From assembly GCA_902812465.1 (NCBI GenBank), contig CADDZE010000018.1, forward strand, positions 1 through 64,000: a stretch of 64,000 nucleotides of DNA, in the 5' to 3' direction. The stretch is from Acidobacteriota bacterium. Its GTDB lineage: Bacteria; Acidobacteriota; Terriglobia; UBA7540. The notes under the pieces are model-generated. The model worked only from the letters and a program-made list of their open reading frames with translations, ran no database searches and was not told where the DNA came from. A program made the translations under genes and the position numbers. Positions 1 to 64,000 of this stretch are shown one piece after another (within the stretch, counting starts at the first letter, position 1; each line of letters starts with the position of its first letter).

Positions 1-8
1 CCCCTACC

Positions 9-1598
9 TCACTCGCCTCTGCCTCCCGTCACTTCTGACACCGGACTGGGAACACCGGCCTGGGAGACAGCTTGCTGGGTCCCGAAACCCGGATTCACGC
101 GTTCAACGATGGCCGTGACTGGCTGCTCGAGCACTTTGAAGAACGGCTTCGGATAGAGCCCGATCCAGAAGGCCCACAGGATGAGCGGAATCAGGGTCAT
201 GGCTTCACGGAGATTAAGGTCCTTCAGCACTTGGTTTTTAGGATTGTCGCAGGGGCCGAACATGGTGCGCTGGTAGAGCCAGAGCAAGTATGCCGCGCCC
301 AGCACGATACCCACCACGGCCCAGGCCGCCCAGCGCCAGTTCACCTCGAAGGCTCCCTGCAGAATGGTGAATTCCCCGATAAAGCCGTTCAACAGCGGCA
401 GGCCGATGCTCGAGAGCATCACGATCATGAAGAGCGTCGCATAGACGGGCATGACGTTGGACAGTCCGCCCAGCTCGGCAATCTCGCGCGTATGCCGTCG
501 CTCGTAAATCAAGCCCACAATCAGGAAGAGCGCCCCGGTTGAGATCCCGTGGTTGATCTGCTGGATCACACTGCCCGAGAGGCCGTGCGGATTGAGGGCG
601 AAGATGCCGAGCGTGCAGAAGCCCAGGTGGCTGACCGAGGAATAAGCGATCAGCTTCTTCATGTCGCGCTGCATCAGGGAGACGAGCGCTCCATAAATGA
701 TGGCGATGATGGAGAGCGTCACCATGATTTTGACGACTTTCGGGTTTGAGCTAGCCTGGGGCAGCAGTGGCAGGGAGAAGCGGATAAAACCGTAGGTGCC
801 CATCTTCAGCAGCACGCCTGCCAGGATCACCGAGCCGGCCGTGGGTGCTTCTACGTGAGCGTCTGGCAGCCAAGTGTGGAAAGGAAACATCGGTACCTTG
901 ATGGCGAAGCCGATCATGAAGGCCCAGAAGACCCAAAATTGCAACTCCAGGGGCCAGGAGTTGGCGTGCTGCATCAAGTCCAGCAGGTTGAAGGTGTAAA
1001 CCCCCGTATCGCGGTGATAGCGGAAGTAGAGCGTCAGAATGCCTAAGAGCATCAGTACAGAACCGGCCAGCGTGTAGAGAAAGAACTTGATAGCGGCGTA
1101 GAGCTTCCGTGGCCCGCCCCACACGCCGATGATGAAGTACATAGGCACCAGCATCACTTCCCAGAAGACGTAGAAGAGGAAGAAGTCAAGCGACATGAAG
1201 ACGCCCAGCATTCCTACCTGCAGCAGCAGGAACATGGCGTAGTATTCCTTCACCCGCTCCTGAATCGCCGTCCAGGAAGAGAGCACAGAAAGGAAGCCGA
1301 GCACCAGGGTGAGCATGATCAGCAGGAAGCTGATGCCGTCGATCCCGAGGTGATACTGGGCGCCGATGCTGGGAATCCAGGTGTGCTTCTCGACAAATTT
1401 GAACAGGCCTTCTTGCGCCGGCTCCTTGCCAAACCAGAAGACCAGGAGGAGTGCCAGCAGGAAATCGGCCAAGAAGACGATGTTGGCCCACCAGCGCAGC
1501 GCGTTCTTATTCTCGCCGGGAATGAACAGCAAGGGGATGAGGCCCGCAAGCGGAAAAAAGAGAACGATGCTTAGAACGTGGGTGTGAAAGAAGTTCAT
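9..1598 (-). CDS. nuoM: NADH-quinone oxidoreductase subunit M
   Basis: This is a proton-pumping antiporter-like membrane subunit of respiratory complex I, 529 residues from the chosen start. The antiporter motifs are present: FYVFWEVMLVPM holds the conserved Glu (E147), and GFAIKVPMFPFHTWLPDAH holds the pumping Lys (K234, the same number as in E. coli NuoM). The sequence is hydrophobic throughout, consistent with about 14 helices. The reading frame extends six codons further upstream to a TTG, but the ATG at 1598 follows GAGGTGAAG and gives a normal N-terminus. It is the last complete gene of the nuo run; its stop lies 9 bases from the left edge, so a nuoN immediately downstream would be outside the window. 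Identity is secure. Confidence 0.97.
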   Translation of the reverse strand: MNFFHTHVLSIVLFFPLAGLIPLLFIPGENKNALRWWANIVFLADFLLALLLVFWFGKEPAQEGLFKFVEKHTWIPSIGAQYHLGIDGISFLLIMLTLVLGFLSVLSSWTAIQERVKEYYAMFLLLQVGMLGVFMSLDFFLFYVFWEVMLVPMYFIIGVWGGPRKLYAAIKFFLYTLAGSVLMLLGILTLYFRYHRDTGVYTFNLLDLMQHANSWPLELQFWVFWAFMIGFAIKVPMFPFHTWLPDAHVEAPTAGSVILAGVLLKMGTYGFIRFSLPLLPQASSNPKVVKIMVTLSIIAIIYGALVSLMQRDMKKLIAYSSVSHLGFCTLGIFALNPHGLSGSVIQQINHGISTGALFLIVGLIYERRHTREIAELGGLSNVMPVYATLFMIVMLSSIGLPLLNGFIGEFTILQGAFEVNWRWAAWAVVGIVLGAAYLLWLYQRTMFGPCDNPKNQVLKDLNLREAMTLIPLILWAFWIGLYPKPFFKVLEQPVTAIVERVNPGFGTQQAVSQAGVPSPVSEVTGGRGE

Positions 1599-1688
1599 CT
1601 TCACCTCAGACGACAACCAAAGCGAACCAATTCTGAATTCAACATTCGCCTTGAAGCTCGAAGATTGCCCTTGCCAATCCCCTTTCGA

Positions 1689-3713
1689 TTACGGCCTGAA
1701 ATGCACCAGGTAATATCCGAGAAAAATCGCCACTCCCAAGGCGATAAAGAAGGCATAGGTTTGCACCACCCCTGTCTGGATGACGCGCACCGGGTAGCTG
1801 AGGACTTTGATCCCGAATCCGAGAACGTTCACCAGGCCATCGATCACCCATTTGTCCCAAAAGCGCGACAGGTCCCCGGAGGTGCGGGTGAGCCAGCCGG
1901 CAGCGTTCACACCGCCGTCCACCACCGCCAGGTCGAAGGCCGCCAGCAGGTTACCAAGATTCTTGGCGCGGTTGACGAACAGTGCGTCATACAGCTCGTC
2001 GACGTAATATTTGTTGAGCAGAATCTGATGGAGGATACCGGGCGGCTCCGCGAGGCGCTCGCGCAAGCCAGGCCGCTTAACGTAGATCAGCCAGGCGTAG
2101 CCCAGCCCCGCCAGAGCCACCGCGACGGAGAGCACCATCAGACCCAGCTCGTCATTTCGCCCGTACAGCTGCACGCCGGCAGCACGAAACGGACTTTCGA
2201 ACACTGGCTCCAGGAAGTGCCCAAACCGTTCGGTGGGCCAGTTGATATAGCCGCCCACTACCGACAGAACTGCCAGCACCACGAGCGGGCCCAGCATGGT
2301 CCAGGGCGACTCGTGGAGGTGATGTGCCACCTCAGCATCCACGCGTGACTCGCCGGCGAAGGTCATGAACAGGAGGCGGAACATATAAAAGGCGGTCAGG
2401 CCAGCCGTGGCCCAGCCGATGAACCACAGCAGGCGGTGCCCGTAGGGGCTGGAGAAGGCCTGCCACAGAATTTCGTCCTTGCTGAAGAAGCCGGCAAAGC
2501 CAGGAATGCCGCTGATGGCCAGCGTGCCCACGACAAAGGTGGCGAAGGTAATGGGAATCTTCCGCCTCAGCCCCCCCATCTTGCGCATATCCTGCTCGCC
2601 GCCCAGCGCGTGGATCACGCTGCCCGCGCCCAGGAAGAGCAGAGCCTTGAAAAAGGCATGCGTCATGACGTGGAAGATCCCCGCGGCAAAAGCCCCGACG
2701 CCGCACGCCAGGAACATGTAGCCGAGTTGGCTGACGGTCGAATAGGCCAAAACGCGCTTGATGTCATTCTGGACAAGGCCGATGGAGGCCGCCCAGAGCG
2801 CGGTGGCCGCACCGATGGCCGCTACCAGCAGCATCGCCTTGGGCGCTAGCACGAAGAGCGCGTTCGAGCGCGCCACCATGTAAACACCGGCCGTCACCAT
2901 GGTGGCAGCATGGATCAGGGCGCTGACCGGCGTAGGCCCCTCCATGGCGTCCGGTAGCCAAACGTAGAGGGGAATCTGGGCGGACTTGCCGGTGGCGCCC
3001 ACGAACAGCAGGACACAGATGGCCGTAAGGGTGCCGTTGCCGAGGGCGAACTGCCCGCTGCGCGCCGCCTCAGTGATCTGCTGGAAGTTGAGCGTCCCGA
3101 AGGTCACGGTGATCAACATGACGCCCAGCAGGAAGCCCGCATCGCCGATGCGGTTAACGATGAAGGCTTTCTTGCCTGCGTCGGCCGCGGACTTGCGCTG
3201 GAAATAGAAGCCAATCAGGAAATACGAGCAGAGCCCCACACCCTCCCAGCCGGCAAACATCATCAGGTAGTTGTCCGCCAGCACCAAAATGAGCATGGAG
3301 AAGAGAAACAGGTTCATGTAGCCGAAGAAGCGGTAGTAACCCCCTTCGTGCCCCATGTAGCCAATCGAGTAGACGTGAATGACGAATCCCACGCCGGTCA
3401 CAATCAGCAGCATTACGGCGGAAAGCGGGTCGAGCTGGAAACCCACAGGGACGTTCAACTGCGCCAGCGATCCGTTCGCCAAGCGAAAGGGCCCGGCCGG
3501 CAGCCAGGTGTACAGGTTGGTGAGGTACGTAGGCGCCGCCAGCTTCAGCAGCTCCGCAAAGCAACCCAGGGCCCAGAGAAAGGCCAGTCCTGGCAACCCC
3601 ACCGATACGATGCTGACCGCGCGGTTGGAGAGCCGGCGCCCTGCCAAGAGCTGGGTTAGCGCGCCCAGCGCGGGCAGGAGGGGGATGAGCCAGATGTGGC
3701 GGAGGAAAGCCAT
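1689..3713 (-). CDS. nuoL: NADH-quinone oxidoreductase subunit L
   Basis: This is the largest antiporter-like subunit of complex I (674 residues), which carries the long lateral helix at its C-terminus. Visible hallmarks are FAGWEGVGLCSYFLIGFYF with the conserved Glu (E157), and GKSAQIPLYVWLPDAMEGPT with Lys K243 in the pump motif, followed by the PVSALIHAATMV helix. The C-terminal part (about 540-674) contains the NKYYVDELYDALFV stretch typical of NuoL. It lies between nuoK and nuoM in the usual order, 90 bases from nuoM and about 90 from nuoK. The start is the first ATG; no strong ribosome-binding site is visible upstream of it. Confidence 0.97.
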   Translation of the reverse strand: MAFLRHIWLIPLLPALGALTQLLAGRRLSNRAVSIVSVGLPGLAFLWALGCFAELLKLAAPTYLTNLYTWLPAGPFRLANGSLAQLNVPVGFQLDPLSAVMLLIVTGVGFVIHVYSIGYMGHEGGYYRFFGYMNLFLFSMLILVLADNYLMMFAGWEGVGLCSYFLIGFYFQRKSAADAGKKAFIVNRIGDAGFLLGVMLITVTFGTLNFQQITEAARSGQFALGNGTLTAICVLLFVGATGKSAQIPLYVWLPDAMEGPTPVSALIHAATMVTAGVYMVARSNALFVLAPKAMLLVAAIGAATALWAASIGLVQNDIKRVLAYSTVSQLGYMFLACGVGAFAAGIFHVMTHAFFKALLFLGAGSVIHALGGEQDMRKMGGLRRKIPITFATFVVGTLAISGIPGFAGFFSKDEILWQAFSSPYGHRLLWFIGWATAGLTAFYMFRLLFMTFAGESRVDAEVAHHLHESPWTMLGPLVVLAVLSVVGGYINWPTERFGHFLEPVFESPFRAAGVQLYGRNDELGLMVLSVAVALAGLGYAWLIYVKRPGLRERLAEPPGILHQILLNKYYVDELYDALFVNRAKNLGNLLAAFDLAVVDGGVNAAGWLTRTSGDLSRFWDKWVIDGLVNVLGFGIKVLSYPVRVIQTGVVQTYAFFIALGVAIFLGYYLVHFRP

Positions 3714-3802
3714 GCTTGATTCTGAACACGCAGCGTTGAATGGTGGGCCGAGGGCACCCCCGCTAGTTGGCGGTTCCTGGCCGCTTCCTCACCATTCAAC
3801 TC

Positions 3803-4108
3803 TCACCACTTAAGAAGGTCGATCTCGTCCGCGTTGACCGTCTCCTTGTTGCGAAACAGGGCGATGATCAGGCCAAGGCCGATGGCAGCTTCGGCGGCGG
3901 CGTCGGTGATGACGAAGATGGCGAATACCTGACCGTCCACCGAATGAAACATACGCGAGAAGGCCACCAGGTTAATGTTGACGGCGTTGAGGATGAGCTC
4001 GATGGACATCAGGATGACGATCACGTTGCGGCGCGTCAGCACGCCTACCACACCTACCGTGAACAATCCGGTGCCCAGCGCGAGGTACCAGTGCGGCGGG
4101 ATCGTCAT
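3803..4108 (-). CDS. nuoK: NADH-quinone oxidoreductase subunit K
   Basis: This is a small membrane subunit of complex I, 101 residues, the standard NuoK length. Three hydrophobic helices are visible, with two buried glutamates in the expected places: E37 in [10 protein letters not shown] and E73 in [10 protein letters not shown] (equivalent to the essential pair in E. coli NuoK). The reading frame is open for about 80 codons further upstream, but that part lies over nuoJ and is not NuoK-like, so the ATG at 4108 is the start. Only 8 bases separate it from the nuoJ stop, which suggests coupled translation. Confidence 0.96.
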
Positions 4109-4116
4109 AGGTGTCT

Positions 4117-4626
4117 CTAATCCAGCTCCTTCTTCGCCATAATGACGGCTCCTACCATGGCGACCAGCAGCAGCACGCTCGCAATCTCGACGGGCAGCAT
4201 GTAGTCCTGGTAGAGGGACAGCGCCACCGCCTGCGTGTTGCCCAGGGCGGCCGTGGCCGGGCGCGCGGCGGCCAAGGGAAAGGCCGCGCGGCCCCGCAGC
4301 AGCGCGTAGGCGAGCTCGCCCGCCAGGATAATCGCCGTCAGCAGAGCCACCTGCCATTTCCGCCGGAATTGAGCCCGCTTCACCGCCACGTCCAAGTTCA
4401 CCAGCATCACCACAAACAGAAACAGGACCATGATGCCGCCCACGTAGAGAATCACCTGCACGGCAAACAGAAACTCGGCTTGCAGCATAAGGTAAATGCC
4501 GCCTACGGAAAAGAGCGTGACGATTAGCCAGATCACGCTGTGCACGGGGTTGCGCCGTGTGATGACCAGCACCGCCGAGAGGAGCGAGGTAGCGGCGAGG
4601 ATAAAGAATCCCGCGTATGGGAGCAT
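4117..4626 (-). CDS. nuoJ: NADH-quinone oxidoreductase subunit J
   Basis: This is the complex I membrane subunit NuoJ, 169 residues. The core is conserved: [23 protein letters not shown], then [25 protein letters not shown], which is the signature third helix with its conserved Tyr-Val-Gly-Gly pi-bulge motif. A poorly conserved Ala-rich linker and a last helix ([18 protein letters not shown]) follow. The frame could also start at a GTG at 4644, adding six residues. I chose the ATG at 4626 because the family usually begins close to the first helix, but neither start has a clear ribosome-binding site. It lies between nuoI and nuoK in the classical order. Confidence 0.95.
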
Positions 4627-4731
4627 GGCAGTTTCAGCACTCACAACCGGGAGTCAGAAGATGGAAGCCGCGCCGCTCCCAGGGTTCCCTCACGCGGCCC
4701 CTTCTCAGTTCTGGCTTCAACCCTTCCATGC

Positions 4732-5190
4732 CTATCTCGTGTAGCGTACGGGCTGCGGGCCTTCTTCGAGCATTTGCCGGTCCCAGATCATGCCCTGGCG
4801 GTTGTAGTGCGCCAGCTCGAAGTCCTGGGTGAGCTCGAGGGCGTCGACCGGACAGGCGTCCTCGCACAACCCGCAGAACATGCAACGCGACAGGTCGTAG
4901 GTAAAGGTGGTTAGCTTCTTTTTCCGATCCTCGGTACGCTCCCAGCCCACCACAATCAAATTCTCCGGGCAGGCCAGGGAGCACAGGTTGCACGCAATGC
5001 AGAGCGTCTCCCCGGTTTCGGGATTGTTGTTGAGACGCGGAGCGCCGCGGTACCGCTCCGCCACCGGCGGGCGCTCCAGCGGGTATTGTTCCGTATAGGT
5101 GGCGCTGGGCCGCTGATAGGAAAAGGTCAGTTTCAGGCCCTTGATCAGGTCAATCAAAAAAATGTGGCGTAAGAACTCCTTGAATCCCAT
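4732..5190 (-). CDS. nuoI: NADH-quinone oxidoreductase subunit I (2x[4Fe-4S] ferredoxin)
   Basis: This is the peripheral-arm subunit that carries iron-sulfur clusters N6a and N6b near the quinone site, 152 residues. Two ferredoxin cysteine motifs are visible, CIACNLCSLACP and CMFCGLCEDACPVDA. The second is followed by an EL-rich stretch as in other NuoI proteins. The N-terminal GFKEFLRHIFLIDLIKGLKLTF is the amphipathic segment that lies on the membrane. The ATG at 5190 follows a purine-rich GGAAGAAAGGG. It lies between nuoH and nuoJ in normal order. Confidence 0.97.
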   Translation of the reverse strand: MGFKEFLRHIFLIDLIKGLKLTFSYQRPSATYTEQYPLERPPVAERYRGAPRLNNNPETGETLCIACNLCSLACPENLIVVGWERTEDRKKKLTTFTYDLSRCMFCGLCEDACPVDALELTQDFELAHYNRQGMIWDRQMLEEGPQPVRYTR

Positions 5191-5253
5191 TGTGCACCCT
5201 TTCTTCCTTCGGGGCTCCCCAAGGCCGGCCTCCCCACGACGGACCCCTCCCTG

Positions 5254-6486
5254 CTAACCGCGGGGTGTCACCCAGTAAAGCACCGCCGCCGTCCCGATGA
5301 GGTTCGCTAGCGCTATAGGTATCATCCACCGCCAGCCGACATTCATCAACTGGTCGTAGCGGTAGCGGGGGAAGGTGGCGCGATACCAGATGAAAGCGTA
5401 CAGAAAAACGAGTACCTTGGCGGTGAACCAGAAGACGCCCTGAATGGCGTGCAGCACGGGCGGCATGGCCACCAGTCCAGCCAGTAGCAGGCAGACCACC
5501 GCCAGACCGCCAAAGAAGATCCGCTCACCCCGCACGCGGCTGGGCATTCCAAGCCACAGAACGAAGACGGCGGCCCCGATCAAGGCCGCAACCGGCGCAT
5601 AATCCAAAAAGTCGAGCGCGCGAACGCTGGCAAAGGGGCGCAACCAACCGCCGAAGAACAGCGTGACGGCAATGCAGGAGACCAGCACCATATTGGTGTA
5701 TTCGGCCAGGAAGTAGAGCGCGAAGCGGAAACCGCTGTACTCGGTGTGAAAACCCGCGGTCAGCTCGGATTCGGCCTCCGGCAGGTCGAAGGGTGCACGA
5801 TTGGTCTCCGCCACCGACGCAATCAGATAGATCACGAAGGCCACTGGCTGCAGAAAGACAAACCAGACTCCCATCTGCTGCTGGCGCTGAACAATCTCCA
5901 CCATGCTCAAGGAATTCGCCAGCAACAGCACCCCGACGATCGCAATGCCCGCGGCCACCTCGTAGCTGACCAGCTGGGCCGATGAGCGCAGCGCGCCGAG
6001 CAGGGGATAGTGGCTGTTGGACGCCCAGCCCCCCAGGATGATGCCGTAAATGCCCAGGGAAGAAATGGCCAGGATCAGCAAGAGGCCGATGTTCACGTCG
6101 GTAATCAGGAAGTTGCCGGCGTAGGGAATGACGGCAAACACGGTGAAGGCAGCCACGACGCTGATGACTGGAGCCAGCAGAAACACCCATTGGTCCGCCC
6201 CCGCGGGGACGATGTCTTCCTTCAGCAACAGCTTCAACCCGTCGGCCACGGGCTGCAGCAGACCCCACGGTCCGACGCGCATGGGCCCCAGCCGAGCCTG
6301 CATGAAGGCGAGCACCTTGCGTTCCAGGTAGACCAGGTAAGCGACCAGACCCGAGAGGATGAGGAACACGATCAAAATCTTGATCGTGGCCAAAAGCAGC
6401 GGATGAGCCCGCAGAAGCTGGAGCGGTTGCAGCATCGGACGAGAACAGTAACGATCAAACGACCGGGCGAGGGCCAGCGCGGTCAT
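5254..6486 (-). CDS. nuoH: NADH-quinone oxidoreductase subunit H
   Basis: This is the NuoH membrane subunit that forms much of the quinone cavity, 410 residues with about eight or nine hydrophobic helices. Characteristic segments are YLERKVLAFMQARLGPMRVGPWGLLQPVADGLKL and AETNRAPFDLPEAESELTAGFHTEYSG, the acidic loop conserved across NuoH/ND1. The ATG at 6486 is preceded by GAGGGAGGAAG, a strong though closely spaced ribosome-binding site. A second ATG at 6435 would fit the usual N-terminus better but has no such site. The gene follows nuoD directly: nuoG, nuoE and nuoF, which often lie between D and H, are absent. Confidence 0.96.
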   Translation of the reverse strand: MTALALARSFDRYCSRPMLQPLQLLRAHPLLLATIKILIVFLILSGLVAYLVYLERKVLAFMQARLGPMRVGPWGLLQPVADGLKLLLKEDIVPAGADQWVFLLAPVISVVAAFTVFAVIPYAGNFLITDVNIGLLLILAISSLGIYGIILGGWASNSHYPLLGALRSSAQLVSYEVAAGIAIVGVLLLANSLSMVEIVQRQQQMGVWFVFLQPVAFVIYLIASVAETNRAPFDLPEAESELTAGFHTEYSGFRFALYFLAEYTNMVLVSCIAVTLFFGGWLRPFASVRALDFLDYAPVAALIGAAVFVLWLGMPSRVRGERIFFGGLAVVCLLLAGLVAMPPVLHAIQGVFWFTAKVLVFLYAFIWYRATFPRYRYDQLMNVGWRWMIPIALANLIGTAAVLYWVTPRG

Positions 6487-6512
6487 CTTCCTCCCTCACC
6501 CTTTTCACCACC

Positions 6513-7625
6513 TTACCGGTCCACCTCGCCTAGAACAATGTCGATCGTCCCAATGATGGCCACCACGTCGGCCACCAGGTGGCCGCGCACCATCTTGTCG
6601 AAGGCCTGTAAGTTGACAAACGACGGTGGCCTCACCCGCACGCGGTAGGGGTGAGTGCTTCCATCGCTGACCACGAAGTATCCTAGCTCCCCCTTGGGCG
6701 CTTCGATCGAGTGGTAGACTTCGGCCGGCGGTGGCTTCAGCACCTTCCCGACCTTGCCGAAGATAGGGCCAGGCGCTAGGCGGTCCAAGCACTGGCGAAC
6801 AATTCGGATGGATTGGCGCATTTCCTGGATGCGCACCAGGTAGCGGTCGTAGGTGTCGCCGTTCTCCCCCGTGGGGACTTCGAACTCTACCTGGTCGTAG
6901 GCTTCGTAAGGCTGGGCTTTGCGCACGTCCCACTTCACGCCCGAGCCGCGCAGGACAGGTCCGCTGACCCCCAGGGCGATCGCATCCTCGGCGCTCAGCA
7001 CGCCAACGCCCTTGGTCCGGTTCAGCCAGATGCGGTTGGTGGTCAGCAGGGTTTCGTACTCGTCCACTTTGGGCAGGAAGTAATCACAGAACTGGCGCAC
7101 GTCTTGCTCGAAGCCGTCGTACAGGTCGTACTGCAGGCCGCCGATGCGGAAGGCGTGGGTGGTGAGCCGGGCCCCGCAATACTTCTCAAAGATCTTCAGC
7201 ACCTCTTCGCGCTCGCGGAAGGTGTAGAAAACAGGGGTCATAGCGCCCAGGTCGAGCGCGTGAGTGCCCAGCCAGAGCAGATGGCTGGCAATGCGCTGCA
7301 GTTCCGCCAGGATCATCCGCGTGTACTGGGCGCGCGGCGGCAGCTCGACGCCTAACAGCTTCTCGACCGCCTCGCAGTAGCCCATGCCGTTGGTGACCGC
7401 CGCCACGTAGTCCATGCGGTCGACGTAGGGCGCAAACTGCCCAAACGTCCGGTTCTCGGCAATCTTCTCGACGCCCCGGTGGAGGTAGCCGATGATGCAC
7501 TCGGACCCGACCACCTTTTCCCCGTCCAGCTTCAGCTTCACGCGCAAGACGCCGTGCGTGGCCGGGTGCTGCGGTCCCATGTTGATGACGAGCTCGTTGG
7601 CGTCCAGGAAGGTGGTTTCTGCCAT
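6513..7625 (-). CDS. nuoD: NADH-quinone oxidoreductase subunit D (49 kDa)
   Basis: This is the 49-kDa subunit, 370 residues, which lines the quinone reduction site with NuoB and derives from the large subunit of NiFe hydrogenases. It has the N-terminal [16 protein letters not shown] and [18 protein letters not shown] motifs, TRRNG-like substitutions typical of the family in the middle, and the C-terminal [20 protein letters not shown] plus a conserved terminal EVDR. The frame runs on upstream into nuoC; the ATG at 7625 starts [13 protein letters not shown] and matches the family N-terminus. It lies 35 bases downstream of nuoC. Confidence 0.97.
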
Positions 7626-7660
7626 CTGTAATTGAGAGTCCTGAATTCGAAACCCGGAGT

Positions 7661-8404
7661 CTACTGCCCACTGGGGATTCCGAGGTTCTTCTGGACCCAG
7701 GAATCGTCCTGCCGCAGGATGTCGTAGTCCTTGCGGAGCGGATGCCCCGTCCACTCCTCGGGAAGCAGGATGCGCCGCAGGTCGGGGTGCCCGTCGTAAA
7801 GGACCCCGAACATATCATAGACTTCCCGTTCGAGCCAGTTGGCCGCGGGCCAGACGCTGGTCACACTGGGCACGGCCTCGCCTTCGGCGGCCAGCACCTT
7901 CAACCTCAGCCGCTGGTTCAGCTTGAAGGAATACAGCTGGTAGTTGATCTCGAAGCGCTTCTCCCGCTTGGGATAATCGACCGCGGTTTCGTCCGTCAAA
8001 AAGACGTAGGCGCCGCCTTCCTCACTTTTCAAAAACTGGCAGACCTCGATCAGGGCCTCCTTCTTCACCGTGAAGAAAGGCTGGTTACGGAAGATGAACG
8101 GATCGCTGATGGCTCCCGGAAAGCGGCGCCGCAGCTCATCCAGCAGAGGGCTCGACCACGGCTCCGGCTTGGTGGCGGGTTTGGCAGCTGCAAGAGGTTT
8201 TCCTCCGGGAAGGGTGGCCGACTTGCCAGCCGGCGGGGAAGTTCCTGCGGCGCCCGCGCCCGGCGAGGCCGCTGGCGGAGGCGTTGCCGGTTTCCCTGGG
8301 ACCGACCCTCCAGAATCTGCAGGTGGTGCAGATCCAGAAGGTCCCGAGGTTTGTGAAGGAGGGGGAGCCGGTTCCCCGCTTCCCCCCTTGGGTTCGTCAA
8401 ACAT
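7661..8404 (-). CDS. nuoC: NADH-quinone oxidoreductase subunit C (30 kDa) with Pro/Ala-rich N-terminal extension
   Basis: This is the 30-kDa subunit of the complex I peripheral arm, 247 residues. The conserved core occupies roughly residues 85-247: a ferredoxin-like alpha/beta fold with [50 protein letters not shown] and GHPLRKDYD, all NuoC signatures. The first 80 or so residues are unusual: low-complexity and rich in Pro, Ala, Gly and Ser, with no equivalent in standard NuoC, which usually starts near the core. An internal start would be needed to avoid this extension, and no good one is visible. It is the first nuo gene of this run, with an intergenic region of about 280 bases separating it from the divergent radical SAM gene. 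Confidence 0.93.
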
Positions 8405-8588
8405 TGACGTTGAGGCGACTTCGGCGGAGGCGCACGGATAATCTCAGCTTAAGGTGCCATCGTTAACACACGCCCTGGCCATTGTCAACCGCGGCGGCTC
8501 CCCCCGGCCGGTTGGTGCCTCTCCGGGGCAGCGAGCCCACAGCGGAATCTTCACTTCAGCCCGGGCCTCTACTCCCCCTAGCTCCTTG

Positions 8589-8597
8589 TGGTATAGT
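8589..8597 (+). promoter_or_regulatory. Possible extended -10 promoter of the radical SAM gene
   Basis: TGGTATAGT fits the extended -10 pattern (TG, one base, then TATAGT) in the region between nuoC and the plus-strand radical SAM gene. No good -35 hexamer lies at the usual distance, which is tolerated for extended -10 promoters. It would give a leader of about 80 bases. This is a sequence match only. Confidence 0.35.
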
Positions 8598-8684
8598 ATG
8601 CGGTCAAAACGCGGCCGTGCGGCTCCGGCCGGGTGGCAAGTTCCGTGCCAGCCCACCGGCCAAAGACTTAGAGAGGAGATTGCG

Positions 8685-10025
8685 ATGCCCGAAGTGCAGC
8701 AACAGTCAAGTCCAGCCGCGACGACTCCGCCACCGGCTTTCCGGATCGATGTGCACCTTCACGAGCTGCTGGTGAAGAGCAATCCACGCCCCCAAAAATA
8801 TTATCCGGTGCCTCCGCCTGCTGAGGGCGGCCTAACGCTGCCCGAACCCGTCTTCCCGCAGCACCCGGAGCTGCTGTGCGATGACGCCACGGCCACTGCC
8901 GAACACGAGGCACACATGGCCACGCTGGCCAAGAAGGGCCGCCGACGCTGGACCGCTCCTCAGATTTACCGTTGCATGCGCGGGTGGCTGTTTCCCTACA
9001 TCAAATCGCGCGTGCTCCCTGGAGACTTTCACCCGATCATCGCCTACCTCTTTACCGAGTGGAAGTGCAACCTTGACTGCCATTACTGCTGGGCATTCGA
9101 CAACAGCGTGAAGGGTATGACCGAAGACACGGCCCGGCGGTCGATCGACTGGCTGCACTCCACCACTTGCCGCGTTTTGGCTCTCATGGGCGGCGAGCCA
9201 CTGTTGCGCCCGCAATTCGTTCACAAGGTTATCTATTACGCCGCCAAGAAGGGTTTCTGGGTGTACCTGCCCACCAACGCCCGCCTGCTGCGGCCCGAAG
9301 TAATCGACCGAATCGCCGATGCGGGCGTGGCCACGGTGAATTTTGCCGTCGATGTGGTCGAGGAAAAGCCCGGCTTAGCCAAGGCGTTCAAGCCCGTTGC
9401 CAAGTACTTTGACTACCTGGTGAAACGTCAGTACCGGTACGGTTACTCGGTTTTCTTCAACATGAATATCTGTCGCAACAACCTCGAAGATATTAAGCAG
9501 CTCACCGAAATCGCGCACGACCACGGCATCGCCACTGATTACCACATCAACGAGTCGCCGATGCTCGAGCAGCCTCACTTCCAGCATTACCAGGATAACC
9601 CGACGTTCATCACCAAAGAGGACTGGCCGCGGGTAGACGAGCTCATCGACTGGTTGAAGGAGAAGAACCGCTCCGGCTACAAGATGGTGAACTCCGTCCA
9701 GCGCCTTGAGGACATGAAAGGCCACATGCGCGGCGTGCTGCAGGATTGGAACTGCCGCGCCGGCCACAACAACATCATCATTCGCGTCGACGGCTCACTC
9801 GCTCCCTGCTTCCCCATGTACTCGGCCACCTACGACTGGGGTACCGTCGGACACCACAAGTTCGAAACTAAGCAGCTTCAAGAGATGAAGAAAACCTGCC
9901 AGCCCCACTGCTTCTCAACCCTGAACCACAACCTCGCCTACTGCTACGACGACGCCCGAGTGATCAAGTGGGTCCTCAAGCAGGCGGCTCGTGGATTCCA
10001 AGGGGTCACGGGGAGTTTCCAGTAG
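8685..10025 (+). CDS. Radical SAM protein with SPASM-like C-terminal cysteines, function unknown
   Basis: A 446-residue radical SAM enzyme. The [4Fe-4S]/SAM motif is CNLDCHYC (Cys128, Cys132, Cys135), followed by the GGEPLL strand that contacts SAM. The C-terminal region has NCRAGHNNIIIRVDGSLAPC and a later CQPHC plus a final Cys, the spacing expected for an auxiliary-cluster (SPASM or twitch) domain as in peptide- and sactipeptide-modifying enzymes. An N-terminal stretch of about 110 residues (Pro-rich, then a basic region) is not recognisable. The ATG at 8685 has a good ribosome-binding site (GAGAGGAGA), so the open frame upstream to 8454 is not used. No precursor peptide or partner enzyme is visible next to it; the next gene, prmC, is about 280 bases away. 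The substrate is unknown. Confidence 0.85.
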   Translation: MPEVQQQSSPAATTPPPAFRIDVHLHELLVKSNPRPQKYYPVPPPAEGGLTLPEPVFPQHPELLCDDATATAEHEAHMATLAKKGRRRWTAPQIYRCMRGWLFPYIKSRVLPGDFHPIIAYLFTEWKCNLDCHYCWAFDNSVKGMTEDTARRSIDWLHSTTCRVLALMGGEPLLRPQFVHKVIYYAAKKGFWVYLPTNARLLRPEVIDRIADAGVATVNFAVDVVEEKPGLAKAFKPVAKYFDYLVKRQYRYGYSVFFNMNICRNNLEDIKQLTEIAHDHGIATDYHINESPMLEQPHFQHYQDNPTFITKEDWPRVDELIDWLKEKNRSGYKMVNSVQRLEDMKGHMRGVLQDWNCRAGHNNIIIRVDGSLAPCFPMYSATYDWGTVGHHKFETKQLQEMKKTCQPHCFSTLNHNLAYCYDDARVIKWVLKQAARGFQGVTGSFQ

Positions 10026-10040
10026 CGAACCCTTTTTCCA

Positions 10041-10071
10041 CGCCCGCCGCCTCCGCCGGAGGCGGCGGGCG
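10041..10071 (+). terminator. Very strong GC hairpin after the radical SAM gene
   Basis: A near-perfect inverted repeat (CGCCCGCCGCCTCCG against CGGAGGCGGCGGGCG) begins 15 bases after the stop codon. No T-tract follows on the plus strand, so it is not a classical intrinsic terminator, but its position suggests it ends or stabilises the upstream mRNA. Confidence 0.45.
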
Positions 10072-10302
10072 CGTTAGGGGCTCGCCCCATCCCATCTTCC
10101 CCGCGGCGAGCTCATGTTTCCCCAGCTCTCTGACCATCGCGCTTTTTTGCACCGTCACCTAGCCGTTGACGGTCAGGCTGCCTTCAGGCGCGCACACGTT
10201 TCCGCCGCGGGGGAAGAGCTCGCATCGCCCCTAATAAGGCCGCCAGCATCCTGAACCTTGCCCGGGGGCCCGAATAGAGAAACGGTGCTAGATTCGGAAC
10301 AT

Positions 10303-11172
10303 ATGCGGCTGCGTGCGGCCCTCGAGGAAGGGCTGAAAGCACTCCGTGAATTGCACATTCCTTCGGCCCAACTGGCCGCGGAGCTTCTGCTCATGCATAT
10401 TCTCGGATGCGACCGCAGCTTTCTCTACTCCCACCCCGAGTTCGAGCTTCCGCCTGAGGCCCTGCAGCGCTACCGTGACCTGATCCAAGAGCGCGCCAGC
10501 GGCAAGCCCACGCAGTACATTACGGGGCATCAGGAATTTTGGGGCCTGGACCTGGAGGTGACGCCTGACGTCCTCATTCCGCGTCCCGAGACCGAGCACG
10601 TGGTGGAGGCGGTCACCGAACTGGCCTCTAAGCGGGGCTTCGGGCGGGAGGCGGCACTTCGGCTCGCTGATGTCGGCACTGGCTCCGGCGCCATTGCTCT
10701 GGCCCTCGCGCTCGAGTTCCCGCGCGCGTTCATTCTGGCGACAGATATTTCCCGGGCCGCGCTGCGCGTCGCCGCGCGAAATGCCTGGCGTCTGGGCTTC
10801 GCCGGACGAGTGCGCTTCGTACACACCGACCTCCTTGCCGGCTTGCGAGCCTCCACCCCGAACCTGCTCTTCGACTTCGTCGCCTGCAATCCTCCTTACG
10901 TAGGCCGCGACGAGCTCGACCTGTTGCAACGGGAGGTGCGCGAGTTCGAGCCTCGCCTGGCTTGGGGAGGGCTGGAGCGAGGCGAAGAAGTCTACTCGCG
11001 CCTGTTCCCTCAGGCGTTCAGCCTGCTGAAACCCGGCGGCTACGTTGTGGTCGAGGTGGGCTACCAGATGGCCGATCGCGTTTGCGGGCTGCTAGGCAAG
11101 GCATGGAGTGAGACCGAAGTTCGCCCGGACTTGGCCGGCATTCCCCGCGTGGTGATTTCGAAAAAGGCCTAG
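10303..11172 (+). CDS. prmC: Peptide chain release factor N5-glutamine methyltransferase
   Basis: This is PrmC/HemK, which methylates the Gln of the GGQ motif in release factors RF1 and RF2 using SAM; 289 residues from the chosen start. The N-terminal helical domain (LAAELLLMHILGCDRSFLY) is followed by the release-factor-binding FWGLDLEV and RPETE segments, the SAM motif DVGTGSGAIALALA (about 123-136) and the catalytic NPPY at 196-199. The frame extends 15 codons upstream. The ATG at 10303 gives the usual N-terminus, but no ribosome-binding site is clear for any candidate. It stands alone on the plus strand, without the common prfA partner. Confidence 0.94.
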   Translation: MRLRAALEEGLKALRELHIPSAQLAAELLLMHILGCDRSFLYSHPEFELPPEALQRYRDLIQERASGKPTQYITGHQEFWGLDLEVTPDVLIPRPETEHVVEAVTELASKRGFGREAALRLADVGTGSGAIALALALEFPRAFILATDISRAALRVAARNAWRLGFAGRVRFVHTDLLAGLRASTPNLLFDFVACNPPYVGRDELDLLQREVREFEPRLAWGGLERGEEVYSRLFPQAFSLLKPGGYVVVEVGYQMADRVCGLLGKAWSETEVRPDLAGIPRVVISKKA

Positions 11173-12045
11173 CCAGCAAACCCGGATTGATGGGCGCTGG
11201 TTCGCCGCCCCAGCCCGATTAACTCGCCGCCTTGTTCTTAAGGACCCTCGCTGCACCTAAGCCGATTCCGGTCTCTGGAAACACTGCTCTGGACGGTTAC
11301 GGACGCGGGTTCGAAACCTCGAATTCGTCGCTTCCACCTGAACCGTACGTCAGGCCAGTTCGAGGGGGCCATCCACGCCTTTCCTTGAAAACGAAACGGT
11401 GTTAGAAACCGCCACCGAGGAAGGAAGGCTCCGGCAGAAGGCCGCAGTATTGCTATCCGGCCGGGGGCGGTCAACTATCCCATCGTGTCAGAAGTGTTTG
11501 CCTTCGTTACGTTGTAAACATTTCTAACCGCCAGCGATCAGCCGGCGGTTGGACGGGGCGTTTGCCTTAAGCCATGCGCACGCTGCAAACTAAGAGTATT
11601 TTTGACGAGACAAACCGGATATGTTGTTGAAAAATAAGCGTCGGGCATTCCCGAACTTGCTCGTCCGCCACGCCAAACACGTTCAGCAGACTAATCCGTC
11701 GAGCCAGGCGTATCCAGATAACGCATAACGCCTGCGAGCCCCCTGTTGCCTAATGCGCGGCGTCCCAAGCCAGGCATTCCGGTTGAATGGGTGCTGTGAG
11801 GGATGGACTCGAAAGCCGGATTTTAGGCACCCGCTAAGACCTAAAGGGGCCGCATAGCCCGGCGGTGAGAATGGAGCATGGAGTGACAGTTTTTGTCGCC
11901 AAGAAAGGTCGATTTTCCTGTTGAGTTATACATCAAGTTAATATACCATTGCTACAGCCTTGCTTTTCTTGGCTTTACTTGCCTTCGTCGTTGCCTTTCT
12001 TCGGAGACGTAATTGCTCCGACAAGTCTTGCGAACAGGAGCGCTT
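11173..12045. other. Long region without a gene, upstream of the pilin
   Basis: About 870 bases between prmC and the pilin start show no convincing coding sequence on either strand. The last 130 bases are AT-rich, unlike the rest of the window, and hold a weak promoter-like TTGAGT/TATACC pair (11921-11947, 15-base spacing). Around 11814-11863 a set of complementary segments (GCCGG with CCGGC enclosing TTTAGG with CCTAAA) could fold into a branched RNA. The rest shows nothing I can identify. Confidence 0.5.
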
Positions 12046-12531
12046 ATGAAAGGCACGGATAAGGGATTCTCGCTCATCGAACTGCTCATCGTGGTGGCGA
12101 TTATTCTCATCATCGCCGCCATCGCCATCCCAAACTTTATGCGCAGCAGATTGGCCGCGAACCAAGCATCGGCAGTTCAGAGCTGTCGGACGATCAACGC
12201 GGCCGAAGTAACGTATCTATCGACCTTTAGCGTGGGGTTTTCCTCCACGCTGCTGCAACTCCAGCCTCCGGCTGGCAATGCGCCGCCAACCTCGGCCGCC
12301 GCCGGACTGATCGACACCGCACTGGCCTCCGGCACGAAGAGCGGGTACAGTTTCGTTTATGTCCCCAATTCGCCCGACAGTACCGGCAGCTACCAGGGCT
12401 ACACACTGAATGCGAGCCCAACATCGCCAGGCTTGACAGGCTCGGACTTTTATTACACGGACCAAAGTTACTTGATACGCGTGAATCACACCACCGCGGC
12501 CTCGTCCTCTGACTCCCCCCTAGGCTCCTGA
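12046..12531 (+). CDS. Type IV pilin-like protein (N-methylated)
   Basis: A 161-residue pilin or pseudopilin. The class III prepilin signature is clear: a short basic leader (MKGTDKG) cut before FSLIELLIVVAIILIIAAIAIP, with Phe at +1 and the conserved Glu at +5, followed by NFMRSRLAANQASAVQSCRTINAAE, the amphipathic helix typical of PilA and GspG proteins. The C-terminal domain is short and rich in Ser, Thr, Ala and Gly, with no cysteine pair. The ATG at 12046 follows AGGAGCGCTT, so the open frame from 12013 is not the start. No other pilus genes are adjacent. Whether it is a major pilin or a minor/pseudopilin cannot be decided from sequence alone. Confidence 0.88.
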   Translation: MKGTDKGFSLIELLIVVAIILIIAAIAIPNFMRSRLAANQASAVQSCRTINAAEVTYLSTFSVGFSSTLLQLQPPAGNAPPTSAAAGLIDTALASGTKSGYSFVYVPNSPDSTGSYQGYTLNASPTSPGLTGSDFYYTDQSYLIRVNHTTAASSSDSPLGS

Positions 12532-12565
12532 GTGCCTGGGGATAGAAAGGGGGAGTGCCATTTTT
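12512..12565 (+). terminator. Putative intrinsic terminator of the pilin gene
   Basis: ACTCCCCC at 12512 pairs with GGGGGAGT ending at 12556, and TTTTT follows at 12561-12565. A competing inner stem (CCCCTAGGC with GCCTGGGG) is also possible. The structure overlaps the last codons of the pilin gene. Confidence 0.5.
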
Positions 12566-12641
12566 GAGGCAAAGCTTTGGTGTCGGCTGGCTCAAAAGGC
12601 CAGGCGGATATCACAAGAGTCGCGAGCCTGGAATCCCCCGT

Positions 12642-12794
12642 TCAGCCGATTCCCAGCTCGTCGACCTCCTCCAACGGAGTTCCACATTGGCGGCAGATGA
12701 TGGCTGCGCAATCGCCGCAGACCAGCGGGTCTTCTACAGTCTTCTGGCAGCGCGGGCAATACAGGGAGGGTTTCGGAGGTTCGGCTTCGGGCAT
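12642..12794 (-). CDS. 50-residue zinc-ribbon protein
   Basis: A very small open reading frame starting at the ATG at 12794 and ending at a TGA at 12642-12644. The product (MPEAEPPKPSLYCPRC... to ...DELGIG) has three Cys-x2-Cys pairs, CPRC, CGDC and CRQC, spaced like treble-clef or zinc-ribbon knuckles, and an acidic tail. It lies 43 bases downstream of the dehydratase-like gene on the same strand and is probably co-transcribed with it and with rpmB. The cysteine pattern strongly supports a real, metal-binding protein. Its function is unknown; it may be a nucleic-acid or protein adaptor. Confidence 0.7.
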   Translation of the reverse strand: MPEAEPPKPSLYCPRCQKTVEDPLVCGDCAAIICRQCGTPLEEVDELGIG

Positions 12795-12837
12795 GAGCGT
12801 GGAAACGAACCGGCAGGTGCGCTGCGAACGAGCGGGG

Positions 12838-13875
12838 TCACGCGCCTTCGGCCAGGATGGCCCGGTAGACCTCAGGATCGACGTTCCCTCCGCTGATCAC
12901 GCAGCAGACCGAGCGGCCTTGGAAGCTTTCAGGCTGCTCGAGCAGGGCGCCCAAGCTCAAGGCTCCCGTAGGCTCGGCCTTGAGGTTCGCGAGCTCGAAC
13001 AGCAGGCGCACCGCTTGCTTGATGTGCGCCTCAGAAACCTCAATGATCCCAGCCAGGCCCACGCGGAGGATCTCCCAGTTATGCCGCCCCAGGCTCAGCG
13101 TACGGGCCCCATCAGCGATGGTTGGGGGCTCGTGAGGGTTGCTGACGATGTGGCCTGCCTGGAGCGAGCGCGCGGCGTCATTGGCCAGGGCCGGTTCTGC
13201 TCCCACAACCGCGGTGTTTTTTCCCGCCTGGCGCAGTCCGGTGATCACACCGGAGCTCAATCCCCCGCCGCCCACCGGTACCAGCACCACGTCAAAGGCA
13301 CGGCCCAACGCCGCCAGTTCTAGCCCCAAACTGGCGTTGCCCTGGATCACCAGCGGATCGTCGTAAGCACTGGCGATATAAGCATCCGGCTGCTGGCGGG
13401 CCAGCTCCTGGAGGCGTGCGGCGCGGCTGATCGCCCTGACGTCGATGAGATCCACCTGGGCGCCGTATTCTCGCACCGCGTCAATCTTCACCTGCGCCGA
13501 AGTGTTGGGCATCACCACCGTGCAGCGCTTGCCGGCCAGGCGGCAGGCATAGGCCATTGCCTGCCCGAAATTCCCGGAGGAGGCTGTTATGAGTGCCGGC
13601 TGCTCGATATGCGTTGCTACATTGTAGGCAGCACGAAACTTGAAGCTGCCGGTGTGCTGGAAGGTTTCCGTGGCCAACGTGACGTCTGCTCCCAGCCGCT
13701 GTGAGAGCCGACCCGACTCGACAACCACGGTCGGCCGCACCAGGCGGTGCGACAACTGGAGCGGATTGGCAGACAGGGTCAGAAACGCAGGCTCACAGAA
13801 CAGAAATGGGCGACCAACCGGGACCGCAATGGTGGTTACTTGGTGACCTTGCCGGAACGGAGACAAGACGTGCAA
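12838..13875 (-). CDS. PLP-dependent threonine/serine dehydratase-like enzyme (fold type II)
   Basis: A member of the tryptophan-synthase-beta fold family (threonine dehydratase, serine racemase, threonine synthase), 345 residues. The PLP lysine is in [12 protein letters not shown] (K79), the substrate Asn loop is SSGNFGQA, and the phosphate-binding Gly loop is GGGGLSSG. The C-terminal SGGNVDPE is typical of dehydratases and serine racemases. No C-terminal ACT regulatory domain is present, so it resembles the short catabolic type. The ATE before the lysine loop replaces the usual K-x-E. The start is uncertain: the only ATG (13875) overlaps rpmB by 40 bases and gives a longer N-terminus than usual. 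A GTG or CTG start downstream is possible. Confidence 0.85.
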
Positions 13876-14021
13876 ACCAGCAGCGTCCGCCGGCTGCCAT
13901 TTACCACCGCATGCACCCGGCGAAGATTGGGCAGCCAGCGCCGCTTGGTCACATTGTGCGCATGGCTGATCCGGTTGCCAAAAGTCGGACCCTTGCCACA
14001 GATGTCACACGCTTTAGCCAT
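13836..14021 (-). CDS. rpmB: 50S ribosomal protein bL28, zinc-binding form
   Basis: Ribosomal protein bL28 of the large subunit, 61 residues. It starts [22 protein letters not shown] and continues with [14 protein letters not shown]. It keeps two Cys-x2-Cys pairs (CDIC and CTSC), so it is the zinc-carrying form. The open frame continues upstream to 14300, but the family N-terminus and the ATG at 14021 fix the start. The 3' end overlaps the longest reading of the dehydratase gene, and a TATAAT box lies about 30 bases upstream. Confidence 0.95.
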
Positions 14022-14052
14022 TAAAGACCTCAAGGCCCAGCAGGAGCCACCT

Positions 14053-14061
14053 ATTATAGCA
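14053..14061 (-). promoter_or_regulatory. Extended -10 promoter of rpmB
   Basis: On the minus strand this reads TGCTATAAT, a consensus extended -10 element, with its transcript beginning about 25 bases before the rpmB ATG. The -35 position has only a weak TGGTGG. Confidence 0.6.
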
Positions 14062-14119
14062 AAACTGGCTGGTGGCCACCAGGCGCGACCCCGAGGTAGT
14101 TTTCGTATAGAATGGCTCG

Positions 14120-15172
14120 ATGAAACGTTTGGTTCGCTGCTTCGCTCCGGTGGCGGTGCCGTGCGGTGTTCTCGCTCTTGCCTTGGCCTGTTCCCCCAGC
14201 ATTCCCTCCTCCGGCCGGGAAGTTTGGGCCGAAGTCGACGGCAAGCCGATCTTCCGCGATCAGGTGGAACGCTATTATCGCAGCCGTGCTGCTGCCTCAC
14301 CCGGAACCATGAAGGAGGAGCTGGCCCTTTCTTACGAGCTCAGCATTCTGAATGAGCTCATCAACAACGAGATTTTGTTGAATCACGCGGCGCGGGCCGG
14401 GATCACCGTTTCCGAGGCGGAAGTCGATAAGAAGATTGCTGACCTCAAGAGCCCTTATTCACAAGGGGAGTTCGAAAAGAAGCTTCACGAGCAGGGCCTG
14501 ACGATGGCCGATCTGCGTAACGAGGTGCGCCGAGGCCTCATTACCGAAAAGCTGATCAACAAAGAGATCGGCTCCCGCCTCACCGTGACTGACGCCGAAG
14601 TGACCGCCTACTACGAGCACAACAAGGCTACCTTTAACGTGCCCGAAACCCAGTACCACCTGGCACAAATCATGGTGTCGACTAGAACGGATCCGCAGTC
14701 TTCCGGCGCCGCAGGACCAGCTCACAGCGTCGCTGAGGCTCAGCGCAAGATCCACGCAGTGTACAAGCGGCTGCGCGAAGGGGCGGATTTTGCGGCTCTG
14801 GCACGCCAGTACTCGGAGGATCCGCGCACCGCCGCAGGCGGCGGCGACATGGGGTTCGTACCGGCCTCGGCCTTGGCCTCCGACCGCCAAGTGCGCGAAG
14901 CGCTGGGCTCCCTGAACGTAGGGCAGATTTCAGGGATCATTCGCGAGGCCGACGGGTTTCACATCCTCAAAATTCTCGGCAAGGAAGAAGCGGGACAGCG
15001 GCAGCTCTCGGATCCTCAGGTGCAGAATAGTATCCGCCAGAATCTGATGAACGAGAAGGAACAGCTCCTCAAAGCTGCTTACATCGAGGACTTACGTGAT
15101 CGTGCCAAGGTGGTGAACTACCTCGCACGGAAAATTGTGGAGAGCGCCGGAAATCCGGCGGCAGTGAAGTAG
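14120..15172 (+). CDS. Peptidylprolyl isomerase lipoprotein (SurA/PrsA type)
   Basis: A periplasmic chaperone or prolyl isomerase, 350 residues. The signal peptide ends in the lipobox LALAC (Cys24), so it is predicted to be lipid-anchored. Residues 35-165 are the helical SurA-N-like region, and about 175-285 form a parvulin (rotamase) domain with [37 protein letters not shown] and a final GFHILKI. This organisation matches outer-membrane protein folding factors. TATAGA lies 9 bases before the ATG and no ribosome-binding site is visible, so translation may start from an almost leaderless mRNA. It is divergent from rpmB. Confidence 0.92.
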
Positions 15173-15257
15173 GAACCTACCGACAATTCTGATCCGTGGG
15201 GGCAGAGGTTAGCAGATGGAAATTCGTGGCAGCCGCAAGCCCCCGCGACTCCGCCGC

Positions 15258-15794
15258 TCAGGCAAGGCGTACTAAGGCTGCTCCGCTCTCGACGCTCGCC
15301 CCTTCGGCGGTGTAGATCTTCTGGACGTTTCCAGACCGCGGCGCGCGAATTTCATTCTGCATTTTCATCGCTTCCATCACCAGCAGCGCCTGTCCCTGGG
15401 CCACCGACTGACCCTCCGCCGCGAGGATTTTAACGATCCGGCCTGGCATCGGAGCAAGGACATCCTGCGGCTCGCTGGGCCTACCAGCTCCCGCAGATCT
15501 CCGACTCCGCCTTGGATCTTGAACCTCCACGAGGTACTGCCGGCTTCCGACGATCACCACCCATCTCCCCGGCTTTTCTCCAGCGCCGGGGCGAGCCAGC
15601 CGGACCTCGAACGAGCGGCCCTGCCACAGGATCGAATAGACGCCGGGTGCCACCTGCACACCGTCAATCTCCAGTGACTGGCCATCCACAGTGCATTGGC
15701 CAATGGCGACATCATCGCTGCGAGGAAGGTCCAGCTCGATCAGATGCTCGGAAGGGGTTGCTTCGCCTGAATCAATTTTGAGGTGCAATTTCAT
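15258..15794 (-). CDS. Biotinyl/lipoyl attachment domain protein (BCCP-like)
   Basis: A 178-residue protein whose last 75 residues form a biotinyl domain: [18 protein letters not shown], then EAMKMQNEI with the biotinylated lysine at K144. The first 100 residues are a beta-rich segment like the region preceding the biotinyl domain in acyl-CoA and pyruvate carboxylase alpha chains. It is therefore a carboxyl carrier subunit of a multi-subunit acyl-CoA carboxylase. No carboxylase or carboxyltransferase gene is adjacent, so its partners must be elsewhere. It converges with the PPIase gene. The start is the ATG at 15794. Confidence 0.88.
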
Positions 15795-16095
15795 GAAGAA
15801 CGAATTTCGGGCCAGCGTTCAGACCCCGATCTGCTTCTGAGGCCGCGGCTTCTGGTGGCTCAGCTAATTCTAGCCAGATGAGCGCTGGCGAGATAGCCCG
15901 CCAGTTCTCGGAGGCCAAATAACTCACCGCCGCCTCGGTCTCTCACAGTTGCGGTGAGCAGGCAAGCCTCCAGTAGCACGGCCATGAAGGCAAATTCGAA
16001 ATCGCCCGGCCTGGGAGACTCCGCTCATCGAAGCTTTGGGCATAATACAGTCTGTTGCGTAGCTGCGCCGACCGTAAACAACGGAGGTGGTTCTT

Positions 16096-17703
16096 ATGAG
16101 ACTCGCGATTTCCCGCCTCGGTGTGACCGCCGCAGCGGTGGTGGCCATGACGATGGGTGAATCAGTGGTCCTCGGCCAAGCGGTGACTGCAACGTTGCCT
16201 GCCACGCAGGCGAACCCATTGGCCGAATCGCTCGAACTCCTCGAAAGCCGGCTCCGCGAACTGAATGCTCAGCTGCTCGAGATGCGAAGTGAGTTGGCGC
16301 GCTCCCGGGCGGAAACGGCGGCGCTTCGGAAAGAGCTCGAGAGCACGCGCCAGCAGATCAGCGTGTTTGAACAATCGATGGCATCACGAGGCGCGGTGTC
16401 CGACCCCCTCGCGGGCGAGGGTGCTCCCTCACCGCGAGCGAGCGAAGGCCCACCTGCCGCTTCTCAAGGATCAACGGAGGCTCGCCTGTCTAAACTTGAG
16501 GAGGACCAGCAGCTGCTCAGTGCCAAGGTCAACGAACAGTACCAGACCAAGCTGGAGAGCGCCTCCAAGTACCGCGTGAGGTTTTCGGGTATCGCCCTGC
16601 TGAACCTCTTCAGCGACCAAGGTTCCGTAGACAACCTGGATGTTCCCACCTGGGCAACACCACGGAACGCCGAGGCTACCAGCGGCAGTTTCGGGGCGAC
16701 GGTGCGCCAGTCTTCGCTGGGTCTGGAGGTGTTCGGGCCGCGAGTTGCCGGCGCCCGAAGCAGCGGCGAGCTGCAATTCGACTTCTTCGGCGGATTCCCG
16801 GCTACATGGGACGGCACGACGGCAGGAATCGTGCGCATGCGCACGGCGACCCTTCGGCTCGACTGGGCACGCACTTCGGTCGTGGGTGGCCAGGACGCGC
16901 CGTTCTTTTCACCGCTTTCGCCGACGTCACTTGCTTCTCTGGGCACGCCGGCCCTGGCCTACGCAGGGAACCTGTGGACTTGGACGCCTCAGCTCCGCAT
17001 GGAGCACCGCTTTGCTCTGGCGGATGAATCCAGCCTGACTCTGCAAGCCGGAGTCCTTGATCCCCTGACGGGCGAAGTTCCTGCCACCCAGTTTTTCCGC
17101 ACGCCGACGGCCGGCGAAGCAGCGCGCCAGCCCGCTTATGCAGCGCGAATAGCCTGGAACCGCACTGCCTTCGGGCTGCCGCTTACGCTCGGCGCGGGAG
17201 GATATTATTCGCGGCAGGACTGGGGATTCCACCGCCACGTCGACGCCTGGGCGGGTACAGCGGATTGGAGCGTACCGCTGGGCGGCATGTTTTCGCTCAC
17301 CGGCGAGTTCTACCGCGGCCGAGCCATCGGCGGGCTGGGAGGCGCGCTAGCCCGGAGCGTCCTATTCAGCGGGCCTGAGTACAATCCCGCCAGCTCGGTA
17401 CTCGGTTTGAATACCTTGGGGGGGTGGGCGCAACTCAAATTCAAACCGCGGGCGAAGCTGGAATTCAACGGCGCGTTTGGCGAGGACTATCCTTCGGATA
17501 AAGACCTCCATCGCTTCGCGTCACCGGAGAGTTATAATTTTGCCGGCCTGGCGCAGAACCAAGGGATGTTCGTCAATGGCATTTATCACGCCCGCTCCAA
17601 CCTGTTGCTCTCACTCGAGTACCGCCGTCTGCATACCCGGATCGTCTCAAAGCCATCGGTTCGCGCCGGCCAGGTAAACCTGAGTGCGGGAGTCCTGTTC
17701 TGA
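16096..17703 (+). CDS. Outer-membrane porin-like beta-barrel with N-terminal coiled coil
   Basis: A 535-residue exported protein. A signal peptide (about residues 1-28) is followed by a heptad-rich coiled coil (about 35-95) that may contact peptidoglycan or form a trimer. From about residue 150 the sequence has alternating aromatic and polar strands (GIALLNLFSDQGSVDN, GELQFDFFGGFP, LSLEYRRLHTRI) and ends in a hydrophobic C-terminal residue (GVLF), as in outer-membrane barrels. The ATG at 16096 follows GGAGGTGG. Its stop overlaps the start of the next gene (TGATG), so the two are translationally coupled. Its substrate is unknown. Confidence 0.8.
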   Translation: MRLAISRLGVTAAAVVAMTMGESVVLGQAVTATLPATQANPLAESLELLESRLRELNAQLLEMRSELARSRAETAALRKELESTRQQISVFEQSMASRGAVSDPLAGEGAPSPRASEGPPAASQGSTEARLSKLEEDQQLLSAKVNEQYQTKLESASKYRVRFSGIALLNLFSDQGSVDNLDVPTWATPRNAEATSGSFGATVRQSSLGLEVFGPRVAGARSSGELQFDFFGGFPATWDGTTAGIVRMRTATLRLDWARTSVVGGQDAPFFSPLSPTSLASLGTPALAYAGNLWTWTPQLRMEHRFALADESSLTLQAGVLDPLTGEVPATQFFRTPTAGEAARQPAYAARIAWNRTAFGLPLTLGAGGYYSRQDWGFHRHVDAWAGTADWSVPLGGMFSLTGEFYRGRAIGGLGGALARSVLFSGPEYNPASSVLGLNTLGGWAQLKFKPRAKLEFNGAFGEDYPSDKDLHRFASPESYNFAGLAQNQGMFVNGIYHARSNLLLSLEYRRLHTRIVSKPSVRAGQVNLSAGVLF

Positions 17704-18473
17704 TGTTGGCGTATGCCAGCCCTCTAGATTCAAGCCGGCGATGGTCTGCCGTTACGTGCCCTGCTCTCGTTCTGCTGCTGGCGCAGATTGCGGTTTGTGC
17801 CGAAAACGTGACGGTGACGGGCAAGGTCAGGCTGGTGAATCCGTCCGCGCGCCGGCGGATTCCAGACAGCTCGAATGCAGTGATGTGGCTGGTTCCGTTG
17901 TCCGAGTCAGCCCGTGCTCGGCAGCAGCATGCAGGAAGGACGCCGCGCCAGCCTCCCCGGGTGCGCCAGAAAAATAAGCGCTTCGATCCCCACTTGCTGG
18001 TGGTCCCGATCGGTACAGTAGTCGAGTTTCCTAACCTTGATCCCTTTTTTCACAACGTATTCTCCTTGTTTGAAGGCAAGCGCTTTGACCTCGGGCTGTA
18101 CGAGGCCGGCACCACGCGTTCGGTCCACTTCAACAAGCCAGGAATCTGTTATATCTTCTGCAACATCCACCCGGAGATGAGCGCTGTCGTCGTGGTCTTG
18201 GATACTCCATACTTCGGAGTTTCCGGTCGCAACGGCGAAATTCGGATTCCCGACGTTCCTCCCGGCCGATATGAACTCCACATATGGCACGAGCGTGTGC
18301 CGCCGGAGGTGTTGAAGAACCTGTCGCGCCAGATTACGATCGCGCCGGACAGCAGCACGCTGGGCAGCATCACTCTAACGGAGTCGGCCGACCTGCTCGC
18401 ACAACACAAGAACAAGTACGAACGGGATTACGACAAGGCCACGCCATCCAGTCCGGTCTACGAGCAGCCCTGA
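17703..18473 (+). CDS. Exported cupredoxin-domain protein
   Basis: A 256-residue protein with a signal peptide (hydrophobic about 17-33) and a blue-copper domain at about 95-170. The type 1 copper ligands are visible: His117 in FFHNVF, then Cys153, His156 and Met159 in FCNIHPEM. The region after 175 (GRNGEIRIPDVPPGRYELHIWHE) resembles a carboxypeptidase-regulatory/Ig-like fold. It is probably a periplasmic or outer-membrane copper protein for electron transfer or copper handling. Its ATG overlaps the stop of the porin-like gene by one base, so the two products are made together. The function of the pair is unknown. Confidence 0.85.
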   Translation: MLAYASPLDSSRRWSAVTCPALVLLLAQIAVCAENVTVTGKVRLVNPSARRRIPDSSNAVMWLVPLSESARARQQHAGRTPRQPPRVRQKNKRFDPHLLVVPIGTVVEFPNLDPFFHNVFSLFEGKRFDLGLYEAGTTRSVHFNKPGICYIFCNIHPEMSAVVVVLDTPYFGVSGRNGEIRIPDVPPGRYELHIWHERVPPEVLKNLSRQITIAPDSSTLGSITLTESADLLAQHKNKYERDYDKATPSSPVYEQP

Positions 18474-18503
18474 GCCTTGCAGCGCCAGCTTGTCGCTGGC
18501 TCA

Positions 18504-19664
18504 TCAAAAGGCAGCGCGGTAGAGCGCTTCCATGTCCGCCGCCGAGGTAGGCCGCGGATTGAGCAGCCTGCAGCCATCCTGCATTGCCAGCGGCACCATC
18601 TGCGGGATCATCTCTTCCCGAACGCCGTGGTCACGCAAGCGTGGCAGGATTCCGATCGTGGCGTTGAGCTGCTCGATAGCAACCGCAGCCGCTTCGGCGG
18701 CCTGACACGCATCTAGGTTTCGGGTGTCGACACCGAGGGCCGCGGCCACATCCGACAGCCGGTCGGCTGCGGCCGCGGCGTTGAATCGCATCACGTGAGG
18801 GAGCAGGATGGCGTTACTGAGTCCGTGGTGCATGCCCGCCACCGTGGAGAGAGGATGCGCCAGCGAGTGCACCGTGCCCAAGCCCTTCTGGAAAGCCACC
18901 GCGCCCATGATCGCTGCGGCCATCATGGCGGTGCGGGCCTCGAGGTTCTCCCCCTGCTTCACCGCCAGCGGCAGGTATTTGCGAACCATCTCGACACCGC
19001 GAATGGCAATGGCGTCGCACATCGGATGGTAGCCCGTGGCCAGATATGCTTCCACGTTGTGCGTCATCGCATCCATGCCCGTAGCAGCGGTGAGGTGCGG
19101 CGGCAACCCGAAGGTCAGTTCGGGATCGGCAATCGCGACGCTGGGGATCAGGTAAGGGCTGAAAATGACTGTTTTGCGTCCCGTTGCCTCGAGGGTAATC
19201 ACGGCACTGCGGCCCACCTCGCTACCGGTACCGGCGGTGGTGGGAATGGCGATCATCGGCGGCAGGTCAGCGGCGATTCGGCTGGAACCGCCTTTCAGAT
19301 CGTCGTACTCTTCGAGGGAGAGCGGATGGGTCACTTTCAGGCGAATCGCCTTCGCAGCGTCCAGCGCGCTTCCTCCGCCCATGGCCACCAGACCGTCACA
19401 ATGCTCGGCATGGTAGACGGCGACGCCAGGAAAGACACTGGCTTCGGTGGGATTGCCTTCGACGCGATCGAAGAGGGCCCAGGCAACCTTAGCTCGCTGA
19501 AGCTGCTCAGTCAGCCGGTCGAGCAGGCCACAGGCGACGATGCCTGGGTCCGTGACGAGCAGCGGCCGGCGCAAGTTAAGTTCTTCGCCCACTAAGTGGC
19601 CCACCGGCTGAATCGCACCAGGGCCAAAAAGGATTCGAGTGGGGAAGGACCAGGTGGAAAGCAT
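18504..19664 (-). CDS. Iron-containing alcohol dehydrogenase
   Basis: A group III (iron-dependent) NAD(P) alcohol dehydrogenase, 386 residues. The coenzyme region has VAMGGGSALDAAKAI and PTTAGTGSEV; the metal-binding region has GMDAMTHNVEAY, LAHPLSTVAGMHHGLSNAILLP, with the expected Asp and His ligands. The ORF extends 37 codons upstream, but the ATG at 19664 gives the family start (MLSTWSFPTRILFGPGA). It is the third gene of a minus-strand set with an aldehyde dehydrogenase and a glutamine-synthetase-like enzyme, suggesting that it handles an alcohol or aldehyde from amine breakdown. The substrate cannot be read from sequence. Confidence 0.92.
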   Translation of the reverse strand: MLSTWSFPTRILFGPGAIQPVGHLVGEELNLRRPLLVTDPGIVACGLLDRLTEQLQRAKVAWALFDRVEGNPTEASVFPGVAVYHAEHCDGLVAMGGGSALDAAKAIRLKVTHPLSLEEYDDLKGGSSRIAADLPPMIAIPTTAGTGSEVGRSAVITLEATGRKTVIFSPYLIPSVAIADPELTFGLPPHLTAATGMDAMTHNVEAYLATGYHPMCDAIAIRGVEMVRKYLPLAVKQGENLEARTAMMAAAIMGAVAFQKGLGTVHSLAHPLSTVAGMHHGLSNAILLPHVMRFNAAAAADRLSDVAAALGVDTRNLDACQAAEAAAVAIEQLNATIGILPRLRDHGVREEMIPQMVPLAMQDGCRLLNPRPTSAADMEALYRAAF

Positions 19665-19771
19665 AGTCAGCCGTCCTGGCTTGGCATTTGGTTTTTGGCC
19701 AGCAGTCCCGGCGACAGCACCTCCCAGTAGAGCGCACCGGCGTTGCCAGCTGGGGACGAGGAATGTGCCGC

Positions 19772-21121
19772 TCAAATAATCTCGAAGTAGCGCTCAAGCT
19801 CCCAATCTGTCACCGCGCGCTGGTGCTGACGGACCTCCCACTCGCGGGTGAGGACGTAGTGGTCAACGAACTCGTCCCCCAGCAGCTCGCGTGCGGCCGC
19901 ACTCTGCTTGAGCAGCGCCGTCGCCTCTTGTAGCGACCTGGGCAAGGGCGGGGCCTCGGCCTCGTAGGCATTGCCGTGCACGGGTTCCGGAGCCTCTAGG
20001 CCATGCTCGATGCCATAGAGACCTGCGGCCAGGGTGGCAGCGATGGCAATGTAGGGGTTGATGTCCGCGCCCGCCAGACGGTACTCGATACGCACAGCAG
20101 ACGGGGAAGGTCCAGGAATGGCTCGCAACGCTGTCGTCCGGTTGTCGATGCCCCAGGTGGCATTCGTCGGCGCCCACAGGCCTGGTACGAGGCGCTTGTA
20201 CGAATTCACTGTGGGACAGACAAGCGCCGTGAACTCCGGCATGAGCGCCAATTGCCCCGCTATGTAATGGCGCATCAAGGGTGAGATTTCGCCGTGGCCC
20301 GCTGCGTCGTGGAAGAGGTTTCGCTCCTTGCCCCACAGGCTCTCGTGCAAGTGGCCGCTGCAGCCGGGAAGACTTGCGTTGCACTTCGCCATGAAAGTGG
20401 CCAGCAACCCGCTGCGAGCCGCGATCTGCTTGACTCCCGTCTTGAAGAGCGCCGCCTTGTCCGCCGCGCGCAAAGCGCAATCGTATTTGATGGCCGCCTC
20501 ATAGACGCCGGGACCGGTCTCGGTGTGAAAGCCCTCTAGCTCCACGTCGAAAGCGCGCAGGCCCTCTAGGATGCTGTGTGCCAATTCGGAAAAGACTCCG
20601 GTGCGCAGCACGCTGTACCCGAACATGCCGGGCGAGAGCGGACGCAGGCCCCGGTACTGCTTCTCCCGGATCGAGTGCGAGTTCTCCTGGAAAATGAAGT
20701 ACTCATATTCCGTCGCCACGATGGGGCGAAATCCCATCGCTTCCGCCCGGGCGACCACGCGCGCGAGCAGCTGCCGGGGCGAGACGCCAAGGGGCTGGCC
20801 CTCCCGGTCGTAGAAGTCGAGCAGGAAGAGCGCGGTATTCGGTTCCCAGGGAATGACGCGAAAGGTGGAAAGGTCGATCTTCGCCAGGGCATCCGGGTAA
20901 CCGGTATGCCAACCCGTCACTTGGCATCCATCGTAGAGAACATCGGAAGAGTCCCAGCCGAAAATGACATCGCAAAACCCCAGGCCCTTTTCAACCGCCG
21001 AGTCAAACTTCTCGCGGCTGATATATTTCCCGCGCAGGACACCGTCGATATCGAACCCGCCCACTTTGATGTGGGTGATGTTGTGTTGGGAAAGCAAAAA
21101 TTCGGCGTCTTCAGGAGTCAT
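19772..21121 (-). CDS. Glutamine-synthetase-like gamma-glutamyl-amine ligase
   Basis: A glutamine synthetase superfamily enzyme, 449 residues, distinct from the true glnA at 49.8 kb. It has the Glu-rich ATP/metal motif TEYEYFIFQ, the SGHLHESLW metal site and the [15 protein letters not shown] glutamate-binding loop. It lacks the adenylylation loop with the NLYDL tyrosine. This profile matches PuuA/GlnA3/GlnA4-type enzymes that join glutamate to putrescine, ethanolamine or similar amines. It lies between an aldehyde dehydrogenase and an Fe-ADH. The frame is open 76 codons upstream, but the ATG at 21121 (MTPEDAEFLL) fits the family. Substrate identity is inference. Confidence 0.85.
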   Translation of the reverse strand: MTPEDAEFLLSQHNITHIKVGGFDIDGVLRGKYISREKFDSAVEKGLGFCDVIFGWDSSDVLYDGCQVTGWHTGYPDALAKIDLSTFRVIPWEPNTALFLLDFYDREGQPLGVSPRQLLARVVARAEAMGFRPIVATEYEYFIFQENSHSIREKQYRGLRPLSPGMFGYSVLRTGVFSELAHSILEGLRAFDVELEGFHTETGPGVYEAAIKYDCALRAADKAALFKTGVKQIAARSGLLATFMAKCNASLPGCSGHLHESLWGKERNLFHDAAGHGEISPLMRHYIAGQLALMPEFTALVCPTVNSYKRLVPGLWAPTNATWGIDNRTTALRAIPGPSPSAVRIEYRLAGADINPYIAIAATLAAGLYGIEHGLEAPEPVHGNAYEAEAPPLPRSLQEATALLKQSAAARELLGDEFVDHYVLTREWEVRQHQRAVTDWELERYFEII

Positions 21122-21213
21122 GAGGGCTATCTCGGTAACGGCTGGCCGCGCCCTGGCATCCTTGTGAGGTCGGGGCGGCGTTGCGCGGAGAATCTGCCGA
21201 CTCCGTCCACCGT

Positions 21214-22689
21214 CTACAGTGCTACCCACACCGACTTGACTTGCGTATACGATTCCAGCGCGTGCATGCCCATCTCGCGGCCGAAGCCCGACTGTTTGTA
21301 GCCGCCGAAAGGCGCAGCGCTGTCGAAGCCGTTGTAAGTGTTGATCCACACGACGCCGGCCTTTATCTGTCTCGCCAGGCGGTGGGCTCGCTGAATCTCG
21401 CGCGTCCAGATGGCAGAGACGAGCCCGTAAATGGTGCCGTTGGCGATAGCGACCGCCTCGTCTTCATCGTGAAACTTCATCGTGGCCAGCACGGGCCCGA
21501 AAATCTCCTCCTGGGCGATCTTCATCTGCGGCTTGACCTCCGCGAAGATGGTGGGCTGGACGAAGAATCCCCGCGCCTTGTCGCCCTCGGTATCGCGCTC
21601 GCCGCCGCAAAGGAGCTTGGCTCCCTCGGCCTTCCCGGATTGGATGTAGCCGAGGATTCGGTCGAGTTGGGCTTGGGAAATCTGCGCACCCATCTCCGTC
21701 TTGGGATCCAGGGGATCGCCGACGCGCATCTTGCGTGCCTTGTCCACCAGACGTTCGAGGAACTGGTCATGAATCCGCTCGTGTAACAACAGCCTCGAGC
21801 CCGCTGAGCACACCTCGCCCTTGTTGGCGTAGATAGCCCAGAAGGCTGCAGGAATAGCGGCTTCGAGATCAGCATCCGGGAAGATGATGTTAGGGGATTT
21901 GCCGCCTAGCTCGAGGGACAGGCGCTTGAGGTTACTTTCTCCTGACGCTTTCATCAGCGCGCGCGCGGTGCGAATGCTGCCAGTAAAGGCGATCTTGTCG
22001 ACGTCGAGATGACGGCCCAGAGCTTCACCCGCTTCAGCGCCGTATCCCGTCACTACGTTAACCACGCCGGGCGGCACACCGGCCTCCTGGCAGAGCTCCG
22101 CCAGGCGCAAAGTGGTGAGCGGAGTAAGTTCCGACGGCTTTACCACGCAGGTGTTTCCGGTGGCGAGCGCCGGAGCAATCTTCCATGCTGCCAGCAGCAG
22201 GGGGTAGTTCCACGCCGTAATCATGCCCACCACACCCATCGGCTCGCGCAGGGTGTAGTTGAGGAACGGACCATCCACGGGTATGACTTCGCTGTGGAGG
22301 TGCCGTGCCCAGCCCGCGTAATAGTAGAAGATATCGGCGGCGGGTTTCAGATCGCCACGCAACGCGCCCTTCAGCGTCTTGCCGGTATTCAGGGACTCCA
22401 GGCGCGCCAACTCGTCGCGATGGGCGTCAATCAGTTCGCCGATCCGCCACAAGAGCTTGCTCCGCTCGGAAGGATTGAGCCGGGGCCACGGCCCGTCCTC
22501 GAAAGCACGGCGTGCGGCCTTTACGGCACGATCGACGTCCTCGGGTCCGCCGCGCTCGACCGTGGTCAACAACTCGCCTGTGGCCGGATTGATGACGTCG
22601 ATCTTCTGGCCAGAGGTGCCGGCGACGGCTTTGCCATCAATCCAGAGCTGCCCCGGCCTCAGCTTCGGTTCTGCCCCAGTGGTCTCCAT
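21214..22689 (-). CDS. NAD-dependent aldehyde dehydrogenase (betaine/gamma-glutamyl-aldehyde type)
   Basis: An ALDH-family enzyme, 491 residues. Visible are the Rossmann GSIRTARALMKA segment, the general-base motif LSLELGGKSPNIIF, the catalytic Cys in NKGEVCSAGSRL and a C-terminal EEIFGPVL plus GGYKQSGFGREMG. The overall sequence resembles class 8/9/PuuC aldehyde dehydrogenases. It is first in the ALDH, GS-like, Fe-ADH run (93 bases to the GS-like gene), which suggests it oxidises an aldehyde made from an amine. Start at the first ATG (METTGAEPKL). Confidence 0.93.
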   Translation of the reverse strand: METTGAEPKLRPGQLWIDGKAVAGTSGQKIDVINPATGELLTTVERGGPEDVDRAVKAARRAFEDGPWPRLNPSERSKLLWRIGELIDAHRDELARLESLNTGKTLKGALRGDLKPAADIFYYYAGWARHLHSEVIPVDGPFLNYTLREPMGVVGMITAWNYPLLLAAWKIAPALATGNTCVVKPSELTPLTTLRLAELCQEAGVPPGVVNVVTGYGAEAGEALGRHLDVDKIAFTGSIRTARALMKASGESNLKRLSLELGGKSPNIIFPDADLEAAIPAAFWAIYANKGEVCSAGSRLLLHERIHDQFLERLVDKARKMRVGDPLDPKTEMGAQISQAQLDRILGYIQSGKAEGAKLLCGGERDTEGDKARGFFVQPTIFAEVKPQMKIAQEEIFGPVLATMKFHDEDEAVAIANGTIYGLVSAIWTREIQRAHRLARQIKAGVVWINTYNGFDSAAPFGGYKQSGFGREMGMHALESYTQVKSVWVAL

Positions 22690-22779
22690 ACCCCGCTGGC
22701 TCCTCTCGCCGCAGTGGGGGCGCCTTCCAGCGCGACCATAGTACCCGACCGCGCCTTCGGCGCACGCCCAAGGCTTCGG

Positions 22780-24192
22780 TCATGGCCCGGAGCGCCTCCC
22801 CGCCCGCAGGCGCACCCGGAAGACTTGCGCGTCGGAGTCGGGCACGGGTCGAAGCTCGCCCAGCATCTCGTGGAGCCGCACCAGGGTGTGGTTCAGCATG
22901 CGTTCGCCTGTTCCCACGGCGACGTAGGTGTTTGAATCGGCCGCCCCGTATCCGCCCTCCGTGGCCGCGCGAATGGTAGGGAAGTAATCGAAGTACCCGT
23001 TGGCGTAGCCGAGCAAAAGGCAATCCCGAACGGGACATTGGTCGCGCAGGCTAACTTGAAGATCCACAAACGGTTCCCCCGGCATTCCTGCCAGCGCGGT
23101 TTCGCGGTTGATGAGCGCTGTGGAGAGATGCAGGAGAAGCTGGCCGGGCGGCGAAGAACCTCCAAAGAGGTCAGCATGGTCCTGAAAAATAGCGGGTCCT
23201 CCGGCCCGGAGCAAGCCAGCCCGAAACTGCTGAGGGTCCCAACGCACTGGAACGGTGAGCCCATCGTCAGCGACTTGCAGTCTGGGCGTCGAAGGCACAT
23301 GAGTCTGAATCTGGCGCGCCACGCGTGCCGCTTCCCGCCCTAGCTGGTGCCCGGTCCAGTCGCGCTTCGCGATCGCACCCTGGCTCAAGGGCGTTGTCGC
23401 ATAGAAAGGATTAATGTCCCCGTCCGCGCCTTGCAGAAAGAGGCAAACGGGCTGGCCGCCGAACGCCGCGCACACGTCCGTAAGGGCGACGCCAACGTAA
23501 TCGGCGGAGTACTGCAGGTTATCGGCTCCGAAAATCACTGGATGGCAAGCCAGGTGGACCAGGATGGCGACGGGAGTTCCGTTGAGGTGATCGATGCGGA
23601 TAACGGTCAGCGTAGGGTCAAGGGGCGCGGTTGGCAGCTGTTCAGGATTCGACCACAACATCGTGACCGTGCCATCGGGATTCACGCGGCGGCGGTTGTA
23701 GCCGATGTAAACCTTGCCGTAACCCGTGCCCCAGCGCGCCGGACTTAAGCGATCGGCAGCCTGCCGGACCGCTCCCTGAATCTTGTCCAAGGCCGTGATC
23801 TGCCATTCGGGCAAGCGCTGATCTGGGTATTCGTCCAGAATGGTCGGACCAGAATGGGTGTGCGAAGCCGTTACAATTACATTATCGATGCGGCTGTCGC
23901 GGCGGAGTGCTGCCCGCAAGCGGTCCAGCCCAGCCTGGCTGAAGGTGCGGCCCAGGTCGAGCATCACCAACGCCAGCCGGTGCCCGCCGGCGTCGAGCAC
24001 CAGGACGCGCGCATAGAGAGGATCCAAGGTGCCCGTCGCCACCTGGTGCTTCTGTAGTCGCTCGAAGTAGCCGTACATCGGCAGGCCGGCAGGCGGAGTG
24101 ATGTCAACTTGCGCCGCACCCGCCTGAAAGACTTCCGTCGCACCCGCTGGAAGAGCCGACGCCAAAACCAGCAGCAAAACGGCCAGGTTCAT
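22780..24192 (-). CDS. Secreted ceramidase-like hydrolase, copy 1
   Basis: A 470-residue exported protein (signal peptide 1-18) from the neutral/alkaline ceramidase N-terminal family. The zinc site is HTHSGP (His111, His113), followed by CHPVIFG (about 216-222) and GDINP (258-262), and the hydrolase C-terminal GEPFVDLQ. In true ceramidases the last motif is GDVSP, whose serine is the nucleophile; here it is Asn261, and the C-terminal domain of full-length ceramidases is missing. It therefore probably does not use the ceramidase mechanism. It overlaps the stop of its paralogue at 24189 by ATGA. The substrate is unknown. Confidence 0.85.
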   Translation of the reverse strand: MNLAVLLLVLASALPAGATEVFQAGAAQVDITPPAGLPMYGYFERLQKHQVATGTLDPLYARVLVLDAGGHRLALVMLDLGRTFSQAGLDRLRAALRRDSRIDNVIVTASHTHSGPTILDEYPDQRLPEWQITALDKIQGAVRQAADRLSPARWGTGYGKVYIGYNRRRVNPDGTVTMLWSNPEQLPTAPLDPTLTVIRIDHLNGTPVAILVHLACHPVIFGADNLQYSADYVGVALTDVCAAFGGQPVCLFLQGADGDINPFYATTPLSQGAIAKRDWTGHQLGREAARVARQIQTHVPSTPRLQVADDGLTVPVRWDPQQFRAGLLRAGGPAIFQDHADLFGGSSPPGQLLLHLSTALINRETALAGMPGEPFVDLQVSLRDQCPVRDCLLLGYANGYFDYFPTIRAATEGGYGAADSNTYVAVGTGERMLNHTLVRLHEMLGELRPVPDSDAQVFRVRLRAGRRSGP

Positions 24193-25535
24193 GGGTGCAG
24201 ATCCTCGGGAAGCGCCTTGAGGCGTCCAAGCATCTCGTAGGCACGGATCAACGCTTGGTTGAGCATCTGCTCGCCGGCCCCCACCTCGACGACTGTCGAG
24301 GGATGGGAAGCGCCGTACCCGCCCCAGGTCGCGGCGCGTAGAGTGGGAAAGTATCCGAAATACCCGTTGGTGTAGCCCAAAAAGAGGCAGTCCCGGACCG
24401 GACAGCGAGCGCGCCACTGCATTTGAAAATCGACGAAAGGCTCGCCCGGCATGGCAGCAATGGCAATTCGCTGGCCAATCAGCACCGTCGTAACCGGCAA
24501 GCGATACTCCGGCTGGGTTCCCAGCTCGATGATCTTCGCATTCCGCGGCTCTTCTGCCTCCCACTGACGCCGGTCCCAGCGGGGCCCAAAGGTGAGGTAG
24601 TCCATGGCGAACCGCAGGCTGGGCTGCGCCTCGGCTTCAGTTTGAATGCGCCTGGCAACCTGAGCCACGATCCCGCCCAGTTCCGCGCCGGTTCGTTCAC
24701 ACAATTCGACGGCCCCTTGCTGAAGCGGCGTGACGGCGAAATTCGGATTGATGTCACCATCGCCACCCTGCAGGAAGAAGCATAACGGATGGTTGCCGAA
24801 CGCCTTCTCCACCACGCTAGCCATCACGCCGGGGAAGTCCGACGAATAAAGCCGGCTATCCGGACCGTAGATTACCGGGTGGCACGCATAGTTGGCCAGG
24901 ATGGCGAGCGGCGCGCCGTCCGCACTGTCCACGCGTACAACCACCACCGTGGGATCCAGCGGCGCGGTAGGCATTCCGGTCCAATTCGGCTCGAGCCACG
25001 TCACCTCGCCATCGCGATGATGGAGCAACCGGTTGTGGCCGATGTAGGCAACGCCATAACCCACGCCGAGCCGCGCGGGAACCAAGTGACTGGCCGCCTC
25101 GTGAATAGCGCGCCCCACTTGGCCCACGGCTTGCGACTCCCAATCTTGGGGCGCAGGCGATAAACCCGGAATCAAGGGGGGGCCGGAGTGGGTGTGGATA
25201 GCGGCCACCAGCAGATACGGCACGTCCTGGCGAGTAGCCGCCCGGAGCCGGTCGAGATAAGGCGGCTCGAAGGTGGCAATGAGGTCGAGGTCGACGAGGG
25301 CGAGCCGCGCCGCACCAGCCTCAAGCACCAGGATGCGGGCAAACAAAGGATCGCGCGTACCCGTGGCGGTCCGTTCGGAGCCGCCATAGCCCTGTAAGGG
25401 CAAGCCCGCCGGAGGCGTGATGTCCACTCGTGCCACTCCGGCCCGCAGCCCTTGAGCGCGACTGAGGGGCGTCGCGGCAAGAAGCAGCGCCAGAAGGCAG
25501 CAGCCGAGGCGAATAATGCAGCGGAGCGTCAACAA
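24189..25535 (-). CDS. Secreted ceramidase-like hydrolase, copy 2
   Basis: A paralogue of the next gene, about 448 residues. It has a signal peptide (LTLRCIIRLGCCLLALLLA...), the zinc motif HTHSGP (about 114-119), YACHPVIYG and QGGDGDINP, again with Asn (about 263) where ceramidases have the catalytic Ser. No ATG is available between the upstream EgtB-like stop and the signal peptide; the best start is TTG at 25535 (or 25532). The frame continues upstream to 26012 but that part lies over the EgtB-like gene. The stop overlaps the start of copy 1 (ATGA), so the copies are translated together. Confidence 0.82.
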   Translation of the reverse strand: MLTLRCIIRLGCCLLALLLAATPLSRAQGLRAGVARVDITPPAGLPLQGYGGSERTATGTRDPLFARILVLEAGAARLALVDLDLIATFEPPYLDRLRAATRQDVPYLLVAAIHTHSGPPLIPGLSPAPQDWESQAVGQVGRAIHEAASHLVPARLGVGYGVAYIGHNRLLHHRDGEVTWLEPNWTGMPTAPLDPTVVVVRVDSADGAPLAILANYACHPVIYGPDSRLYSSDFPGVMASVVEKAFGNHPLCFFLQGGDGDINPNFAVTPLQQGAVELCERTGAELGGIVAQVARRIQTEAEAQPSLRFAMDYLTFGPRWDRRQWEAEEPRNAKIIELGTQPEYRLPVTTVLIGQRIAIAAMPGEPFVDFQMQWRARCPVRDCLFLGYTNGYFGYFPTLRAATWGGYGASHPSTVVEVGAGEQMLNQALIRAYEMLGRLKALPEDLHP

Positions 25536-25606
25536 CGGAAGAACGGCACCAAAGTGTACTGCGTTGGCTGTCCCAAGTCGAGGGCCTAATAGCTCCCTCC
25601 GTGCTG

Positions 25607-26968
25607 TCAAAGAGCACAGGTGCGGAAGCCGGCCCACACATCTCTCCGTTGAGGCTGATAGAAATTCCGGTAATGGTTGCGGATCAAGCCAGAGCGCGTC
25701 ACCCAGCAGCCACCGCGCAGCACCTTGTGGTCGCCGAACCACGGCGCGGAGTATTCCTTGTAGGGCCCGGGAGAGAATCCCGGATAGGGCCCAAAGTCGC
25801 TCGCGGTCCACTCCCAGACGTTGCCGATCATCTGGCGGCATCCGAAGGCACTGTCGCCATCTGACAAGGCGTCCACCTCCACGCAGCCCCCGTTGCGCCA
25901 GTCGAGGTTGGCGCGCTGGGGTGTGGGAGGCTCGTCGCCCCACGGAAAAATCCGCTTCCGCTCGGAAAGTCCGCCCTGTCCAGCGGGTTCGGCGGCAGCC
26001 GCCGCTTCCCATTCAGCCTCCGTCGGCAGGCGGCGGCCTGCCCAGCGGCAGTAAGCATCGGCTTCGTACCAATTGACGTGCAGCACCGGCAGCCGAGGCT
26101 CGAGCGGCACCCAACTATCAAAGTTGCGCCGCAGCCAGCGGCCGCTGCTTTCGCGGCGCCAATACACCGGGTGGCGGGCGCCAGACGCTTCCCGCCACTT
26201 CCATCCCTCTTCCGACCATAGTTCGCGACGGCCGTACCCTCCATCCTCAACGAAGGCAGCGTACTCAGCGTTACTGACCGCGCAGCGTGCGATGCGAAAA
26301 GGCTTCAGGGTCACTGGGTGTGCCCACTGTTCATTGTCAAACACGAAGCCGGACCCAGGCGAGCTACCCAGTATGAAGGTGCCTCCGGGGACCTCGGCGT
26401 CGCCTTCTGCTGCGGAACGTGGGCGAGCCTGGGCGCCTCCGCCGTTAGCCGTGCTGGCGCCAAGACTTAGCTTTGGCGGCGGATAGCTAAGCGTCTGGCG
26501 AGTGTAGGTGATGGCTTCTGCGTGCATGTACTCGTGAAAGAGGGCCAGGCGGAGAAAGTAATGCTGGTCGTAGCCGCCCACCCGTTCCTGGGCCTTCCGA
26601 CCGGCTGAGGATGCCACAGCGGTCACTCGATCGTGAACGGTCCGGAGATAGGACAGCGTATCGGCCTTCGAGGGTAGCGGCAAGTCCCACCGTGCGTCGT
26701 GGGGGATCCGGGCCGAATCATAAAGCTGGTCTCCTTCGGGGCGCAGCGGCGGCTGGCCATGATAATACCGCAGCACCCAGAATTCCTGGAACCAGGCAAC
26801 GTGCCCGATCTCCCATCGCAACGGATTCACAATGGGGAGGCGTGGCCCTATCATCTGCTCGTCGCCCAGGTCATCGACGAGCTCCAGCGTGCGTCTGTGG
26901 GCCTCCTGCAGCGCTTCCAGCAGAGCCCCAGAATCAGCCATCGCCAGTTGACCGGGCTGGGCCGACAT
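25607..26968 (-). CDS. EgtB-like sulfoxide/selenoxide synthase family protein
   Basis: A 453-residue non-heme-iron enzyme of the EgtB family. The N-terminal DinB-like domain has the predicted iron ligands His56 (WEIGHVAW) and His145/His149 (HEYMH). The C-terminal half (about 190-450) is a formylglycine-generating-enzyme-like fold with WEAAAAAEP-like, GNVWEWT and GGCWVTRS motifs. Family members join a thiol or selenol donor to trimethylhistidine to make ergothioneine or selenoneine. No egtD, egtE, senB or selD is next to it, so EgtB versus SenA cannot be decided here. Start at the first ATG. Confidence 0.85.
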   Translation of the reverse strand: MSAQPGQLAMADSGALLEALQEAHRRTLELVDDLGDEQMIGPRLPIVNPLRWEIGHVAWFQEFWVLRYYHGQPPLRPEGDQLYDSARIPHDARWDLPLPSKADTLSYLRTVHDRVTAVASSAGRKAQERVGGYDQHYFLRLALFHEYMHAEAITYTRQTLSYPPPKLSLGASTANGGGAQARPRSAAEGDAEVPGGTFILGSSPGSGFVFDNEQWAHPVTLKPFRIARCAVSNAEYAAFVEDGGYGRRELWSEEGWKWREASGARHPVYWRRESSGRWLRRNFDSWVPLEPRLPVLHVNWYEADAYCRWAGRRLPTEAEWEAAAAAEPAGQGGLSERKRIFPWGDEPPTPQRANLDWRNGGCVEVDALSDGDSAFGCRQMIGNVWEWTASDFGPYPGFSPGPYKEYSAPWFGDHKVLRGGCWVTRSGLIRNHYRNFYQPQRRDVWAGFRTCAL

Positions 26969-27435
26969 GGCTTCAGAATACTACAAAAAAGCGCAGCGCG
27001 TCCGCCTCCCATCCACTTAACCATCGGCCGAGCGCCCGGCGCCGCCCGCGTGGCGAGCCGCCCTGCCACCGAAACCCAGCTGGTGGCCCGGCTAACGCGA
27101 CGGCGTCGCAGCCAGCAACCGCCCGGTGCCTTCCCAGGGTTATAGTTTTAACGCAAGGCCCGGAGGGGCCTTGCGGCTTTTGTGCGGGCACGTTTCTGAT
27201 TTTGAGGGGGCGAATCGTGCGGGAGTGTGAGCCGCCTAGCAGAAAGTTGCGAATCCACACGTCTTCGTCGCCGCTGGACGTTAGCCGGAATGCATAGTCG
27301 GCGGGGCTGCCGAACATCGTAACTTGCCCGCTGCCTGGCTGGAGGCGTCTTGGTCCCTTCGGGCGCCTGCCTGGTTGGCCCGGTTGGCCCATTGGAGCTT
27401 GCCACGGTCCGCACCGGATAATACAATCCGGCTGG
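26969..27435. other. Region between divergent genes without a coding sequence
   Basis: About 470 bases between the EgtB-like gene (minus) and the exported protein gene (plus). No reading frame looks genuine. It contains one perfect hairpin (27153-27174) and a weak -10-like GATAAT at 27417-27422 for the plus-strand gene. Confidence 0.5.
27153..27174 (+). terminator. Perfect 9-bp hairpin followed by a short T-run
   Basis: GCAAGGCCC and GGGCCTTGC flank a 4-base loop, followed 3 bases later by TTTT. This is terminator-like on the plus strand, but no gene is known upstream on that strand; it could end an unannotated small RNA or act as an attenuator in the leader of the 27436 gene. Confidence 0.4.
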
Positions 27436-28401
27436 ATGAATGCTCCCTTCAGAAGCTGCCTGTCCGTCGCCGCCCTGGTGGCGGTTGCACCCGCGTTGTT
27501 GTACCCGACATCGGTTGCGGGCGAAAGACACTCAGCGAAGCAACAGGTGCAAGGCGTAGTGGTGAGTGTGCAGGCGCACCAGATTACCATTGCCGGCCCC
27601 GACGGCACTCAGGTCACGCTGAAGACGGAACGCGACCTTACGGCGGAAGGGCTCGCGGGTGCCCAGGTCAGCGCCTCCTATCGGTATACGGAAGAGGGTG
27701 ACACCCTCGAGTCGCTGAACTATTCCTTCGAGAGCTTCCCTGTCCCGCCTGAAACCTACCGGTACAAGATCAAGACGTTCGTCATCCTGCCCAAATCCGA
27801 GGTGCCGGATGCGGACGGCCTGTTTGACGCCATCGAGCATTACTTGCGGGCGAACCTTCGCTGGCGGGCCAAGCCACGCATGCTGGCCGAGGAGGTACGA
27901 CGGCGGCACGGCGAAGACAGTCAGGGATCCATCAGCACGCTGGCCGCCATGGACCCTTCCACGGGCAAGTTTGAGCTTTCCCGTTACTTGCAGAAGAGCC
28001 CCAGCCTCATTCCCGCTGTCGCCGAACAGACCCGGGTGAACGCGGTACTCCAGGTCGATGTGCTCCAGGTCAAAGCCAAGGTCCATGACTTGGTAGCGTC
28101 GTGGGACAACATGCAGGAGCCGGTGGGTGAGAAACACCGGGACTTCCTCATCTTTCCCATCCTGCCGATCAACGGCAAGGTCGATGCGGCAACCGTCGTC
28201 ATGAAGCTTTGGGACCCCGATGGAAGGCTACTGTGGAGCAACCGGCGCGGGCTGGCTGTCCTGCAGGTGCTGCAGCCTAAGGGATATAAGCTGCGCGAAC
28301 GCCCGCTGAGCGCCGTGCTTCAGGACTCGGACGCCGTGGAACGCTGGCTGAACGCAGCGATGGGCAAGCTGGTCGGCTCCGACGAGGAGGACATTTTTTG
28401 A
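27436..28401 (+). CDS. Exported protein of unknown function
   Basis: A 321-residue protein with a signal peptide (about 1-29). A small beta-rich domain (about 37-95: QGVVVSVQAHQITIAGPDG...) is of the short repeat type seen in many secreted bacterial proteins. The rest (about 105-321) contains a helical EHYLRANLRWRAKP segment and a beta-rich region (AVLQVDVLQVKAKV, FLIFPILPINGKVDAATVVMKLWDPDGRLLWS) that loosely resembles periplasmic LpoB/DUF4136-type proteins. It is one base from the next gene (Gluconate_2-dh3) on the same strand, so it probably belongs to that operon. I do not recognise a specific family. Confidence 0.75.
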   Translation: MNAPFRSCLSVAALVAVAPALLYPTSVAGERHSAKQQVQGVVVSVQAHQITIAGPDGTQVTLKTERDLTAEGLAGAQVSASYRYTEEGDTLESLNYSFESFPVPPETYRYKIKTFVILPKSEVPDADGLFDAIEHYLRANLRWRAKPRMLAEEVRRRHGEDSQGSISTLAAMDPSTGKFELSRYLQKSPSLIPAVAEQTRVNAVLQVDVLQVKAKVHDLVASWDNMQEPVGEKHRDFLIFPILPINGKVDAATVVMKLWDPDGRLLWSNRRGLAVLQVLQPKGYKLRERPLSAVLQDSDAVERWLNAAMGKLVGSDEEDIF

Positions 28402-28402
28402 T

Positions 28403-29050
28403 ATGGCAGGGCAAGGTCTCGAGCGGCGCGAAGTCCTGCGGGTGATGGCCCTGGCGGCCACCGCGAGCCAGTTTCCGGGTTTTCGTCGCTGGGCCTTTGC
28501 CTGCGGCCACACCAGACCCGCCTCGGCCGACGTTAGCCTTGGTGCTTACACCCCACAATTCTTTACGCCGGAAGAGTACGCCACGCTCGAACAGCTCTGT
28601 GAACTGATCATTCCCAGCGACGGTTCCCCGGGGGCGCGCGAGGCCGGCGTGAGCGAGTTCATCGACTTCATGGTCTTCAGCGATCCCGCCGTCCAGTACC
28701 GGTTTCGTTACGGGTTGACTTGGTTGGATGCCCACGCGGAGCGCCTGTATGGCGCCAGGTTTGCCTCCCTGCAGCCGGATCAGCAAACCTCGATCCTGCG
28801 GCACCTCGCTTACAAGGATCACTACCGGACGGGCGAGGAGGAGGGCCGCGCATTTTTCCGGCTGATGCGCGAATACACGATCATGGGCTTTTATACCTCG
28901 CGCATCGGCCTTCAGGAGTTAGACTACCCCGGGCTGAGACTTTACTCCGGGTCCCCCGGCTGTCCTCACGTGGATGATCGGGAGCACCTGCACCTGCCAC
29001 GGAGGGACGCCGGGCGGCCCGCAAGCGAAGAGAAAGAAAACGAGGGCTGA
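28403..29050 (+). CDS. Gluconate 2-dehydrogenase subunit 3 family protein
   Basis: A 215-residue protein of the Gluconate_2-dh3 type. It has an N-terminal twin-arginine-like sequence (RREVLRVMALAATASQ), consistent with Tat export. The core has FTPEEYATLEQLCELIIPSDGSPGAREAGVSEFIDFMV, typical of this small subunit, which accompanies GMC-type oxidoreductases and cytochromes in periplasmic sugar or gluconate dehydrogenases. The GMC gene follows 12 bases later, so the two are likely partners. The third (cytochrome) subunit is not seen. The C-terminus is charged and low-complexity. Confidence 0.83.
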   Translation: MAGQGLERREVLRVMALAATASQFPGFRRWAFACGHTRPASADVSLGAYTPQFFTPEEYATLEQLCELIIPSDGSPGAREAGVSEFIDFMVFSDPAVQYRFRYGLTWLDAHAERLYGARFASLQPDQQTSILRHLAYKDHYRTGEEEGRAFFRLMREYTIMGFYTSRIGLQELDYPGLRLYSGSPGCPHVDDREHLHLPRRDAGRPASEEKENEG

Positions 29051-29061
29051 CGGCTAAGGCA

Positions 29062-30738
29062 ATGAGCACATCGCTCTACGACGTCATCGTCATCGGAACC
29101 GGGGCTGGCGGAGGTATGGCCATCAAGACCCTCTGCGAGGCCGGGCTGAAAGTCTGCGCCTTGAATTCGGGACGGCGTCTTGATCCTGCCAAGGACTTCC
29201 GCAATCACAAGCAGGCATACGACATGAAGTACCGGGGCTTCGGCGATCCGCGGAAGCGCGACCAGTACTATCACGTGGAGAACGAATACACGGCGGGCCT
29301 CTGGGAGCACGGTATCGTCTACACCACCGCTCCGGGTACTGAGTGGGAGTGGCCACGCTGCCACGCCGTGGGTGGTAAGACCAACTTCTGGGGGCGGTCA
29401 GCGGCGCGCATGGGCGATATCGACTTCAAAGCCGCGAGCCTCGATGGCTTCGACGTGGACTGGCCGGTGACCTACGCCGAGATTGCACCCTACTACAGCC
29501 GGGTGGAGCGCATGATCGGTGTGGCCAGCACCGTTCAGAACCGGCCGAGTAATCCTGACGGCGAATACCTCCCGCCGATGAAGTTCCGCTGTCTCGACTA
29601 TATCCTGCAGAAGGGCTGTGAGAAGCTCGGCGTGCCCTACCTGCCGGATCGCCTGGCCCAGCTGACGGTGCCGCACGCCGGCCATCCCGCTTGCCACTAT
29701 TGCGGCAACTGCACGGAAGGCTGCGATACCGGATCGTTTTTCTCTACGCCCTGGTTCTTTCTTCCTCTGGCCGAAAGGACGGGTAATCTCGAACTGCGCA
29801 CGAATGCGGTGGCCAAGAATGTGCTAGTGGACGCCAACGAACGTGCCAAAGGCGTCGCCTACATCGATCGCGAAACCCGCCAAGAAAGGGAGGTGTACGG
29901 GAAAGCCGTGGTGGTAGCGGCGTCGTGCATTGAGACGGCACGGATTCTGTTGAACTCCAAGTCTCGGCAGTTCCCTAATGGGCTTGCCAACTCGAGCGGC
30001 CAGCTAGGCCGCAACCTCTGCGACCACCTCTACGGCACCACGGCTTACGGTTACCTGCCGCAGCTCCTCGGCCAGCCAAGCTTTCCCGACAACGTTTCGG
30101 CCAGCCAGGTCGTTTGGATGCCGCGCTGGCAGAACCTCCAGGATCCGCACGAAGAGAAGTTCATTCGTGGATACTCGATTTATCCCACGGGCGGCTGCGA
30201 AGAGTTTCCCTGGTACCATCCTCAGCTTGAAGGTTTCGGCTCTGAGCTGAAGCGCAACATCAAACGCTACTATCCCACGCCAGTTTCGTTCTACTGCCAG
30301 ATCCCGTCGCTGCCCAGCCCTGGCAACTACGTGGATATCGACCCCGAAGTGAAAGATATCTACGGCATTCCGGCGGTGCGCATTCATTTCCAATGGGGGC
30401 CGAACGAGCTGATGATGTGGGAGCACGCCAAGAACATCTGCCAGGAGGTGATCAAAGCCTCGGGCGGCGAGGTCTGGGGAGTGGGCGACAAGCCTAACAC
30501 ACCCGGCTACAGCCTGCACGAGACCGGGACTTGCCGCATGGGCAACGACCCGACGCGTTTCGTCACCAACCGCTTCGGGCAGACCCACGACGTGCCCAAC
30601 CTTTACATCTGCGACGCAAGCGTCTTCCTTTCCTGCACGGACAAGACTACCACCCTTTCCATCCTGGCCTTCTCTCTGCGCACCAGCGAATATCTCATCG
30701 AGAATTTTCGCCGGGGTGACGCTTCGCACGGTGCCTGA
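29062..30738 (+). CDS. GMC family FAD oxidoreductase
   Basis: A 558-residue flavoprotein of the glucose-methanol-choline family. The FAD-binding motif is VIVIGTGAGGGMAIKTL, and the catalytic region has SLHETGTCRMGNDP with the conserved His. It carries a four-cysteine motif, CHYCGNCTEGC, as in GMC subunits of periplasmic dehydrogenases that carry an iron-sulfur cluster. It has no signal of its own, so it could be carried out by the Tat signal of the small subunit encoded 12 bases upstream. Together they probably oxidise a sugar, sugar acid or polyol in the periplasm; the substrate is unknown. Confidence 0.88.
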   Translation: MSTSLYDVIVIGTGAGGGMAIKTLCEAGLKVCALNSGRRLDPAKDFRNHKQAYDMKYRGFGDPRKRDQYYHVENEYTAGLWEHGIVYTTAPGTEWEWPRCHAVGGKTNFWGRSAARMGDIDFKAASLDGFDVDWPVTYAEIAPYYSRVERMIGVASTVQNRPSNPDGEYLPPMKFRCLDYILQKGCEKLGVPYLPDRLAQLTVPHAGHPACHYCGNCTEGCDTGSFFSTPWFFLPLAERTGNLELRTNAVAKNVLVDANERAKGVAYIDRETRQEREVYGKAVVVAASCIETARILLNSKSRQFPNGLANSSGQLGRNLCDHLYGTTAYGYLPQLLGQPSFPDNVSASQVVWMPRWQNLQDPHEEKFIRGYSIYPTGGCEEFPWYHPQLEGFGSELKRNIKRYYPTPVSFYCQIPSLPSPGNYVDIDPEVKDIYGIPAVRIHFQWGPNELMMWEHAKNICQEVIKASGGEVWGVGDKPNTPGYSLHETGTCRMGNDPTRFVTNRFGQTHDVPNLYICDASVFLSCTDKTTTLSILAFSLRTSEYLIENFRRGDASHGA

Positions 30739-30976
30739 TGGCCTTCGTCCTAAAGCCCGAAACCAGGGATGCGGCCGTGGTAAGAACCACGACGGCAGAA
30801 ATATCCTCACCATGGCAAGGGAAGGGCTGGGAGTACGGTCATTCCGGCCTCCGCGCTTGATGCCGAATATATCGAGACTGAGTAGCCCGGCTAGCGCCGA
30901 TCCGTTTGCGGCTCTGCGGCTTGGAGGACCAAGGCGAAGAGGAGCCGCGGCGCGCTAGCTGCGATTTCTTCGTGTG

Positions 30977-32380
30977 CTATCGGCATCCAGCCGACGCATC
31001 AGCTTTGACCATCGCAGGCACTCGGCTAGGAAACTCGCCTTCCCATCGCGCCACCACCACGCTGGCCAGGCAGTTACCGATGACGTTGACGGAGGTGCGC
31101 GCCATATCCATGAGTTGATCGATACCCAGCAGGATAAAGATGGGCTCGGTGGGCAACCCGAAGGAAGGGGCGATCGCCAGCAGGACCACGATCGCCGCCC
31201 GCGAGACCCCGGCCAGACCCTTGCTGGCCAGCATCAGCGTCAGCATGAGCATCAGTTCCCGCCCCCAGGACATCGAAATTCCCGCTGCTTGTGCGAGGAA
31301 GATCGAGGCTAGTGATAAGTAAAGGGTGCTGCCATCCAGATTGAAGCTGTAACCCGTCGGGATGACAAACCCGGCGATCGAGCGCGGCACGCCTAATGAC
31401 TCCATGGCCTTCAAGGCGCTCGGCAAAGCGGCCTCGGAACTCGATGTGGCAAAGGCGATCGATACCGGCTCGGCGATGGCCCTCACAAAGGCACGCCCTG
31501 GAATGCCGGCCACCGCCGCCACCGGCAGCAGGACTGCCAGCAGGAACACAATCAATGCTACATGGAGGGTCGCCAGCAGCTTGAGCAGGTTGAAAAGTAT
31601 CCCGAAGCCCGTGTGCCCGACGGTGTAGGCGACCGCCGCGCCCACGCCGACCGGCGCGTACAGCATGACGATGGAGGTGAACTTGAACATCGTTTCCGCC
31701 AAGCTCTCGGCGAAAGCAAGCAGCGGCCTCCGCCGCGCCTCGGGAAGCATCCCGAGCGCGATGGCAAAAATAATGCTGAAGATCACCACTTGCAGCACCT
31801 GGCCCTCGGCAACCGAACGCGCGATGTTCTCCGGGAAAGCCTGCAAGATGGTTTCGGCGGCAGTTGGCCGCTCAGCCGCAAGCTGCGGGTTGGCGGCTGT
31901 CAGGGCCACGTTCCCTGGCAGGCGCACGCCAACGCCCGCCTTGCTGATGTGGATCGCGGCCAGCCCGATGACCAGTGCGGCCGTGGTGACCAGCTCGAAG
32001 TAAAGCAGGGCCTTAAGGCCCATACGGCCTACCTTCTTCAGGTCGGCGTGCACGGCAATACCGCTCACCAGTGTCCCGAAAAGCAGGGGAGCGACGACTG
32101 TCTTGATAAGGCGCAGGAAAATCTGGCCGAGGAACTGCAGCTTGACGGCAAAACCGGGCGCGTCATAACCCACCTCGGCACCCGCCACGATGGAAACCAG
32201 CATCCAGGTGGTGAGCGACTGGCGCAACGCCGCGTAAGCGAACAGCCCGATCAACCCGGCCCAGCGCAGAAAAAGGGGCGCTGCCGCCAGGGCGGAGAGA
32301 ACTCCATGCTGCGGTGCGGCCGAGATGACTGCAGCAAAGGCGAAGAAAGCCAGGGCGGCAGCAAGGCAGGCGCGTTTCAT
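30977..32380 (-). CDS. Dicarboxylate/amino acid:cation symporter (DAACS family)
   Basis: A secondary transporter of the DctA/GltP family, 467 residues. It has the family's serine-rich hairpin (TSSSEAALPSALKAM) and the substrate/Na-binding TGYSFNLDGSTLYL segment, followed by the long C-terminal ASKGLAGVSRAAIVVLLA. An extra hydrophobic N-terminal segment of about 60 residues precedes the usual first helix. The frame is open nearly 100 codons upstream; the ATG at 32380 gives a membrane-protein N-terminus and a TATAAT lies 16-21 bases upstream. Substrate (C4-dicarboxylate or glutamate/aspartate) is not decided. Confidence 0.9.
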   Translation of the reverse strand: MKRACLAAALAFFAFAAVISAAPQHGVLSALAAAPLFLRWAGLIGLFAYAALRQSLTTWMLVSIVAGAEVGYDAPGFAVKLQFLGQIFLRLIKTVVAPLLFGTLVSGIAVHADLKKVGRMGLKALLYFELVTTAALVIGLAAIHISKAGVGVRLPGNVALTAANPQLAAERPTAAETILQAFPENIARSVAEGQVLQVVIFSIIFAIALGMLPEARRRPLLAFAESLAETMFKFTSIVMLYAPVGVGAAVAYTVGHTGFGILFNLLKLLATLHVALIVFLLAVLLPVAAVAGIPGRAFVRAIAEPVSIAFATSSSEAALPSALKAMESLGVPRSIAGFVIPTGYSFNLDGSTLYLSLASIFLAQAAGISMSWGRELMLMLTLMLASKGLAGVSRAAIVVLLAIAPSFGLPTEPIFILLGIDQLMDMARTSVNVIGNCLASVVVARWEGEFPSRVPAMVKADASAGCR

Positions 32381-32395
32381 GCTGGGCTGCCCGAC

Positions 32396-32401
32396 ATTAT
32401 A
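32396..32401 (-). promoter_or_regulatory. -10 element of the symporter gene
   Basis: TATAAT on the minus strand, 16-21 bases before the ATG at 32380. It implies a very short leader. The -35 match is weak. Confidence 0.4.
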
Positions 32402-32580
32402 CTCATGGCGCGCAGCGACCACTCTCCGGGGTAGGCGCTCTTCGACGCCCAGCAGTGCCCGCGAGACGCGCATGCGCAAGCCAGAAATCGCGCCCTGTGC
32501 GGCGGGGCGGCGCGGCGTCGCTTGACGCACCCTCGGTTTGTTCCTAGACTGGTGACAGAGCCGGGGAAGGGGAGCTTGTG

Positions 32581-34476
32581 ATGAATTACCGCCGTTTCTG
32601 CGCCTTCGCGCTCGTCTCGGCCAGTTTGGCTCTGTGCCCGGCACGCCTCCCAGGGCAGGACAACGCCGCATTTTTCCCCCTGAGCGAAATCCGTCCCGGG
32701 CTGAAGGGCGTGGGACGAACCATCTTTGAGGGCAACAGGATCGAGGAGTTCCAGGTCGAGATTCGGGGTGTGCTGAAGAATGCCCTTGCCCCTAAGCACG
32801 ATGCTATTCTGGCGCGACTTTCGGGTCCCGGCGTCGACAAGAATGGCGTCGTCGCCGGTATGAGCGGCAGCCCGGTTTATGTGGATGGTAAGCTGGTAGG
32901 GGCGGTGGCCATAGCCTTTCCCTTTGCCAAAGAACCCTACGCCGTCATTACTCCGATCCGCGACATGCTGGGGGTCGCTCCGGCCCCGCCGCGGGTGGCG
33001 GGTTCTGTGGCAACCGGTCTCCGGTGGCGGATTGCACCCAGCCCTGGCGGGCAGGATAGCGCGGGCCGGCTCATTCCTGACGTGCCAACCGATCCGGCCG
33101 GATGGCTTCGATTCCTGCCCGCGCCCGACTCGGGCTACCTCGCGGACTTTCGCCTTCCCTTGCGCTTCGCCGGCTTCAACAGCGAGCTGATCAGGGAATA
33201 CACGCCGGTGTTTCGTCAGCTCGGATTCGAGCCCGTGGCCAGTGATCTGGGTTTGACCGGTGCGCCCGTTCCGCCATCCGACGTGGAACGTAGCCCATCG
33301 CCGAGCGGGACGGACAATGGGCGCGAAGTCGTTCCCGGCTCGATGATCAGTCTGATGCTGGTGCGCGGTGACCTGAATCTGAACGTGGATTGTACGGTCA
33401 CTTATCGCGATGCTAGGAATCTTTACGCCTGCGGCCATCAAATTCTGCTGGCTGGCCCGGCAGCGATTCCTTTCGCCAAGGCGGAAGTACTGGCAACCAT
33501 TCCCAGCCTCGCCAGCTCATTCAAGGTGGATGCGCCGGGGCCGGTGGTAGGAAGCATTTACCAGGACCGCTTTGGAGCCATTTACGGCGTGCTGGGCGGC
33601 CAGGCGCCCTCCATTCCATTTCATATGCGGGTGGAATCTACCCTCAACCGTCAGGAGGACTATCATTTTGAGCTGGTCGACCATCCGGTCCTGACGCCTT
33701 TGTTGGCCAACCTGGCGGTCATCTCCACCCTGAGCGCGACCGAGCGAGCGGTGGGGCCTTCCACCTTCAACCTGAGCGGTAACATCCGGCTTTCGACCGG
33801 CGAGACGGTCGACGTGACCGACGTGGTGTCCTCCGATTTCGGTGCGGTGAATGCTGCGGGAGCGGCCGTGGCCACACCTCTGACTTACCTGTTGAGCAAC
33901 GACTTCCCCGACTTGCACATCACGGGAATAGACCTGAAGGTCATTTCCCAGGACCAGGACACCGCCGCCCGGCTCGAGCAGGCGTGGAGCAGCCGCTCCC
34001 AAGTACGGCCCGGAGACCACATCGAAGTGACGGTGGTGCTGCGCACCCCCTCGGGCGGGAGCGTCATGCAGAAGATTCCCGTCGAGATCCCGGCCAGCGT
34101 CCACGACAAGACGTTATCGCTCACCGTGGGCGGTGGTACCTCGATCAATTTCCTGCAGAATCGCTTCACCCCCTTGGCATCGCCTCCGCGTGACGCCCAC
34201 CAACTGGTCAGGCTACTGAACCGTATGCGTCGCGATAATCAGGTTTATGCCCTGCTGATGAGCTCCGAACGCTCGTTCACGCTGCAAGGCGAAGAGTTCC
34301 CCTCTCCGCCGCCTTCGCTGGTGCAGACGATTATGTCCGCCCCGGGGGTCTCAAACAGCGTGACCTTCAGCAGCAGCTCCGTGGTGGGAGATTACGAAAC
34401 TAAGCCCATGCCCTACGCCATCGAGGGGCAGCAAACCCTGTACCTGAAAGTCCTGGGTAACGAAGGGCGGCCCTAA
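32581..34476 (+). CDS. SpoIVB-like S55 peptidase domain protein
   Basis: A 631-residue exported protein (signal about 1-26). Residues 35-125 hold LSEIRPGLKGVGRTIFEG and VVAGMSGSPVYVDGKLVGAVA, the active-site serine motif of SpoIVB/S55 peptidases (Ser97). A second S55-type motif, YACGHQILLAGPAAIPF (about 282-298), holds the likely catalytic His286, followed by SSFKVDAPGPVVGSIYQDR. In SpoIVB the His motif comes before the Ser motif; here the order is reversed, a layout I associate with acidobacterial members of the family. The C-terminal part may carry another beta-sandwich domain. Start chosen at the ATG at 32581, just after a possible GTG at 32578, with GGGGAAGGGGAGC upstream. Confidence 0.82.
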   Translation: MNYRRFCAFALVSASLALCPARLPGQDNAAFFPLSEIRPGLKGVGRTIFEGNRIEEFQVEIRGVLKNALAPKHDAILARLSGPGVDKNGVVAGMSGSPVYVDGKLVGAVAIAFPFAKEPYAVITPIRDMLGVAPAPPRVAGSVATGLRWRIAPSPGGQDSAGRLIPDVPTDPAGWLRFLPAPDSGYLADFRLPLRFAGFNSELIREYTPVFRQLGFEPVASDLGLTGAPVPPSDVERSPSPSGTDNGREVVPGSMISLMLVRGDLNLNVDCTVTYRDARNLYACGHQILLAGPAAIPFAKAEVLATIPSLASSFKVDAPGPVVGSIYQDRFGAIYGVLGGQAPSIPFHMRVESTLNRQEDYHFELVDHPVLTPLLANLAVISTLSATERAVGPSTFNLSGNIRLSTGETVDVTDVVSSDFGAVNAAGAAVATPLTYLLSNDFPDLHITGIDLKVISQDQDTAARLEQAWSSRSQVRPGDHIEVTVVLRTPSGGSVMQKIPVEIPASVHDKTLSLTVGGGTSINFLQNRFTPLASPPRDAHQLVRLLNRMRRDNQVYALLMSSERSFTLQGEEFPSPPPSLVQTIMSAPGVSNSVTFSSSSVVGDYETKPMPYAIEGQQTLYLKVLGNEGRP

Positions 34477-34494
34477 GGCCGAGAACGAAAACGG

Positions 34495-34536
34495 AAATTT
34501 GAAGGAACGAAGCCACCAAGTTGTTGAAAATACGAG
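34495..34536. repeat. Intergenic direct repeat, copy 1
   Basis: A 42-base stretch containing GAAGGAACGAAGCCACCAAG, then TTGTTGAAAATACGAG, in the region between the S55 peptidase and the beta-propeller gene. Nearly identical to the copy at 34651. Confidence 0.75.
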
Positions 34537-34650
34537 GAGGGACTGGAACAGGGGCGCAAAGAGAGGGCTATTAGCTCGAGAGCGGAGATTCGACACCCCG
34601 GAAGGCAGATCGTGCGGGCCGCTGGCTGACGAATGACGAGGCACAAACTA

Positions 34651-34691
34651 AAATTGAAGGAACGAAGCCACCAAGTTATAGAAAATACGAG
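34651..34691. repeat. Intergenic direct repeat, copy 2
   Basis: Same as copy 1 apart from a one-base indel near its start and two substitutions in the middle (TTATA for TTGTT), with about 114 bases between copies. Its right end lies about 80 bases before the start of the beta-propeller gene. Confidence 0.75.
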
Positions 34692-34770
34692 AGGCGAGGT
34701 GCCGGGCCACAGCCCTGGCCTTGCGCATCAATGGCTGCCACCCGCGATGAACCTAAGGCCCGTAGCAGGA

Positions 34771-37032
34771 ATGAAACGACTCGTACTATTGTTTACGTTG
34801 CTGACGGCGTCTTGGTTGTATGCCAGCGAGACCGCTTTCTGGCAGCTCGACACCTTCGACGATTTTCTGCGTGGAAATCTTTCCGGCGTGTCACTGAGCA
34901 AGGAAGGCGAGCTGCGGCTAGCTCCCCTGGCCAAACCAGTCTTCAGCCCGGACGAGACGGTGGCCCTCTCCCTGGCCTCCGACCCACAAGGTCATCTCTA
35001 TGTCGGAACGGGACACCAGGGGAAAGTATTCAGGCTAGACCGGGATTTGAAGCACACCCTGCTGTTTCAGGCCCCTGAGCCAGAAGTCCTTGCCCTGGCC
35101 TTTGGCCCTGACGGTGCTCTCTACGTGGGTACTTCTCCCCAAGGCAAGGTCTACCGCGTGGAGGCGAGCGGCAAGTGGCGTGTCTTCTTCGATCCCAAGG
35201 CCAAGTATATTTGGGCCCTGGCCTTCGATCGGGAAGACCAGCTTTATGTGGGCACGGGTGACCGTGGGCAGATTTTCCGGGTGGATCGGAGCGGCAAGGG
35301 AACGGTGTTCTTTGACAGCACGCAGACGCACATCATGTGCTTGACTTTCGACCGCAGCGGCAACCTGCTGGCAGGCAGCGAACCTAACGGCTTAATCTAT
35401 CGCATCGATCCTCACGGTAAGGCATTCGTCATCTACCAGTCCTCCCTTCCCGAAATCCACTCGCTGGCGGTCGACAACCAGGGACGGATCTATGCAGCCG
35501 CTCTGGGCAACGCCGGAGGCCGTGGCAGCGCCGAAACCTTCTCTGCTCCCCAGCCAACTGCCCCGATAGAGGGTGGCGTCACGACGGTTACGGTGGTCGC
35601 CTCTACCGGCTCCAACTCCTCGGAGTTAGGGCAGCAACCGCAACAAGAAAAGTCGGCGCCCCCTGCTTCACGAAATCGCGCAACCATGGGCACGCCCGGC
35701 TTGCCCTTCTCAACCGGCCCCCAAGGCAAGGGGTCGCTTATCGAGATTCTGCCGGACTCCTCTGCCGAGACCCTCTGGAGCTCGAACCAGGAGAGCATCT
35801 TCGGCCTGGCGGTTCGGGGCCATGACGTGCTCTTCTCAACCGACGCCGAAGGCCGCATCTTCAGCCTTAGCCCTTCCGCCGCGGGCTCAGACGGAAGCCC
35901 GAAGCTGACCTTGCTCACCGAGACCCCGGAGTCCCTGCCGACGCGGCTGCTGTTGCATGGCAGCGACCTCTACATCGCCACCAGCAACATCGCCCGGCTC
36001 TTCCGGGTAGGCAGCGGCCTTGCCACCGAGGGTACTTACGAGTCCCCGGTTAAGGATACGAAGTTCATCTCCCACTGGGGCACTATCGCCTGGCGCGCGG
36101 ATACCCCGCCTGGTTGCACTTTGCAGTTTTACTCGCGGTCGGGAAATTCCGAACGCCCCGATAATACCTGGAGCGACTGGGCCGGTCCTTATACCAATCC
36201 CGAGGGCAGCACCATCCAAAGCCCGCCCGCGCGCTTTTTGCAGTGGAAGGCGGTCTTTCGCGGCCCGGGCAGTGCCAGCCCGACGCTCGATCAGGTGAGA
36301 ATCTCCTATCTGAATCAGAACCTCCCGCCGGTTATCCACGCCCTTTCCGTGACTTCCGGGGGCGAACGCAGCGAAGCGACGGGTGCAGCTTTTACGCCCT
36401 CTTCCGGCGGGGCTAGCGTCGTAGTGACTACGTCTCCTACAACCTTCGGCAACCCGCCGGCCTCTGCCAGCGCCCACCCAAAGGACCCCGTCGTCATTAC
36501 CTGGCAGGCGGAGGATCCCAACGGCGACCAGCTCGTCTACTCGCTATATTTGCGCGGCGAGGGCGAGCGCGAGTGGCACCTGCTGAAGAGGCGGCTGCGG
36601 GAAACCAGCTATACCATCGATCCGGATGCCCTGGCAGACGGCCGCTATCTGGTGCGGCTGGTGGCATCCGACGAGGAATCCAATTCACCACAGACCGCTC
36701 GCCAGACCGAGCTCGTCAGCGCACCCTTCTGGGTGGACAATACTCCGCCTGGCGTCCGGGTGGTCCGGCAATCGGTGCTGGCCAACGGCGCGGATGTCAG
36801 CTTTGAGGCAGAGAGCAACCTCTCGCCTTTGCGCAAGGCGGAAGTCTCGATCGACGGTGGCGAGTGGCACAGCGTCAACTCCGACGATGGCGTGGTGGAC
36901 TCCCGGCGCGAAACCTTCACACTCCGGAATCTCCCGTTAGCTTCCGGCGAGCACTTGATCCTGCTGCGCGTCTGGAATACCACCGGAAATGCTGGCTTGG
37001 GCAAGGCCGTCGTGAGGGTGGCCGGGCAGTAA
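34771..37032 (+). CDS. Exported beta-propeller protein with C-terminal Ig-like region
   Basis: A 753-residue secreted protein (signal peptide about 1-19, ending LYAS). It contains repeated propeller blades of the form LYVGT-x3-G-x-(V/I)-(F/Y)-R-(L/V/I)-(D/E), spaced about 50 residues apart (HLYVGTGHQGKVFRLD, ALYVGTSPQGKVYRVE, QLYVGTGDRGQIFRVD). From about residue 510 onward it has segments like PPVIHALSVTS and VITWQAEDPNGDQLVYSLYLRG, typical of fibronectin/Ig-like domains. It is probably a cell-surface or periplasmic protein. The frame is open to 34633. An ATG at 34747 is the alternative start; I prefer 34771, which gives a normal signal peptide. Confidence 0.8.
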   Translation: MKRLVLLFTLLTASWLYASETAFWQLDTFDDFLRGNLSGVSLSKEGELRLAPLAKPVFSPDETVALSLASDPQGHLYVGTGHQGKVFRLDRDLKHTLLFQAPEPEVLALAFGPDGALYVGTSPQGKVYRVEASGKWRVFFDPKAKYIWALAFDREDQLYVGTGDRGQIFRVDRSGKGTVFFDSTQTHIMCLTFDRSGNLLAGSEPNGLIYRIDPHGKAFVIYQSSLPEIHSLAVDNQGRIYAAALGNAGGRGSAETFSAPQPTAPIEGGVTTVTVVASTGSNSSELGQQPQQEKSAPPASRNRATMGTPGLPFSTGPQGKGSLIEILPDSSAETLWSSNQESIFGLAVRGHDVLFSTDAEGRIFSLSPSAAGSDGSPKLTLLTETPESLPTRLLLHGSDLYIATSNIARLFRVGSGLATEGTYESPVKDTKFISHWGTIAWRADTPPGCTLQFYSRSGNSERPDNTWSDWAGPYTNPEGSTIQSPPARFLQWKAVFRGPGSASPTLDQVRISYLNQNLPPVIHALSVTSGGERSEATGAAFTPSSGGASVVVTTSPTTFGNPPASASAHPKDPVVITWQAEDPNGDQLVYSLYLRGEGEREWHLLKRRLRETSYTIDPDALADGRYLVRLVASDEESNSPQTARQTELVSAPFWVDNTPPGVRVVRQSVLANGADVSFEAESNLSPLRKAEVSIDGGEWHSVNSDDGVVDSRRETFTLRNLPLASGEHLILLRVWNTTGNAGLGKAVVRVAGQ

Positions 37033-37396
37033 AATCCAGCGGAAGCTGCACGCCCAGCTAGACGGCGGCGTTGCCTGGGGGGAAGGCCGCCGCGTTTGGG
37101 GATCGGTGCCCAGCAGTCGGTCCTCGGTTCTCCTTCCGCTTGTGGCGGCCGGAACCTCAGCTCTGCACCAAGCGAAGCGGGGAAGTTCCGGCGAGAATCT
37201 GGGAACGAGCGGTCAAGGGTAAGCGGGCCGCCAGGCTCATCCCGGGTAGGGTACGGGATCTGCCGCCTAGGCCCGAAGGGCGGACCGCCCGGTGTAACGG
37301 CAGTTTACGCTCCCTCGCAGTTAACTGGGAGACAACTCCCCTATAGCGCTCCGCATCTCACCCGACGAGTCGAGAAGCGGGGCCCAGCGGGTTCCT
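37033..37396. other. Region upstream of the ECF sigma gene, no gene seen
   Basis: About 360 GC-rich bases with no credible reading frame. A TTAACT/TATAGC pair with 16-base spacing near 37321-37348 is a weak promoter candidate. I see nothing else. Confidence 0.4.
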
Positions 37397-38035
37397 TTGA
37401 AGACACAGGAGAACGCACAGAGGGCCGCCTCCGAGACTCAGCTGATTGCGCGCGCTCAGCGGGGAGACGAAGCTGCGTTCGCGGCCTTGTTTGACATGTA
37501 CAAGCGCCGCGTCTACTCTCTCTGCTTGCGGATGACAGGCAGTACGGCGGAAGCGGAGGACCTGACACAGGAAGCTTTTTTGCAGCTCTTCCGCAAGATC
37601 TCCACGTTCCGCGGCGAATCAGCGTTCTCCACCTGGCTGCACCGGCTGGTGGTGAATGCTGTGCTGATGCACTTGCGGAAGAAGGGCTTGCAGCAGGTCT
37701 CGCTCGATGAGCCAGACACAAGCGGCGACGAGCCGGTCAAGCGCGAATACGGCGAGGACGATCGCCGGCTGCTGCGCTCCATTGACCGCATCACCCTATC
37801 ACGTGCGATCGAGCGCCTGCCGCCAGGTTATCGGGCGGTGTTTGTGCTCCACGACGTCGAGGGCTACGAACACAACGAGATTGCCCAGATGATGAATTGC
37901 TCGGTGGGCAATTCGAAGTCGCAATTGCACAAGGCGCGGCTGAAGTTGCGTGAATACCTCCGCGGCGACCGTTCGCGCCTGGCAGGCGAGGGATCGCTGG
38001 TGCGGACAGCAGCCTCGACGGAGGAGCACAGCTAG
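37397..38035 (+). CDS. ECF-type RNA polymerase sigma factor
   Basis: An extracytoplasmic-function sigma factor, 212 residues. Region 2 (about 18-82) has [20 protein letters not shown] and [33 protein letters not shown]; region 4 (about 135-190) has [44 protein letters not shown]. The only reasonable start is a TTG at 37397; no ATG precedes the conserved region, and the ribosome-binding site is poor, so the exact N-terminus is uncertain. The following gene encodes a membrane anti-sigma factor with a zinc motif, which is probably its regulator. Confidence 0.9.
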
Positions 38036-38110
38036 CGCTCCTTCCATCGCGCGTCTGAGGCTCGCAGCGAGGCGCCTGGTAAGGGCCAAAAGGTAGCGGG
38101 ATAGGGCACC

Positions 38111-38791
38111 ATGCCAGAGCAATACCCAGACCGCCGATCCAGCGTCACGGGCCAGGAGGCGTGCCGCCGTTTCGATGCCGTGCTGGCCGCTTACCTCGAA
38201 GGCGAGGAGCAGCCGGAAATCGGCGCTCACGCCCGCCAATGCCCCTTCTGCTACAGTATGCTGGCCGACCTCGAGCAGATTCGCTCGGCCAGCCGTGACC
38301 TGGGTTGGGAAGAGCCTCCAGCCACCTTGTGGGCGAGCGTGCGGGCGGTGCTGATCAGTGAAGGTGTCATTCGTCCGAGACGGAGGTTCTGGGAACGGCT
38401 CTTCTCTGGCTTGCGAAGGGAAATGATTCCGGCGGCGGCGTTGGCGTGCCTGGCGCTCGCCGCCGCCCTGCTGATCGAGGTGCCTGGTCGCCACGCTTCG
38501 CGTAGGGCGCCGATCGCCTTTGGCCCTGCCGCAGCCATGCCGCAGGACGCACAGGTGGCAGACGTGCTCGCCGACATGGAGAACGCCTACCGTGCCCGCG
38601 CCGCCTCCTTTGATCCCCCAGTGCGGGCTGCGTACGCGCAGGGGCTAGAATCACTAGATGACGAGATCCGCGAGTGCCAGCGCTCGGTTCAGGAGGATCC
38701 GGCGAACGCGCTGGCCCGCGAATACTTGGTGAATGCCTACACGCAGAAGGCGCGGTTGCTGGAAGCGGCGCTCGAATACGAGGGCCGCTGA
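38111..38791 (+). CDS. Zinc-finger anti-sigma factor, membrane-anchored
   Basis: A 226-residue protein with the ZAS-type motif HARQCPFC (His-x3-Cys-x2-Cys) in its cytoplasmic N-terminal domain, a single transmembrane helix (about 99-117: MIPAAALACLALAAALLIEV) and an exported C-terminal domain that is helical (VADVLADMENAYRARAASF... EYLVNAYTQKARLLEAALEYE). This layout is that of ECF anti-sigma factors that sense envelope conditions. It follows the sigma gene by 75 bases. Confidence 0.83.
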   Translation: MPEQYPDRRSSVTGQEACRRFDAVLAAYLEGEEQPEIGAHARQCPFCYSMLADLEQIRSASRDLGWEEPPATLWASVRAVLISEGVIRPRRRFWERLFSGLRREMIPAAALACLALAAALLIEVPGRHASRRAPIAFGPAAAMPQDAQVADVLADMENAYRARAASFDPPVRAAYAQGLESLDDEIRECQRSVQEDPANALAREYLVNAYTQKARLLEAALEYEGR

Positions 38792-38809
38792 GGGACGGCG
38801 CTGAAAGAA

Positions 38810-38832
38810 GGCCGCGCCAGTGGAGCGCGGCC
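38810..38832 (+). other. 8-bp GC hairpin between anti-sigma and DUF4097 genes
   Basis: GGCCGCGC and GCGCGGCC flank a 7-base loop, with no T-run after it. Possibly a processing site or partial attenuator in a sigma/anti-sigma/DUF4097 operon. Confidence 0.4.
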
Positions 38833-38881
38833 CGCTGACTGTGAAACAGCGTCGGGGTGGGGTCTATAAATCGAGAACACC

Positions 38882-39730
38882 ATGAATCGAAACAGGCCAT
38901 TCCGCAGTAGCCTGCTTCTCCTTACCCTTCCTCTCTGCCTCTGTGCCGCCAGCGGTCCGGGAAAGATCGAGAAGACGTTCGCTACCACCTCGAATCCTCA
39001 CATCAGTATCTTCAACCTGGAAGGCAAGGTGATCGTGCGAGGCTGGGATAAGGCCCAGGTGCATGTCCTTTGTTCCGCGTCGGCAACCGGACTGGAAGTG
39101 GATTCGGAAGCGCTGCCAGCACAAGGCGCGGCGGAGAAGCTTCGCTTCTCCACTCAGAGCTCGATCCCCCGGGCTTCGGGAGCGGTGGATTACATCCTTG
39201 ACGTGCCGCAGCAGTGCAGCCTGGATATCCACAACCCGCAAGGCCACGTGGAAATCGAGAAGGTGCTGGGTGACATCCGAGTGGAGTCGGTCGCTGCGCC
39301 CATCACCGTGACGGACGCCGCAGGGCACGTAGCGCTTGGATCGGTCGGCGGAGATATCACGGTGATCAGGCCTAGCGGCCGCGTCGAAGTATCCTCGGTC
39401 ACAGGCAATCTGCGGTTTGTTTCGCCGTCCAGTCCCGAGCTGGATGCTAACACTTCCCGCGGGCTGATTTCCTACGACGGAGACTTTCCTCCCGGCAGCG
39501 ATTACCACCTCCGGACTTACAGCGGCAGCGTGGACGTCCGCTGTCCCGCATCCGCCTCGTTCGAATTGCGGGCGCGGTCCATGCGCGGCAAAGTCGAGAA
39601 CGCGATCGCTCTCGAGCCCACCAGCCATCAGTCCGTCCACTTCGGGAACAGCCTCTTCGGCCGGCATAGCACGGGCAGGGCTACGCTCGAACTGCGTTCC
39701 TATCGGGGTAACATCTTCATCCATCCGTGA
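38882..39730 (+). CDS. DUF4097-like exported beta-helix protein
   Basis: A 282-residue exported protein (signal about 1-22) made of short repeated beta strands (VEIEKVLGDIRVESVAAPITVTDAAGHVALGSVGGDITVIRP), the pattern of DUF4097-type adhesin-like beta-helices. In Acidobacteria and others these are often found beside ECF sigma/anti-sigma genes, as here. It may be a target or sensor of that system. It starts at the ATG at 38882. Confidence 0.78.
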   Translation: MNRNRPFRSSLLLLTLPLCLCAASGPGKIEKTFATTSNPHISIFNLEGKVIVRGWDKAQVHVLCSASATGLEVDSEALPAQGAAEKLRFSTQSSIPRASGAVDYILDVPQQCSLDIHNPQGHVEIEKVLGDIRVESVAAPITVTDAAGHVALGSVGGDITVIRPSGRVEVSSVTGNLRFVSPSSPELDANTSRGLISYDGDFPPGSDYHLRTYSGSVDVRCPASASFELRARSMRGKVENAIALEPTSHQSVHFGNSLFGRHSTGRATLELRSYRGNIFIHP

Positions 39731-39859
39731 TAGCCTCGCAGGGCCTGGCAAGGACTTGAACGGACTTCACAAGGGATAGGATTTCGGGGCACGGGCCCGC
39801 CGGCGCATCAATGTGGGAGCGGCAAAAGTCTATGCCGATCAGGAGCGCCGCCCGGTGTC

Positions 39860-40822
39860 CTATGGCTCGCCCCACACTTTGAATTCGCGGCCTCGTCCGG
39901 CGCGCACCGCCTGGCGGTAGACGTAGCCGGCGACCGCCACGTCCCAAAGCGCGATCCCTGAAGACTTGAAGAGGGTGATTTCGTCACTCGACGTACGGCG
40001 GCGCCGTCCCGCCACGACCTCGTGCAGCTCTACCACGCCCTGCCAGCCATCGCGGATCGCCTCGAGGCCCTGCACCAGATCGCCTGCCTCTTCGCGTGCC
40101 TGCTCGAGCGTGTCCACGGCAATCAAGCTGGCACGCCCCAGCACGCTCGAATCAAGCTCGCGGCGGCTCAGCATGTTGGCTCCGATGGCATTCACATGCG
40201 TGCCGGGCCGTAGCCAGTCGCCGTGGAGCACGGGCTGGCTGGCCGTCGTAGCCGTCACCACGATGTCGCCAAAGCGTGCTGCCTCTTCGGCGCTGTGGGC
40301 GGGTGCCACCTCCAGCCGTAGGCGCGCGGACATGCGCTGGCAGAATTCACCGCGTCGCGCCTCCTCGCGGCTGTAGACCTTCACGCCTTTGAGCGGGCTC
40401 ACCAAGGCGATCGCTGCCAACTGGGTCTCCGCCTGGCGCCCTGCCCCGATGAGGCCTACCCGTTCCGAATCCGCTCGTGCAAGATACTTGGTGGCGACGC
40501 CGCTGGCCGCACCCGTACGAATCCGCCCCAACTGATCAGCTTCCAGGATGGCGAGCAGCGCGCCGGTTGTTGCATGGTAAAGCAGCACTAGAAACCGCAG
40601 AGCTTCCCGCGTGACGGTGTAGATCTTCATGCCCAGAAGATCTTCCGCTGGAAGAGCCGCCGCCATGTAATGGAGAGAGGAATGAGGCAGAAAGATCCGC
40701 TCGCGGGAACGATTCACGGCTTCTCCACGATGTTGCTCGCGAAACGTCCATTCGATGCGCTCCAGGGCCCGTTCCATGGGCAGAAGGTCCAGCACGTCCT
40801 GTTCGGTAAGAAACAGCGCCAT
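39860..40822 (-). CDS. Ornithine cyclodeaminase/mu-crystallin family protein
   Basis: A 320-residue NAD(P)-binding protein of the ornithine cyclodeaminase/alanine dehydrogenase/mu-crystallin family. It has a Rossmann motif VGLIGAGRQAETQL, the substrate-side FLPHSSLHYMAAALP and GMKIYTV, and the C-terminal DEITLFKSSGIALWDVAVA, a family signature. Members include ornithine cyclodeaminase, lysine cyclodeaminase, alanine and ketimine reductases; which reaction this one carries out is unclear. The reading frame extends to 41008, but the ATG at 40822 gives the normal N-terminus. It is last in a four-gene unit. Confidence 0.86.
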   Translation of the reverse strand: MALFLTEQDVLDLLPMERALERIEWTFREQHRGEAVNRSRERIFLPHSSLHYMAAALPAEDLLGMKIYTVTREALRFLVLLYHATTGALLAILEADQLGRIRTGAASGVATKYLARADSERVGLIGAGRQAETQLAAIALVSPLKGVKVYSREEARRGEFCQRMSARLRLEVAPAHSAEEAARFGDIVVTATTASQPVLHGDWLRPGTHVNAIGANMLSRRELDSSVLGRASLIAVDTLEQAREEAGDLVQGLEAIRDGWQGVVELHEVVAGRRRRTSSDEITLFKSSGIALWDVAVAGYVYRQAVRAGRGREFKVWGEP

Positions 40823-40887
40823 GACTTTCACTCCCGCGCAAAGTAAGCAATGCCGCACCGCCGGCCCTGCGCCCTTGGCGGCAGGGC

Positions 40888-41814
40888 TTAACGGTGCCAC
40901 CAGGTCGCGATCGCGAAGAGGACCAACAGGGCACCTGCCAGGGACGCCACATAGGGCAACGCGGTGCGCAAGAATGGCACCTTGTAGAGCACGGAAGTTG
41001 TCTGCCAATTCTCGTCCTCAGGGTCAAGCGCTGGGCAGGCAAGCTCCCACGCTGCTTCCACGAGCAACCGCCGCGCCGCTTCCCCGAACTCGCGGCTGGC
41101 CGCAGCGGGCGACCCGATATAGCCCATCTTGTTTCCCAGTCGCAACGGGTAATTTTTGCGCAGCACGTCCAGCAGCAGAAATCGCTGCGGGGCGAGATGA
41201 CGGAAGCCAGGATCGACGAGCTCGGGCCTGGCCCGCAACAGCAGCGACGTTTCCCACAGCCCCGCATGGGCATCGCCCTCCAGGGCCTCCCGCTCGGCCG
41301 GCGTGAGCGGCCGGCCCAGTGACGATTCCACCTGATTAACGAACTTTCCGCACAGCACCTTCAGAAGGATTGGCCCACTTACCGAGAGCATGCGCACCCC
41401 GTAGCGCCGGCTTACAACAGCGGCTGCTTCCTCCAGTGCGACGATGTGGCGCGGTCCACCATGCGCGTTGATCACCAAGATGTAGCGAAAGCCTTGGCGC
41501 GCCAGCGCGGCCCCGTAATCCAGGACCGCGTTGCGGATGGTCCGCGCCCGCACTAGCAAGGTCCCTGCTTGTTCGAAGGCGGAAGCACCGATGGGGAGCG
41601 GCGGGCCAATCAGCACGCTCCAGTCTGGTTTGGCTTCCTCGATCCGCAGCGCCAGTTCCTGAGTAAAGAATTCCGCCTCGAACAGGTCCGTGCCCACGGG
41701 AAGGTGCGGGCCGTGCTCTTCAAGGGGACTCGCAGCGAAGAGCACTACGGTGCGGCTCCGTTCCAGGCCGTCGAGCTGGGTGAAGGGGAGCTCGGCAATA
41801 CGCAGGATGCTCAT
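40888..41814 (-). CDS. Creatininase family amidohydrolase with C-terminal membrane helix
   Basis: A 308-residue member of the creatinine amidohydrolase family. The metal-binding pattern is visible: EEHGPHLPVGTD (about 32-43), NAHGGPRHIV, and DAHAGLWETS, giving the Glu, His and Asp ligands expected. Members act on creatinine, formamide-type bonds, or on cofactor-biosynthesis intermediates such as in mycofactocin and F420/riboflavin pathways. The last 20 or so residues are a hydrophobic helix followed by WWHR, which is unusual. It lies 6 bases downstream of the PlsC-like gene and about 65 upstream of the OCD gene. Confidence 0.86.
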   Translation of the reverse strand: MSILRIAELPFTQLDGLERSRTVVLFAASPLEEHGPHLPVGTDLFEAEFFTQELALRIEEAKPDWSVLIGPPLPIGASAFEQAGTLLVRARTIRNAVLDYGAALARQGFRYILVINAHGGPRHIVALEEAAAVVSRRYGVRMLSVSGPILLKVLCGKFVNQVESSLGRPLTPAEREALEGDAHAGLWETSLLLRARPELVDPGFRHLAPQRFLLLDVLRKNYPLRLGNKMGYIGSPAAASREFGEAARRLLVEAAWELACPALDPEDENWQTTSVLYKVPFLRTALPYVASLAGALLVLFAIATWWHR

Positions 41815-41820
41815 GCGAAA

Positions 41821-43173
41821 CTAACAGACCACTCCCAGCGCCCCGGCCCAAGCATTCCTGGCAGCGTTGAAGCGCTCGACAAATGCTTCCTGCCGCCGCT
41901 CGAGATCGGCCTGGCCGGCATCCAGAGACCAGAAGAACCACAAAAGCCGAGTGCGTGGTATTAACCGGGCGTACCGAAGAAGATAGAGACCAGCCACAGG
42001 CAGGGTGGCGGCGTAGAAGCCAGCCGTGGCGCGACCGCCCTTCTGCGCCACCACCGCCACTTGCAGGGCATCGCATAAAGCGATCGCCAAGCCAAGAAAC
42101 ATCCAATTCCTGGCCTGAAGCTCGACCCCGCGGCGCGGCCATTGCCTGGCCAGCTTTAATACCACTCCAGCGAAGAGATGGTTGACTAAGCCCCACAGGG
42201 CGACAGGCAGGCCCACCAGACTTTCAGCGGCCACCCAGGCGCGCCGCCAGCCGGACTTTAGCCAAGCCGCCGCTTCCACTTGCAGCCGCCACAACGACCA
42301 TCGCCGCTCGGCCTCGCGATAGTCGTTCAGGGCCTGGCACAAATCGATGAGGCGGACTGGCTCCATCTGATTGCTCCGCTCAGCCCAATCCTTGACGAAG
42401 CCGCTCAAGCCGAAGGAGTCGATGTCCTGCCGCCACACGTTGCGCCGGCTCCATTCCTCCTCGAGCCGATGGCGAAACAACGCAGCTAGGTCGTTCAGGA
42501 ACCGCTGGGTATCGGCCGCCTGCGGGGCGAATACGTTTCGCCTCAGAGCCTCGGCCAGCACCGACGCCAGCCGCGGCCGGTCATCGGCGGGAGCGGCGGC
42601 CACTGGCATCAGGAGCGGCTCACCCAAGTGTACAAAAGCTTCGCTGGCCGCTAGCCGGGCGACCGGCAGCAGGAGGTGCACGGGCACCACCGGGAGGCGT
42701 CGCGCTACAGGACTACGGTTGGCCATCGACTCGGCGAGGGTGGCCACGGCTTCGAGCAGCTGGGCTGCTCCTTGCGGGTTGCTCACAGCATGCTCGAGAA
42801 AAACGGTGACGACGCCTCCATTCTCGATGGTTTCCTGGCAGGCTAGCCATGCCTTTTGCCAGGCGCTGGCATCCCCTTCGTAGAACACCATGTTGAGGCA
42901 ACGCGCCAGAGCGCGGCGCAGTCGGCTACCTGGCAAACCGCCGGCGCGCGATTCCACCAAGCACTGCACGGGCCGGTCAAAACAGGCCGCCAGGAGGGCC
43001 GCGCCGAGAAGCGTCGAGGGCTGGCCCACCACCAGTAGGGCAGGTCCTTCCGATGCCGCCGGCAACGCTTCGCTATGCAGTACGCGTACGCGGTGAAACA
43101 AGAGGCCGCAAACCACGCGAACTAGTTTCCGGCCTACCCGGTAGAGAATGCTGGGACTTTCCTGTTCGTGCAT
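41821..43173 (-). CDS. PlsC-like protein with a degenerate acyltransferase motif
   Basis: A 450-residue protein. Its first half looks like a glycerolipid acyltransferase domain (GPALLVVGQPSTLLGAALLAACFDRPVQCLVESR, then GVVTVFLEHAVSNPQ and VVPVHLLLPVARL). The catalytic His-x4-Asp is missing: the equivalent VGQPSTLLGA has Gln in place of the His, and the later EGTR-type motif reads LEHA. The second half (about 290-430) is rich in hydrophobic helices. It may be an inactive or altered acyltransferase, or have another role. It lies 9 bases after the SH3 gene and 6 before the creatininase gene. Confidence 0.7.
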   Translation of the reverse strand: MHEQESPSILYRVGRKLVRVVCGLLFHRVRVLHSEALPAASEGPALLVVGQPSTLLGAALLAACFDRPVQCLVESRAGGLPGSRLRRALARCLNMVFYEGDASAWQKAWLACQETIENGGVVTVFLEHAVSNPQGAAQLLEAVATLAESMANRSPVARRLPVVPVHLLLPVARLAASEAFVHLGEPLLMPVAAAPADDRPRLASVLAEALRRNVFAPQAADTQRFLNDLAALFRHRLEEEWSRRNVWRQDIDSFGLSGFVKDWAERSNQMEPVRLIDLCQALNDYREAERRWSLWRLQVEAAAWLKSGWRRAWVAAESLVGLPVALWGLVNHLFAGVVLKLARQWPRRGVELQARNWMFLGLAIALCDALQVAVVAQKGGRATAGFYAATLPVAGLYLLRYARLIPRTRLLWFFWSLDAGQADLERRQEAFVERFNAARNAWAGALGVVC

Positions 43174-43182
43174 GCTCTCGTC

Positions 43183-44292
43183 TCAGTGGCGGTGACGCCG
43201 CGTCCGCTCCCGGACCGCCTTCCGTTTGGCGCGCTCTGGCTTGGGGGGCATGGCTTCACTCTCCCAGCCGTCAATGGTGCCCAGCGGGCGAACAATGGTC
43301 TGGAACAGGCCGTACACCTTCTGATACTTGTGGCCCTCCTCATCCATGAGGTTAAGCCGGAAATAGGGAGCAGGCTGCGCGAAGTAATCGGCGTCCAGCA
43401 GGTGTCGGACCTTGAGCGGAAAGTAACCCTCCAGATTGCTCTCGACATAGGCGGTCACATACTGGTGACGCTTAACCCACCAAGTGAAGACCCGAATATG
43501 ATCGAAGTCCACGCTGGGATTGCCCAGGCGATCGGCAACGAGGTATTCCGGCACCTGCTGCCCGCCGTCGTCGGCGGTGCGCAGCACCTGCCACGCTACC
43601 ATATTGATGCCCTGGGCGTACGCGGAAATGCCCTGCGGGATGTCAAGTTCAACGAAGCGCCCCAGCAGCCAACCTCCAAGCTTCCCCACGCGCACCAAGT
43701 ACCAAGCTTCGCGGGTTCGCGCCTTGGGGGGCGCGGCTTCTTCTTCCGGCCGGAGCGGGCGCGGCAGCAAGCGGCGGCCATAGATTTCCACCCGTTGGTT
43801 GGCCGGCAGCTTCCGCAGGACCGGCTGGTCGCGGCCGGGCTCGAGATGGAGATTGGTTTCGCTCGCCAGGTGGCCGTCCGCCTGGGGCGAGCTCTTCTCC
43901 AGCTCGCTTGCCAGCCGTTCGCTCTTGTCATGCGTCGCTTGATCCAGCAGATCATCCTTTGGCACCCAGCCGACGCGCCCGTCTCCCAGCCTTACCCTCG
44001 CCCAGTGAGCGGTCCGCGCCAGGACGGCAACCTTGTCCCCGGCCTGGAGGCGATCCACCACGCGGCGCACCTCGGCAGGCGTGTCCACCACCTCGAGGGA
44101 ATCGGGCAGCACATAAGCGATCTCTCCGCCTACGCTGGGTCTACCGCGGTGTGAGAGGCCCAGGTAGGCGACCAAGCCTGCCAGCACCAGCAAGCCCCCG
44201 GCGATTTTCAGCGAAGTCGAATGGGCCACGGATCGGGTCAGCGCGACTCGAGCTAGCGCGCTTTTAAGGGCACGCTTTGGACCAACCGCCAA
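43183..44292 (-). CDS. Membrane-anchored SH3-domain protein
   Basis: A 369-residue protein with an N-terminal transmembrane helix (about 29-46: IAGGLLVLAGLVAYLGLS) and bacterial SH3 domains: VLPDSLEVVDTPAEVRRVVDRLQAGDKVAVLARTAHWARVRLGDGRVGWVPKDDL, and a second one at about 143-215 (TNLHLEPGRDQPVLRKLPANQRVEIYG). The C-terminal part (about 230-330) is an unrecognised soluble domain, then a basic tail. It is predicted to face the periplasm and bind cell wall or protein partners. It is first in a four-gene minus-strand unit and is divergent from nuoA. Confidence 0.78.
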   Translation of the reverse strand: MAVGPKRALKSALARVALTRSVAHSTSLKIAGGLLVLAGLVAYLGLSHRGRPSVGGEIAYVLPDSLEVVDTPAEVRRVVDRLQAGDKVAVLARTAHWARVRLGDGRVGWVPKDDLLDQATHDKSERLASELEKSSPQADGHLASETNLHLEPGRDQPVLRKLPANQRVEIYGRRLLPRPLRPEEEAAPPKARTREAWYLVRVGKLGGWLLGRFVELDIPQGISAYAQGINMVAWQVLRTADDGGQQVPEYLVADRLGNPSVDFDHIRVFTWWVKRHQYVTAYVESNLEGYFPLKVRHLLDADYFAQPAPYFRLNLMDEEGHKYQKVYGLFQTIVRPLGTIDGWESEAMPPKPERAKRKAVRERTRRHRH

Positions 44293-44353
44293 AGCTTGCA
44301 GGCCATTTTACACTACGCGCGTGACGCGGCCGCTAGGCGCGCGCCGGTCATCG

Positions 44354-44362
44354 TGGTATGAT
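44354..44362 (+). promoter_or_regulatory. Extended -10 promoter of nuoA
   Basis: TGGTATGAT is an extended -10 element. It overlaps the first possible ATG (44358), which supports the ATG at 44382 as the real start. It predicts an mRNA start near 44369, just before the GAGGA ribosome-binding site at 44371-44375, so the leader would be about 12 bases. Confidence 0.5.
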
Positions 44363-44381
44363 CGCGAAACGAGGACTCGCG

Positions 44382-44741
44382 ATGCTCGAACAGTACGGAC
44401 CAGTTCTGATCTTCTTTGCCATCGCGCTGGTGTTTCCGCTGGCCACCCTCTGGATCGCCAAGCTGGTTCGTCCCACTCCTCCCCCCAACCCCGAGAAGCT
44501 GATACCCTACGAGTGCGGGATCACGCCGGAGTCGGATTCTCGCGGGCGCTACACGGTCCGCTTCTACCTGGTGGCCATCCTCTTCGTGATCTTCGATGTG
44601 GAGACCATCTTTCTGTTCCCGTGGGCGGTGCAGTACCGCGTGTTGGGTTTCTTCGGCCTGGTGGAGATGCTGGTATTTCTTGGCATCCTCATCGTTGGCT
44701 ATTTCTGGATCTGGAAGCGCGGGGCGCTCGAGTGGATCTAA
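44382..44741 (+). CDS. nuoA: NADH-quinone oxidoreductase subunit A, separate from the other nuo genes
   Basis: The small membrane subunit NuoA of complex I, 119 residues. The signatures are present: IPYECGITPESDSRGRYTVRFYLVAILFVIFDVETIFLFPWAV and the C-terminal WIWKRGALEW. The ATG at 44382 follows GAGGA and gives the standard length; a 44358 start would overlap its promoter. It is about 36 kb from the other nuo genes, whereas it normally begins the nuo operon before nuoB and nuoC. It is flanked by an SH3-domain gene and a pseudouridine synthase gene, neither related to respiration. Confidence 0.96.
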   Translation: MLEQYGPVLIFFAIALVFPLATLWIAKLVRPTPPPNPEKLIPYECGITPESDSRGRYTVRFYLVAILFVIFDVETIFLFPWAVQYRVLGFFGLVEMLVFLGILIVGYFWIWKRGALEWI

Positions 44742-44743
44742 CC

Positions 44744-45469
44744 TCATGGGCTGCTCCGGCGAGCGAGTTCCCTCAACGCCTGAACTTCTGCCGGGCGGAG
44801 CGCGCGCCACTTCCCTACTTCGAGACCTTCCAGGGTCAGAGGACCGATTCGGGTTCGTACCAGCTTCAGCACGCTGAAGCCCAGGGCTTCCACCATGCGG
44901 CGAATCTCGCGGTTCTTGCCCTCGGTCAGAACGATCTCCAGCCAAGTGTGCTTGCCTCGATCTTCGACGCGCCGGACGCTGAGTGGCGAGGCGCGGCCGC
45001 CGCGTTTCAACTCGATCCCCGACGCCAGCCGGGCAATCGCTTCGTCACTCAGCCGAGCGCTCACTTTGACCAGGTAGGTCTTAGGGATGCGGGACTGCGG
45101 GTTGGTAACGAGCTCGGCCAACTCCGTATCGTTGGTCAGCAGCAGTAAGCCCGACGAGTTCTTATCCAGGCGCCCCACGGGTGAAACCCAGTGGGCAGGG
45201 TGGCCCAGGCAGTCATACACCGTCTTGCGGCCAGCGGGGTCGCCGTGGCTGGTAATGACGCCCTTGGGCTTGTAGAGCAGTAGGTAGCACTTGCGGGCGG
45301 GCCGGAGGGGCTTGCCGTCCAGTTCGATCACTTCGCGGCCGGGCGCCACCCAGTGCGCCGGGTCGCGCACCACCCGTCCGCTCACTCGGATACGCCCTGA
45401 GCGAATGGCTTCGCGAGCCGCCGTGCGTGAGGCAAGACCGAAGCGCGAAAGCACGCGATCGAGCGTCAT
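44744..45469 (-). CDS. Pseudouridine synthase, RsuA/RluB family
   Basis: A 241-residue rRNA pseudouridine synthase. An N-terminal S4 RNA-binding domain (LDRVLSRFGLASRTAAREAI) is followed by the catalytic region with PVGRLDKNSSGLLLLTND, where Asp is the nucleophile, and the EGKNREIRRMVEALG and LVRTRIGPLTL motifs. It is more like RluB/RluE/RsuA than RluF, but the exact target position in 16S or 23S rRNA is unknown. Its stop lies 2 bases from the convergent nuoA stop. The frame continues to 45550, but the ATG at 45469 gives the family start. Confidence 0.9.
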   Translation of the reverse strand: MTLDRVLSRFGLASRTAAREAIRSGRIRVSGRVVRDPAHWVAPGREVIELDGKPLRPARKCYLLLYKPKGVITSHGDPAGRKTVYDCLGHPAHWVSPVGRLDKNSSGLLLLTNDTELAELVTNPQSRIPKTYLVKVSARLSDEAIARLASGIELKRGGRASPLSVRRVEDRGKHTWLEIVLTEGKNREIRRMVEALGFSVLKLVRTRIGPLTLEGLEVGKWRALRPAEVQALRELARRSSP

Positions 45470-45567
45470 CACCGGCTTTGCCGGCTGCCTGGTGCGCAGG
45501 ACATCGGCCCTTTGCAGGGGATGGCGCGAGAATGGGCGGGAACGGCGCATCAGCAGAGCTCGCCAAC

Positions 45568-46344
45568 CTACGCAGCGCCTTCCCTCAGGAACGGCGCCTC
45601 GTCCAGGTAGATGAAACCCTGGATCAGGGGTTCTTCGCTAGAGTCGAGATCGGCGGCCGAGCCGAAGAAGGCCACGCGGCCCTCCACCAGAAACACGATA
45701 CGGTCCGCTAGCTTCCGCGCCAGCTTCATATCGTGCGTTACCACAACGCTGGTAATCTGGCTGCGGCGCTTCAATTTCAAAATCAGGTCGCCCACGGTGA
45801 CCGCCATCAGCGGGTCGACCATGGTGGTGGGCTCATCGTAGAGGATGCATTCTGGGTCGGCGGCGAGGGCTCGGGCGATGGCGACGGCGCGCTTCATACC
45901 GGTGCTGAGATCGGAAGGCGCAAGGTCGCGCACCCCCTCCAGCTCGACGAGGCCGAGCAATTCCTCGACCCTGGCCTCAATCTGTTCTTCGGAGATCGGC
46001 TCGCCGCGTGCCGCCCGCTCGCGCAGCGGGTAGGCCACGTTTTCGCCTACGGTCAAGGAATCGAAGAGCGCTCCCGACTGGAAAACCATAGTTACCTTGC
46101 GCCGCACTTCAAACAGCTCTTCCTCGGGCATCCGTGAGACTTCGTAGCCCGCGACGAAGACCTGCCCCGCATCAGGCTTCAGAAATCCCATAATGTGCTT
46201 CAAAGTAACGCTCTTGCCCACGCCGCTGCGGCCCAGGACGACCACCATCTCCCCGCGCTGCACCTCAAAGCTCACGTCGGTCAGCACGGGTTGGTCGCCG
46301 AATGATTTGAAGACATGCGAAAAGCGGATATAGGGATCGGCCAT
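45568..46344 (-). CDS. MlaF-like ABC transporter ATPase
   Basis: A 258-residue ATP-binding subunit of the phospholipid/toluene-tolerance (Mla/Ttg2) ABC family. Walker A is GRSGVGKS, Walker B is CILYDEPTTMVDP and the H-loop is VVTHDMKLA. The ABC signature reads LSTGM where most MlaF have LSGGM. MlaF works with the MlaE permease and MlaD substrate-binding protein to move phospholipids between the inner and outer membranes; none of these lies next to it. The end of the gene is 18 bases after the frame of the pseudouridine synthase. Confidence 0.86.
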   Translation of the reverse strand: MADPYIRFSHVFKSFGDQPVLTDVSFEVQRGEMVVVLGRSGVGKSVTLKHIMGFLKPDAGQVFVAGYEVSRMPEEELFEVRRKVTMVFQSGALFDSLTVGENVAYPLRERAARGEPISEEQIEARVEELLGLVELEGVRDLAPSDLSTGMKRAVAIARALAADPECILYDEPTTMVDPLMAVTVGDLILKLKRRSQITSVVVTHDMKLARKLADRIVFLVEGRVAFFGSAADLDSSEEPLIQGFIYLDEAPFLREGAA

Positions 46345-46431
46345 TAACTTTCGCTCTTTGGCGGTGGTACGCGTCCGCGGTCTTTTCCAGACTTCCAGCG
46401 GACTACCCCGTGCAGGCGGGCCGCCCGCGAA

Positions 46432-47148
46432 CTACAAAGCGACCGCGCATCGCTGAAGCGCGGCCTCATACTCCGCCGGCGTGTTGATATTATCGAACAT
46501 GCTCAGGCTGAACCCGGCGCGCCGCATTTCACGTTCGCTCACCAACTCGCAGCGCAGCCGCGAGAAGATTCCACCCACTCTATTCTGGCCTACCTGGAGG
46601 CTGCCGCGCACGGCCCAGCGCACCCGCCGGCGGTAGACGGCGCACAAGGGCTCGAACCCGTGCTGGCGCGACTCGGGAACCGTCACATCCGCAGCGGTGG
46701 CGAGGGCCCTCTGGCAAAGATAGCGCAGGAAGGACGCCGTGATGAACGGCAGGTCACAAGCCAGGAAGAGGTTGAATTCCGTACGTGTCGACTGGAGGCC
46801 GCTATCGATCCCCCCCAGCGGACCACGGCCGGGCACCCGATCGCCCAGCACGCGAATCCCTTCCCCGAGGCGCAAGCGGGAGGCGAAAGTGCCGCCGCTA
46901 ACCTGCTCCGCAGGTGAGGGCGCGCCCGAGCTCGCCGGCGGCCAGCCCACCACGGCTACGGAGCCGCAGACCGAACTGAGCAGCCTGAGCTGACGCGCCA
47001 GTAGAGTTTCACCCCCTAGCTTCAAGACAGCCTTCGGCTGCCCCATGCGGCGGCTGGCTCCTCCTGCCAGTACGAAGCCCGTGACCTCGGCGAATCGCCT
47101 CGGCACAGGACGGAGGGCCAAACTCGCTGAAGCACCAAGGCAAAGCAC
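46432..47148 (-). CDS. mobA: Molybdenum cofactor guanylyltransferase
   Basis: A 238-residue MobA-type nucleotidyltransferase that attaches GMP to molybdopterin to make the guanine dinucleotide cofactor. The GTP-binding loop is FVLAGGASRRMGQPKAVL and the metal motif is LACDLPF, followed by RQHGFEPLCAVYRR. An internal segment (GAPSPAEQVSGGTFASRLRL) is longer than usual. The start is uncertain; about 20 residues precede the conserved loop in this reading and a GTG start further in is possible. No molybdoenzyme gene is in the window. Confidence 0.85.
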   Translation of the reverse strand: MLCLGASASLALRPVPRRFAEVTGFVLAGGASRRMGQPKAVLKLGGETLLARQLRLLSSVCGSVAVVGWPPASSGAPSPAEQVSGGTFASRLRLGEGIRVLGDRVPGRGPLGGIDSGLQSTRTEFNLFLACDLPFITASFLRYLCQRALATAADVTVPESRQHGFEPLCAVYRRRVRWAVRGSLQVGQNRVGGIFSRLRCELVSEREMRRAGFSLSMFDNINTPAEYEAALQRCAVAL

Positions 47149-47181
47149 GGGTCGAGGCTCCGCTGGGGGTCCGCACTCCGA

Positions 47182-47988
47182 TCAGCGTCCCAGCGAGGCC
47201 TGTTTGTCGGCGTACATGCGCGCGTCCGCTTCAGAAAGGGTTTGTTCGGCGCTGCAGCCGGGTGTGTGCAGGTACCAACCCACACTGACGGAGATGGGCA
47301 CGTCGCCGAGCCGATGCGCCCGGTCCCATTCAGCAACCTTTTCCTGGATGCGGCCGCGCACAATCAGGGCGCCCTGGTCATCCGTCTCCGGAAGGATGAG
47401 GACGAACTCGTCGCCGCCATAGCGCACCACGTGGTCCGAGCCCCTCACACAGGACTTGAGGATAGCCGCCACCTGCGCCAGCACTTCGTCGCCCACTAAA
47501 TGGCCGTAGCGATCATTCACTTGCTTGAAGTTGTTGACGTCGCACATCATCACGCCCAGCGGGCGCCGGTTGCGTTCAGCCCGGGCGATTTCCCGGTGCA
47601 GCAACTCATTCAGAAAGCGCCGGGTGAAGACGTTGGTGACTGGATCAAACATGCTGGCCGAATGCTCCATCTGGGACCGCATGAGCTGGCGCAAAGTGAG
47701 CAGGCGGATCTTGCGTAGCTCGGCCTCACGGCGCACGATGTAAATAGAGGCAACCAGGGCAACCACCAGAACGACGAAGATCAGTTGGGGAGGAATGATG
47801 AGCTCGACCGGACCGGCACGCCAGAGGCCGCGCGGCAGAAAAAGGGAGAGGGCACCGAAACCCAGGGCGCAGGCCAGGAAGATGATCAAAGCCGACAGGC
47901 CCTGGCGCTCGGATTCGAGCCGGGAAATTTCGGCTTGCAAATGATCGCGCAGCCCGGCCGCTTCGGCATCGCTCTCTTTGCGAACCAT
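47182..47988 (-). CDS. Membrane diguanylate cyclase (GGDEF)
   Basis: A 268-residue diguanylate cyclase that makes cyclic di-GMP. Two transmembrane helices (about 31-51 and 65-85) precede a GGDEF domain with an intact active site, GGDEF at 191-195, and the inhibitory I-site RGSD at 182-185 in the standard spacing, so it is predicted to be active and feedback-inhibited. The first 30 residues form a charged helix. The frame extends 16 codons upstream to 48036; the ATG at 47988 is a reasonable start. It is upstream of the mobA gene. Confidence 0.9.
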   Translation of the reverse strand: MVRKESDAEAAGLRDHLQAEISRLESERQGLSALIIFLACALGFGALSLFLPRGLWRAGPVELIIPPQLIFVVLVVALVASIYIVRREAELRKIRLLTLRQLMRSQMEHSASMFDPVTNVFTRRFLNELLHREIARAERNRRPLGVMMCDVNNFKQVNDRYGHLVGDEVLAQVAAILKSCVRGSDHVVRYGGDEFVLILPETDDQGALIVRGRIQEKVAEWDRAHRLGDVPISVSVGWYLHTPGCSAEQTLSEADARMYADKQASLGR

Positions 47989-48124
47989 CCGTCCCTTCCG
48001 CCGCCGCAGATGAGCGGCCTCCACCCTCGATCCCACAGCATTATAGGTTTACTGAATGCGAAAGGGAACCGGCCGCTCCGCGGAATCCGGGCGTTGATGG
48101 GGCGCCAGGACACAACCGCCGGGG

Positions 48125-49252
48125 CTAGGTGGAAATGCTAACCCAGCCGGATCGGCGTGCCTCCGGCAGGAAGGGGAAGGCCGTGATCTGCCCCTGGAAC
48201 GACTCGGCCCAGCGTCCCGGAATCGCGGCGTGGCACGATGGGCAGCAGCCGTCGGAGGTCAGGCGATAATCGGTAATCAGGTAGCCGTAACGCGCGATAA
48301 GCAGCTCATGGCACTGCGGGCAGCGCGTGTTTTCAAGGTCGCCCACCTGTCCCGGCAGATTGCCCGCGTAGACGAACCGCAGTCCGGCTTTCTTGCCGAT
48401 CTCCGCCGCACGCATGAGCGTTTCCGGGCTGGTGTTCTCCGGATCCATCATCTTGTAGTCCTTGTGGAAGGCGGTGACGTGCCACGGAATGTCCGGCGAA
48501 ACGCCGGCCAGGAATTCCGCCAGCCGGGTGAGCTCGTCATTCGAGTCGTTGAAGCCGGGAATCACCAGGGTCACAATCTCCAGCCAGATGCCGAGCTCAT
48601 GCAGCCGGCGGATAGTGTCCAGGATCGGCCCGATGCGGCCACCCAGCTGCCGGTAGTGCCGGTCATCAAAGCTTTTCAGGTCAACCTTGTAGAGATCAAT
48701 CCACGGGCGGAGATATTCGAGCACCTGAGGTGTGCCGTTGCCATTCGAGACGAACCCCGTCAGCAAGCCCGCCTTGCGCGCTTCTTTAAACACCGCCACA
48801 GCCCATTCGCTGGTAATCAGCGGTTCGTTGTAGGTACTGACGATCACCTTGGCGCCTTGCCGCAAGGCATCGCGCACCAGCCCCTCTGGGGAGGCTTCAA
48901 GCGGCGGCGATACGGCCGCGGGATCGCGCAACGCCTGTGACGTGACCCAGTTTTGGCAGTAGGAGCAGTGAAGGTCACAGCCGAGCATGCCGAAACTGTA
49001 GGCCAGCGCGCCGGGATAGGCATGGAAGAAAGGTTTCTTCTCGATGGGGTCGCATTGCACGCCGCCCACGTAGCCCCAAGGCACATAGAGCTTGCCGCCA
49101 CGGTTAAACCGTACTTTGCAAACGCCCAGCTGCCCCTCGGGAATGCGGCAGCAATGGCCACAGGCGAAGCAACGCACGAACCCGCGGTCCATCGGCTCCC
49201 AGAGGTCGCCTTCGCGGACGTACTTCTGGAGAATGGCTTTCAGCGTTGACAT
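48125..49252 (-). CDS. AmmeMemoRadiSam radical SAM enzyme (AmrS-like)
   Basis: A 375-residue radical SAM enzyme of the AmrS type. The cluster motif is CDLHCSYC (after GMLGC), and the N-terminal part has a cysteine-rich region (CFACGHCCRIPEGQLGVC). The C-terminal part has two further Cys-x2-Cys pairs (CPQC and CPSC). In the AmmeMemoRadiSam group, this enzyme is found with AMMECR1/Memo proteins, and its chemistry is uncertain; pyruvate formate-lyase activating enzyme homology is common. No AMMECR1/Memo gene is adjacent. Start at the first ATG. Confidence 0.85.
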   Translation of the reverse strand: MSTLKAILQKYVREGDLWEPMDRGFVRCFACGHCCRIPEGQLGVCKVRFNRGGKLYVPWGYVGGVQCDPIEKKPFFHAYPGALAYSFGMLGCDLHCSYCQNWVTSQALRDPAAVSPPLEASPEGLVRDALRQGAKVIVSTYNEPLITSEWAVAVFKEARKAGLLTGFVSNGNGTPQVLEYLRPWIDLYKVDLKSFDDRHYRQLGGRIGPILDTIRRLHELGIWLEIVTLVIPGFNDSNDELTRLAEFLAGVSPDIPWHVTAFHKDYKMMDPENTSPETLMRAAEIGKKAGLRFVYAGNLPGQVGDLENTRCPQCHELLIARYGYLITDYRLTSDGCCPSCHAAIPGRWAESFQGQITAFPFLPEARRSGWVSIST

Positions 49253-49567
49253 GGCAGCTTGCCCAGGAGAACCCCACTCCTGGCTTCCCTCTCACTTATC
49301 ATATTCTACCAGCCTCCGCCGTCCCTCGCCACCACTCGCTAAGTGTACCTCCGGGATGGAGCCAACCCATTGGCCGTTCTCTCGTCGTCATCCTGCCAGC
49401 CCGATGGGGCGTTGCTTTTGTCAAAAATCGGTGGTGCGGTAGAGGGCTCAAACGGCGGGGATCAAGAAACACACATTACACGATCGAGACTTTTCCGCAT
49501 GTCTGGTGGTCACCTCCAGCCCATGGGGCTGCGGGCACTGCTGGCGAGCGAAAATGGCCAGTACGAA

Positions 49568-49591
49568 TTTTCAACAACATAGTGGGATTCA
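49568..49591. repeat. Direct repeat, copy 1
   Basis: A 24-base stretch, TTTTCAACAACATAGTGGGA followed by TTCA, that recurs 51 bases later with 3 substitutions. Confidence 0.65.
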
Positions 49592-49618
49592 CCGCGGCCA
49601 AATCGAATATCATGTTTA

Positions 49619-49642
49619 TTTTCAGCAATATAATGGGATTCA
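49619..49642. repeat. Direct repeat, copy 2
   Basis: TTTTCAGCAATATAATGGGA followed by TTCA, the second copy of the 24-base repeat, with 51 bases from start to start. Confidence 0.65.
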
Positions 49643-49790
49643 TTGTCACCCCAGATTTTTCTCACCTTCGACCGGCCTGAGATGGCCATAACGGGCTCCA
49701 AGCGAGGGGCATGGCACCGCAAGTAATACACTACATTATGCTATCAGCCAACAAACCAAGGGGCACCATGATCGGGCGGCGCCTCCAAGC

Positions 49791-51200
49791 TCAAATGTCG
49801 TAGTAAAGAGCAAACTCGTAGGGATGGGGGCGCGTCCCGACGGCCTGCACCTCATTCTTCATCTTGTAGTCTATCCAGGTTTCGATCAGCTCCTCACTGA
49901 AGACATCACCCTTGAGCAGGAAGTCGTGATCGCGTTCCAGGGCGCGAAGAGATTCTTCGAGCGACCCGGGGAGAGACGGCACCTTCTTGAGCTCCTCGGG
50001 GCCGAGGTCGTAAATATCTTTGTCCAGCGGCTCGCCGGGATCGATTTTGTTTTCGATACCGTCCAGTCCAGCCATCAGCATGGCAGCGAAGCAGAGATAG
50101 GGGTTGCTGGAGGGGTCCGGGGGACGGAACTCAAGCCGCTTGGCCTTGGGGCTGGCCGAATACATAGGGATGCGGATGGCGGCGCTGCGGTTGCGGCGCG
50201 AATAGGCTAGGTTCACCGGTGCCTCGAACCCGGGAACCAGGCGCTTGTACGAATTCGTGGTAGGGGCGGCCAAAGCGACGACGGCGGGTGCATGCTTGAG
50301 CAGTCCGCCGATGTACCAGAGAGCCATTTGGCTGAGGCCAGCGTACTGGTCTCCGGCGAACAGGGGCTTACCATCCTTCCACAGGCTCTGGTGGGTGTGC
50401 ATGCCGGAGCCGTTGTCCTGGAAAATGGGCTTGGGCATAAACGTCACCGTCTTGCCGTACTGGTGGGCGACGTTGCGCACGATGTACTTGTAGATCATCA
50501 TGCGGTCGGCAGCGGTTACCAGCGGCTGAAACCGCTGGTCGATTTCACACTGGCCGCCGGTGGCCACCTCGTGGTGGTGGCATTCGACTTCCAGCCCCAC
50601 CTTTTCCATGGTGAGCACCATTTCGGACCGGAGGTCCTGATAATGGTCGGTGGGCGGCACGGGGAAATAGCCTTCTTTGTAGCGCGGGCGGTAGCCGAGG
50701 TTGTCGCGCTCGCGGCCCGAATTCCAGCGGCCTTCCTCGGCATCGATGAAGTAGTAGCCGTGCTGCTGCGCCTGGTCGAACCGGATATTGTCAAAGATAA
50801 AGAACTCAGCTTCGGCGCCGAAGTAGGCGGTGTCTGCAATGCCGGTGTAGGCCAAGTAGGCTTCCGCCTTCTTGGCGATGTGGCGCGGGTCCTTCAGGTA
50901 GTGCTGCTTGGTGACGGGGTCGACAATGTCACCGATCATCACCAGCGTGGGCACGTCGCTGAAGGGATCCTGCATGTACCAGCTGGGGTCCGGCACCAGC
51001 AGCATGTCGCTCTCGTGGATAGCCGCCCAGCCGCGGATGCTGGAGCCGTCCATGCCGAAGCCATCCTCGAAGGATTTCTCGGTCAACTCATGAATCGGAA
51101 AGGAAACGTGATGCCACAGTCCGGGCAAATCCGTAAAGCGAATATCCACCACCTTGATGTTGTTGGCGGCAGCAAAGTCAAGCACAGCCTTCGGGTTCAT
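49791..51200 (-). CDS. glnA: Glutamine synthetase type I
   Basis: The main ammonia-assimilating enzyme, 469 residues, GSI type. It has the DGSSIRGW motif, the metal site AEAEFF, and [13 protein letters not shown]. The adenylylation tyrosine is at Y397 in [11 protein letters not shown], the same number as in E. coli GlnA, so it is probably controlled by adenylylation. The ATG at 51200 follows GGAGGTGAC. It is preceded by a good sigma-70 promoter at 51273-51302 and stands alone. Confidence 0.97.
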
Positions 51201-51272
51201 GTCACCTCCATAAAGAAATTTTTGCGACCCGATAAACGCGAGGAATGCTGGCTGGAAGTTCGCCGGCTAGCC

Positions 51273-51302
51273 ACGATAGCCCGCGGGCGAAGCTGAAGTC
51301 AA
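51273..51302 (-). promoter_or_regulatory. Sigma-70 promoter of glnA
   Basis: On the minus strand TTGACT (51302-51297) and TATCGT (51278-51273) are separated by 18 bases, about 70 bases upstream of the glnA ATG. The -35 is close to consensus. I see no clear NtrC or RpoN site. Confidence 0.6.
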
Positions 51303-51377
51303 GAGTTGCGCGGCCTTGCAGCCGCACGGGGAGGCCAAGCGTCCCCTCGAGCCTACCTGGGGGCTACCACGGCGGCG

Positions 51378-52484
51378 CTAGCTGCGCCAGCGGAGCGTGA
51401 CCGGCCCCGGTAAGGGATGCCGCATCGGCTGGCCCGTAGCCTTGGACTCCAGGTAGGCCTGCTTTAGCTGGAAATACCACTTAGCCGGACGGTCCGCATC
51501 ATCAATCAGCATCAGCTGCGGGTTGTACTTCAAACCTTCAGCCTGCTGTTCCATGGTGCGCCGGTCCTGCTCGAGGAAACGGCGGGCGAAGAAGCGGAAG
51601 ATGGAGACCATGAACGGCACGTGACGGAAAACGTTCCAGGCAGCGCAGAAATCGATGCGGCAGCGGTTCGAGGTGAGCGGGGTCACGGTAGCCCGGCTAG
51701 AGAACCAATACTCGCCGCAGCGAATCTGCTCGAATCGCATGTTGGGGAGCACGAACTCGATGGTGGTCGTGATGGGCTGCCCGTAAACACCCAGAAGCTT
51801 GTAGGCCGCACTGTTGGCCGAGGGTGGATGGGCACGGATGCGGAAGCCGTAGGGAATAGGCTCGAACACCTTCTCCTTCTCATGAATGCTGTTACGCCGG
51901 CGCCACCACCAGGCCTGGTGGACAAAGGGGCCGTGCGCCGGATCCATCAAGCCAATGATTCCGTGGTCGATGGTGGTGGGCATTTCGCAAGCCAGGCGGG
52001 TGATGCGATAGCGGCCGTGGAGAACGGGCAGCTTTGGCACCGGCGGCGGGGTGGGGTGGCGCTGAGCGGCATCGGGCATGTAGACCCACACATAACCGTC
52101 CTGCTCTTGGCAGGGGAAGTGAGCGGCGAAGACGCGGTCGATCCGCAATTTGTCGCGTTCGGTCCGCGAGGGCACCTCCACGCACTCGCCGCTCTGGGCG
52201 TCGAAGCACCAGCCATGGTAGGAGCACTCGACGCGCGTGCCATCAAAGCGGCCGTAGGAGAGCGGCATGCCGCGGTGCGGACAGCTGTCGCGCAGGGCGA
52301 ACCACTCGCCCCGGGTGTTGCGGCCGATGACCAGAGGCACGTCTAGCAGCATGGCCTTCACCAGCCGCCGGCGGCCTACCTGGTTGGCCACTAAGGCGGG
52401 ATACCAGAAGCCGCGCAACATCCCGCCAGCGCCCGATTCGGCGGAGCGGCGGTCATCTTCCTGAATCGATTTCACTCCCAACAT
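51378..52484 (-). CDS. Rieske non-heme iron oxygenase (pheophorbide-a-oxygenase-like)
   Basis: A 368-residue Rieske oxygenase. The Rieske [2Fe-2S] cluster has Cys-x-His (CPHRG) and Cys-x2-His (CSYHGW) ligands. The mononuclear iron site is in the DHGIIGLMDPAHGPFVHQ region. The C-terminal half is that of a family including plant pheophorbide a oxygenase, Tic55 and several bacterial ring hydroxylases. The substrate is unknown, and no reductase or ferredoxin is adjacent. The frame continues upstream to 52733; the ATG at 52484 gives a plausible N-terminus. It is divergent from the S9 peptidase gene. Confidence 0.86.
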   Translation of the reverse strand: MLGVKSIQEDDRRSAESGAGGMLRGFWYPALVANQVGRRRLVKAMLLDVPLVIGRNTRGEWFALRDSCPHRGMPLSYGRFDGTRVECSYHGWCFDAQSGECVEVPSRTERDKLRIDRVFAAHFPCQEQDGYVWVYMPDAAQRHPTPPPVPKLPVLHGRYRITRLACEMPTTIDHGIIGLMDPAHGPFVHQAWWWRRRNSIHEKEKVFEPIPYGFRIRAHPPSANSAAYKLLGVYGQPITTTIEFVLPNMRFEQIRCGEYWFSSRATVTPLTSNRCRIDFCAAWNVFRHVPFMVSIFRFFARRFLEQDRRTMEQQAEGLKYNPQLMLIDDADRPAKWYFQLKQAYLESKATGQPMRHPLPGPVTLRWRS

Positions 52485-52568
52485 TATAGCCAGGGAAATG
52501 TTGGCCGGGTGCTTCCGTGATTCCTCCAGCCCGCCATTCAAGCCCCCTGCCTTGCGGAGGGCCGTCGC

Positions 52569-52588
52569 GTGGGGTAAAACTACCCCAC
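52569..52588. promoter_or_regulatory. Perfect 20-base palindrome upstream of the S9 peptidase
   Basis: GTGGGGTA and TACCCCAC flank AAAC, a perfect hairpin or operator-like palindrome 26 bases before the TTG start and between two divergent genes. It could be a regulator-binding site or an RNA structure in the leader. Confidence 0.5.
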
Positions 52589-52614
52589 CTACTTTCATCC
52601 AGGAGGGATCGAAC

Positions 52615-54705
52615 TTGAAAAGGACAATACGCAGCTTTGCCTGTGGCCTCATGGTGACCCTGGCGGCGGCGCTGGTGACAGCGGGAGAGCATCCGGCCAC
52701 GGATCGTTTGACCGCCATGGACGTTTTCAACATCCAGTACGGGGCCGACCCCCAGATCTCGCCCGACGGTTCAAAGATCGTCTACGTCCGCCAGTTCTGC
52801 GACATCATGACGGATAAGCGCGCATCCAACCTGTGGATCGTCAACCGCGACGGCACTCAGAACCGGCCTCTCACCACCGGAAGTTTCAGCGACACCTCCC
52901 CGCGCTGGTCACCCGACGGTACGCGCCTGGCCTGCGTCTCCGATCGCGACGGGCATCCGCAGCTCTACGTCCGCTGGATGGATACGGGACAGACGGCGAA
53001 AATTACCGACCTCGAATTCCCGCCCAGCGGTATCGCCTGGTCGCCGGATGGGAAGCTGATTAGCTTCGCCGCCCTCGTGGCCGGCTCGGAACCGAGGCTT
53101 GCCGAGCTGCCCAAACCCCCGGCGGGCGCACACTGGGCTGATCCGCCGAAGCTGTTTGACCGCCTCGTTTACCGCTTCAACGGCCAAGGCTACCTCAAAC
53201 CGGGATTCACACAACTCTTCGTCGTGTCCGCCGATGGCGGCGCGCCGCGCCAGCTCACCACCGGCAATTTTCCCCATGGCACCAGTGCCTTGGGCGGTGC
53301 CAGCACGGCTTGGACACCCGACGGGCAATACTTGATCTTCGCGGCAAAGCTCGAACCCGACTACGAGTACACCTACCACAGGCAGATCTACGAACTGCGT
53401 CTGGCAGATGGTCAAATCAAGCAGCTGACACATCGCGAAGGGCCCAACAACTCGCCCCAAGTTTCGCCGGATGGCCAGCGGATCGCCTACACCGGCTACG
53501 ACGACCGCTACCAGGGGCACCAGACAACCTATCTCTACGTCATGGACCGCGACGGCAGCCATCCGCGTCCGCTTTCCGCCAGCCTGGACCGTGATGCCGA
53601 GAATCCTGAATGGGCGGCGGATGGCAGCGGCGTTTACTTCCTCTACGACGACCAGGGCGATACCAAGCTGGGTTTCGCTTCCCTGGACGGCAAGGTAACG
53701 ATTCTCGCGAACCACGTGGGCACGGGCGGCTCGTCGTATGGAGGCGGCCACGCGTTCACAGTGGCCCGCGACGGTACCTTCGCTATCCCCTATACGCTGC
53801 CCGACGAGCCCGGCGACATCGCCGTGGGACGGGCTGGGGAGTCGGGGATCCCGATCATCACCGCCTTAAACCGCGAGCTGCTGAGACAGAAGAAACTGGG
53901 GCAGGTGGAGGAATTCTGGTTCAACTCCTCCAAGGACCAGCGCAAGATCGAAGGCTGGCTGGTGAAGCCGCCGGACTTCGACCCTGCCAAAAAGTACCCG
54001 CTGATTCTAGAAATCCACGGCGGCCCCTTCGCCAACTATGGCGACCGGTTTGACATCATGAAACAGATTTGGGCGGCGCTGGGCTACGTGGTGCTTTACG
54101 TCAATCCGCGGGGCAGTACGAGCTATGGTGAGGAGTTCGCCAACCTCATCCACCACGCCTATCCTGGCGACGATTTCTACGACCTCGATTCGGGCGTAAG
54201 CGCGGCCGTGGCCAAGGGATACATCGACCCGGAGAATCTCTTTGTCACCGGCGGCAGTGGCGGCGGGGTCCTTACCTGCTGGATGGTCGAGCGCAGCACG
54301 CGTTTTCGCGCCGCGGCGAGCCTCTATCCGGTCATTAACTGGTACAGCTGGACGCTGACGGCGGACATTCCCATCATTGGCGTCAAGTACTGGTTTCCGG
54401 GCCCGCCCTGGGAGTATCCGCAGCAGTACTACGAACGCTCCGTGATCAATCACGTGCAAAAGGTGAAGACGCCCACCATGCTCATGACCGGAGAGGACGA
54501 TTACCGCACGCCCATCTCAGAAGCTGAGCAATTCTACGAGGCGCTGAAGCTGCGGAAGGTCGACACGCTGCTAGTGCGCGTGCCGGGCGAGCCCCACGGC
54601 ATCAGCCAGCGGCCCAGCCACCTGATTGCCAAGACGCTCTACGTGGCCGGCTGGTTTGAGCAGCACCGGGCGCGGCCGGCTAGGGCCGGGGCCACCGCGC
54701 GCTGA
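52615..54705 (+). CDS. S9 family peptidase (prolyl oligopeptidase, DPP/acylaminoacyl type)
   Basis: A 696-residue secreted peptidase (signal about 1-22). An N-terminal seven-bladed beta-propeller with WD40-like repeats (PQISPDGSKIVYVR, SPDGTRLACVSDRDG, SPDGKLISFAALV) is followed by an alpha/beta-hydrolase domain with the triad Ser548 (GGSGGG), Asp628 (EDDYRTP) and His661 (GEPHGIS). It is S9C-like, cleaving short peptides. The best start is TTG at 52615 behind AGGAGGG, rather than the upstream ATG; the extra 39 residues are not signal-like. Confidence 0.92.
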   Translation: MKRTIRSFACGLMVTLAAALVTAGEHPATDRLTAMDVFNIQYGADPQISPDGSKIVYVRQFCDIMTDKRASNLWIVNRDGTQNRPLTTGSFSDTSPRWSPDGTRLACVSDRDGHPQLYVRWMDTGQTAKITDLEFPPSGIAWSPDGKLISFAALVAGSEPRLAELPKPPAGAHWADPPKLFDRLVYRFNGQGYLKPGFTQLFVVSADGGAPRQLTTGNFPHGTSALGGASTAWTPDGQYLIFAAKLEPDYEYTYHRQIYELRLADGQIKQLTHREGPNNSPQVSPDGQRIAYTGYDDRYQGHQTTYLYVMDRDGSHPRPLSASLDRDAENPEWAADGSGVYFLYDDQGDTKLGFASLDGKVTILANHVGTGGSSYGGGHAFTVARDGTFAIPYTLPDEPGDIAVGRAGESGIPIITALNRELLRQKKLGQVEEFWFNSSKDQRKIEGWLVKPPDFDPAKKYPLILEIHGGPFANYGDRFDIMKQIWAALGYVVLYVNPRGSTSYGEEFANLIHHAYPGDDFYDLDSGVSAAVAKGYIDPENLFVTGGSGGGVLTCWMVERSTRFRAAASLYPVINWYSWTLTADIPIIGVKYWFPGPPWEYPQQYYERSVINHVQKVKTPTMLMTGEDDYRTPISEAEQFYEALKLRKVDTLLVRVPGEPHGISQRPSHLIAKTLYVAGWFEQHRARPARAGATAR

Positions 54706-54732
54706 CCACCGCCGCCGGCCTAGGGGGCGGGA

Positions 54733-56022
54733 TCAAATCACGGCGGAGCGCAGTACCTCGTAGAGGCGGTCGGCTACGATCTGGTCCTCGCCCGGACGCA
54801 TCATCCAAACGCCAACCACGATCGTGTTGCTGCCTCCCGGGAGGCCAGCGCTCGCCGGTCCGCCACCGGTGGCCGGGTTGAGCTCGATCCGCGGCTTACC
54901 CTGCCGCATCCTCTCCATCACCTCGCGACCGGTGAGCTTGATCCGGCTCAGATCGTAAGTAATGAGCAGGTGAGGCACGTGGTTGGCGACGGGCGGGACG
55001 AAGATTTTTGTCTCTACGGTGGGAAGGTCTTTCAGGCGTGCGGCGATTCTTTCGGCGCGACTGCGAAACTCCCTTTCCATCGCCGCCTCGTCCTGGCTTA
55101 AGAGCCAGTCGACAGCCGCCACCAGCCCAACGATCTCTTCCTTGCCCACCTTCATGCCGCGACCGATCGTATTCGAGTTGGGCGAATTGTTCAGCTTGGC
55201 TGCGGCGATCAGATCCTTGCGCCCCAGCAGCAAGCCCGTGCATTGCGGCCCGCGTATCCCCTTGCCGCCGGAAAACGCGACAAGGTCAAATCCCATCTGG
55301 GTGTAATGCCAGAGGTTGGAGATGGGTGGGATGTCGGCGGCGGCGTCGTTGAAGCAAGGCACGCCGTGCTGGTGAGCCACCCGCACCCAATCTTCGCGGC
55401 TGATTTGCCCGCTCTCCGCCGCGTTGAAGTAGTGAGCCATGACCGTCCGTTCCGTGAAGGCCTGCTCGTACTCCTCCAGGGTCTCGACTTCGACAAAGCG
55501 CACGCCAGCGTTGCGGACGCCATGATCATACTCGTAGCGGTGGGCCCTCTGCACGATGACCTCGTTCTTCAGCCCAGTCATGTCGGTTGGAATATTCACA
55601 ATGGCCTGCTGATTTCCCAGCGTGACGCAAGCAGCGGTTCCTAGGGTGAGGGCCGCGGCGGCTCCCGCCGTCACCAGCGCGGCCTCACAGCGCAAGCGTT
55701 TAGCGAGGTACTCTCCGGCCGCATCGAGCAGTTCGTTGAGGTTGACCGGCTGCTGCGCTGCCAGCGCCATGGCCGCCTGGACTTCATCCGGCATGATCGA
55801 GGCGGAGAGGACAGTGTAGGTACCCGCGGCGTTGATGAACGGGGTCACGCCCAGCTTTTGGTAATAATCAACGCCAGGCCCCGGCGCGGACCTTGCGCCC
55901 CGCAGAATACGCGCCGTAGGGGGATGACCGGAGGGGTTCGCGGCTTTGCTGGCAGCAGCCCCTGCCATGAGGGCTGCACCGCTGCTGCGCAGGAGCTGAC
56001 GCCGATTCAGGCTTCGAGCCAT
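54733..56022 (-). CDS. SelA-like PLP enzyme with a Tat signal (DgaE-like ammonia-lyase family)
   Basis: A 429-residue PLP-dependent enzyme of the SelA-like group, with predicted PLP lysine K254 in AFSGGKGIRGPQ. Relatives include D-glucosaminate-6-phosphate ammonia-lyase (DgaE) and the SelA-like gene next to the Enterococcus EF_0837-type amidohydrolase. It begins with a twin-arginine signal (SLNRRQLLRSSGAALMAGAAA), so it is predicted to be folded with its cofactor in the cytoplasm and then exported. The frame extends to 56133 but the ATG at 56022 starts the Tat signal. It is directly followed on the same strand (upstream) by an amidohydrolase with a Sec signal. Confidence 0.82.
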   Translation of the reverse strand: MARSLNRRQLLRSSGAALMAGAAASKAANPSGHPPTARILRGARSAPGPGVDYYQKLGVTPFINAAGTYTVLSASIMPDEVQAAMALAAQQPVNLNELLDAAGEYLAKRLRCEAALVTAGAAAALTLGTAACVTLGNQQAIVNIPTDMTGLKNEVIVQRAHRYEYDHGVRNAGVRFVEVETLEEYEQAFTERTVMAHYFNAAESGQISREDWVRVAHQHGVPCFNDAAADIPPISNLWHYTQMGFDLVAFSGGKGIRGPQCTGLLLGRKDLIAAAKLNNSPNSNTIGRGMKVGKEEIVGLVAAVDWLLSQDEAAMEREFRSRAERIAARLKDLPTVETKIFVPPVANHVPHLLITYDLSRIKLTGREVMERMRQGKPRIELNPATGGGPASAGLPGGSNTIVVGVWMMRPGEDQIVADRLYEVLRSAVI

Positions 56023-56041
56023 GCAACCTCCTCGAATGTCT

Positions 56042-57397
56042 CTATTCCCGCGGATAATTGTCAGCCCGCGCACGCGGAGAATTGCCGAGAGCTGGCGTCG
56101 TAAAGTACTGCGCGGGCGCCTTCCGCCATTCAACCATGCTGAGGCCGGATGGATCGTAGAGAATTCTCCCGCCGCGGATCGTCATGCGTGCCACCAGCTT
56201 CGCCTGACCATCCATTCGGGCGTAGCCGCAATCGATGTAACTAAACGGCCCCTGCAGCTCTTCCAGCACCGCAATGTCGGCCTCCCGGCCCACCGACAGC
56301 GTTCCCAGCTCGGGGCGGTGAATCTCGCGTGCGGGATTAACGGTGGAGCGGCGAATGAGCTCGGCCAGCGGCACGCCCATGGCTAGGAATTTGGACAGGA
56401 CCTCGGTCATATTCAACACCGTGAAGTTGCCGTGGTGCAAGTCGGTGGAGATCGAGTCGGGAAGGAAGCCCTGCTCGACGGCCGGCACCGCATTGCGAAA
56501 CCAGAAGCTCGCCTCGCCGTGGCCCACGTCGAAGATGACGCCGCGCGCCCGCGCCTCCGTCAGGATCGGATTGAGCTTGCCATCAGGCAGCAGGATGGGG
56601 AACTGCTGGGCAAAGACGTGAGTGTGAATGTCGCCCGGCCGCATCTTCTTCAAAATCAGCTCGCTATAGGGCCTTTCGGGACGTGGCCAGAAGTCAAACA
56701 TGACCGGGACGCCGGCCATCTGGCCGCATTCTTCGGCGCGGTCGACGGCCGCCCAGGGTGTGTGCTCGGCGTCCCAAGGCTGATAGGTCCAGTAGTGCGC
56801 GGTTTTAACCCCCACCAGGATATCGCGGTGCTTGGCGATGGTCTCGGCGCACCGCTTCACATCCATCTGATCGATGCTCTGCTCAAGCCCGCCGTTCATG
56901 CCGTCGGCCACAATGTTGAGAAAGGCCAGTACACGCACCTTGGCATGGTCGATCACCTCCTCCTTCTCCTGCAAAAAGGTGTCTGCTCCGGCGCTGCCCG
57001 CATCCACGATGGTCGTCACTCCCGCCTGGAGCGCTAGGTCCGCCGGGATGCCTAGGGGTGCCAGCTGCGAACGCGCGTCCGGTGCGAACCAGTTGAGCGG
57101 CGCGCCTCCGTGGCCAACATGAAAGTGAATGTCGATCAGGCCAGGTGTCACGTAGAGGCCTTTGACGTTCACGACCTTGGCTGCCTGGACCTCCGGAATA
57201 TCCTTAGCCACCGCGGCAATCCTTCCGGACGCCACGGCTACGTCCATCACCGCGTCCACGCCATTGGCCGGATCAAGCACGTGGCCGCCCTTCAACAGCA
57301 AGTCGTAGCGGGCCGCCGGAGCCTGCGCGGGCAAACTCTGGGCTGCGGTTAGCATGGCCAGGGATAGCACGGAGAAATGTAAACAAGGTTGCATCAT
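56042..57397 (-). CDS. Exported amidohydrolase (EF_0837-like deacetylase/metallohydrolase family)
   Basis: A 451-residue amidohydrolase with a predicted signal peptide (about 1-24). The metal centre has His91-x-His93 (DIHFHVGHG), a Lys in GVKTAHYWTYQPW as possible carbamylated bridging ligand, His in IHTHVF and Asp in ISTDLHH. The sequence is of the dihydroorotase-like EF_0837/AHA_3915 family that pairs with SelA-like DgaE-type genes. Its neighbour 20 bases downstream is the Tat-exported SelA-like gene, so the pair seems periplasmic. Substrates are unknown; acylated amino or sugar-derived compounds are possible. Confidence 0.85.
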   Translation of the reverse strand: MMQPCLHFSVLSLAMLTAAQSLPAQAPAARYDLLLKGGHVLDPANGVDAVMDVAVASGRIAAVAKDIPEVQAAKVVNVKGLYVTPGLIDIHFHVGHGGAPLNWFAPDARSQLAPLGIPADLALQAGVTTIVDAGSAGADTFLQEKEEVIDHAKVRVLAFLNIVADGMNGGLEQSIDQMDVKRCAETIAKHRDILVGVKTAHYWTYQPWDAEHTPWAAVDRAEECGQMAGVPVMFDFWPRPERPYSELILKKMRPGDIHTHVFAQQFPILLPDGKLNPILTEARARGVIFDVGHGEASFWFRNAVPAVEQGFLPDSISTDLHHGNFTVLNMTEVLSKFLAMGVPLAELIRRSTVNPAREIHRPELGTLSVGREADIAVLEELQGPFSYIDCGYARMDGQAKLVARMTIRGGRILYDPSGLSMVEWRKAPAQYFTTPALGNSPRARADNYPRE

Positions 57398-57640
57398 AGC
57401 ACTCCCCGCGTGCGAGTAGCTCAGATAGTCCGGTTTCGAGGCCTGACCCTAAACACGGCCTGGCATTCTGTTCCGCAGATTCGCCGCAAGGAACACCAAA
57501 GAGGTCGCGCCGAATCCCGGCCGCGACGGCCGTTGTCCAGTGCCTCGCCCAGAGGGAGTATCAGCCAATGGCGGGAGGGATGCAAGGACTGGAAAGAAGA
57601 CGAGGTGGCGCGGGTTTCGCCCCACGCCACCCGTCAGCAC

Positions 57641-58297
57641 TCAGCTGGCAGCCCGGCATAAAGCCAGCCGGGTGCCCGAGCCGTTCTTCTTGGTCCGCTC
57701 GCGGTGAAGGGCTTTCTTCAGGAGACCGGCCAACTGCAAGCGGGCGCGGTGAAGCTGCGACTTGAGTGTGCCCTCGGGCACTCCCAGGGCCTGGGCCGCC
57801 TCCTCCGTCGAAAGCCCCTGGACGTCACGCAACTCGACGGCGGACCTTAAGGCCGGGGGCAGGTCTTGCAAGTTGCGCAGGTAGATTTCGCCCATCTCCT
57901 TGTGAGCGTACGCCTCTTCAGGATCGGGCCGGTGGTCTCGCACGCGGTCCGCCAAGGTCAGGTCCTCCTGCTCCAGGACTTCTGCATCCAGCGAAACGGC
58001 GGGACGAGCCCGCTGGCTGCGCAGCCGCATGAGGGCCGCATTGATCACGATGCGGGTCAGCCAAGTTGAGAATTGCGAGCGTCCTTCGAAACGGCGCAAG
58101 TTGCGGAATGCCGAAAGTAGGCCGTCCTGTAAGGCGTCTTCGGCATCTTCCGGATTGCCCATCAACTTCAGGGCGGTGGGGTAGAGGACCGTAGCGTAGC
58201 GCGCAAAAAGCATGTCAAGCGCGCTCTTGTCACCCTTGAGGCTCCTCTTGATCAACGTCTTCTCGTCGGTGACCTGGCGACCTGTTCTCAACTGCAT
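57641..58297 (-). CDS. ECF-type sigma factor without an adjacent anti-sigma gene
   Basis: An ECF sigma factor, 218 residues. Region 2 has LIKRSLKGDKSALDMLFARYATVLYPTALKLMGNPEDAEDALQDGLLSAFRNL and GRSQFSTWLTRIVINAALM; region 4 has LPPALRSAVELRDVQGLSTEEAAQALGVPEGTLKSQLHRARLQL. The C-terminal tail is Arg/Lys-rich. The ATG at 58297 follows AGAGGAGA, so the frame extending to 58360 is not used. No anti-sigma factor is adjacent. It is downstream of an MFS gene in the same orientation, perhaps on the efflux operon transcript. Confidence 0.9.
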   Translation of the reverse strand: MQLRTGRQVTDEKTLIKRSLKGDKSALDMLFARYATVLYPTALKLMGNPEDAEDALQDGLLSAFRNLRRFEGRSQFSTWLTRIVINAALMRLRSQRARPAVSLDAEVLEQEDLTLADRVRDHRPDPEEAYAHKEMGEIYLRNLQDLPPALRSAVELRDVQGLSTEEAAQALGVPEGTLKSQLHRARLQLAGLLKKALHRERTKKNGSGTRLALCRAAS

Positions 58298-58389
58298 TGC
58301 GATTCTCCTCTCTTCCGACCCTACCTGCTCGGATTCGTTCTTGGCCAGCATGTGAGCCACCCCACGACGGGAAAGGCAGCCCCTCTGGA

Positions 58390-59748
58390 TCAGCGCTCCT
58401 CCGGCTTGCTGGACTGAAAAGCGAACGCTGATCCCGTCATTTCCTCCGGCGGATCACCTCCGGCCATGGCGTGGGCGATCACTAACTGCCGTGCCTCCAC
58501 GCGCAAGGCCGGCCAACTCGAGGCGAAGAGGGCCGCACCGGCCAGGCTGGCCAAGCCGCCCAAGGCGACCGTCAGCGGTGCGCCAATGCGGCCTGCGACC
58601 GCGCCGGCTAGCAGTGCCCCGAAGGGCGCCATCCCCATAAACATCATGGTGTAGACGGACATCACCCGACCGCGCAGCTCGTCCGGCACCATGTGCTGAA
58701 TGAGCGTGTTGGATGAAGCCATTTGCAACATCATCGAAAACCCTACCGGCAGTAGTAGCAGCGCCGACAACCAGAAGCGGCGGGAGAGGGCGAAGAGGAT
58801 CAGGCTAGTGCCGAACCCCGCTGAGGCGAAGGACACCCAACGCCCCAGTCCGCGAATGCCGCGGCGGGCCGCCAGCGTCAGCGTCCCAGCCAGGGCGCCA
58901 ACTCCCGAGGCGCCCATGAGCAGCCCCAATCCCCTCGCACCGCCGTGCAGGATCCGGTCGGCGAAGATAGGCATAAGGACGGCATACGGCATGCCAGTGA
59001 GGCTTACCAGCCCCAGGAGCAGCAGTAGTGCGCGGATGGGCCCGGTGTGCACCACAAACTGGAAACCTTCGGCGATGCTCTCCAGCGCCGACGTCGCCTG
59101 CTGCCCGCGCGGCGGCGGGTCAATTTCCATCAGCAACAATCCCGCGATCACCGCGAGGTAGCTGAGGCCATTAGCGAAGAAGCACCATCCCTCGCCAATC
59201 GACGCCACCAGGATGCCCGCAATCGCCGGTCCGATAATGCGCGCGCCATTGACCATCGAGGAGTTCAAGGCAATGGCATTCACCAGGTCCTGCCCCTTCA
59301 CCATTTCCACGATGAACGCCTGCCGCGCCGGAATGTCGAACGCGTTTGCCGTTCCCAGCAGGCCCGCCAGCAGAACGATGTGCCATACCTGGATGCGACC
59401 CAGCAGGGTGAGCGCCGCGAGAATAAAGGCCAGCAGCATCATCGATGTCTGCGTGGCAATCACAATGCGATGGCGACTGTAGCGGTCCGCCGCCAGGCCC
59501 CCCAGCGGAGCCAGCACAAACGAAGGAATCTGGCCCACAAACCCGACGAGACCCAAAAGTACGGACGACCCTGTTAGCCGGTACACCAGCCAGGATTGGG
59601 CTACCGATTGCATCCAGGTGCCGATCAGCGAGATCATTTGGCCGCTGAAAAACAACCGGTAGTTACGGTGGCGCAGGGCACGAAACATCACCGGAAGCTC
59701 CAAGCGCTTCTCGGCACGGGCGATTTGGGCCTGGCTCTCTAGCATCAC
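58390..59748 (-). CDS. MFS transporter (EntS/DHA3-like)
   Basis: A 452-residue major facilitator transporter with about 12 helices. It has the MFS motif GGLAADRYSRHRIVI and a sequence of the EntS/MFS_3 type (SWLVYRLTGSSVLLGLVGFVGQIPSFVLAPLGG). Members export siderophores or drugs. It is 10 bases downstream of the emrB-like gene and could be part of the same operon, though its job may be separate. An ATG at the next codon could also be the start. Confidence 0.88.
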   Translation of the reverse strand: MMLESQAQIARAEKRLELPVMFRALRHRNYRLFFSGQMISLIGTWMQSVAQSWLVYRLTGSSVLLGLVGFVGQIPSFVLAPLGGLAADRYSRHRIVIATQTSMMLLAFILAALTLLGRIQVWHIVLLAGLLGTANAFDIPARQAFIVEMVKGQDLVNAIALNSSMVNGARIIGPAIAGILVASIGEGWCFFANGLSYLAVIAGLLLMEIDPPPRGQQATSALESIAEGFQFVVHTGPIRALLLLLGLVSLTGMPYAVLMPIFADRILHGGARGLGLLMGASGVGALAGTLTLAARRGIRGLGRWVSFASAGFGTSLILFALSRRFWLSALLLLPVGFSMMLQMASSNTLIQHMVPDELRGRVMSVYTMMFMGMAPFGALLAGAVAGRIGAPLTVALGGLASLAGAALFASSWPALRVEARQLVIAHAMAGGDPPEEMTGSAFAFQSSKPEER

Positions 59749-59758
59749 CGTTCGCCAA

Positions 59759-61354
59759 TCAATGCACGCTAGCCACCGTTCCTCTGGGCGGTCGCCTCAT
59801 CAGAAACGACAGCGGGATCAGCAGGGCGGCCGCCACGCCCAGCAACCAGAAATTGTCGAGATAAGACATCATCCAGGCCTGCCGGATGATTGCACCGTAA
59901 AGCTGCCCGTAAGCCTGCTGGATTCCCCCTACGGAGCCGCTCTGCAGCAGCATCTGCCCCGCGCGGTGGGCCGCCTCGCGGAATCCGGGATCGAAGGCGG
60001 AGGCGTGGGCCACCAGCACGCTCTGGTGAAATTGCGAGCGGCGGGCCAACATGGTTGTCACGAAGGAGATACCCACACTGCCCCCGATGTTTCGTGCCAA
60101 GTTGATAAGTCCAGAGGCCGCGTTGTTCTTTTCCCGCGGCAGGTACGCGTAGGCCGCCGTGTTGATGGGAATGAAGAGAAAGGCCAGCCCCGAAGCCTGA
60201 AACACGCGCGCCCACATCATGGTGTTGAAGTCGACGTCCAGGTCGAACCGGTACGCCATGTAGAACATGGCCACCGCCAGCGCCGTGAGGCCAAAGGCGA
60301 TCAGCTTGCGTGCGTCCCAACGCGCGAGTAGATAGCCGACCAATGGCAGCATGATGATGATGGCAAAGCCGCCGGGCATCAGCATGAGGCCGGCTAGTTC
60401 GGCCGTGTACCCCATGAGCGTCTGCGAAAGCTGCGGAAGGAGGACGGTGGTTCCGTACAAGACGAACCCCACCATGAACAGCATGATGCAAGCCATCAAG
60501 AACGTTCGGTTGCTAAACAGCCTGACCTCAACGACCGGATCATGGTGGCGACGCTCCCAGAAATAGACGGCCACGAGGCACACTGCAGAAACAATGGCCA
60601 GCACCGTGATGTAATGTGTCTCGAACCAATCCTCCCGTTCGCCCTTATCCAGAATCACCTGCAGCGAGCCCAAGCCCAGGGCCAGGAGCGCGAAGCCTAT
60701 GTAATCGATCTTCACACCAGCGCCTTTTCTTCCTTTCAGCCACGGGGGATCAGAAACTAGCCGCGAAGTAAGCAAGAGGGAGAGTACGCCCACCGGAATA
60801 TTGATAAAGAAGATCCAGCGCCAGCTGTAGTTGTCGGTGATCCAGCCGCCCACCGTCGGTCCTAAGGCGGGAGCGAACACCACCGCCATGCCATAAACGG
60901 CGAACGCCATTCCGCGCTGGGCCGGAGGAAACGTGTCCGCCAGGATCGCCTGTTCGCTAGGCTGCAATCCTCCCCCGCCAGCCCCCTGAAGCACCCGAAC
61001 GAAAATCAGGAAAGGAAGGCTGGGAGCAATGCCGCAGAGGAAAGAGCTCAGGGTAAACAGGGCTACGCAACTCATGTAGAAGCGCTTCCGGCCAAAGACC
61101 GAAGACAACCAGCCAGACAGGGGAAGCACGACCGCATTGGAAACTAGATACGAGGTCAGCACCCAGGTGCTTTCGTCCTGACCGGCCGCGAGGCCGCCGG
61201 CAATGTGCGGTAGCGCCACATTGGCAACACTCGTATCGAGTACCTCCATAAACGTCGCCAACGTGACAGTCAGGGCGATGAGCCAAGGGTTGTGACCGGG
61301 GTCCCAGCCCAGCTCTCGATGAGCCTTTTCTGACCTGGTTTCTGTTTCACTCAT
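59759..61354 (-). CDS. EmrB/QacA (DHA2) family multidrug efflux MFS transporter
   Basis: A 531-residue MFS exporter of the DHA2 group with about 14 helices. It has the motif A region (GWLSSVFGRKRFY), motif C (PALGPTVGGWITD) and the DHA2 pattern TFMEVLDTSVANVALPHIAGGL. It is the inner-membrane pump of a tripartite system with the HlyD/EmrA and TolC genes just upstream. The start at 61354 (MSETET) is preferred over the frame's first ATG (61378). Confidence 0.91.
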   Translation of the reverse strand: MSETETRSEKAHRELGWDPGHNPWLIALTVTLATFMEVLDTSVANVALPHIAGGLAAGQDESTWVLTSYLVSNAVVLPLSGWLSSVFGRKRFYMSCVALFTLSSFLCGIAPSLPFLIFVRVLQGAGGGGLQPSEQAILADTFPPAQRGMAFAVYGMAVVFAPALGPTVGGWITDNYSWRWIFFINIPVGVLSLLLTSRLVSDPPWLKGRKGAGVKIDYIGFALLALGLGSLQVILDKGEREDWFETHYITVLAIVSAVCLVAVYFWERRHHDPVVEVRLFSNRTFLMACIMLFMVGFVLYGTTVLLPQLSQTLMGYTAELAGLMLMPGGFAIIIMLPLVGYLLARWDARKLIAFGLTALAVAMFYMAYRFDLDVDFNTMMWARVFQASGLAFLFIPINTAAYAYLPREKNNAASGLINLARNIGGSVGISFVTTMLARRSQFHQSVLVAHASAFDPGFREAAHRAGQMLLQSGSVGGIQQAYGQLYGAIIRQAWMMSYLDNFWLLGVAAALLIPLSFLMRRPPRGTVASVH

Positions 61355-61502
61355 GCCTGCCCGCTTGCGTCGCTCCATGAATTGAGGGCGGAGATTTCGC
61401 GCAAAATCAGTTCTTTCGCCACCTCGCCGCCGAGTCTGTCCTTGATAGGACTAACGGTTCGGTCATTCGGCGTTTTCGACGACGCCAATTCAGATCGTGG
61501 TG

Positions 61503-62765
61503 TCATCGCACCTTTACCTTCGGTTCCACTGACATTCCGGGTCGGAGCAAATGCTCGGGATCTTGCCCGGTTTCGAAACGAATTCGCACCGGTACTCGCT
61601 GCACGATCTTTACGTAGTTACCCGTGGCGTTTTCGGGAGGGAGCAGACTGAACACGGCGCCTGTGCCGCCCGCAATGCTTTCCACCCGGCCTTTGTAATC
61701 GCGACCGTAGGCGTCCACATGGATCTTGACCGGCTGGCCGGGGCGCATCTGGCGGAGCTGGGTCTCTTTAAAGTTGGCCGTCACCCAGATGTTCTCCAAG
61801 GGCACAATGGCCATCAGCTGCTGCCCCGGTGTCACGTACTGGCCTGGCTGCACCGAGCGTTTCGCCACTACGCCATCCACCGGCGCCACGATGCGCGTGT
61901 ACGTAAGGTTCAGTTCTGCCTGCCCGACGGCGGCCCTTGCTTTCTCCACCATGGCCGCAGCCGCCTGAGCTCGTGCCCTTTGAATCCGAACCTGCTCGGG
62001 CCCTGTGCGGGCGGCTTCCAGGGCCGCCTCAGCCTGAGCGAGGCGTGCCCGGGCTTGGCTCACCTGGTCCTGCACGGCCTGCACGGAAGCGCGCGCCGCA
62101 GCGACAGCCGCCGCTGCCGCCTTGGCTGTCTCGACGGCTTGCGTGTACTGCTGCTCGGAAATCTCCTGCTTATCCACCAGAAGCTTGTAACGGCGCACGT
62201 CGTCCTGGGCCTTGGCGTTGTTGGCCTCGGCCTGTTCCAGGAATGCCTGGGCCGCCGCCAGCTGCTTTTCGGCGGCTGACACGCCAGCCTGGGCGTTGTT
62301 AACATCCGCCGATGCGGAACGCACTTGGCTGGTGGTGCTCACCGAAGTAATCGGCACGTTCACCTGGCTGGCCACGGCGGAGGCCTGATCATTAGCTAGA
62401 GCGGCCTTGGCGCTGTCCAGGGCCAGCTGGTAATCCTTGGGATCGATCTCCGCCAGCAGGAATCCGGCCTTGACATACTGGTTGTCGTCCACGTAGACGC
62501 GTGTGATGTAGCCCGCGATGCGCGAGGTGACGGGATTGATGTAACCGTCGATCTGCGCGTCGTCGGTTGATTCCCACTGCATGTAATAGTGATACAGCAT
62601 CGCCCCGGCAGCCACCAGGACAAGGGCAGCGATCGGCACAAGGATCTTCAGGCCCGGCTTCCTGTAGGATGAAAGCTCCCGGCGCGGCTCGACTTCGCGG
62701 CTCGCCTCGAGGGGCTCCTCCACCTCAGCCTTGGTGCGAATCTCGGTCACCTTCACCTGCGACAT
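61503..62765 (-). CDS. HlyD/EmrA-type membrane fusion protein
   Basis: A 420-residue periplasmic adaptor. A short cytoplasmic N-terminus, one transmembrane helix (about 40-60), then a lipoyl-like half (STDDAQIDGYINPVTSRIAGYI), a long alpha-helical coiled coil (about 110-260, rich in Ala, Gln and Glu), and a second lipoyl half with YTRIVAPVDGVVAKRSVQPGQYVTPGQ. It links the EmrB pump to the TolC channel. Its ATG is one base from the tolC stop (TGACATG). The gene order is tolC, emrA, emrB. Confidence 0.92.
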   Translation of the reverse strand: MSQVKVTEIRTKAEVEEPLEASREVEPRRELSSYRKPGLKILVPIAALVLVAAGAMLYHYYMQWESTDDAQIDGYINPVTSRIAGYITRVYVDDNQYVKAGFLLAEIDPKDYQLALDSAKAALANDQASAVASQVNVPITSVSTTSQVRSASADVNNAQAGVSAAEKQLAAAQAFLEQAEANNAKAQDDVRRYKLLVDKQEISEQQYTQAVETAKAAAAAVAAARASVQAVQDQVSQARARLAQAEAALEAARTGPEQVRIQRARAQAAAAMVEKARAAVGQAELNLTYTRIVAPVDGVVAKRSVQPGQYVTPGQQLMAIVPLENIWVTANFKETQLRQMRPGQPVKIHVDAYGRDYKGRVESIAGGTGAVFSLLPPENATGNYVKIVQRVPVRIRFETGQDPEHLLRPGMSVEPKVKVR

Positions 62766-62766
62766 G

Positions 62767-64000
62767 TCACTTTCCTCCCAGGTAGGCCTTCACGGCCTTT
62801 TCCGCGACGCCCGCCGCCCGGGCGAGCTCGACCTTGGCGATGTTGTACGCATAAAGACTCGAAATGTATGACTGGTTGGCGGCAGCCACGGATTCCTGAG
62901 CCTGCACGACTTCGATGTTGTCCGTCACTCCGGCGGCAAAGCGGTCTTGAGCCTGGGTGAGGGTTTGGCTGGCCAGATCCATGTTGCTCTTGGCCACTTT
63001 GACGAGGTCTTCCGCTGCCTTCAGGTCCAGAAACGCCGAACGAACTTCGCTATCGATTCGGCCGCGCAAATCCTCGAGTTGCGCACGGCGGCGGCGGAGC
63101 TCTGTGTCCGCTTCGAGAATTTCCGCGTGGGCGCGCCCGCCCTGAAAAATCGGAATGTTCAGCGTGCCGGCGAAGGTTACTGTCCCGTGAGAACTGGCGA
63201 AGTTTGGCCCGATCACACCGTACGTGGTGTTCGTGTTCAAGGAAGGATAGCGCTCAGCCACGGCGGCCTTCCTCGAAAACTCGGCCGCGCGCATCGCCGC
63301 CTTGGCACTCAGGTAGTCGGCCCGGTTCGCATAGGCGTCCTGCAGAGCCTTTTCTAGAGTGACCCCCTCGAGCGGGGAATAAGGAACCGTGTCCGTGAGT
63401 GTGAACTGTTGGCCGGGTGGCAACCCGATGATGCGTGCCAGATTCAGCTTGTCCTTTTCGAGCTGATTTTGCGCCGCAATCAGCCGCTGCTGCTGGGTTT
63501 GAAGCTCCACTTGGGCCCGCAGTTCGTCAATCCGTGCAGCCACTCCTGCTGTCCGTTCGTCCTGGGCCCGCTTGTACAGAGCCTGTGCCGTCTTCACCTG
63601 CGCTTGCTGGGACTCGACCGTAGCCGCGTCCGCGATCGCTTGGAGGTAGGCATTTCCCACCACCAGCACCACGATGTCTCGGGCGTTCTGGTAAGCAAAC
63701 TGGGAGGACTTCAGCCGTTCGGTGGTGGCCCGCAGGTTCTGCAAGGCATTCCAATCCAACACCCTCTGCGACAGGCTGGCTCGGGCGTCCTGGAAGCTGA
63801 AGGGACCCACGATCACCGGAAAGCCCGGAAAGTTGAAGTTGAGACCCTCGGCGCGCAGATTGACCTGCTCAATGTTCTGAGAGATGGAGGCGCTTAAATT
63901 GGGCAGCAACTGGCTGAGGCTCTTCAGGCGCTCAGCACGCGCAGTGCGCGTGGCCAAGTCGCTCTCGACCAAGCCGAGGTTGTATTTCAGGCCGCGCTCG
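62767..64000 (-). CDS. TolC family outer-membrane efflux protein, 5' end outside the window
   Basis: Partial gene: the last 411 residues of a TolC-type outer-membrane channel. The visible N-terminal end reads ERGLKYNLGLVESDLATRTARAERLKSLSQLLPNLSAS, which is mid-protein, and the frame is open to the right edge. The protein shows the TolC repeat features (long helices, LSQRVLDWNALQNLRAT, paired repeat in the second half with SAFLDLKAAEDLVKVAKSNMDLASQTL). It is the outer-membrane part of the tripartite pump with the two following genes. Confidence 0.92.
   Translation of the reverse strand, partial: ERGLKYNLGLVESDLATRTARAERLKSLSQLLPNLSASISQNIEQVNLRAEGLNFNFPGFPVIVGPFSFQDARASLSQRVLDWNALQNLRATTERLKSSQFAYQNARDIVVLVVGNAYLQAIADAATVESQQAQVKTAQALYKRAQDERTAGVAARIDELRAQVELQTQQQRLIAAQNQLEKDKLNLARIIGLPPGQQFTLTDTVPYSPLEGVTLEKALQDAYANRADYLSAKAAMRAAEFSRKAAVAERYPSLNTNTTYGVIGPNFASSHGTVTFAGTLNIPIFQGGRAHAEILEADTELRRRRAQLEDLRGRIDSEVRSAFLDLKAAEDLVKVAKSNMDLASQTLTQAQDRFAAGVTDNIEVVQAQESVAAANQSYISSLYAYNIAKVELARAAGVAEKAVKAYLGGK

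Follow-up and report, generated by a model that had tools for sequence, protein, structure and literature searches.

Cofactor-dependent catabolism of amino acids is viewed as a cytoplasmic process, in which RidA proteins guard PLP enzymes of the cytoplasm against enamines. Among such enzymes is the SelA-like protein DgaE, whose genes we take to neighbor those of EF_0837-type amidohydrolases in other bacteria. DgaE is cytoplasmic and acts on a phosphorylated substrate. Its His163 protonates an enamine intermediate and may avoid the release of a toxic intermediate, and its Arg301 lies in a cluster near the docked substrate phosphate (PMC9529869). PLP enzymes that leave the cytoplasm are known from pseudomonads, where PvdN and PtaA are exported in folded form by the Tat system and are active in the periplasm (PMC6206403). 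These two proteins do not belong to the SelA/DgaE family, and instead of acting alongside an amidohydrolase and RidA, they modify pyoverdine. In the Ong pathway of Pseudoalteromonas, which acts on N-acetylglucosaminate, a deacetylase, a PLP deaminase, and RidA are all essential (PMC9537276).

We analyzed a 64,000-nucleotide stretch of an Acidobacteriota genome (contig CADDZE010000018.1; here, the window) in which the two open reading frames reported by an earlier note are present on the minus strand. The upstream gene (56042 to 57397) encodes a cog3964/EF_0837-like amidohydrolase of 451 amino acids, and the downstream gene (54733 to 56022) encodes a SelA-like fold-type I PLP enzyme of 429 amino acids. 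They are separated by 19 bp (56023 to 56041) that contain the Shine-Dalgarno sequence GAGGAGG, located 5 nt upstream of the ATG of the SelA-like gene. This arrangement is best read as a predicted operon that serves a catabolic step in the periplasm. The next gene in the window, encoding an S9 peptidase, is convergent to the pair and was ruled out as a third partner because of that orientation and its poor conservation (matches in 4 of 81 loci, window counted).

The SelA-like protein starts with MARSLNRRQLLRSS (in a longer form, MARSLNRRQLLRSSGAALMAGAAASKAA). Its leader covers residues 1 to 45 (55888 to 56022), with arginines at positions 7 and 8, and the catalytic domain begins at about residue 50. 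As in Tat substrates, a twin arginine, a hydrophobic region, and a long variable leader are all present, and the genome encodes TatC. For comparison, we searched 151 related genomes, of which 89 had a match, and worked with 80 named loci with flanks of up to 10 kb. Arg7 and Arg8 were invariant in all 76 aligned homologs, and 70 of these had Phe or Leu two residues after the pair. Except for these arginines, the leader is variable. Mean pairwise identity was 27% in residues 1 to 45 versus 64% in residues 50 to 429, and the commonest residue per position accounted on average for 31% of rows in the leader versus 73% in the mature part. In the AlphaFold model, about the first 45 residues are disordered and the rest is confident (mean pLDDT, 89). 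A Tat rule (RR plus a hydrophobic stretch), which like our hydropathy rule was of our own making and not a trained predictor, was positive for 145 of 155 homologs versus 28 of 766 internal positions of the same proteins.

When mapped on a 78-row tree, the presence (n = 71) or absence (n = 7) of a Tat leader changed three times, and none of 500 shuffles gave a value as low, though rows of the tree and alignment are related to each other and the counts are not independent events. Five of the seven signal-less rows, including one from the genome of the window, grouped outside the Tat group on a branch of modest support. The other two were a protein truncated by its contig (L093) and an apparent loss (L017, 1414 to 2682), a close homolog with roughly 61 to 65% identity whose twin-arginine leader seems to be gone. 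Members of the Tat group come from Acidobacteriota, from Gemmatimonadota, and from metagenome-assembled genomes labelled Alphaproteobacteria. A chance signal or a miscalled start was ruled out by the invariant arginines within a drifting leader; together with the Shine-Dalgarno sequence at the long start, they bear out the Tat signal that had been proposed for this protein. The comparison of homologs, which the earlier note had named as a check, showed that the Tat leader is common to the whole clade. The view that PLP would be loaded before export has experimental precedent in PvdN and PtaA (PMC6206403).

The amidohydrolase carries the Sec-type leader MMQPCLHFSVLSLAMLTAAQSLPAQA (57320 to 57397), assigned from the sequence and its homologs, whose core is hydrophobic and which ends in AQA. 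Export leaders were recognized by hydropathy in 37 of the 39 amidohydrolases that adjoin SelA-like genes (window counted). Alone, the hydropathy rule was also positive at 90 of 766 internal positions, a control used in place of response regulators, which gave no domain start for the Sec rule. By eye, one of the remaining two proteins (L053) has a Sec leader whose core contains an arginine and the other (L046) has a Tat leader, while four others that our script labelled as Tat have Sec-like leaders with an incidental RR. The Sec signal claimed for this protein is thus upheld by the leaders of its homologs (39 of 39, including the two judged by eye), but the leader in the window is weaker than had been claimed, with no lysine or arginine in its n-region. 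In L046 (1476 to 3100), a close relative, the Tat leader MNRQNRRAFLQNSAAAGAFVA stands in place of the Sec leader. From these leaders, we consider it very probable that both proteins of the pair are exported.

Genes near the SelA-like gene in relatives also encode proteins with leaders. An amidohydrolase gene lies within 5 kb of the SelA-like gene on the same strand in 35 of 81 loci, and in the window's clade it precedes the SelA-like gene, typically by 8 to 82 bp. RidA is encoded within 300 bp of the SelA-like gene in 20 of 81 loci, compared with three RidA genes in the whole 3.9-Mb genome of the window. Every assessable linked RidA has a leader (26 of 26; 21 Tat and 5 Sec, e.g., MQQQSRRGLLKNAAKAAVAVTGGALITETAKAQ), and the arginine of the PxRTT/PxRAT type is kept wherever the motif was found; these counts exclude members of the cluster that are not RidA (L063, L071, and second copies in L072 and L073). 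Leaders were likewise present on all 18 assessable RraA-like proteins. In L053, which is 69% identical, an exported RidA is encoded between the amidohydrolase and the SelA-like gene. Among cultured Acidobacteriaceae and related strains, including Granulicella, Edaphobacter, Terriglobus, and Acidicapsa, the genes are arranged, with variations and mostly on one strand, as a LuxR-type regulator, an outer-membrane barrel, RraA-like, SelA1, RidA, SelA2, and amidohydrolase. SelA2 is a paralog that also has a Tat leader (WSRREVLKQSGMLSA). Loci L094 to L112 (e.g., L096, 9974 to 14900, and L110) contain the operon running from the RraA-like gene to the amidohydrolase, and all of its assessable products have a Tat or Sec leader. 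In the Granulicella-type operon, the exported RraA-like proteins are without the initial Asp of D-x20-R-D, a motif that we take to be a mark of aldolase activity, and this weighs against the reading offered below. Export signals throughout the clade, as well as these further candidate partners, had been missed by the earlier note.

The window's own genome encodes three RidA and three RraA-like proteins. One of each has a Sec leader (MNRKLANLMALAVAGSAVVWSPALAGQ and MKRLIATGLAAAGLVFAAASEAQAQ, respectively), the RraA-like one with the D-x20-R-D motif. The other two RidA proteins, the other two RraA-like proteins, and a SelA-like paralog (contig C126) have no leaders and so provide a matched internal control. 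The gene for the Sec-leadered RidA (L151, 7352 to 10414, contig C2) adjoins genes for a quinoprotein and a cytochrome-c-like protein and is unlinked to the window pair; that for the Sec-leadered RraA-like protein (L152, 6782 to 9174, contig C69) is divergent from an MFS transporter gene. Because the genes are unlinked to the pair, a partnership with RidA and the RraA-like protein in this genome would be by analogy with relatives.

Despite its likeness to DgaE in fold, PLP lysine and aspartate, and MKxGKEx motif, the SelA-like enzyme falls outside that family. Its best structural matches with Foldseek were Cap15 (8T7J; TM, 0.89) and DgaE (7LC0; TM, 0.86), both normalized to the target, followed by SelA. 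Lys254, which would bind PLP, and Asp226 are invariant (76 of 76), as are Lys291 and Lys294. The enzyme matched the DgaE subfamily model TIGR01437 (E = 1.6e-53) below the cut-off (181.9 versus 385.3 bits), and it also missed those of the DgaE equivalog NF047797 (150 versus 600) and the selenocysteine synthase SelA, TIGR00474 (39.9 versus 267.9 bits). By profile and multiple alignments, His162/His163 of DgaE are replaced by Ala202/Glu203, and no aligned homolog in the exported group has the HH pair. In place of Arg301 there is a histidine (His351; 75 of 76 homologs), while Arg332 and Arg346 fall at or past the end of the alignment. Because these residues are replaced, we infer that the enzyme is not DgaE, that a phosphorylated substrate is unlikely, and that release of an enamine is plausible. 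The substrate is therefore probably not a sugar phosphate, and the absence of His163 fits a need for RidA.

The amidohydrolase resembles the cog3964/EF_0837-type enzymes 2OGJ, 2ICS, and 8JE0 over nearly its full length and in the positions of its HxH, Lys, His, and Asp metal ligands, which are conserved in all 39 amidohydrolases. It differs from them in its export leader and at the beta-5 metal-ligand position, which is Asp in 39 of 39 exported proteins, whereas the aligned 2OGJ and 8JE0 have His there. It missed the curated EF_0837 cut-off (TIGR03583, 194 versus 432) and was borderline for the PRK09237 model NF006689 (370.1 versus 371), which the operon homolog in L095 passed (398). With all three family cut-offs missed and the catalytic residues failing, membership in DgaE, SelA, and EF_0837 proper was ruled out. 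The proposal that a sugar-acid DgaE/EF_0837 pathway had simply been moved outside the cytoplasm is not supported, given the missed cut-offs and the replacement of His162/His163 and Arg301.

With modest confidence, we favor as the best overall explanation a periplasmic module that handles N-acyl amino or amino-sugar acids with a deacylase, a PLP ammonia-lyase, and RidA. The Sec-exported metal amidohydrolase would deacylate its substrate, an N-acylated amino acid or amino-sugar acid. The SelA-like enzyme would receive its PLP in the cytoplasm, leave in folded form via Tat, and eliminate water and ammonia from the freed amino acid, probably beta-hydroxylated and non-phosphorylated, to give a 2-keto acid. 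The reactive enamine would be drained by the exported RidA, whose gene adjoins the SelA-like gene in relatives and lies elsewhere in the window's genome. The keto acid might then be taken up or cut by the exported RraA-like aldolase. We regard the chemistry of the module, deacylation followed by ammonia elimination, as about evenly balanced; the sequence does not fix the class of substrate. It is a more tentative suggestion that a full amino-sugar-acid route, comprising deacylation, PLP deamination, RidA, and aldol cleavage, is periplasmic in Acidobacteriota and some Gemmatimonadota, with each enzyme exported. Equally tentatively, such a route could be the periplasmic counterpart of the deaminating Entner-Doudoroff branch.

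The nearest working analog of the proposed module is the Ong pathway, which shares the logic of a D-aminoacylase-type deacetylase, a PLP deaminase, RidA, a TonB-type receptor, and an inner-membrane transporter (PMC9537276). However, that pathway is cytoplasmic, and its deaminase, OngC, has fold type III and is unrelated to SelA, whereas the window enzyme has a SelA/DgaE-like fold (Foldseek) and an export leader. What is new here, as read from sequence, is a conserved exported SelA-like/amidohydrolase module with an exported RidA. In the open-access literature, we found no relevant description of an exported RidA (Tat-exported ones included), a SelA-like Tat protein, or the DgaE/amidohydrolase pair. 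The statement that no periplasmic version had been described therefore holds for the SelA-like family in that literature, but not for PLP enzymes as such, since Tat-exported ones are known. If our reading is true, common soil bacteria would remove amino groups on the outer side of the inner membrane, ahead of uptake. Many genes whose annotation goes no further than SelA-like or aminotransferase class V would gain a testable function, and pyoverdine tailoring would be joined by a second natural system that sends PLP out of the cytoplasm through Tat.

The main alternative to an exported deaminase keeps the export and changes the chemistry: an O2-using decarboxylase or oxygenase, similar to Cap15 or Tat-exported PvdN, would act on an amino-acid group outside the cytoplasm. 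Cap15, a PLP-dependent monooxygenase-decarboxylase, is the closest solved structure, and its oxygen chemistry, as opposed to elimination, counts against a deaminase. Its essential Lys262 and Lys265 (PMC6411801) correspond to the invariant Lys291 and Lys294, and PvdN itself is an O2-using fold-type I enzyme. Yet both lysines occur equally in DgaE, a lyase, and thus do not discriminate; kinship with Cap15-type oxygenases rests only on fold similarity and these shared residues. Cap15 is an enzyme of antibiotic biosynthesis, and its solved chain, which starts near the domain start, is without a Tat leader. We know of no linkage of Cap15 to an amidohydrolase or RidA. The RidA linkage and the deacylase partner fit a deaminase better, and we judge the oxidative alternative to be unlikely. 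Somewhat less likely still is that the exported enzyme is a racemase, an aldolase, or another kind of PLP catalyst whose substrates are D- or L-amino acids from peptides or the cell wall, the amidohydrolase then being a D-aminoacylase or dipeptidase. D-aminoacylases and isoaspartyl dipeptidases belong to the amidohydrolase superfamily, and the window's next gene encodes a peptidase, but that gene points the other way and is rarely matched in other loci, and RidA linkage argues for production of an enamine or imine. That both enzymes are cytoplasmic DgaE/EF_0837 versions with chance leaders or miscalled starts is very improbable, for although an internal ATG at codon 19 would remove the RR and the n-region of the amidohydrolase leader is free of basic residues, the invariant arginines, the Shine-Dalgarno sequence at the long start, the disorder of the leader outside the catalytic fold, and the independent leaders on linked RidA, RraA-like, and amidohydrolase proteins all argue against it.

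MFS genes occur near 25 loci, and where scanned, the nearest model was the D-galactonate transporter subfamily, below cut-off. Quinoprotein genes lie near about ten relatives' loci. A link to amino-sugar oxidation upstream by a PQQ dehydrogenase was set aside as only a lead, as the quinoprotein scanned matched best to TIGR04528 ("acido-empty-quinoprotein"), below cut-off. Absent next to the window's own pair but conserved in its clade are DUF362 and ApbE genes: in L034 to L056 and L092, the region some 2.7 kb upstream from the SelA-like gene has paired ApbE genes and divergent DUF362 genes whose products carry Tat-like MDRRTFVK leaders. In the window, the S9 peptidase (52498 to 54705) shows an apparent Sec leader when read from an internal start (KRTIRSFACGLMVTLAAALVTAG), and the region from 58390 to 63972 on the minus strand encodes an MFS transporter and, after it, an efflux set resembling EmrB, EmrA, and TolC.
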